From: a virus | Direction: 5' to 3' (one strand) | Virus record (IMG/VR): IMGVR_UViG_3300042509_000398 | Span: 1 to 25,475 of that record | DNA length: 25,475 bases | Shown here: piece by piece, positions 1-25,475 of the stretch | Layout of the letters: each line of letters begins with the position of its first letter | Numbering within the stretch: position 1 is the stretch's first letter | Program-made: the position numbers and the translations under genes | The notes under the pieces: generated by a model | Seen by the model: only the letters and a program-made list of their open reading frames with translations | Database searches by the model: none | What the model was told of the DNA's origin: nothing

Positions 1-104
1 TCGTTATCCATTACCCACATAGCGTACTTCCATTTAGCTCCATTGACTGCATCTTGGAACTCCTCTTGCTCATCAGGTAGGTTGTATTCAAGTGTTGCTT
101 TCAT
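1..104 (-). CDS. Small conserved phage protein, 3' part missing (window edge)
   Basis: An ATG at 104-102 opens a frame that runs off the left end of the window after 34 codons. It begins MKATLEYNLPDEQEEFQDAV and contains a Trp-rich stretch, WKYAMWVMDN. I recall similar short proteins in Bacteroidota phages near recombination genes, but no function is known to me. The start forms an ATGA overlap with the stop of the gene before it, so the two are probably translationally coupled. The C-terminus cannot be seen. Confidence 0.72.
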   Translation of the reverse strand, partial: MKATLEYNLPDEQEEFQDAVNGAKWKYAMWVMDN

Positions 105-403
105 TTCTCTTTTGTGTTAAAGACTGTTTTGTTTTCCTGTGGGTAGTAGGTATAACCATTCGTACTATCCTGTAGATTTTCTTGATTGGTGTTAAAGGTT
201 TCGTTGTAGTAAGTTTCGCCCATCCATTGCACAAGACCTTCTTCATTGTAATCCCAACCTTGTTTAACTGCATTCTCAATCTCCTCCTTGTGCATTGCTT
301 TGGCTTGTTCAAAGCTCATCTTAACAGCCTCAAGTAAATCACCATCGTGTTCAAAGTGTGACTTAAGGTTGTTGTAAATCCATTCAATACTGCTCTGTTT
401 CAT
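101..403 (-). CDS. Hypothetical protein, 100 aa, paralogue-like to the gene at 4276-4488
   Basis: The frame starts at an ATG that overlaps the previous stop as ATGA and ends in another ATGA with the next gene. It therefore sits in a tightly coupled run of small genes. The N-terminus (MKQSSIEWIYNNL, then EQAKAMHKEEIENAV) resembles that of the gene at 4276-4488 (MKKTAVEWL, then EQEQIEDAHIEG), so both probably belong to one small phage family. The rest is acidic and rich in Asn and Tyr. No catalytic motif, signal peptide or membrane segment is visible. Function unknown. Confidence 0.75.
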   Translation of the reverse strand: MKQSSIEWIYNNLKSHFEHDGDLLEAVKMSFEQAKAMHKEEIENAVKQGWDYNEEGLVQWMGETYYNETFNTNQENLQDSTNGYTYYPQENKTVFNTKEK

Positions 404-564
404 TTCTCGTTTGTTTTAAAGGTTTCATTTAATAGTTCTGCTAACTCTTGGGCATCTTCACCGATAGAGCCAATCTTCTCGCCATCTACGAACACATCGT
501 ATCCGTAGGTGTCACAGCATCCATCACCGCAGGTGTGGTTGTAGTGTTCAAGTGTTATTTTCAT
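400..564 (-). CDS. Small Cys-rich hypothetical protein, 54 aa
   Basis: The ATG at 564-562 opens a 54-residue frame starting MKITLEHYNHTCGDGCCDTY and ending NETFKTNEK. Its stop overlaps the next start as ATGA, which supports it as a real gene. Three cysteines and two histidines within the first 17 residues (HYNHTCGDGCC) could bind a metal ion, but this is not a recognised zinc-finger spacing. The remainder is acidic. Function unknown. The 70 bases between this gene and the exonuclease gene hold no clear signal. Confidence 0.68.
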   Translation of the reverse strand: MKITLEHYNHTCGDGCCDTYGYDVFVDGEKIGSIGEDAQELAELLNETFKTNEK

Positions 565-634
565 TTTAATTTACTCTCGTTCGTGAATCAAGGGCAATCG
601 TTACGCTTGACTTTAATGGGTCGAATTCGACTCC

Positions 635-1405
635 TTATAGTTCTCCGAAGATTGTGTACGAGTCAATGTCCTCACCCAAGATGAAGAACTGCTTGTACAA
701 TTCAATTGCCTCAAGCGTTTTTCTTTCGCCTTCTGCTACGAATTCAGGGGTGATGGAGTAGATACCTACATCAAGACTCGCCTTATCAATAGCGATGAAG
801 TAGAACTTGTCAATCGGCACACCAAACAAGCGAGTGTAGATGAACGCCTGTACATCGTAGCCGTACTTCTTTGCAGAGTATGGGAACGCCCGTAGGTCGG
901 TGGTGGTCTTTAGGTCAGCCAAGAAGCCATCAGCGATGATGTCTGCCTTTGCACGGAAGGGCATCCCGCCAATGGTTCCAATCGCAGGTTGCTCAAACTC
1001 GCAGCCCTCAATCATTGACAGGAAGTACTCGTTCCGGAGCAGGGCATCAGCGATCCGTTGAGCCTCATCAAACTCCTTGCGGGTGCATAAGTTGCGTTCG
1101 CCTTTTGCTTCTTGCCAAGCCTTTGCGTTTTTGCTTTGCACCTCAATCACGTTGTACTCCTCAACCCGGTGCGGCTCAAGAGCCATCAGGTGTACGAGCC
1201 TACCTACGGCAAAGGCATCCGAATCTTGGCTGCCGTACTTGGTGACGTAGTGGTAGGTCTTGGGTGAGGTTAATAAAAGTTTACAAGCTGAAGATGACAG
1301 GGCATTCTTTGATAGGTTGCCGTAGTAGAAGTCATCATCGTGCATCTTGGATTTGATGGTTTCAATATCCCAAGTGCTGCCGTCAAGTAGTTCTATGATT
1401 TTCAT
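635..1405 (-). CDS. RecE/RecB-like PD-(D/E)XK exonuclease
   Basis: A 256-aa protein with the motifs of the PD-(D/E)XK exonuclease group that includes exodeoxyribonuclease VIII-like phage proteins. Visible are a GRLVH motif near residues 68-72 (the GxxxH-type motif I), then E138, then D155 in RAKAD. D164 and K166 lie in ADLKTT, and a YGYDVQAFIY segment near 181-190 matches the QxxxY motif of RecB-type nucleases. Such enzymes resect double-stranded DNA ends for phage recombination. No obvious single-strand annealing partner lies in this window, but the SSB-like and RusA-like proteins belong to the same module. The gene has its own promoter-like sequence and an ACCAATC leader just upstream. Confidence 0.87.
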   Translation of the reverse strand: MKIIELLDGSTWDIETIKSKMHDDDFYYGNLSKNALSSSACKLLLTSPKTYHYVTKYGSQDSDAFAVGRLVHLMALEPHRVEEYNVIEVQSKNAKAWQEAKGERNLCTRKEFDEAQRIADALLRNEYFLSMIEGCEFEQPAIGTIGGMPFRAKADIIADGFLADLKTTTDLRAFPYSAKKYGYDVQAFIYTRLFGVPIDKFYFIAIDKASLDVGIYSITPEFVAEGERKTLEAIELYKQFFILGEDIDSYTIFGEL

Positions 1406-1419
1406 TCGATTGGTTTTGT

Positions 1420-1453
1420 TAAAGATAGTAAATTTTTAGTAACGCTCGTCAAA
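1420..1453 (-). promoter_or_regulatory. Promoter for the exonuclease gene
   Basis: On the minus strand a TATCTTTA box (1420-1427) matches seven of eight positions of TAnnTTTG. A TTTG (1450-1453) lies 22 bases upstream. The box ends 14 bases before the ATG at 1405, and the intervening leader holds ACCAATCG. The spacing is slightly long for the Bacteroidota consensus. Confidence 0.5.
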
Positions 1454-1618
1454 GAACTGCTGCTCGGACTTGCCTGAATCGTGCTGCACCTTGCCTGTGA
1501 AGTAAGCTGATTCAAGTTGAGTACGTTCAATGTGGAGGTACATCTCTTTGATGTCATCGCTAAACTCGGGATGATATTCAAAGAACAGGGTCATTGCGGA
1601 TTTGATTTTAGTATTCAT
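1436..1618 (-). CDS. Hypothetical protein, 60 aa
   Basis: The frame is open further upstream, but the extended N-terminus is Arg/Pro-rich and antisense-like within the preceding gene. The ATG at 1618-1616 gives a compact 60-aa acidic protein beginning MNTKIKSAMTLFFEYHPEF and overlaps the upstream gene by only 11 bases. It has a hydrophobic start and several Glu/Gln-rich helices, and ends EQQFFDERY. No known domain is recognised. The exonuclease promoter overlaps its last codons. Confidence 0.62.
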   Translation of the reverse strand: MNTKIKSAMTLFFEYHPEFSDDIKEMYLHIERTQLESAYFTGKVQHDSGKSEQQFFDERY

Positions 1619-1922
1619 CTGCTGCGACTTGTGTTGCCCAATTGATCCACTTGTAGTACAACTGCATATCCATCTTCGAAGGTGGATTGCTAATGTGCGA
1701 GGTTGGGTAGCTCGTGGTATTGGTATAGCCATCCTCGTTGTAGGATTCTTCCTTGTACTCAATGATCATCTCATAGGTGTACATCTTCATTGGTGATTCG
1801 TAGCCAAGCCATTCCGCAAGGTATTCCTGATCGGTTCCTGCTTCTACGGCGTCCCAATAAGCCTTCGGCATCTCGTGAGAGTCCTCGAGCCACATCTGAA
1901 GGTCGTCAATCTCAAAAATCAT
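1608..1922 (-). CDS. Hypothetical acidic protein, 104 aa
   Basis: An ATG that overlaps the stop of a 30-aa membrane peptide as ATGA opens a 104-residue frame. The protein is strongly acidic and aromatic-rich (MIFEIDDLQMWLEDSHEMP at the start, many Tyr and Trp) and has no membrane segment. It ends 11 bases inside the next gene. Small acidic early proteins are common in phages and often interact with host proteins, but nothing in this sequence identifies a target. Function unknown. Confidence 0.65.
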   Translation of the reverse strand: MIFEIDDLQMWLEDSHEMPKAYWDAVEAGTDQEYLAEWLGYESPMKMYTYEMIIEYKEESYNEDGYTNTTSYPTSHISNPPSKMDMQLYYKWINWATQVAADEY

Positions 1923-2011
1923 ATTCCAAGAAGTTCAAGAGTCCATAAGTAAGCCCATACAATCACGAATGTCGTGATGGTTGTGGCGATGAAAGAAAGT
2001 ATGTTTTTCAT
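1919..2011 (-). CDS. Single-span membrane peptide, 30 aa
   Basis: The ATG at 2011-2009 lies 23 bases downstream of a good TAnnTTTG promoter box and directly after the leader motif ACCAATCAGA. It opens a 30-residue frame (MKNILSFIATTITTFVIVWA and ten more residues). The peptide is almost wholly a hydrophobic helix with one N-terminal lysine, so it should sit in the inner membrane. Its stop overlaps the next start as ATGA. Promoter, leader and coupling together support a real gene despite its size. Function unknown. Confidence 0.62.
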   Translation of the reverse strand: MKNILSFIATTITTFVIVWAYLWTLELLGI

Positions 2012-2034
2012 TCTGATTGGTTTTAAATGATACC

Positions 2035-2064
2035 CAAATGTACACAAAGCATTGACACCCACAA
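2035..2064 (-). promoter_or_regulatory. Bacteroidota-type promoter
   Basis: On the minus strand TTG (2062-2064), 19 bases, then TACATTTG (2035-2042) fit the TTG-N19-TAnnTTTG consensus of Bacteroidota housekeeping promoters. It lies just downstream of a terminator and 23 bases before the ATG at 2011. This is the best promoter match in the window. Confidence 0.78.
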
Positions 2065-2095
2065 CACTATGAGTGAAATTGAATATCTATTGCAT

Positions 2096-2119
2096 AAAAA
2101 AGAGGGCTACTTGCCCTCT
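2096..2119 (-). terminator. Intrinsic terminator overlapping a stop codon
   Basis: On the minus strand GAGGGC, a five-base loop (AAGTA) and GCCCTC are followed by six T. The stem includes the last codons and the TAG stop of the gene at 2107-2244. It closes the long operon that begins with the ATPase gene. Confidence 0.85.
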
Positions 2120-2244
2120 CTCCATTGCGTGTAGCAGATTGCTACTGCTTGATCGTTGTCAGGGTACTCTCCTGCGATGGCTTGCACACATCGTTGGATG
2201 TAGTCCGACTGCTTCTCTCCTGCGTTAGGTGTTGGAATTGGCAT
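2107..2244 (-). CDS. Small protein with a QAVAICYTQW-type motif, 45 aa
   Basis: The frame is open upstream, but the ATG at 2244-2242 gives a compact 45-aa protein starting MPIPTPNAGEKQSDYIQRC, which overlaps the preceding gene by 20 bases. The pattern 'KQSDYIQRC... EYPDNDQAVAICYTQW' is a short motif I know from free-standing small proteins, and from ends of virion proteins, in many phages. It has two conserved Cys and a terminal Trp. Its role is not known to me. The transcription terminator of the operon is built into its last codons. Confidence 0.68.
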   Translation of the reverse strand: MPIPTPNAGEKQSDYIQRCVQAIAGEYPDNDQAVAICYTQWREGK

Positions 2245-2866
2245 AGTGTAGGTATAAGTTGATTTGATTGAATAGCTGCTCCCTGTCCACGATACCATTC
2301 TTGTCATAGTAGACGTAAACGTAGGGTGCATATTTTTCCTTGTACTGCTCATTCTTGATCCGGTGCTGCTCCTTTGCCCGCTGCTGATAGGGAGTGTTCA
2401 TCATCCGATACGATTCAGGCTTGATCTGAAGGCCAAGCAGAAGCGTTTTGTTGAAGAACATCTCCGCATCGATGCAGTAATTGTGATCGACCTCAAATGT
2501 GGTACGTGCAAAATGCGCATCGGGGAATGCGTAGTTCAGCTCCTCAATGGTCATCAGCTCCTTCGCAAAGCCATTCCACGTCTGACCTATGACACGATGG
2601 AAGATGTACTTCTTGATCGTCAGATCCTCAAGTTCGGGAAGTCGCTTCTTGAGTTCTTGGAATACCACCTTCAAACCATCCCAACCCTGCACCTCTTGGT
2701 AGTACTGTTCCCATCCTTCGGGCGTTGGGTTGGTTGTGGTTTGGTGGTAGTCCGACACCAACCGCACACATTCGCCAACGTATGTCTTGTAAAAAAACGG
2801 ATTGATCTTGGCGTTCTTGTTTAACGCCTTGAAGGTATCGTTGGGAATGTCGATGGTGTAGATCAT
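2225..2866 (-). CDS. MjaI-like PD-(D/E)XK restriction-type endonuclease (tentative)
   Basis: The start at 2866 gives 213 aa and a TGATG junction with the upstream stop; the longer frame adds an unlikely Arg-rich leader. Residues about 80-155 resemble the core of MjaI-family type II restriction enzymes: DLTIKKYIFHRVIGQTWNGF, then EVD (125-127), a conserved ID with D133, and QIKPESY with Q147 and K149. In the MjaI family the equivalent region contains an ESKGID motif and an IKP-x-SY motif. D133 with Q147-I-K149 would form a PD-(D/E)XK-like metal site. No methyltransferase is seen nearby. The assignment rests on remembered family motifs; otherwise it is a hypothetical early protein. Confidence 0.55.
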   Translation of the reverse strand: MIYTIDIPNDTFKALNKNAKINPFFYKTYVGECVRLVSDYHQTTTNPTPEGWEQYYQEVQGWDGLKVVFQELKKRLPELEDLTIKKYIFHRVIGQTWNGFAKELMTIEELNYAFPDAHFARTTFEVDHNYCIDAEMFFNKTLLLGLQIKPESYRMMNTPYQQRAKEQHRIKNEQYKEKYAPYVYVYYDKNGIVDREQLFNQINLYLHYANSNT

Positions 2867-3273
2867 CAATAGGCGTTGTAAACCGTGACGAGTTCCTGAA
2901 GTCGGCCTCGCATACACGAACCGCAGTTGGTTGCCTGCACGTTGTCGTGAAATACTCGGTTGTAGATTTTATTCAATTCAGTCTGCTCAAACGCAGTCAC
3001 GACATTGCGATCCTTCATCGTGCCAATGAATTCGTATTCGGCTTGAGTCAAGCACTCCGGCTTGCGCCAACGCCAAATCTGATTGAGACGCTCCTTGCGA
3101 GCATCACATCCGCAGTCGATACCTGTGGTCTCGCTGAACCAATCAACCGCTGCCTTGATTCCGGTGGCGGTGGTGATCTTCTCTACCGTGTCTCCTAAAC
3201 CGCTACTCTTGCGAGGCTTCCTTCCACGCTTGGTAGGTTCCGCTGCATTCTGATTGGATTCGTTCTCTTGCAT
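2866..3273 (-). CDS. Conserved phage protein with CGCDARKERLN and CGSC motifs
   Basis: A 135-aa protein with a basic, flexible N-terminus (KRGRKPRKSSG) followed by an amphipathic helical segment. It has CGC near residues 54-56 in a CGCDARKERLN motif, a further Cys in PECLT, and CGSC near 117-120. The paired Cys motifs could make a zinc site. I recall this family next to sigma-like factors and replication genes in Bacteroidota phages and prophages, but no function is established to my knowledge. The ATG at 3273 makes it overlap the sigma-like gene by 71 bases in another frame; no later ATG keeps the conserved part. Confidence 0.75.
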   Translation of the reverse strand: MQENESNQNAAEPTKRGRKPRKSSGLGDTVEKITTATGIKAAVDWFSETTGIDCGCDARKERLNQIWRWRKPECLTQAEYEFIGTMKDRNVVTAFEQTELNKIYNRVFHDNVQATNCGSCMRGRLQELVTVYNAY

Positions 3274-3739
3274 TTTTTAAAGTGTTGAAAATTGAACGTG
3301 CTGATATTTTTGTTTTCGATGCGAGTGTGCGCATACTCATATCGGTGTTATGGTACAGGTCAAAGATCTTGCGATCGTACCAATGCCACTCCTCCGTGTT
3401 CTCCCAAATCTCATCGTAGAGTTCGACAATGGCTTCTTCCGCCTGCTGATTGGTATCTTCGAAGATCAGCTCATCTTCAAGTTGGCTTACGTCTACAAAC
3501 TCGATTCGGCTCTTGGCCTTCATCAAAGTGGCGTACATATTCCGGAGCGTAACGTACACGAAAAAGGTGTTCACCTCTTGCTCGTTGTACATTATTTTTT
3601 CGGGTTCTTCTATGTACTTGTAGAGCCGAACGTACATCTCCTGAACGATGTCATTGGCAAGGTCTTGGTCTGCACCAAAACTCTTTACCATCCGAATCCA
3701 ATCGGTGTGTCGTTCAGCGAGTACGTTTAGGAGTTCCAA
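3203..3739 (-). CDS. Phage RNA polymerase sigma-70-family factor (ECF-like)
   Basis: A 178-aa protein with the two-domain layout of an ECF-like sigma factor. Region 2 (about residues 20-70) contains DLANDIVQEMYVRLYKY, the typical D-x-VQE-x-F/Y-x-R/K-L/I-Y pattern. Region 4 (about 120-161) contains DRKIFDLYHNTDMSMRTLA and ISARSIFNTLKNARERI, a plausible helix-turn-helix. The start chosen is TTG at 3739, because the nearest ATG (residue 17) would cut off the first helix. It overlaps the upstream 49-aa gene by 13 bases. Such phage factors redirect host RNA polymerase, often to late genes. A DNA-binding regulator without sigma activity is an alternative. Confidence 0.78.
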   Translation of the reverse strand: MELLNVLAERHTDWIRMVKSFGADQDLANDIVQEMYVRLYKYIEEPEKIMYNEQEVNTFFVYVTLRNMYATLMKAKSRIEFVDVSQLEDELIFEDTNQQAEEAIVELYDEIWENTEEWHWYDRKIFDLYHNTDMSMRTLASKTKISARSIFNTLKNARERIQSECSGTYQAWKEASQE

Positions 3740-3876
3740 GATAGTTCGAGGATAACTATGCCGAGGGCAACCTGTACCTGTTGGATGGTTTCTTCTTCGT
3801 CAAGGTAGTCGGTCTTTGACCAATTCACACCAACAACCAAGCCGTAGATAGGGTAAATGCCAACATTAAAATTCAT
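3727..3876 (-). CDS. Small conserved phage protein, 49 aa
   Basis: The ATG at 3876-3874 opens a 49-residue frame starting MNFNVGIYPIYGLVVGVNWS, followed by an acidic linker and a hydrophobic C-terminal stretch (VALGIVILELSW). I recall this 'GIYPxYGLVVGVN' pattern in small proteins of Bacteroidota phages. The two hydrophobic parts may associate with the membrane or form a small alpha/beta fold. It overlaps the DnaA-like gene by 11 bases upstream and the sigma-like gene by 13 bases downstream, so all three are probably co-translated. Function unknown. Confidence 0.7.
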   Translation of the reverse strand: MNFNVGIYPIYGLVVGVNWSKTDYLDEEETIQQVQVALGIVILELSWNS

Positions 3877-4279
3877 CAAATGTCTTTTTCAGGGTTAAAT
3901 ATAGCTCTTTATATTTAATTAACTCCGTTACAATATCATTAAGCCTTTTGATTTCATCCTCAAGAGACTTAATATCTACCGCATCCAATACCTCAATTGG
4001 GTACTCATCACGGATCTCACAGGCTACTTTGTACGCCCATCGGTAGTCCTTATAATTCAGACGTGACTTGTGTTCCTTTTGGGCGTGGACTACGGATGAA
4101 TGGTCACGGTCAAGGATTGAACCAAGCTCCATCAGCGTTGCCTTGTGTCGGTAGGCATTGATGAATGCGCCTCTTGCGAGTGTGTATTCTCTTTTGCGTG
4201 TGTCCTTGTCATCAAGTCCAAGACGTGCCATCAGAGCGTTCTTTGCTCGCTTCATTTGTTGTAGTTCAAAAGCTCTCAT
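3866..4279 (-). CDS. DnaA domain-IV-like DNA-binding protein
   Basis: A 137-aa protein. Residues about 30-75 resemble the C-terminal DNA-binding domain of DnaA: a helical segment with ARGAFINAYRHKATLMELG, then RDHSSVVHA at 58-66. That closely matches the DnaA signature RDHTTVxHA, whose residues contact the DnaA box. The AAA+ ATPase domain of DnaA is absent. The C-terminal half (about 90-137) is charged and probably a coiled coil, which would allow dimers. It could bind the phage origin, act as a replication initiator or helper, or titrate DnaA boxes. The start overlaps the upstream stop as ATGA. Confidence 0.82.
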   Translation of the reverse strand: MRAFELQQMKRAKNALMARLGLDDKDTRKREYTLARGAFINAYRHKATLMELGSILDRDHSSVVHAQKEHKSRLNYKDYRWAYKVACEIRDEYPIEVLDAVDIKSLEDEIKRLNDIVTELIKYKELYLTLKKTFDEF

Positions 4280-4488
4280 TGCTTGTTGTATGTTTTTTTG
4301 TAGTATGCTTCTGCTTGGTCATTAGTCCATTGAGTATGTGGATATTCATCAAACACTCTTTGTCCCTCAATATGTGCATCTTCAATCTGCTCCTGCTCAA
4401 TTCTTATTGCCTCTTTAATATCAAGTGGTGTGATTGTACCCTGCATATCCCACATATTAACAAGCCATTCTACTGCCGTCTTTTTCAT
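4276..4488 (-). CDS. Hypothetical protein, 70 aa, paralogue-like to the gene at 101-403
   Basis: Two ATGs are available. The one at 4488 makes an ATGA overlap with the previous stop and leaves MKKTAVEWLVNMWDMQG at the N-terminus, like MKQSSIEWI in the gene at 101-403, so it is preferred over the one at 4494. A following helix contains EQEQIEDAHIEGQRVFDEY. This N-terminal pattern recurs in small Bacteroidota phage proteins of unknown role. The start of the DnaA-like gene overlaps its stop. Confidence 0.75.
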   Translation of the reverse strand: MKKTAVEWLVNMWDMQGTITPLDIKEAIRIEQEQIEDAHIEGQRVFDEYPHTQWTNDQAEAYYKKTYNKQ

Positions 4489-4715
4489 TTGCATTTGCAG
4501 AGTGTTGCTCTGCCCTCTTTTTTGGTTTCTATTATTTTGGTGATTGGTACTTCGAAGTGCTTGTGGTCGGATAGCCTCTTGAACTTAAACCAAGAACACC
4601 ACTCCACAAGTTTATCTTGGTAGTCTTGGATGATTTGGTAGTCCAAGCAGATGTAGTCAACGCCATCTACCCTAAAGCATTCATACTGTTGGAATGGAGA
4701 AAATATCTGCTTCAT
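4485..4715 (-). CDS. Hypothetical protein, 76 aa
   Basis: A 76-aa frame held between two ATGA overlaps. It begins MKQIFSPFQQYECFRVDGVD, has many aromatic residues and five Cys, and ends with a basic CKCK tail. There is no membrane segment and no recognised motif. The tight coupling shows it is translated with the operon. Function unknown. Confidence 0.7.
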   Translation of the reverse strand: MKQIFSPFQQYECFRVDGVDYICLDYQIIQDYQDKLVEWCSWFKFKRLSDHKHFEVPITKIIETKKEGRATLCKCK

Positions 4716-5023
4716 AGATTGTCCTCAATTATGCGTTGCAAGCGTTCTATCTCCATCACCATCTCCTCGTTGTTGATTCGGAGTTGAGCGTTGGCAAGCA
4801 TTACCTCGTTCAGCTTGCGGTTGGCAAACAATCGGTAGTCAATAAACTGCTGAAGGAGTTGGTCTGCGTTATGGCAGTTCATCACGTGATCAAGGAGTTC
4901 ATCCTGTATCTCACGCCCTTTGGATTTGTCTGCTGCTTGATGGGCAAGCCAAATTGCCGTGCCGGATAGCATCAATTGCTTCTCCCTGATGTACAGGTCG
5001 TGGAGTTCTTCAGAAGGGTACAT
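4712..5023 (-). CDS. Hypothetical coiled-coil protein, 103 aa
   Basis: A 103-aa, mostly helical protein directly downstream of the ATPase gene, overlapping it by 14 bases. Residues about 72-103 (starting LNEVMLANAQLRINNEEMV) show a leucine/isoleucine heptad pattern and probably form a coiled coil. A His/Cys-containing segment (LLDHVMNCHNADQ) lies in the middle. Its position right after a helicase-like ATPase is compatible with a helper or loader role, but there is no sequence evidence for that. Confidence 0.7.
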   Translation of the reverse strand: MYPSEELHDLYIREKQLMLSGTAIWLAHQAADKSKGREIQDELLDHVMNCHNADQLLQQFIDYRLFANRKLNEVMLANAQLRINNEEMVMEIERLQRIIEDNL

Positions 5024-5954
5024 CGTCAGGATTGATTAGTTCAACGGGTTCATCGCTCTTTTGCGTCAACAAATTACGCCCATTTATCTTAAACCCTACG
5101 TTACCAATCATTGATTGCATAACAAGTGGTGTGTCAAGTGGAGTTACCCTTCCTCCTGTTTCCATCTCCTTGACCTTGCGCACGTGGATGTGGGTGTATA
5201 TCCAATCTTGAGGATCCTGTGAGTACCTGTGAATAATCACTACGGCATCAGCCCTGTTGCCCCACTTGCCGCCACCTTCGATATCCGAGGTCATCGGAGG
5301 CATCGGCATCCCCTCATACGGATGTCCTTTGTAGTGTACCCTGCGCATTGCCTCCGTTACGGGGTGGGTGTTTACGATCGTGGTGACGTTGTTCTTGTGG
5401 GCAAACACCCGAATCGCTGATGCTACCTCGTAGTGGTACTCGTGCATCCCTGTCTTGCCAAGTTTCTTTTGGTCGGTGGTCAGCGAGTTGTATGGGTCAA
5501 TCAAAGCGCCTGTGTAGTCCCATTCGTTCTTGATGGACTCCATCACCTCAATGAGGTCAAAGGCGTTGAATAGCCTGTTGCCGTCAATGAACTGAAAGTA
5601 CTCGTTGATCCAATCGAGCTTCCGGAACATCGTCAGCTCATCAATGCCCTGAATGGGTTTGCACACCATAAACTCAATGAGCTTGCGCTTGAGCGATGCG
5701 ACCTCGTTCTCTGCCGAGTAGATCAACCACTTCTTTCCCTGATTGTACGACTGCAAAAGCATCAGGTACATCAGCGTGTGGGTCTTGCCTACGTTGGCGT
5801 GGCCTGTGACAACAATGAACTCACCATCCTTGAAGCGGATGTACTCATCAAGTTCGTAGACACCGAGCTTGCCTGTGTCAAAGTATTTGCCCTTCAACGC
5901 CCTTTGAAGGTAGGGAAGCGATGCTTCGTTTGGAAGTAAGTCGGGATGTTTCAT
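5010..5954 (-). CDS. RecA-fold ATPase, DnaB-like replicative helicase or RepA-like
   Basis: A 314-aa protein of the RecA/DnaB-like P-loop family. Walker A is GHANVGKT at residues 51-58, Walker B is ALIDPYN near 150-156, and NTHP near 195-198 fits the polar sensor motif of DnaB-like helicases. An SAENE motif follows the second strand. There is no DnaB N-terminal domain, so it resembles short phage or plasmid helicases. The frame is open 24 codons further upstream, but that part crosses a terminator and a promoter. The ATG at 5954 lies 16 bases after the -7 box and is the likely start. The last residues, NPDDVPF, look like the SSB C-terminal tip. It is the first gene of its operon. Confidence 0.85.
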   Translation of the reverse strand: MKHPDLLPNEASLPYLQRALKGKYFDTGKLGVYELDEYIRFKDGEFIVVTGHANVGKTHTLMYLMLLQSYNQGKKWLIYSAENEVASLKRKLIEFMVCKPIQGIDELTMFRKLDWINEYFQFIDGNRLFNAFDLIEVMESIKNEWDYTGALIDPYNSLTTDQKKLGKTGMHEYHYEVASAIRVFAHKNNVTTIVNTHPVTEAMRRVHYKGHPYEGMPMPPMTSDIEGGGKWGNRADAVVIIHRYSQDPQDWIYTHIHVRKVKEMETGGRVTPLDTPLVMQSMIGNVGFKINGRNLLTQKSDEPVELINPDDVPF

Positions 5955-5970
5955 ATTCTGATTGGTCTGA

Positions 5971-5978
5971 CAAATATA
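5971..5978 (-). promoter_or_regulatory. -7 box of the ATPase operon promoter
   Basis: On the minus strand TATATTTG fits TAnnTTTG exactly and ends 16 bases before the ATG at 5954. No TTG is visible at the usual distance upstream; that region is the T-tract of the preceding terminator. The call rests on the box, its position after a terminator and the shared leader. Confidence 0.6.
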
Positions 5979-5994
5979 GACAAGTATTCCAAAT

Positions 5995-6017
5995 AAAAAA
6001 GCCTCCCGAAGGAGGCT
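5995..6017 (-). terminator. Intrinsic terminator after the SSB-like gene
   Basis: On the minus strand AGCCTCC, a TTCG loop and GGAGGCT are followed by a T-tract. The C-UUCG-G closure is a very stable tetraloop. It ends the transcript of the SSB-like gene just before the ATPase promoter. Confidence 0.92.
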
Positions 6018-6042
6018 CTTGCGCAACGTCCGAAGAAACCAA

Positions 6043-6480
6043 TCAGAACGGACTCTCGTTGCGTGAAGCGAAATGCTCTTGATGAGTGGCGGTAGATTGG
6101 TTCCCGTTCATCCACTCATTGAATGTTGCTGCGTTAGCCAAGATGGTATTCACATCGTGACCTGCGGCACAAGCGTATTCCACCGCAGCCTTCAAAGCTA
6201 CTTGGCGGATAATAGAGGCGGAGCGTTCATCACCTGACACTTTCGAAGTATTGGCGAAGCTGCCTCCGGAGCCTCCATTAAATCCACCACCCGTGAAGGG
6301 TTTGTTGATCTTGATAGTACCCTTTTCGTTTTTGGTGTAGTCCACCTCATCGCCTACGGCATAAGATGGTGTCGGTGATTTAGCAAATGCCGTTCCGAAG
6401 TCACCGTTGTCGAAACGGATCTCCAACTTGAACAGGTCTTGCCATTGCCCCTTTGGAGTGATGCTTACGATTTTAGCCAT
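6043..6480 (-). CDS. SSB-like single-stranded DNA-binding protein
   Basis: A 145-aa protein whose first about 60 residues (MAKIVSITPKGQWQDLFKLE and following beta-rich sequence) fit a small OB-fold. A Gly/Ser-rich linker (GGGFNGGSGGS) and a helical segment (about 85-125) follow, and the protein ends ESPF. I recall similar proteins in Bacteroidota phages in the SSB position of replication modules. The C-terminus keeps the terminal Pro-Phe of SSB proteins but has only one acidic residue in its last four. The gene has an ACCAATCA leader motif and is followed by a strong terminator. Sequence identity to classical SSB is low, so the call also uses context. Confidence 0.62.
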   Translation of the reverse strand: MAKIVSITPKGQWQDLFKLEIRFDNGDFGTAFAKSPTPSYAVGDEVDYTKNEKGTIKINKPFTGGGFNGGSGGSFANTSKVSGDERSASIIRQVALKAAVEYACAAGHDVNTILANAATFNEWMNGNQSTATHQEHFASRNESPF

Positions 6481-6494
6481 TGTCTTGATTGGTT

Positions 6495-6635
6495 TTAAAT
6501 GAATAGATGAGATTGCTGCTCCAATACCTGAATCTTGGCTTCAAGTTCCTGAACTCGGTTTTGGAGTGCTTGGATATGCGCTTGCTGAACTTGCAACGCT
6601 TGAGTGTATGTTTCTTGAGAAAGTGAGAGTGTCAT
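6495..6635 (-). CDS. Short coiled-coil peptide, 46 aa
   Basis: The ATG at 6635-6633 opens a 46-residue frame (MTLSLSQETYTQALQVQQAH, then a Leu/Val/Ile heptad region with QNRVQELEAKIQVLEQQ). It is very likely a short parallel coiled coil, similar in appearance to leucine zippers. It is preceded by the leader motif ACCAATCA and a TATATTTG box and followed at 14 bases by the SSB-like gene, so the two form one transcription unit. It may be an oligomerisation partner of a neighbouring protein. Function unknown. Confidence 0.65.
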   Translation of the reverse strand: MTLSLSQETYTQALQVQQAHIQALQNRVQELEAKIQVLEQQSHLFI

Positions 6636-6660
6636 TGTGATTGGTTTTAGTTTGACACTA

Positions 6661-6668
6661 CAAATATA
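6661..6668 (-). promoter_or_regulatory. -7 box before the coiled-coil and SSB-like genes
   Basis: On the minus strand TATATTTG matches TAnnTTTG and lies 25 bases before the ATG at 6635. The nearest TTG (6692-6694) is 23 bases further upstream, longer than ideal. It sits at the very end of the RusA-like gene. Confidence 0.55.
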
Positions 6669-6669
6669 C

Positions 6670-7056
6670 TCAAGATTCTGAATCTACCACCCAACCTTCA
6701 AAAATAATTTCAGCGGTGTCCTTTGGGATAGCTTCGGAATGGATCATCTTGATTCGGTTGACGTACTTCGGTGAGTCGTCCTTAATACCTCCCCATTGCT
6801 TAAACGCATCAAGAGCGAACTTGATTGCCATCACACTATTGTCCAAGTCGTAGCGGTAGTTGACGTGGCACTTCACCTGCACGTTTTTAAGCTCGTATTT
6901 GTCGAACTGTTGCAGTTGTTGCAACACTTCACCGCAATGCTTCTCTTTAGCCTTTGCTCGTACTGTCCAATGCTTAGATGAGTAGAAGGCATTTAAGCTC
7001 GGAACCTTGCCAACGGTTACCGTGTAGGATGTCAGTCTGCCTGTTGGTAGCCGCAT
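6670..7056 (-). CDS. RusA-family Holliday junction resolvase
   Basis: A 128-aa protein with the RusA pattern. An N-terminal beta segment with KVPSLNAFY is followed by D70-L-D72-N73 in YRYDLDNSVMAIKFALDAF, then IKDD with D93 and D94. These aspartates correspond to the metal-binding residues of RusA. RusA homodimers cut four-way DNA junctions and in phages resolve recombination or replication intermediates before packaging. Length is normal for the family. The ATG at 7056 overlaps the upstream gene by 25 bases; no later ATG keeps the first strand. Confidence 0.85.
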   Translation of the reverse strand: MRLPTGRLTSYTVTVGKVPSLNAFYSSKHWTVRAKAKEKHCGEVLQQLQQFDKYELKNVQVKCHVNYRYDLDNSVMAIKFALDAFKQWGGIKDDSPKYVNRIKMIHSEAIPKDTAEIIFEGWVVDSES

Positions 7057-7238
7057 TGAATGGCGAAGTGATGGTCAATAGTTGCAATTTTTGCAAGAAT
7101 TGATTGTTCTTGGTATTTCGCCTGTTGACGTTCAGCATACGAGTTTCCGCAGTTGGCAAAGAGCGAAGCACATTCAGCAAGCAAGAAGTCAATCTTCCTG
7201 CGTTTGGCAGGGTTAGTATAGTACTGCATATTTGACAT
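7032..7238 (-). CDS. Hypothetical protein, 68 aa
   Basis: The frame is open to an ATG at 7277, but that start would overlap the DUF3310 gene by 65 bases. The ATG at 7238 has GGAAGGA four bases upstream and reduces the overlap to 26, so it is preferred; the ATG at 7229 is also possible. The protein has a basic start (NPAKRRK) and a helical, Gln/Ala-rich body with three Cys. It has no recognised motif. Confidence 0.58.
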   Translation of the reverse strand: MSNMQYYTNPAKRRKIDFLLAECASLFANCGNSYAERQQAKYQEQSILAKIATIDHHFAIQCGYQQAD

Positions 7239-7497
7239 TGATTCCTTCCGTTGTTGTGCTTGTTGCTCGTTGCTCATCTTGTGCTGATAGGTGTATTTGG
7301 CGTTCTAATTCAAATTCAAGATGGGCAATGGCCTTCTTGATGTCTTGCGTGATGGGGTTGTTAGGCTTCTTGCCCGCCCTCATCAGGTAGGTGAGTGCAG
7401 TCCCGAGGTTGTAGTTGTCCGGTTGGAAGTCCTGCACCACATCCTTCGCCTCTATCTGCTTCAGCTTTCCGATGTAGTAGGTTGGTGTCTTGCTCAT
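7213..7497 (-). CDS. DUF3310 family protein
   Basis: A 94-aa protein whose core, YYIGKLKQIEAKDVVQDF followed by NLGTALTYLMRAGKK and DIKKAIAHLEFELER, matches the DUF3310 family. This family is widespread in phages and sometimes annotated as nucleotide kinase-like, without experimental support that I know of. The ATG at 7497 overlaps the previous stop as ATGA and is preferred to the one at 7512. The last about 25 residues (after ELERQ) are not part of the family core. Confidence 0.8.
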   Translation of the reverse strand: MSKTPTYYIGKLKQIEAKDVVQDFQPDNYNLGTALTYLMRAGKKPNNPITQDIKKAIAHLEFELERQIHLSAQDEQRATSTTTEGINVKYAVLY

Positions 7498-7913
7498 AGT
7501 AATTGCTTGCATTTGAGTTTTGTAGGCACGCTTTCAGAATCGTGGCGAAGAATTTCGTTTGCTGATATTTCGTACAATTCAACGTGGTAACCATCAAAGA
7601 ACTTCTTAATGCGTTCGGTTTTGTGTTGTGGAACCTTGTGCTTATGGTATATTTCAAACAAGTATTTTGGACTACCCTTGTGAAATACCGTGATGTCAGG
7701 GACAAATAACGGGTACCCGCTTTGGTCTTCGTTCTCAAAGTGGAATGGGTCTGAAGTTGAACGGAACATCAGCTCCTCGTGAACTCCATAGCTTGACCTC
7801 CATTCAAATTGAGCAACCTTGCATTGGTCATTTTTTTCGTCCTGCTCTCGAAGCCATTGAGCAAGAAGGCTCTTTGCCAACTTGTGTTTGTAACTCTCCT
7901 TTTGCTTGAACAT
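7494..7913 (-). CDS. CoiA-like or PD-(D/E)XK nuclease candidate
   Basis: A 139-aa protein. VPDI with D73 in VPDITVFHKG is followed by LFEI with E87 and a basic HKHKV stretch. This resembles the catalytic stretch of CoiA-like and other PD-(D/E)XK nucleases, though the usual lysine immediately after E-x is replaced by Tyr-His. An N-terminal helix (KHKLAKSLLAQWLREQ) also fits CoiA-like proteins. It is the first gene of the early module, directly behind a TAnnTTTG box and the large repeat-rich intergenic region. Activity is uncertain because of the altered lysine position. Confidence 0.55.
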   Translation of the reverse strand: MFKQKESYKHKLAKSLLAQWLREQDEKNDQCKVAQFEWRSSYGVHEELMFRSTSDPFHFENEDQSGYPLFVPDITVFHKGSPKYLFEIYHKHKVPQHKTERIKKFFDGYHVELYEISANEILRHDSESVPTKLKCKQLL

Positions 7914-8264
7914 TGTCTGATGGTTTGCTCAAAGGTAAGTCATCCCAATAAATGAAAATGTGGTCGTGCACTATTTAGAATGATTAAAAATTAGCATAAT
8001 CTATGCACAGGTGCTTGCGTATGTCAAGATTATTTAGTTTTTTTTACAAGTTACTTGACTTATATAGTTAAACTATAAGTTTACTAACTTATCAAGTTAG
8101 TCAAGTTATATATTAACTTAACCAACTAACTTGAAAGAAAAAGAAACTAAACAAAGAAAAAGAAGGGAATCTTTGATTTAAGCCACTATTATATGCGTAA
8201 CCATACAACCATACCACTTTTGGTAGAAAGTGTATTAGAACGCATATAAATGCCCTCTACGGGC
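7914..8264. other. AT-rich, repeat-dense intergenic region; candidate origin or control region
   Basis: This is the longest stretch without a gene (351 bases). It contains an 8-bp inverted repeat, ACTTGACT (8053-8060) and AGTCAAGT (8099-8106), around a near-perfect dyad, TATAGTT-A-AACTATA (8063-8077). There is a tandem TCAAGTTA pair (8092-8099 and 8101-8108) and a tandem AACCATAC pair (8199-8206 and 8207-8214). A 9-bp inverted repeat, TATATGCGT (8190-8198) and ACGCATATA (8240-8248), encloses a TACCA/TGGTA hairpin. A GCATA-ATC-TATGC dyad lies at 7994-8006. It separates late from early genes, a usual place for an origin or early control region. Confidence 0.55.
7930..7937 (-). promoter_or_regulatory. 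-7 box of the early-module promoter
   Basis: On the minus strand TACCTTTG matches TAnnTTTG and ends 16 bases before the ATG at 7913, the same distance as at the ATPase gene. The leader contains ACCATCAGA, a one-base-shorter form of the ACCAATCAGA motif. No clear TTG is seen at about 19 bases upstream. Confidence 0.6.
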
Positions 8265-8663
8265 TTATTCCGTTATCTTGTCAACCCAACGCTTCAGTAG
8301 GTAGACAATCGTCAGCACAAAGGCCAAGCCTCCGAGCATTGACTCCAAAGTCCACTCCTTGACCTTCGGCTCTTGCTTGGTGAGGATTTTGGTTTGGGTG
8401 ATTCGGATGGTGTCCGGCTCACAGGTTGCTTCGACTACTACCTTTCGGTCGATGTACTGAAGCTGAACCCGAACCTTGTCTTTGTAGATCACGGTGTCCT
8501 TCATCACCTCCAATGTGTCGATTAGGTACTTTGGCTCCGTGACAATCACCGTGTCCCTTACAATCACACTCTCGAGGATAGGTTGAGCAGTACGGCATCC
8601 GCTAACTGCCGCAAGAAGTACACTCGTCAGGATTGTCAATGTTGCAAGTCGGTTGTGGCGCAT
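8265..8663 (-). CDS. Candidate unimolecular spanin (lipoprotein with C-terminal membrane segment)
   Basis: A 132-aa protein. Residues 1-23 form a lipoprotein signal: basic MRHNR, a hydrophobic stretch and a VSGC lipobox with C23. A periplasmic, Val/Thr-rich and probably beta-rich region (24-105) follows. A single C-terminal membrane segment (about 107-123, MLGGLAFVLTIVYLL) ends in KRWVDKITE. Outer-membrane lipoprotein at one end and inner-membrane anchor at the other is the architecture of one-piece spanins such as T1 gp11, which fuse inner and outer membranes in the last step of lysis of Gram-negative hosts. It lies 24 bases downstream of the amidase gene. Function is inferred from architecture and position. 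Confidence 0.66.
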   Translation of the reverse strand: MRHNRLATLTILTSVLLAAVSGCRTAQPILESVIVRDTVIVTEPKYLIDTLEVMKDTVIYKDKVRVQLQYIDRKVVVEATCEPDTIRITQTKILTKQEPKVKEWTLESMLGGLAFVLTIVYLLKRWVDKITE

Positions 8664-8687
8664 TTTCTAAATCGTTGATGAAGTCCT

Positions 8688-9098
8688 CTAAAGAAGCCAA
8701 TTGAATTTGGTTTTGACGTTAAACGAAGGGCAGGCCTTGTTTGCATACTCGTTGTGTCCGTGAATGGATAGTTCTCCGTGTGCTGCTCGCAATGCCTGTA
8801 TCAAATTAACCATCGCCACCTCTTGTGCTTCGTTCAAGGTGTCCTTCGCTTTCATCTTGGAATCGCATCCACCAACATACACCACGCCAATCGAATCATC
8901 GTTGTGTCCGCTTGTATGCGCACCCACCTTCTCAACCGGACGGCCTTCGTGTACCGATCCGTCAAGGTAGATGACGTAGTGGTAGCCGATGTCTTTCCAT
9001 CCACGCTCCAAGTGCCACTTGCGGATTGTTGCTACGTCAAAGTGCTTGCCTTCGGGAGTAGCCGTGCAATGAAGGATGATGCGGTTTAGAGTTCTCAT
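8688..9098 (-). CDS. T7-type N-acetylmuramoyl-L-alanine amidase (endolysin)
   Basis: A 136-aa amidase of the T7 lysozyme type. Zinc ligands are visible as H10 (LHCTAT), H113 (HGH) and C123 (ACPSF). Y39 and K121 occupy the positions of the catalytic Tyr and Lys of T7 lysozyme, with K121 two residues before the Cys as in T7. The enzyme cleaves the bond between MurNAc and L-alanine in peptidoglycan. There is no signal peptide, so release to the periplasm should depend on a holin. Two membrane peptides are encoded just upstream and a spanin candidate just downstream. A structured leader (9121-9199) precedes the gene. Confidence 0.93.
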   Translation of the reverse strand: MRTLNRIILHCTATPEGKHFDVATIRKWHLERGWKDIGYHYVIYLDGSVHEGRPVEKVGAHTSGHNDDSIGVVYVGGCDSKMKAKDTLNEAQEVAMVNLIQALRAAHGELSIHGHNEYANKACPSFNVKTKFNWLL

Positions 9099-9120
9099 TG
9101 GTTTTTATTTTGGTAAAATA

Positions 9121-9199
9121 CGGCTCAAGCATTATGCTTAATGTGCATCATACTGCACAAAAGTGAGCCGATTTGTTCCTTTAATCGGACGTTATCCGA
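9121..9199 (-). other. Branched inverted-repeat structure in the amidase leader
   Basis: CGGCTCA (9121-9127) pairs with TGAGCCG (9164-9170) and encloses two further inverted repeats: AAGCAT/ATGCTT (9127-9139) and TGTGCA/TGCACA (9142-9147 with 9154-9159). A separate TCGGA/TCCGA hairpin lies at 9185-9199. In RNA this would be a three-way junction plus a hairpin, lying between the basic-peptide gene and the amidase ATG. There is no T-tract, so it is not a simple terminator. I do not recognise a known RNA family. Confidence 0.55.
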
Positions 9200-9226
9200 A
9201 CTGCAACAAAAAACATAGCAGATTTG

Positions 9227-9358
9227 TCACGAGCGACCCTGACCTGCGTAGGGCTTCTTGTAGTTCTTGCTGCGCTTGTTGCTGCTTGCAGTCTTTGAAT
9301 GCTTGCCTCGCTTCTTGCTCTTGCTGACGTGATTACTTACCGCCTGTTGCTTTGCCAT
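9227..9358 (-). CDS. Small, very basic protein, 43 aa
   Basis: The ATG at 9358-9356 opens a 43-residue frame starting MAKQQAVSNHVSKSKKRGKH and ending NYKKPYAGQGRS. It is rich in Lys, Ser and Arg, without acidic residues. I recall closely similar peptides next to lysis genes in Bacteroidota phages. Its composition suggests nucleic-acid binding or interaction with an acidic surface. It overlaps the membrane-peptide gene by 26 bases. Function unknown. Confidence 0.66.
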   Translation of the reverse strand: MAKQQAVSNHVSKSKKRGKHSKTASSNKRSKNYKKPYAGQGRS

Positions 9359-9521
9359 CGTTGGGGTCTTTTAGAAACATAAGGGCGAAAGCCCCCATCA
9401 GGAACGCAGATACTTCCGTCAGGGTAGCTTTCTCATAAAACACCAAGACAAAGCAAAGGCCCACTATAAGCAGGCCTAATACTGTTGTCTTTGGGTCTTT
9501 CCAAATACGCTCAATCAACAT
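9333..9521 (-). CDS. Small membrane protein, holin candidate, 62 aa
   Basis: A 62-aa protein with two hydrophobic segments, about residues 13-29 (TVLGLLIVGLCFVLVFY) and about 36-50 (VSAFLMGAFALMFL), and a charged, Gly-rich tail. AAGGAG lies a few bases upstream of the ATG. Size, two membrane spans and its place before the amidase fit a class II-like holin or a holin partner, though family similarity was not checked. It overlaps its neighbours by 11 and 26 bases. Confidence 0.68.
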   Translation of the reverse strand: MLIERIWKDPKTTVLGLLIVGLCFVLVFYEKATLTEVSAFLMGAFALMFLKDPNDGKATGGK

Positions 9522-9684
9522 TGTTCTTCTCCTTTAGCCAATCTCTGCGCCACTTCCATAAGGTGTAGGCAAGTGATGCTACCAAGACCAACAGGCCAAG
9601 AGCTTGATGAACGTAGCCTACCAACAGACCTGCGCCTGTAAGCGACCAAGAGGTGATAACTGAATCAGCCGACTCCTTTGTCAT
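9511..9684 (-). CDS. Small membrane protein, second holin candidate, 57 aa
   Basis: The ATG at 9684-9682 opens a 57-residue frame starting MTKESADSVITSWSLTGAGL. A long hydrophobic region (about residues 14-42) could form one or two membrane passes and is followed by a basic end (WKWRRDWLKEK), which should stay in the cytoplasm. It overlaps the upstream coiled-coil gene by 20 bases and the next membrane gene by 11. With the gene at 9333-9521 it forms a pair of tiny membrane proteins in front of the amidase, typical of holin or holin/antiholin sets. Which one is the holin cannot be told. Confidence 0.64.
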   Translation of the reverse strand: MTKESADSVITSWSLTGAGLLVGYVHQALGLLVLVASLAYTLWKWRRDWLKEKNNVD

Positions 9685-9799
9685 CTTTGTTGATTGTATT
9701 CTCGTAGGCCTGAATCAGTACACGGACTTCATCAAGTTGCATTAAGAGGTTAGCCTCTTGCTGCTTCAATGCCTCCAAGCGTTGTGTCAAATGTTCCAT
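9665..9799 (-). CDS. Short coiled-coil peptide, 44 aa
   Basis: The ATG at 9799-9797 opens a 44-residue frame beginning MEHLTQRLEALKQQEANLLM and ending in a charged KDDKGVG tail. Heptad spacing of Leu/Val over about 35 residues predicts a coiled coil. It overlaps the first membrane-peptide gene by 20 bases. I recall similar peptides at this position in Bacteroidota phages. Function unknown. Confidence 0.62.
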   Translation of the reverse strand: MEHLTQRLEALKQQEANLLMQLDEVRVLIQAYENTINKDDKGVG

Positions 9800-9821
9800 C
9801 AGAGGTAATTACCTGCTAATT

Positions 9822-10085
9822 TTACTCTTGTTCGCCTGACGAGGGTAATACCTCCTCTACAACAGGTGCGGGAACCATCGCCCAAGCATCAGCAGCAAGT
9901 TGGCGGTAGTAGCCTTCTGCTCCCAATACCTCATCGGCTGCGGGGTCGTTTACCTGAAGCACCGTGCGCCAATAAGATGAGGCGATAACTGCGCCATCTT
10001 TGGTTACATCGGTGGTCTTGCGTACTTCAATAGTTCCGTCTAACTTGACGTTGAATGCGCTGATGTAGATTACTTCTTCAATCAT
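9822..10085 (-). CDS. Small conserved protein near the tail-fibre gene, 87 aa
   Basis: An 87-aa acidic protein. Its N-terminal part is beta-rich (VIYISAFNVKLDGTIEVRKT) and includes KDGAVIASSYWRTVL, a pattern common in small phage proteins encoded between tail-fibre and lysis genes. The C-terminus is Ala/Pro/Glu-rich. It lies 19 bases after the fibre gene and probably belongs to the same transcript. Its role is unknown; a virion or tail-fibre accessory is possible. Confidence 0.7.
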   Translation of the reverse strand: MIEEVIYISAFNVKLDGTIEVRKTTDVTKDGAVIASSYWRTVLQVNDPAADEVLGAEGYYRQLAADAWAMVPAPVVEEVLPSSGEQE

Positions 10086-10104
10086 TTTGTTTTGTGTTTA
10101 ATCG

Positions 10105-11175
10105 TTATACTGAATATGTACCGCTTATTTGCATTGCGCCTGCGGCATCATAAGGAATTGAGGATTGAGTTCCTCCACCCGTAGGCATTTGAGCCAAACG
10201 AATAGTGCTTGTGTTTATATTTCCCCAAGCCATTGCGTATGTGTCTGCAGTTAGAATAATCTGATCAAATGCCCCAATGGTAAATGATGGATATGAAATT
10301 CCACCAATATTAAATGGTAAACCCGATATATTTAGATTTCCCGTTCCTGTACCTGCCGAGTAAACAATGAAAATCTCAAACTGAACTAAACGACCAATTT
10401 TAGTATATCTGCCCTGTTGTTCACTATAGGTTGCAGTCCCTGCGGTAGAAGAGCCAACAACAGTCGGAGTAAAAGTCCCCTCCTCGTAGTCATCAAGGGC
10501 GTTGGCTGCTGCGGTGTCACCATTGAAGGTTAGGCCGCCTCCTGCGAGAAAACGAGCTTTCTCGGTGTATGCTCCACCTGTCCAAGTTTTAACAAGTAAA
10601 TCAACTGCGCCATTACCTGCATCTACGACTAAACAGTTTAATTCAGCACCACCACTTGAAACGCTTGAACCCGCATCAGAACTAAACTTGAGTCGTGATG
10701 AATTGTTTAATGTAGAGCCTGCTGCGTTGTCAATGTAAAGAGTAACATCAGAACCCGATGCAGTACCTGCAACGTGCAATTTACATTCGGGCGAACTCGT
10801 GCCGATGCCTACGTTGCCTGAGGAGCTAAATGCAACAAGAATGTTTGCAGGTGAGTCTGTGTCTGAATTACTATGATAGAAACGCAAATCGGTTTCGTTA
10901 TTGATTGACCAAGACGAGTCCGTTCTTGTCATATTCAATTTAGCAACGTTGCCCGCTTGCGCTCCCGCAATCTTTATGTTACCTGCAACAGATAGCTTCT
11001 GCGTAGGGCTTGTGTAACCAACACCAATGTTACCCGTTGACAAAGCAAGACCCGAATCATTACCCAAGCCATCAGATAGGTATTTAGCCGTACCGCTTAA
11101 CGGCCCGTTATCCGTAACCTTAATAAGGCTATCGTAGGTGTCCTGTGGGGTAGTCCCCGTTAAAGTTGTTCCCAT
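10105..11175 (-). CDS. Tail fibre / receptor-binding protein
   Basis: A 356-aa protein with features of phage tail fibres. It has repeated segments of the form 'GN-x-GVG/GIG-xx-SP-xx-KL-x-VAG' (GNIGVGYTSPTQKLSVAGNI and GNVGIGTSSPECKLHVAG), which commonly build trimeric beta-helical shafts. The C-terminal domain (from about residue 235) contains GTFTPTVVG, YTKIGRLVQFEIFIVY and a glycine-rich end, the type of tip domain expected to contact the host surface. No intramolecular chaperone (S74) domain is visible. The start forms a TAATG junction with the preceding gene. Confidence 0.82.
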   Translation of the reverse strand: MGTTLTGTTPQDTYDSLIKVTDNGPLSGTAKYLSDGLGNDSGLALSTGNIGVGYTSPTQKLSVAGNIKIAGAQAGNVAKLNMTRTDSSWSINNETDLRFYHSNSDTDSPANILVAFSSSGNVGIGTSSPECKLHVAGTASGSDVTLYIDNAAGSTLNNSSRLKFSSDAGSSVSSGGAELNCLVVDAGNGAVDLLVKTWTGGAYTEKARFLAGGGLTFNGDTAAANALDDYEEGTFTPTVVGSSTAGTATYSEQQGRYTKIGRLVQFEIFIVYSAGTGTGNLNISGLPFNIGGISYPSFTIGAFDQIILTADTYAMAWGNINTSTIRLAQMPTGGGTQSSIPYDAAGAMQISGTYSV

Positions 11176-11384
11176 TAGTTATTCCAAGTTGTATTCCAAG
11201 TGTTCCAAATCTCCTCAATTAACTGCCAAGCAGACTCACTTGAGGAACCAAACAAATTCGTTGTAGGGTGACCATACGACAAAGGCTGAATAACACCCCA
11301 AGAGATGCTATTCGTTGCAGCAGCCTGACCCCAATAGATGTCATTGTTTGCTGCTCCTTGTCCCCAATCGCCTTGTATTCCCAT
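11175..11384 (-). CDS. Trp-rich repeat protein, 69 aa, probable virion accessory
   Basis: A 69-aa protein with three imperfect repeats of about 11 residues in its first third (DWGQGAANNDIY, WGQAAATNSIS, WGVIQP). The C-terminus, IWNTWNTTWNN, is a spaced-Trp motif. AGGAGAG lies just before the ATG. It is coupled to the tail-fibre gene by a TAATG junction, so an attachment or assembly role in the fibre is plausible but not shown. Related spaced-Trp motifs occur in two other virion proteins of this window. Confidence 0.72.
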   Translation of the reverse strand: MGIQGDWGQGAANNDIYWGQAAATNSISWGVIQPLSYGHPTTNLFGSSSESAWQLIEEIWNTWNTTWNN

Positions 11385-11454
11385 TCTCTCCTAAATAACT
11401 TTTTAGCTTGACAATGTTGCTCGGCTTCGGTTTGTAGGTGTCTTTCTTTGCCAT
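11341..11454 (-). CDS. Possible small basic protein, 37 aa
   Basis: The ATG at 11454-11452 opens a 37-residue frame starting MAKKDTYKPKPSNIVKLKSY and ending GTRSSKQ. It fills the gap between the connector-like gene and the Trp-rich gene but overlaps the latter by 44 bases. It is basic and has no motif I can name. Support is only the gap it fills and its phage-like composition, so it may be spurious. Confidence 0.45.
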   Translation of the reverse strand: MAKKDTYKPKPSNIVKLKSYLGENGNTRRLGTRSSKQ

Positions 11455-11455
11455 A

Positions 11456-11956
11456 TCACAAAACCCAACTTGCAAAGTCAGCCGTTGTGTCAGGGTAGAC
11501 ATCTGCATTGGAATTTAAGTTATACTCAGGGAACGTCTGCTGATTGTAGCTCATATAGTTGATGAAGCGGTCAGTATAGTACTGCGCAATGTTGCGCTCC
11601 TTCTCAACCAAGAAGTCAACCTCGTTCTTGTCTACGCTTGTTGAGTTCTCGCTTGTGTGCTTGTACACCCCGCCATTGGCAATCGTGTACGCTGCGAAAG
11701 GCAAGTACTCCACCATCGCAAAGTGAATGAGCATCGGCTGAAGGTAGTCGTTGACCAACGCCAAGTATGGATTCGCAAGCGTACCCGCAATGATGTCATC
11801 GCTGATCTTGTCGTACAACTTCGTCCCCGTGTAGTTTTGGATGTGGATCTCCTGCGCAATCTTAATAAATTGCAAAAATTTGTCTTGGTCGACATTACCA
11901 CCTAAAGCAGTTTGCCGTACAAGGTCTTCACGTTTAATCCATAAAGCGGTGGCCAT
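11456..11956 (-). CDS. Head-tail connector-like protein (DUF6712-like)
   Basis: A 166-aa, mostly helical protein. The segment IQNYTGTKLYDKISDDIIAG, followed by a Leu/Tyr-rich central region and a C-terminal part containing ERNIAQYYTDRFINYM, resembles a family known from Bacteroidota phages and prophages (DUF6712), often found among head-tail joining genes. Its place after the portal gene fits an adaptor role. The homing endonuclease gene separates it from the portal, with only two bases between the endonuclease stop and this ATG. Confidence 0.68.
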   Translation of the reverse strand: MATALWIKREDLVRQTALGGNVDQDKFLQFIKIAQEIHIQNYTGTKLYDKISDDIIAGTLANPYLALVNDYLQPMLIHFAMVEYLPFAAYTIANGGVYKHTSENSTSVDKNEVDFLVEKERNIAQYYTDRFINYMSYNQQTFPEYNLNSNADVYPDTTADFASWVL

Positions 11957-11958
11957 AT

Positions 11959-12546
11959 CTAAAGAATTTGAAATCTTACTTTTTTACTACCTCGTTTGAT
12001 TTTGGCAACTTCTGCCTTGTAACTAACTCCAACGGAGAGGCATCCGTTTCGCAGGCTATCGTAAAAGAATCCCGTTTGGAGGTCTACAACTTGTTGAGCG
12101 TTTGCACTTAATTGACCAAGATGTGAAGTGCGTAAATTTTCAATATGCTGCTCACTTAACTTTTTACCCGTCAACGATTGTGATATTTTCAACCTTGTTT
12201 CTTGGGTTCTCTTTTTTCCCCTGTTGCTATTGGCTCTTTTGTCTTTGGTTTCTTGACTATGCTTGGTTCCAATAGTTCCTTCACCGCCATCGGTTAGGTT
12301 TGCAAGGCTTCCTGTATGCAGGTCAATGCGACCATACTCGGAAATCATCAACTGCTCAAGTTCGCAAGCAAGCTCCCAAGAAAGGTCAGAAGCCACAATC
12401 TCAACGTCTACCTCACTACGGCTCTTGATGCCCTTCCAAATATGATTGCGGTGAACCATATCAAAGGCACGAGATTCCTTCTTGCCGATTCCGACATAGA
12501 AGACCTCGTTCTTATCAAGCCTGCGATGACGATATACAACTGCCAT
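11959..12546 (-). CDS. GIY-YIG homing endonuclease with NUMOD repeats
   Basis: A 195-aa protein. The N-terminal GIY-YIG nuclease domain shows VVYRH (3-7) and FYVGIG (16-21), with R26 and E64 in the expected catalytic positions, then NLTDGGEG. NUMOD3-type DNA-binding repeats follow at about 91-135 (GTKHSQETKDKR, GKKRTQETRLKIS and GKKLSEQHIENLR). A NUMOD1-like end starts VVDLQTGFFYDS. Such enzymes cut intron- or gene-free alleles and spread by copying themselves during repair. It is free-standing, two bases after the portal TAG. The start is ATG 12546; the codon before it is GTG. Confidence 0.9.
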   Translation of the reverse strand: MAVVYRHRRLDKNEVFYVGIGKKESRAFDMVHRNHIWKGIKSRSEVDVEIVASDLSWELACELEQLMISEYGRIDLHTGSLANLTDGGEGTIGTKHSQETKDKRANSNRGKKRTQETRLKISQSLTGKKLSEQHIENLRTSHLGQLSANAQQVVDLQTGFFYDSLRNGCLSVGVSYKAEVAKIKRGSKKVRFQIL

Positions 12547-12548
12547 CA

Positions 12549-14615
12549 CTATCCGTATTTAAGTGATCCCCGTGAGGGTGTGTCGATTGGTCGGGTTTGA
12601 GCCTCATCCCAAGCATTTGGAGTGAGCTTGCTCGTTGGTACGCCCGCTTTGATAGCCGACTCCGTAGAGACGAGCTTATCGTTGTCAAGGCCATCGTTCG
12701 GAAGGAACTTGCCTCCCTCTCGCTTGCGGAAGTAAACCAAACGCCTCCAAGCGTGGTGACAAAAGGCTCCGCCCTTCCATTTCCAAATAGAGTAGACGCT
12801 TTGTCCTTCCGGAGCGAACTGACCGTTGACACCGCTAAAGCTCATCATATCGATGTCCTCCTTGCGGAATACTACTCCTCCGTTTGCTGCTCCCACCATC
12901 TCACGGCAGAAGTCACGGCTATTTGCCGACAGGTTACGGGTGTAGGCGTAGCGTATTTTGTACAGGCCACTATCAAAGTTGCTGCGGTCATCAGCATTGC
13001 TGAAGTCCTCTACGGCAAAGTTGTACTGCTTGGCGAGGTGGGCATCCTCATTGTCGGGGTCGCTGACTACCTCGTCAGAGACGAGTTCCCATTCATTTAA
13101 GTCAACGACCTCACCCTTTCCCCGCAGAGCCTCAATCCACTTGTGTTCTTCTTCGTGGGTGAATTCAGGTACTTCTTGCTTGAATTTGTGCGACTTCATC
13201 TGAGTGATGACGTTTGCAGAGTTGCCCGCAAAGAGAGCCTTCGCTACCTGCGGATCAAACTGAAGCATCTGCACAAGGAACGTGATGGCTTGGTCGGTGG
13301 TCAAGATACCGTTCTTCACCGATTCCATAATCTGAAGCGAGCTTGCAATCTGCGCACCGTTGTACGATGCCTCCTTCTGAATCAGCTCCTCTTGTGCCTC
13401 TGCAACTTTACCACCAACAGGCGTTGCCTCGGTGACCTTGATTCCGGTCTCCTCCTCAATGACTTGAGCATCCTCCACAACGAGATTGCTGAACTCAAGG
13501 GGCTGCAAGGTCTTGAAGTAGATGTTCAGGCGGAGGTCGTTGTAGGATAGGATCTTGTTCAGTCCATCAAGGATCGTCTCCTGCATCGGCTTGATGACGA
13601 TGTTCTCAAACAGGATAGAGGCCGTTTTTAGCTCCTCTGCGTTGTTTCCGAGACCTGTGTTGTCCTTGATACCCATCAGCATCGGTGAGGTGATGCGGTG
13701 GGCAACCATCAGCTTCTGCATCGCCTCGCTCGACAGGAACTGATATTGGTTGTGCGCATCGCTCAACATCACGGGATCGATGGTAGCAGCAAGCTCTTTG
13801 TTGTCGTTGAACGCCAAGATGAACTTGCCTGCGTTGGATGAGCCGCTGAACTTCTGCGCAATCTGCATCTCGATCTGCCTGCGCTCCTCCTCACTCGGTA
13901 CTCCATTGTTGAAGTTGATGAGCATCGAAGGCGCAAGACCATTCTGAATGTTGTTGATGTGGAAGTTGGCTACCTCCTCCTCAAGCTCTGCATAAGGAAG
14001 TCCGCCTTGGTAGTCCACGGGCGAGTACGCATAAAACCCTGCACGGTAGGGCTTGATGTAAAGGATCTCAATTGCCTCTTGGCTAAAACCGAAGGCGGGG
14101 ATGCGCTGCGGGGTCTCCCTGCGTTGAGCAACATCCGACCAATCTTTAGCGTAGTAGTAGGCTTCAATCTCCCCTTCTTCGCTTGGCTTTTCAGCACGAA
14201 GGCTCTCGATGGGGATATGCTCTACCTCGACAATGGTGTTGTGGTCACGGCTATAAATAACCTGAAGGGCGCATTGACCCATCATCTTGTAGTCGGCTAC
14301 GATCTTCCGGATGCAGTCCTTGTGAAGGAGTCCCTTCATCGCTGCGTACTCCGCAGGCTTCTTTGCTGAATCCGTAGCGTCCAACCCCTCACCATAGATG
14401 AAGTCAACCACGCCATTGATCAGGGCGTTGTTGGTTGGTGATCCGTTGTATCGGTCAATTAAGTACTGAAAGTAGTCATTGTCATCACCGTATTCAACCC
14501 ATTCCTTGCCCTGCACCTCCTTGATGGTAGGGGTGGTATAGGAACTTAAGTTGACAACGTGGACTTTAGATGATGATGTAGTCGTTGTCGTAGCTTGTTT
14601 CTTCGGTGTAGACAT
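12549..14615 (-). CDS. Portal protein with a C-terminal minor-head-like domain
   Basis: A 688-aa protein. Residues about 20-400 have portal features: YGDDNDYFQYLIDRYNGSPT, VVDFIYGEGL, a central region with HRITSPMLMGIKDNTGLG and EELKTASILFENIVIKPMQE. The C-terminal about 130 residues form a separate Cys/His-containing domain (KIRYAYTRN, SRDFCREMV with C570, KEDIDMMSF, FCHHAW with C619 and H620). It resembles domains of Mu gpF-like minor head proteins. The portal forms the dodecameric channel at the capsid vertex for DNA entry. The start overlaps the upstream gene by 50 bases. Confidence 0.83.
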   Translation of the reverse strand: MSTPKKQATTTTTSSSKVHVVNLSSYTTPTIKEVQGKEWVEYGDDNDYFQYLIDRYNGSPTNNALINGVVDFIYGEGLDATDSAKKPAEYAAMKGLLHKDCIRKIVADYKMMGQCALQVIYSRDHNTIVEVEHIPIESLRAEKPSEEGEIEAYYYAKDWSDVAQRRETPQRIPAFGFSQEAIEILYIKPYRAGFYAYSPVDYQGGLPYAELEEEVANFHINNIQNGLAPSMLINFNNGVPSEEERRQIEMQIAQKFSGSSNAGKFILAFNDNKELAATIDPVMLSDAHNQYQFLSSEAMQKLMVAHRITSPMLMGIKDNTGLGNNAEELKTASILFENIVIKPMQETILDGLNKILSYNDLRLNIYFKTLQPLEFSNLVVEDAQVIEEETGIKVTEATPVGGKVAEAQEELIQKEASYNGAQIASSLQIMESVKNGILTTDQAITFLVQMLQFDPQVAKALFAGNSANVITQMKSHKFKQEVPEFTHEEEHKWIEALRGKGEVVDLNEWELVSDEVVSDPDNEDAHLAKQYNFAVEDFSNADDRSNFDSGLYKIRYAYTRNLSANSRDFCREMVGAANGGVVFRKEDIDMMSFSGVNGQFAPEGQSVYSIWKWKGGAFCHHAWRRLVYFRKREGGKFLPNDGLDNDKLVSTESAIKAGVPTSKLTPNAWDEAQTRPIDTPSRGSLKYG

Positions 14616-14901
14616 TTTGATTGACCGTGAATTTGTCGAATTCGGTTTGTGAAGTTACGAAAACCCTATCTCGATAGATGAGGTTTCCTGCGTTAAAAAC
14701 CTTCAAACCATAGAAGCGGTTGTTCACCAACGAGAACGTGCCTGTAAGGGTCATAAAACCATTCGCAGAGGCAGCAGTCACCGCAGGTGTTGCCGTTGTG
14801 TTTGTTGATTCGTCAATCAGTTGAATCGTGACGCTCGCAGGGTAGGAGCGTGGAATGATTGTAATTGATTGAGGCGAAGCTGATACTTGTAGAATATGCA
14901 T
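14566..14901 (-). CDS. Small virion-type protein, 111 aa
   Basis: The ATG at 14901-14899 gives 111 aa beginning MHILQVSASPQSITIIPRSY; the frame is open upstream, but that part crosses a terminator. The protein is beta-rich with many Thr and Ala and resembles small Ig-like or jelly-roll virion proteins encoded beside the portal gene in Bacteroidota phages. The C-terminus (EETSYDNDYIII) is encoded within the first 50 bases of the portal gene in another frame. A head decoration or connector role is possible but not shown. Confidence 0.68.
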   Translation of the reverse strand: MHILQVSASPQSITIIPRSYPASVTIQLIDESTNTTATPAVTAASANGFMTLTGTFSLVNNRFYGLKVFNAGNLIYRDRVFVTSQTEFDKFTVNQNVYTEETSYDNDYIII

Positions 14902-14935
14902 CTCAACTAAATAACCTCGCCTTAAGTTTTTGTAT

Positions 14936-14958
14936 AAAAAAAGAGGGGCTTTCGCCCC
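14936..14958 (-). terminator. Intrinsic terminator after the tail-tube-like gene
   Basis: On the minus strand GGGGC, a GAAA tetraloop and GCCCC are followed by TC and seven T. It lies 54 bases beyond the stop of the gene at 15012-15578 and before the 111-aa gene. A TATATTTG box (15002-15009) lies upstream of the hairpin. Confidence 0.9.
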
Positions 14959-15011
14959 CCTTCTCCATCCAATATGCCCCACTCCGTTCAGTAGTGCAGC
15001 ACAAATATACG

Positions 15012-15578
15012 TTAGGAATTCGTACCTGTGGTAATGTTTACCGTAGCAGTACAACCCGCAAAAGGATTGTTCTGAACTGCACCTTCGATGAAGTAGGCAG
15101 GAGCCTTCTCCTGACCTTCCAACGTCAAGGTGTAGCCTGACAGGTCACCCATAGCACCACCCGTTACAACGGTTCCACCCGTTACTTCAGCACCATACTG
15201 CATACCCATCAGGAAGCAGTTGCCATTGTAGTCCTCCACAAATACCTGTGGGCGACCGTAGGCCATCACCTTCAACTGCTTGTTGTCCTGCTTCGTGAGC
15301 TTGGTCAAGGTCAGGTTGAGGGTTTGGGTAAAGAAGGTAGTACCATTCTCACGGCTAACATTGAAAGCCTGCTCGAAAGATGAGTTGCCTTTCAAGTCAT
15401 ATTTGTAAACGGTGAAGGTTCCGCTGATGTCGGTGATTTCATCGTATGTTGCAGTCGCATCAGCGAAAGTAATTGCGCTGAAAGGAACGTCACCGAAGTC
15501 GGCAAAATATACCGCCCGCAGGCCACCCACCACGTTTTTACACGGAATCGCACGTCCAAGTTGTAAATCGCAAGCCAT
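15012..15578 (-). CDS. Major tail tube-like protein
   Basis: A 188-aa protein starting MACDLQLGRAIPCKNVVGGL, then beta-rich, with YKYDLKGNSSFEQAF, RENGTTFFTQTLNLTLTKL, GRPQVFVEDYNGN and GDLSGYTLTLEGQEKAPAYF. This matches my recollection of a tail-tube or major tail protein family of Bacteroidota phages. It probably stacks as hexameric rings around the tape measure. It is transcribed after the capsid gene and set apart by terminators on both sides, consistent with separate dosage control for an abundant protein. The ATG follows an A-rich leader. Confidence 0.7.
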   Translation of the reverse strand: MACDLQLGRAIPCKNVVGGLRAVYFADFGDVPFSAITFADATATYDEITDISGTFTVYKYDLKGNSSFEQAFNVSRENGTTFFTQTLNLTLTKLTKQDNKQLKVMAYGRPQVFVEDYNGNCFLMGMQYGAEVTGGTVVTGGAMGDLSGYTLTLEGQEKAPAYFIEGAVQNNPFAGCTATVNITTGTNS

Positions 15579-15601
15579 TTGTCTTTTGTTTATTTTGAAT
15601 T

Positions 15602-15633
15602 AAAAAAGGGGGCGGGGCAGAACCCACACCCCC
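15602..15633 (-). terminator. Intrinsic terminator after the capsid gene
   Basis: On the minus strand GGGGG (15629-15633) pairs with CCCCC (15608-15612), with an inner GGG/CCC pairing (15623-15625 with 15614-15616), followed by six T. It sits 24 bases beyond the capsid stop codon and before the tail-tube-like gene. Confidence 0.85.
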
Positions 15634-15657
15634 TCGTGGTTTAAACTATGACTCGGA

Positions 15658-16584
15658 TTAAGAGTAGAGAACTACGTCAGTTCCGATACCGTACTGAACA
15701 CCTGCGAAGAAACGCAAGATCACACGAATATTGTCGCTACCGTCAAGTTCCGACATGTCAAGGAGGCGACATTCGTTTCTCTCATTTCCCAAACCTGTGC
15801 CGAAAAACAGGTTGCTCGTTTGAGCAGCAACCATCTTGTTTGAAGGCAGACCGTTCACCATAGCGACACGGATTCCGTCAAAGTACAAGGGTTGGTCACC
15901 GTACCACATCGTGCCTTTGTTCTCAACACCATTAGCACCAAGACCTGAAGCACCGAAGCCGCCAAGCGCACGTACGTAGGCTTTAGCCACGTTCTGCGGT
16001 ACGTAGATGGTCAAGTCCTCCTTGCCGTAAAGGGCGGCAGGAATAGCGTCTACAACCTTGCCAAGCTCGGTGATTACGTTTGCAGCCGTTACGGTCGTAG
16101 CCGTTACGTCAACAACGTCAGCGTCAGCAGTCATCAAAGAAAGGAATCCGCTGAATTCTCCGGCAGAGGCAGCGTTACCATTCCAAATGTTTTGCTCGAT
16201 CTTTTGAGCAGTCTTGGCAGCTACGTGAGCGATCAAGAAGTCAGCAAACGAAGCAGGAATGCTATCGTAAGCAGAGAAGCCCATCTGACTACCGATCCAA
16301 GAATCGTAGTAGTCTTTCTTGCAGAGCTGAAGGTTAACTTGGAACGGCTCTACTTCGAGGACACGGTCAGTCAAAGTCAGGGTAGACGTAGCCGTGAAGT
16401 CGCAAGTTGCGTCTTTTACGATGTCGTCAGTACCTACCTTCTGAAGGGTGGTCTTGAAGTTTACGTTGGGAAGAATCTCAACGAGTCCCTTGTCAAGGGT
16501 ATCTGCGCTCAAAAGAGCAGCAGAAATGTATTTTGAGGCAAAGATGCCCGCATAATTTGTGGTTATCGAGGTCGTCGTAGCCAT
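15658..16584 (-). CDS. Major capsid protein
   Basis: A 308-aa protein of the size and composition of an HK97-fold capsid protein. It is Ala/Thr/Gly/Val-rich, with an N-terminal helical arm, an elongated beta region (VEPFQVNLQLCKKDYYDSW), and FADFLIAHVAAKTAQKIEQN before an IWNG motif. DLTIYVPQNVAKAYVRALG, YFDGIRVAMVNGLP and a final RFFAGVQYGIGTDVV also fit such proteins. It lies directly after a scaffold-like gene and two to four genes after the prohead protease, and is followed by a strong terminator. I see no obvious N-terminal delta domain, consistent with a separate scaffold. Confidence 0.86.
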   Translation of the reverse strand: MATTTSITTNYAGIFASKYISAALLSADTLDKGLVEILPNVNFKTTLQKVGTDDIVKDATCDFTATSTLTLTDRVLEVEPFQVNLQLCKKDYYDSWIGSQMGFSAYDSIPASFADFLIAHVAAKTAQKIEQNIWNGNAASAGEFSGFLSLMTADADVVDVTATTVTAANVITELGKVVDAIPAALYGKEDLTIYVPQNVAKAYVRALGGFGASGLGANGVENKGTMWYGDQPLYFDGIRVAMVNGLPSNKMVAAQTSNLFFGTGLGNERNECRLLDMSELDGSDNIRVILRFFAGVQYGIGTDVVLYS

Positions 16585-16604
16585 TTGATTTTCAGTTAAT
16601 TATG

Positions 16605-17204
16605 TTATTTGTTAAGACGTGCAAGGACTCGGTCAATCGACTTTGAAGGACGATTAAATTCAACCTTGTTGGCTTGCTTTGTTGCGGGCGTGTGCTTGAT
16701 GGGTTTAGCGGCAGCTTGAGATGAGAACTCTTGCTTTGCAGCAGCCATCTCTTGCTTGTAGGCTTCCATCGCCTCTTTCATTTTTTTCATTTCGCTCTGA
16801 ATCTCCTCAACAAGGGGAGCTACTGCTTCAGCGACTGCTACCTCGATAACGGCAACAACCTCTTGAGCAACTTCAGCAACGGCCTCTGAAGCAACCTCCT
16901 CGGCTACTGCAACGGCTTCTTCTGATTGCATCTCGATCTCAACTTCAACCGGAGCTTCGGCTTCTTTGATCTCGGCAATCATTCCTTCTTCCAAGATAAC
17001 GAGGATGCGACCATCTTCGAGCTTGTGTTCGCCAACAGGAGCTGCAACACGATCTTCACCGCTAACGATGAATACCTCATTGCCTGCTTCAAAGGCTTCA
17101 GCCTCAAGAACGGCTCCGTTCTCAAGTGTCATAGTTGCAAACTTCACTTCACGTACGGAAGCGAGTTCAGCAAGGATTCGGTTCAGAATAGAATTTGCTT
17201 TCAT
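16605..17204 (-). CDS. Scaffold-like acidic protein
   Basis: A 199-aa protein. Residues 1-80 look folded (MKANSILNRILAELASVREV, then beta-rich with GEHKLEDGRILVILEEGM). Residues about 83-135 are a low-complexity Glu/Val/Ala region with repeated AVAEEVASEAV-like units. Residues about 136-165 form a Lys/Met/Glu coiled coil, and the end is basic (RPSKSIDRVLARLNK). A long acidic helical protein with a basic C-terminus between the prohead protease and capsid genes is typical of phage scaffolds, which are cleaved after procapsid assembly. The N-terminal folded part is unusual for a simple scaffold. Confidence 0.66.
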   Translation of the reverse strand: MKANSILNRILAELASVREVKFATMTLENGAVLEAEAFEAGNEVFIVSGEDRVAAPVGEHKLEDGRILVILEEGMIAEIKEAEAPVEVEIEMQSEEAVAVAEEVASEAVAEVAQEVVAVIEVAVAEAVAPLVEEIQSEMKKMKEAMEAYKQEMAAAKQEFSSQAAAKPIKHTPATKQANKVEFNRPSKSIDRVLARLNK

Positions 17205-17244
17205 ATCTAACTAAATAAATTGGGTTGGGTTAATTGTTACATTT

Positions 17245-17469
17245 TTAAAGATCCTGCCATAGCGTGTTCGTGGCCTCCCATCGGGTGTTGATGGTCTGCC
17301 ATTCTTCGCCACGGATGCGGACGCTTGTGCCTTGACCTACGAGAGATCCGATACCTTGAGCAGCAAGTGACCCATCGCAGCACTTGCGTGAGTAGGTGTT
17401 GTCCTTGCAAAGGCATCCCCTGTTGCCGCCTCTTGGTGAGGCTACGGGAAGGCGTTGTGGTCTGATCAT
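17245..17469 (-). CDS. Cys-rich small virion-region protein, 74 aa
   Basis: The ATG at 17469 overlaps the previous stop as ATGA and gives 74 aa; the longer frame upstream is not needed. The central motif CLCKDNTYSRKCCDGSLAAQ has four cysteines, a pattern I recall from small proteins in Bacteroidota phage head regions, and is followed by GIGSLVGQG. The C-terminus WQTINTRWEATNTLWQDL is a spaced-Trp motif like those in the genes at 11175-11384 and 20756-22957. It could be a minor capsid or decoration component. Function unknown. Confidence 0.72.
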   Translation of the reverse strand: MIRPQRLPVASPRGGNRGCLCKDNTYSRKCCDGSLAAQGIGSLVGQGTSVRIRGEEWQTINTRWEATNTLWQDL

Positions 17470-18095
17470 CTTGATTGAGTTCTTTGGATGAAGAATATAA
17501 TATCCCACACGAGGACGGCTCCGCCTACTGCCGTCAACTGCCAATAGTTGCCGTTGGTAATGAAGTCCTCGTCAACGTAGTATTGGAATACGTTGTGAAA
17601 CGGATGCTCTACATCGTTGCCTCTTGGGAATGCGATTGTTGATGCCAAACGCTCGTAGGGAGTTCCATTGCCACCCTCAAGGCGCAACTCTCCGTAGGTT
17701 TGTTGAGCGTTTGCTGCGCTCGCTTTGAATACGATGGTGGCAATGTAGGTGTCGTTCTCCGATATGCCGTACACACGCCCTGTGGTGGGGTTGTACAAAT
17801 CAGAAGGAGTATTCAAGTACGAGATGATGTTTGCTCCGTTGTTTGGCAAACGAGCAGGTACTCCATTTGCGAACGTGAGCTTGTTGCTTGAGGTGTACTG
17901 ATTGTCATCCCAACGTACCCAACCAAGCCCCTGTGCGTTGCTTATGTTTAGGTTTACCCATTCACCATTGCGCACGATCCAATAGCCCGTCTCCGTTTGT
18001 ACGATTGAGCCTTCTTCGATGGCGTAGGTCAGACGCTCCGCATCGCTGATGACATCGGTCTGAACTTTGATGGCGGTGTTCTTGCGTGTACTCAT
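17466..18095 (-). CDS. Putative virion structural protein, 209 aa
   Basis: A 209-aa, beta-rich protein with a helical start (STRKNTAIKVQTDVISDAER). It continues with YWIVRNGEWVNLNISNAQGL, a central jelly-roll-like stretch (TYIATIVFKASAANAQQTYG) and an end of hydrophobic beta strands (VLVWDIIFFIQRTQSR). Small TNF- or jelly-roll-like domains of this type occur in head fibres and tail appendages. It is coupled by ATGA overlaps to the protease gene before it and the Cys-rich gene after it. The exact role is unknown. Confidence 0.64.
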   Translation of the reverse strand: MSTRKNTAIKVQTDVISDAERLTYAIEEGSIVQTETGYWIVRNGEWVNLNISNAQGLGWVRWDDNQYTSSNKLTFANGVPARLPNNGANIISYLNTPSDLYNPTTGRVYGISENDTYIATIVFKASAANAQQTYGELRLEGGNGTPYERLASTIAFPRGNDVEHPFHNVFQYYVDEDFITNGNYWQLTAVGGAVLVWDIIFFIQRTQSR

Positions 18096-19009
18096 AGCTT
18101 GCCGAGTTCTTTCAGTTTAGATTCTGCCCATTGCTTACCTGAAAGGCCTCCCCACAAAAGGTAGGAGATGGTTCCGCAGGCTTGCGTGTCGTTCTCATCG
18201 TAGTACGTCTCGGCTCTTGATAGGTACGAGTACATCCGACCGATGGTCTCCACCGACAAAGCCTTGCCTTGTGCGAGCTGCTGACCACGAATCTTCCCTA
18301 CTTCGGTAGCGCACTTGTTTCCGTTTTTCTCGTTTAGCTCGATGCCTCGCTTGGCATTGTTGCGTACTGCCTCCGGATAGTCGGCAAACGACTCAAGCTC
18401 TACCACACGACCATCCTTCTTGATGATGTTTGCGATTTGTGATAGGATGAGAGCCGCCTCTTGCTCCTCGATTTTGGCAAGCTCCTGCTTGCTGAAGTTC
18501 ATCTTGTCAACGAAGTAGCCCTCGATGCTGAAGCCCTTGAACTCGCCATCTTTGACACGCTTCCAAATGCTCTCGTTGTCAATCTTCATTGAGACCATCC
18601 ACGTACCGACAGGTAGGTCAAGGCCGTAGGCACGGCTCTTGTCAAGCGTATCGTCCTCGATGATCCACGATTCTACGATTGTAGTTCCGTCAACCTCGTA
18701 GTCGTGTTCGATGGTAGCGTTTCTTTGGTAGCCGTTCTTGAAGAACAGTTCCATTGCCTTACGGATGGTGTCCTTTGAGAAGTACACATAGTACTCATTC
18801 TCGCCATCGGTTCGGTAGATTGGCTTGTCAGGGATCAGAGCAGCACCCATCAAAAGACGCTTCTCTTGGTTCTGCATTGCGAAGGTCTCTTTCTTTTGCG
18901 TGTTGAGCGCAATGAAGTCCTCCTCAATAGCGGGGTATTCGACAAGGCTGATGGCATCGATGCCTGTCAGGGCCATCGTCTCATCAAGGATTAGTTCGAT
19001 TAGTTTCAT
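18092..19009 (-). CDS. XkdF-like prohead protease (Peptidase S78-type) with extra C-terminal domain
   Basis: A 305-aa protein. Residues about 50-170 match XkdF-type phage proteases: RLLMGAALIPDKPIYR, NEYYVYFSKDTIRKAMELFF, H102 in ATIEHDYEVDGTTIVESWII, and S161 in FKGFSIEGYF, the likely His and Ser of the catalytic site. Such enzymes cleave scaffold and capsid during prohead maturation. Residues about 210-305 (RNNAKRGIELNEKNGNKCAT to GGLSGKQWAESKLKEL) form a second domain seen in several phage proteins, function unknown to me. It sits between the tape measure and the virion genes leading to scaffold and capsid. Confidence 0.82.
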   Translation of the reverse strand: MKLIELILDETMALTGIDAISLVEYPAIEEDFIALNTQKKETFAMQNQEKRLLMGAALIPDKPIYRTDGENEYYVYFSKDTIRKAMELFFKNGYQRNATIEHDYEVDGTTIVESWIIEDDTLDKSRAYGLDLPVGTWMVSMKIDNESIWKRVKDGEFKGFSIEGYFVDKMNFSKQELAKIEEQEAALILSQIANIIKKDGRVVELESFADYPEAVRNNAKRGIELNEKNGNKCATEVGKIRGQQLAQGKALSVETIGRMYSYLSRAETYYDENDTQACGTISYLLWGGLSGKQWAESKLKELGKL

Positions 19010-20610
19010 CCGAATGTTGCGGTTCTTACTCGTTGACGTTCCAATTGTTGTGCAGTCGTTACCTCGCCACCTACGACATACGCACGGATGGGTTGGTTGA
19101 ACTGACTGCCGATGCTTTGTGCAAGCTGATTCGTGCCACTTTGTCCAACGATATTGAACTGCGGTGCAGGCACGGAGCCACCACCTCCGGCAGCGGAGGA
19201 GTTGATTGATGGGCTTGAAGGTTGTGAGTCACTCCAAGTGAACTTCTGCGCTCCAATAGCAGCAACACGGGCAAGACCACCTGCTACGGCTACGGCAGCA
19301 GCGATCTGCGCACGTACAACTGACGTGGGGTCACCGATGATGAGCTGCGAGGTGTACGCCTTTTGTGCGGCTGCATAGGTCGACACGATGGTCTCTGCGA
19401 TGCTTAACGCCTTATTGCGGTTGAACGCTCGCTCTGATGCCTCCTTGTTATTGGCATCGTAGATGGAATTCAGCTCCTTCAGCGCACCGATAGTGCCAAG
19501 CGCAGAGTCAACGGCAAGATCTTGCAGCGACTGACGGTAGGCTCTCTCTTTGTCTATCTCGTCTTTGCGTGCCTTGTCTGCTGCATCTGATTCAGCCTTT
19601 CTCGCACGGGCTTGGCGGATCTTGCGCTCCTCCTCTGCCCAAATCTCTTGATCTTCTATCTCTTGAAGTTGGTCTTGGTAGAACTCAAGAAGATCAACAC
19701 TAAACTTCGCCCGTGAACGGACGGCCTCATTGCCCTTCTCAACGGCCTTTGCAAGCTCGTCTGCCCAATAGTTGTTGCTGACGATGATTGCGTTCAGTCG
19801 GTTGAACTCCTCCTGACGCTCACGCTCACGGTCTGCCTTTGCTTGTTTTGCATCTGCCGCTTTCTTATCACGCACACGCTTGTCCTCTGATAGGTCGAGC
19901 GCACGGAGTGCTGACTGCTTGTCGAGGATGTCTTGAGAGATTTGCTTTTGGGCCTCTGCGTCATCGTACAAGAACGCCTGCTTTGCAATCAGGTCTTGCA
20001 GCTCTTGGTTGAGCAGCTCCTTGCGCTTGCTATATACGGTCTCGGCTGCTGCTCCGGAAGCCTCCAATTCTGCGATCTCCCGCTTGATCTCGTTCGATGC
20101 GCCATCACGTGCCTTGCGCTCCTTGTCAAGAGCGTCAGCGGCCTGCCGTGTGGTATCAATGTATTGCTTCTTGGCTTCGTCAGCCTTCTTGAGAGCCTCC
20201 GCCTCCTCCTCTGCTGATGTAGTCAGTTCATCGTATAACTGAACGAGGCTCTGAATGACGAGGATAGCAATACCAAAGGCAGCAGTTTTCAGAGCAAGGT
20301 CAAGACCTTTTACTCCTGCGGTTGCTGCTTTGACGGATTCATACGCCTGAAAGAACGCATCTGACATCCCTCCGGTCAGATCATTGATGAGTCCCTTGAT
20401 TGGGGACACCGTTTTCTTTAGCGTCTCAAGGTCTCTTGTACCTTCTTTGATTTTGGTGTCGCCTTGAGCAGGTTGGTCAAACGCTTCCGCAAGCTCATCC
20501 TTGACCTCTTTGGCCTTTCTCTTTACGCCATCAAGCTCCTTCGTGATTTTGTCAGCGGCAGGAGCAGCGTTGGTCGTGATGCTTATGTTAATGTTTACTT
20601 CTTCAGCCAT
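19006..20610 (-). CDS. Tail tape measure protein
   Basis: A 534-aa protein, largely alpha-helical and charged. Long coiled-coil regions (about 135-370, rich in Lys, Glu, Ala and Arg) surround hydrophobic segments (about 105-127, DLALKTAAFGIAILVIQSLV, and about 425-450, IAAAVAVAGGLARVAAIG). It ends in a Gly/Ser-rich region and YVVGGEVTTAQQLERQRV, an ending I associate with tape measure proteins of Bacteroidota phages. Tape measures set tail length; by the usual scaling of about 0.15 nm per residue this would be near 80 nm. GGAGG lies just before the ATG. It is shorter than many tape measures. Confidence 0.78.
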   Translation of the reverse strand: MAEEVNINISITTNAAPAADKITKELDGVKRKAKEVKDELAEAFDQPAQGDTKIKEGTRDLETLKKTVSPIKGLINDLTGGMSDAFFQAYESVKAATAGVKGLDLALKTAAFGIAILVIQSLVQLYDELTTSAEEEAEALKKADEAKKQYIDTTRQAADALDKERKARDGASNEIKREIAELEASGAAAETVYSKRKELLNQELQDLIAKQAFLYDDAEAQKQISQDILDKQSALRALDLSEDKRVRDKKAADAKQAKADRERERQEEFNRLNAIIVSNNYWADELAKAVEKGNEAVRSRAKFSVDLLEFYQDQLQEIEDQEIWAEEERKIRQARARKAESDAADKARKDEIDKERAYRQSLQDLAVDSALGTIGALKELNSIYDANNKEASERAFNRNKALSIAETIVSTYAAAQKAYTSQLIIGDPTSVVRAQIAAAVAVAGGLARVAAIGAQKFTWSDSQPSSPSINSSAAGGGGSVPAPQFNIVGQSGTNQLAQSIGSQFNQPIRAYVVGGEVTTAQQLERQRVRTATFG

Positions 20611-20753
20611 TGCCTCCTAATGATCTTTTTTGTGTCTTGCCAATTGCTCGGTAGATGGTATTTGCCTTTTGCGATTTCAACATTCTCACTCACGCCTACC
20701 CAATCATCCGACTGAAGTACGTCTACCAAATAACCTATAAATCCTTTTTTCAT
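20595..20753 (-). CDS. Small basic protein before the tape measure, 52 aa
   Basis: The ATG at 20753-20751 follows the stop of the 733-aa gene by two bases. It opens a 52-residue frame starting MKKGFIGYLVDVLQSDDWVG and ending in a basic tail (TKKIIRRQWLKK) that overlaps the tape measure start by 16 bases. The overlap codons contain the GGAGG sequence for the tape measure. Position before the tape measure is where tail assembly chaperones normally lie, but this protein is shorter and I see no slippery site. Function unknown. Confidence 0.66.
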   Translation of the reverse strand: MKKGFIGYLVDVLQSDDWVGVSENVEIAKGKYHLPSNWQDTKKIIRRQWLKK

Positions 20754-20755
20754 AC

Positions 20756-22957
20756 TTACGATGGTGATGATGGTTCTAATGGCTCCGAAGGAGTAGCGTA
20801 GATTCCCGTGGTCGTGGATTGGTCATCGTTGAGCAACTCGAAGCGACACTTGCCTGTGGTCATATTTACTGACACCGAATTCACCGTGAATCGGCTATTA
20901 TTCCAAATGACCTTGTTTTGCAGGTTCAGCGTTAGGATCTTGCCGAGTGGCAACACCGCATCCACCTGTACGAGCCTGCGGCTCTTATTGTATAGCGTGG
21001 TGATGTACTCCGCCCAATAGTTGTAGTATAGTCCGTTCTTGACCACCTGCAAGAAGTAGGGGTCGATGTTTGCACCAAAACACATACTATTCGCCTGAAA
21101 GAGCGTTTGGTCGTAGCGGTTCGATACGTTGGCATACCAACAATTGGTAATGGTTCGTGTGGTCACTCCATCAGAATCTACCCACATAATCGGCTCATCA
21201 AAGAACGAGAAGTCGGCATCAAAATATCCGTAGAACAAAACAGGCGCACCAACATACGGATTCAGGGTTCCGTCATCGTTTGCCTCCGTGGTGATGCTCT
21301 TGTACACGAGTACCGTTGTGAGGGTGCCTTCTCTTTCGTCAGTCAGACGCTCAAACAAAGGGCACTCAAACGGAATGTCAATTGTGAAGTTCTCTGCGTC
21401 AAAGGTGAATGTTGCTCGCAGGTCTCCGAAGCCTACCGAGTTGGTCTGCTGATATTGGAAGCCGAGTATCTGCTCGGTTGGTTGGTACTTGAACTCAATG
21501 TCACGATAGATGGGCGGACGGTTCACCGAGTACTCCGTGATGTCGAAGTAGGTTTGGTAGTCCTGATTTGTGCCATCAGCATACCATTCGCTCAAGGGCT
21601 GAAGCAAGAAGCTGCCATCGCTCTGCGGAACCAATACAAGATTGTGCATCTTCATAATTCCGGACAGGAAGTCCGTCACTCGCATTTCAGGCATCAGGTC
21701 AGAGACAATCAATCTGAAGCTGACGGTCTGCGAAGTGGTGCGGTCAACGGAGAATTCGTTTGCGATGGGTAGTCCCGTTTCTCGGTCGAGGGTGTCGCAG
21801 CTATAATCGGTCGGCAAGAACGTAATTGAGTTTGTAGCCTGCGGTCTGATTGCAAGCTGCACGTTTGTACCCAAAGGAACGTACAGGTCAAAGCTGCGCT
21901 GCACGCTTGTTCCGTGAGCATCTACGAGTGCTGCTGCCTGCAATTGCCCATTGAAGAAAATACCAAGCTCGTAGGCCTCCGTGCAACTACCCATTGTTAC
22001 CACGAATTGGTAGTCGTTATCCGCAGGGCTTGTCCACGTTTCGGTAGCAAGGTTGAAGTCGCTTCCGCTGCCCGTGTTGCGGGTGAAGTCAATCAGCGTC
22101 CAAGCGATGTCGTTTCCGCTTGAGAATAGATAGCCTTCTGCTCGGTGTAGCCATAGCGAGAGGTCAACAAACGGGACTGATGTCAGGAAGTCACCCGTGA
22201 AGTTGATGCCGTATTTTGTTTCAATAGCATCCAAAACCGCCTTGACCTTGATTGCAGGCTTCAGCTCGTACCAATGAATCCCGTGTACACCTGCTCCATT
22301 GTCAGCAATGTTGCTATCTCCTACGTCACCCGCACCTGAATTGTAGTACCAATTCTTCACGGGACTCATCAGCGGATAGAAGAAGTTTTCGTCAGTATCT
22401 GCGATGAAGCGAATACGCACCTCGTCATCGGTGTATTCGTGGTCGTATGCGCTGAAGTTTAGGTCGTACAGGTAGTCGTCACCGAATAGGTCGGTGAGGT
22501 TTACCAACTCCCCATAGAACGTGAGTGTGTAGGCGTATGGCTCCGTGCCTTTGAGTTGTACGTTCTCAATCTCAATCACACCTGTGCGGAATGGCAATGA
22601 GTTGATCTCGATTCTTGCGGGCTGACGCAAGCGTCCGTCAAAGGTGTTGGTCACACTTGTGCTTGACGCACCTGCGTTCCAAGCGGTAGCCCAACTATTC
22701 CACGTGATGCCGATGCTATTCCATACCGGACTACCTGCGGTCTCGGTGGTTATCTTCGAGCCTGTGATGTTCCAATTGTAATAATGCTGAAGGATCTCGT
22801 TGTTGCGTGGCGTAGCAGGAACCGTGAAGCCTTGCGTGAAGTCCGTGAACACCTTGCTGATGTCCTGCACATTCTGCACCGACAGGTTGATGCTGATCTC
22901 CTCGTCATCAAACAGGTCAAGTCGAAAGTCGTTGACGTATAGGTCTACCTTGTTCAT
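20756..22957 (-). CDS. Large tail/baseplate structural protein, 733 aa
   Basis: A 733-aa protein beginning MNKVDLYVNDFRLDLFDDEE and then ISINLSVQNVQDISKVFTDF followed by TQGFTVPATPRNN. This N-terminus is one I recall from large tail proteins of Bacteroidota phages and prophages. The body is beta-rich with SLPFRTGVIEIENVQLKG, TLTFYGELVNLTDLFGDDYL and FLSGIMKMHNLVLVPQSDGS, the last resembling distal-tail or baseplate-hub segments. An insert near residues 78-95 carries a spaced-Trp motif (VWNSIGITWNSWATAWNAG). It probably belongs to the tail tip or baseplate. The last residues are a Ser/Pro-rich tail. Confidence 0.72.
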   Translation of the reverse strand: MNKVDLYVNDFRLDLFDDEEISINLSVQNVQDISKVFTDFTQGFTVPATPRNNEILQHYYNWNITGSKITTETAGSPVWNSIGITWNSWATAWNAGASSTSVTNTFDGRLRQPARIEINSLPFRTGVIEIENVQLKGTEPYAYTLTFYGELVNLTDLFGDDYLYDLNFSAYDHEYTDDEVRIRFIADTDENFFYPLMSPVKNWYYNSGAGDVGDSNIADNGAGVHGIHWYELKPAIKVKAVLDAIETKYGINFTGDFLTSVPFVDLSLWLHRAEGYLFSSGNDIAWTLIDFTRNTGSGSDFNLATETWTSPADNDYQFVVTMGSCTEAYELGIFFNGQLQAAALVDAHGTSVQRSFDLYVPLGTNVQLAIRPQATNSITFLPTDYSCDTLDRETGLPIANEFSVDRTTSQTVSFRLIVSDLMPEMRVTDFLSGIMKMHNLVLVPQSDGSFLLQPLSEWYADGTNQDYQTYFDITEYSVNRPPIYRDIEFKYQPTEQILGFQYQQTNSVGFGDLRATFTFDAENFTIDIPFECPLFERLTDEREGTLTTVLVYKSITTEANDDGTLNPYVGAPVLFYGYFDADFSFFDEPIMWVDSDGVTTRTITNCWYANVSNRYDQTLFQANSMCFGANIDPYFLQVVKNGLYYNYWAEYITTLYNKSRRLVQVDAVLPLGKILTLNLQNKVIWNNSRFTVNSVSVNMTTGKCRFELLNDDQSTTTGIYATPSEPLEPSSPS

Positions 22958-24177
22958 CGTACCAAGCTGCGTTCGTCAAAGGCATAGGTGAACGTCATCG
23001 TGTAGTTGATGAGCTTTTGGTTGACGCTTTTTTGATATTCGATGCTGCCACGATCAGGCACAACGCTGACCCAATTGCTGCCATCCAACACCGCAACGTA
23101 CTCACTCATCAGGATGTCCTTGATGGTCTCATCGTAGTTCTGATCCACGAAGCCCGTGTTCAGTCGTAGTGAGTTGCGTGAGTTTACGTTGAACGAGTTG
23201 TACTTGCCCACCTCAAGTGATGGCGTAGTGAAGCCGTCATTGTAGATGCTCTTTTGGTACGAGTCCTGCGTGAACGTACCCGTCTCATCGCTGCGCTTGA
23301 AGAACGTGATGAAGTCAGCAACACCGAATCGGTTGATGAATGCGATTTGATAGGGGGTGTACTTCGGCTCGCAGATGAGGTAGTATCGTACCGTTGCGAT
23401 AGGATCGCCTCCCGTGTCTTTTAAGATAACATCGTACCAACTTCCAACACCACCGTTCGGTTGATTGCTTGGACGCAGATCTGAAGGCAGGTATGAATTA
23501 GCCTGAAGGTTGGCGGGGCCTACGCCTGCATAGATTACGAGATCTTGCGTGTTGGTGCTTGTTGGGTCAGGCGGGGTGGTGCTAACTGAAGAAACGTAGA
23601 AGTCATCCGAGTCACCGCTTTCCCAAGTGATGGTAATGAAGCCCAAGTCGTTTGCCACACTATTGTTGATGGCAAGCACCTCTGAATTGGTTACCAAGCA
23701 TTGGCGGTCACGGCTTGTCGCAAGTACAGGCTGACTCACCGAAGTCGGTGTGATGTTCGTCATTGCTGCCCATCCATCAGTGGTGATGTAAGCGTAGGTC
23801 GTGCCGGAACTCCACGTGGCAGTAGTTGCTGCTGCTCCGTTGTTGGAGAATGTCCACGTGCCTTGTGGACGCACCCATAGGCATTCGCCCTGTGGACTCT
23901 GCGTGTAGCCGATGTCATTCCAAATGCTGAAGTCGTGGTAGAACTCCGAGCGTACCAAGTCACTCACCTCAAAGTTGATGACCTCGTTGATTGAATAGCC
24001 CTTTGATAGGTTGTAGTTGTTGGTGGCGGATGCTGCTTTGGTTCCCGTGTAGATAGCAAGATTCAAAGTCATCTCGTTCAATGTATCATTGGCGAGGGCG
24101 TTGTTCTTTGCCGTGATGAACTGCGGGCTTCTCGCCATTGCGAGGCTGCTTGGGGTGGCTATGACAGGTGTACTCAT
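22954..24177 (-). CDS. Tail or appendage structural protein, 407 aa
   Basis: A 407-aa beta-rich protein starting MSTPVIATPSSLAMARSPQF, with NLAIYTGTKAASATNNYNLS and INEVINFEVSDLVRSEFYHD. Its later part has YYLICEPKYTPYQIAFINRF, GVADFITFFKRSDETGTF and a final LINYTMTFTYAFDERSLVR. I recall this arrangement as a structural protein paired with the 733-aa type protein in Bacteroidota phages. A central Thr/Trp-rich region (about 105-145) looks like an inserted fibre or carbohydrate-binding patch. It is ATGA-coupled to both neighbours. The exact place in the virion is unknown. Confidence 0.68.
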   Translation of the reverse strand: MSTPVIATPSSLAMARSPQFITAKNNALANDTLNEMTLNLAIYTGTKAASATNNYNLSKGYSINEVINFEVSDLVRSEFYHDFSIWNDIGYTQSPQGECLWVRPQGTWTFSNNGAAATTATWSSGTTYAYITTDGWAAMTNITPTSVSQPVLATSRDRQCLVTNSEVLAINNSVANDLGFITITWESGDSDDFYVSSVSTTPPDPTSTNTQDLVIYAGVGPANLQANSYLPSDLRPSNQPNGGVGSWYDVILKDTGGDPIATVRYYLICEPKYTPYQIAFINRFGVADFITFFKRSDETGTFTQDSYQKSIYNDGFTTPSLEVGKYNSFNVNSRNSLRLNTGFVDQNYDETIKDILMSEYVAVLDGSNWVSVVPDRGSIEYQKSVNQKLINYTMTFTYAFDERSLVR

Positions 24178-24737
24178 TGTCTTGGTTGTTGCAACGTGAA
24201 TCGTAGGAAGTCAGCTACCTCAAGCGCATAGGCTTGCGCAATTTCGTTGGGAAGCTGCTCAAATTGTAATTGGAACGGCTTGGTGAAGAAGCTCGTTGTT
24301 TTGATGCCCTTGTTGTAGATGCTTCGGGTGATCAGGAATGCCGTAGCATCGTAGCTCAAGAACTGACCCTTCTTGCCCTCCTCACGGCTTTGGAATTGGA
24401 ATCTACGGGTACGCACCCATTGGTTGATAGCACGGGTCAAACCGCCACGCATACCGCTGCTCCCCGTTCCGAATCGGAAGGGACTGTTGGGGGCTTTGTC
24501 GGATGACGTCTTGCCCTTGACACCGTAGTCCTGAAACTTCCAATAGGGAGCAAGCTCGTCCATCTTCCATTGCAGGGCGATTGAGTTGGGGTTCACCTCA
24601 ATGTAGTACTGAAGCGAATTGGCAAGATTACCCGTGACGTTCTTGTTCTCACGGGCAAGGTTAGCCTTCGCCTGCTCGACTACGCCATTGGCAAACTTCT
24701 CAAGGCTTGCACGGACAAGATCCTGCCGGAGTTGCAT
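24174..24737 (-). CDS. HK97 gp10-like neck / tail-completion protein
   Basis: The ATG at 24737 forms a TGATG junction with the upstream stop and gives 187 aa; a TTG six bases earlier would be the longer option. The N-terminal helix (DLVRASLEKFANGVVEQAKA) with VTGNLANSLQYYI, followed by a 'WKFQDYGVKGK' segment, fits HK97 gp10-type proteins, which join head and tail. The middle contains basic, aromatic sequence (INQWVRTRRFQFQSREEGKK). The assignment comes from pattern and context, without a computed comparison. Confidence 0.68.
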   Translation of the reverse strand: MQLRQDLVRASLEKFANGVVEQAKANLARENKNVTGNLANSLQYYIEVNPNSIALQWKMDELAPYWKFQDYGVKGKTSSDKAPNSPFRFGTGSSGMRGGLTRAINQWVRTRRFQFQSREEGKKGQFLSYDATAFLITRSIYNKGIKTTSFFTKPFQLQFEQLPNEIAQAYALEVADFLRFTLQQPRQ

Positions 24738-25204
24738 CAGCAAATAGAGATTTCGGTGTTAGAGAGCAGCACATCGAAGGTGGCAGTCCACCCCGCAAGC
24801 AGGTTCTCGAAACGCTCCGTGAACGGAAGGCACGTGGGGTTGCCGTCCAACTGATACAGGTCGGAGTACAACTGCCCTCTGCGAAGCTCCTCTACCACAT
24901 CGTTGATGACCGCAAGCTGCGTGTTGAGGATGTCTTGCACGTTGCTCGTTCCGTAGAACGGCTCTGCCTGCGCACGTGGGTTCTCTTTGGTCTCATCCAC
25001 CACGTCCATACAAATGAGGCTGATGCTCATACGAACCACCTGACCTTCGAACGTAGCTTGGTTCACCATAATGTGCGACAATGGGAAGATCGTCTGCTTG
25101 TTGAGGTCAACGTCATAAACGTCACCCGTAGTCACTACGTTGACTTGGCTATTGGCTTCAAGGGTGTCCTTGAGCTTGGTGGTGATGTCGTAGAATTGTC
25201 TCAT
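24737..25204 (-). CDS. Putative tail terminator / tail-completion protein
   Basis: A 155-aa protein of mixed alpha/beta character. YDITTKLKDTLEANSQVNVV is followed by a beta region with KQTIFPLSHIMVNQATFEGQ and VRMSISLICMDVVDET. A helix with DILNTQLAVINDVVEELRRG comes next, and the end is FERFENLLAGWTATFDVLLS-like (as TERFENLLAGWTATFDV). This strand-helix-strand layout and the position next to a gp10-like gene fit tail terminator or completion proteins. Family membership was not checked. Confidence 0.62.
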   Translation of the reverse strand: MRQFYDITTKLKDTLEANSQVNVVTTGDVYDVDLNKQTIFPLSHIMVNQATFEGQVVRMSISLICMDVVDETKENPRAQAEPFYGTSNVQDILNTQLAVINDVVEELRRGQLYSDLYQLDGNPTCLPFTERFENLLAGWTATFDVLLSNTEISIC

Positions 25205-25475
25205 TTTTTCAGTTGTTTTTGGAGGATCTTATTCTCCGTTTCTATGCGCTCTTTTTCAAAGGTGAGGTAGGTGAATGCGAATGCTGCTGACATCTCTGCT
25301 ACTTGACCGAACTTGAGGGGGTCTCCATTAGAGAGCTGATAGTAGATGGTGACCCAAGACCATTTTTGAGAAAATTGTGCAGCGGGACTAAATTCATCTC
25401 CTGCTCCATTCCCAAAGATTTCAGGGAAGCGATCGATAAATCGTTTCCTAAAGTCCAAAAAAAAAGCATCGCACC
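25201..25475 (-). CDS. Small structural-region protein, 5' end outside the window
   Basis: The frame is open through the right edge of the window, reading CDAFFLDFRKRFIDRFPEIF at its visible start. The only in-window start is a TTG at 25458, so the gene probably begins outside. A central segment (SPAAQFSQKWSWVTIYYQLS, then NGDPLKFGQVAEM) and a charged helical end (TFEKERIETENKILQKQLKK) resemble small proteins encoded before tail genes in Bacteroidota phages. A run of nine T lies within the frame near the edge (25457-25465). Its role is unknown; a tail assembly factor is one possibility. Confidence 0.62.
   Translation of the reverse strand, partial: CDAFFLDFRKRFIDRFPEIFGNGAGDEFSPAAQFSQKWSWVTIYYQLSNGDPLKFGQVAEMSAAFAFTYLTFEKERIETENKILQKQLKK

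Follow-up and report, generated by a model that had tools for sequence, protein, structure and literature searches.

What does a phage do with the DNA-reading domain of DnaA when it carries this domain apart from the ATPase? The question is raised by a stretch of 25,475 nucleotides of viral DNA (IMG/VR record IMGVR_UViG_3300042509_000398), which we refer to as the window. A gene at 3866-4279 on the minus strand of the window encodes a protein of 137 aa, here called D4, which was characterized by profile searches, structure modeling and comparison with its homologues. The initial annotation, made from the sequence alone, had described D4 as a stripped-down DnaA domain IV lacking an ATPase. It had placed the gene in a replication operon, and it had proposed that the protein could start phage replication, recruit the phage helicase, or compete with host DnaA.

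The motif that prompted this description, RDHSSVVHA, occupies exactly residues 58-66 of D4, as had been claimed; the strand, which the initial annotation did not give, is minus. In a Pfam search with the single protein, Bac_DnaA_C (PF08299) aligns to residues 26-68 at E=1.6e-4, with a score of 22.1 bits. The curated cut-off of this model is 31.5 bits, which is reached neither by D4 nor by any other member tested (best record 28.7). The same model is matched by 22 of the 22 members of the D4 family alignment, with a best value of 7e-7, while every other model matches at most 5 of them. Since all 22 aligned members match Bac_DnaA_C, the match of D4 is not a chance one. A comparison of the D4 profile with a profile of four DnaA domain-IV sequences (hhalign) gave a probability of 95.2% and E=2.6e-8. 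The NCBIfam DnaA models score 13-14 with D4 against cut-offs of 344-657, and a search of the 137 aa for an AAA+ domain returned no match.

The predicted structure leads to the same domain. With 22 close relatives alone, AlphaFold2 gave a low-quality model (pLDDT 63.5); an alignment of 35 family sequences raised this to pLDDT 89.8, with pTM 0.70. The model contains helices at residues 2-19, 30-42, 49-56, 60-68, 77-92 and 103-136. The last two follow the helix-turn-helix (HTH), and the C-terminal one is long and probably exposed, so the early description of a helical segment followed by a probable coiled coil was right. The top PDB match is the DNA-binding domain of M. tuberculosis DnaA (3pvp), with a Foldseek probability of 1.00. 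E. coli domain IV (1j1v) superposes over 91 columns at rmsd 2.3 A and TM 0.71 (target length), and the HTH of that domain is present in the D4 model. Non-DnaA entries among the top PDB matches have TM values of about 0.2-0.3. The Foldseek E-values of the DnaA matches are weak (0.06-0.5), with no PDB match at E<=0.001, and the case for domain IV therefore rests on profile, fold and residues combined.

The residues concerned are those by which DnaA contacts DNA. Within the minor groove of the DnaA box, R399 of DnaA reads the TTA half; a helix at 434-451 reads the remainder, and R399A or T435M abolishes binding in E. coli (PMC5742627). In a MAFFT alignment, D4 residues R28, R36, D59, H60 and S61 align with DnaA R399, R407, D433, H434 and T435. 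They are directly seen to be conserved in the D4 family: R36, D59 and H60 are retained in 74 of 74 sequences, and R28 and S61 in 73 of 74. The assignments of R28 and R36 are less certain, because an HMM alignment places both one position off. P423 of DnaA is not retained in D4. Taken together, the family profile matches, the profile comparison, the predicted model and the PDB matches uphold the original domain assignment, and they confirm D4 as a small phage protein in which a predicted DnaA DNA-reading domain is joined to a phage-specific tail, with no ATPase.

The replication setting also proved correct. The operon of D4 is headed by a RecA-fold helicase of the DnaB/KaiC type (5010-5954, minus strand), which consists of the ATPase domain only and starts with an ATG at 5954. 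A terminator-like hairpin (5997-6020, minus strand) lies just upstream of the helicase operon, and a Bacteroidota-type TATATTTG element follows it. On the same strand are a conserved 103-aa gene with no assigned role (4712-5023) and a conserved 76-aa gene (4485-4715), which in most relatives immediately precedes D4. In the window an extra 72-aa ORF (4276-4494, minus strand), missing from most relatives, lies between the 76-aa gene and D4. This ORF is also present in a few relatives, and its composition resembles that of a 100-aa ORF at 101-403. A sigma-factor-like protein is encoded downstream of D4 in the same operon (3203-3739, minus strand), and the neighborhood further includes a RusA-like resolvase and an exonuclease VIII-type DUF3799 protein. 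As a separate observation, the product of the gene at 2225-2917 (minus strand) has a Pfam match, over the cut-off at E=1.7e-6, to the MjaI family of restriction endonucleases; the gene occurs in some relatives only, and no obvious methyltransferase partner was noticed.

Linkage between D4 and the helicase is strict. Of 66 newly fetched helicase loci, 62 lie on a contig long enough to include the D4 position, and all 62 have D4; the contigs of the other four end before it. The gene order is constant: helicase, 103-aa, 76-aa, D4, 49-aa, sigma-like, 135-aa. What is new here is this one clade, in which the D4 gene always accompanies the helicase gene.

The clade is known from uncultivated virus contigs only, with 31 close relatives of D4, 66 by alignment search and 172 by a search with the DNA-binding part, of which the best 80 were kept. 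A relative of D4 was not found in cultured phage records by tblastn, nor were prophages or hosts found in GTDB genomes searched with D4 and the helicase. The related genomes are 28-32 kb long and encode a siphovirus-like portal, a tape-measure protein and lysis genes. Shine-Dalgarno-like sites precede just 3 of 26 genes, and the helicase and RusA genes are preceded by TATATTTG elements, a promoter type of Bacteroidota. Because Shine-Dalgarno-like sites are rare and these elements are present, the host of this uncultivated clade is probably a member of the Bacteroidota, as far as sequence features can tell.

The two ends of D4 evolve in very different ways. Over the first ~110 codons, nucleotide identity between alleles is 45-68%, compared with 70-98% for most flanking stretches, and in the last ~55 nt it is back up to 86-95%. 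In alignments, residue counts and a divergence scan, codons 1-100 (3980-4279, minus strand), which form the DNA-binding part with the DnaA-IV fold, vary between alleles. Codons 119-137 (3869-3925, minus strand; ELIKYKELYLTLKKTFDEF) form the nearly invariant end of the C-terminal helix, a candidate protein-interaction tail. Among 24 representatives, codons 1-100 have an amino-acid identity of 0.53 and codons 119-137 one of 0.93; the helicase reaches 0.84 and the 103-aa protein 0.76. Synonymous matches are somewhat raised in the tail (0.71 versus 0.57-0.61), which is partly expected because the tail overlaps the next gene. With the N-terminal part diverged and the tail constant, the simplest reading is a specificity part on a fixed tail, and the alignments suggest that the DNA-binding part is an exchangeable or fast-diverging specificity module. 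Searches of the PDB and of phage records returned no significant match to the tail, and any partner named for it is therefore a guess. The 49-aa and sigma-like genes also occur as distinct alleles, and the idea that D4 is the sole swapped gene was weakened by their exchange. The sigma-like gene itself has two main alleles at the same position in close phages (~33% versus 87% identity).

If D4 binds DNA, its target might be expected among DnaA boxes. In the window, an exact TTATNCACA occurs once, at 5228, within the helicase gene. A search of 7914-8264 for DnaA-box-like 9-mers, a region that the initial annotation had singled out, yielded a single near-box, CTATGCACA at 8001. Across 102 related phages, the leader regions contain no exact TTATNCACA (2.1 expected) and 29 one-mismatch sites, fewer than the 53.7 expected from shuffles, and seven near-complete genomes have 0-2 exact boxes each. 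An apparent depletion of boxes against shuffles was gone with permuted-box controls in the seven genomes (fraction 0.10 for one-mismatch and 0.42 for exact boxes). In the D4 phages, canonical DnaA boxes show neither clustering nor clear avoidance, and the notion that D4 reads them is not supported, as they are not enriched in the window, the 102 leaders or the seven genomes.

Within the AT-rich leader of the early region (7972-8264, minus strand), AAGTTA/AACTTA words form a dense array, and a promoter-like TTGACA lies at 8027-7998. The array is present in most relatives as hypervariable, inverted short words, and these words are densest at the leader in most genomes checked, with G001 as an exception. 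In about 100 related phages, conserved CTTTTTCTTT tracts flank it. Array distance and D4 distance show a weak partial correlation of 0.34, and phages with identical D4 can have very different arrays, which differ by ~0.7 in 6-mer content. A conserved single-strand fold of the array was considered and rejected: the copy in the window folds with a z of -4.6, but folds differ across 78 unique arrays and a control segment is equally stable. The leader is a candidate origin or control region. Two ORFs on the minus strand adjoin this region. The small ORF at 7828-7971, just upstream of the early genes, begins with [VM][NH]DH[IV]FIYWDDLPL and is conserved at the protein level across relatives. The other, of 139 aa (7494-7913), has a PD-(D/E)xK-like stretch (PDITVF...FEIYHKHK) and separates the early leader from the gene that follows; it is also present in L063 and L069/L095 and is absent from most relatives.

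What, then, is the role of D4? That it is a phage origin binder recruiting the phage helicase is, in our judgment, an evenly balanced proposition. The N-terminal ~90 residues, with the DnaA-IV fold, would bind a specific phage site. The invariant C-terminal helix would bring in a partner, either the phage helicase or some other conserved replication protein encoded in the operon. D4 would thus recognize the origin while lacking ATPase activity itself, and it would work in the manner of lambda O, with an exchangeable DNA-binding part and a conserved partner-binding part. The reading draws support from the DnaA-IV homology, the retained contact residues, the helicase linkage, the allele divergence of the DNA-binding part, the constant tail and precedents in flavophages. 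Counting against it are the lack of concentrated DnaA boxes, an array with no clear correspondence to the D4 allele, the allele exchange of the sigma-like and 49-aa genes, and a tail with no database match. The strict linkage and the invariant tail fit helicase recruitment without proving it, and recruitment is plausible as a putative function deduced from gene order and alignments. A wider proposal, which we hold only tentatively and consider doubtful, is that the whole clade initiates replication with a DnaA-IV reader of exchangeable, non-DnaA-box specificity and a fixed helicase-loading tail, and with no AAA+ protein of the DnaA or DnaC type. The initiation site of such a system would possibly be the hypervariable array of inverted words that precedes the early genes.

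Transcription offers another role. DnaA itself also acts as a transcription regulator, and D4 may regulate early or middle genes through its DnaA-IV HTH, with the tail contacting RNA polymerase or the sigma-like factor. The sigma-like gene shares the D4 operon, two genes downstream, and the conserved AT-rich leader with its TTGACA site and repeat array resembles a control region. A tail specialized for the sigma-like factor fits poorly, because the sigma-like alleles differ while the tail is constant. In addition, the cultured flavophage counterparts adjoin primosome genes. On balance we regard a regulatory role as unlikely, though a reasonable second choice.

More improbable is the suggestion that D4 sits on host DnaA boxes and thereby blocks or redirects the initiation of host replication. 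Because the base-contact residues of DnaA are retained, D4 could recognize a DnaA-like box, and the phage genomes themselves have few boxes. This scarcity is not significant in the permuted-box control, and no positive evidence was found for the competition with host DnaA that had been raised earlier. The DNA-binding part also diverges strongly between close phages, which is unexpected if all D4 alleles read one conserved host box.

The weakest alternative, that D4 is a generic HTH protein unrelated to DnaA-IV with a DnaA-like motif by chance, is very improbable and already largely refuted: every member tested falls below the Pfam cut-off and the PDB matches miss E<=0.001, but Bac_DnaA_C is the sole model that all members match, the profile comparison and the best PDB match both lead to DnaA, the non-DnaA entries among the top matches have low TM values, and the named structure matches in a viral library, with the exception of one 'helix-turn-helix protein', are DnaA C-terminal proteins of phages.

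The 'helix-turn-helix protein' is from Flavobacterium phage tooticki6-1; the other named matches are mostly labelled 'Chromosomal replication initiator, DnaA C-terminal' and include one from Nonlabens phage P12024L. They show that the rarity implied at the outset was wrong, since stand-alone DnaA-IV is a common phage protein type. When viral contigs were searched for DnaA-IV, 60 of the best 80 matches lay in ORFs of 100-280 aa, and only 12 of the 80 had a Walker A-like motif anywhere. D4 is a divergent branch of this known type and is ordinary as a sequence finding. The other phage-contig proteins resemble it in having the domain alone, with the same fold and mostly no Walker A motif. Most of them are close to cellular domain IV, with the canonical RDHTTV and often an N-terminal extension, in contrast to the D4 clade, in which the motif reads RDHS, the first HTH helix is shorter and the C-terminal tail is invariant.

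The flavophage set comprises Polaribacter phage P12002L gp46 and Freya_1 gp53, Tenacibaculum phage Gundel_1 gp036 and Leeuwenhoekiella phage Arctus_1. The Polaribacter and Tenacibaculum proteins (141-159 aa) are labelled as replication initiation proteins and lie beside primosomal or DnaC-like loader genes, and the Leeuwenhoekiella protein, annotated as hypothetical, adjoins a 'DNA replication protein' gene. Like D4, the flavophage proteins have DnaA-IV without AAA+, a C-terminal helical extension and a location in the replication region. They differ in having full-threshold Pfam matches and another C-terminal extension without the KKTFDEF tail, and their identity to D4 is 17-22%. Bacterial DnaA shares with D4 the domain IV fold and the contact residues (T435 is S in D4). 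D4 has no domains I-III and no ATPase, its identity to DnaA is ~16%, and it has extra helices after the HTH.

A change of specificity in such a domain has a precedent. REP-type transposases (TnpA-REP-like HUH) with an added Bac_DnaA_C act on repeats unlike DnaA boxes (PMC6006769). There, DnaA-IV is an accessory DNA-binding module fused to a nuclease, whereas D4 stands alone. In the literature searched, with incomplete coverage, we found no experiments on any phage DnaA-IV protein that stands alone; a measured DNA target for one of these common proteins would therefore be informative. Initiators of the lambda O type have a variable origin-binding part, a constant partner-binding part and an adjoining gene for the replication partner. 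D4 would resemble them in logic only, as the folds are unrelated. If the initiator reading is true, this clade would show how the reader domain of DnaA can be detached from the ATPase and put to new use in phage replication, as a part that sets specificity and can be exchanged.
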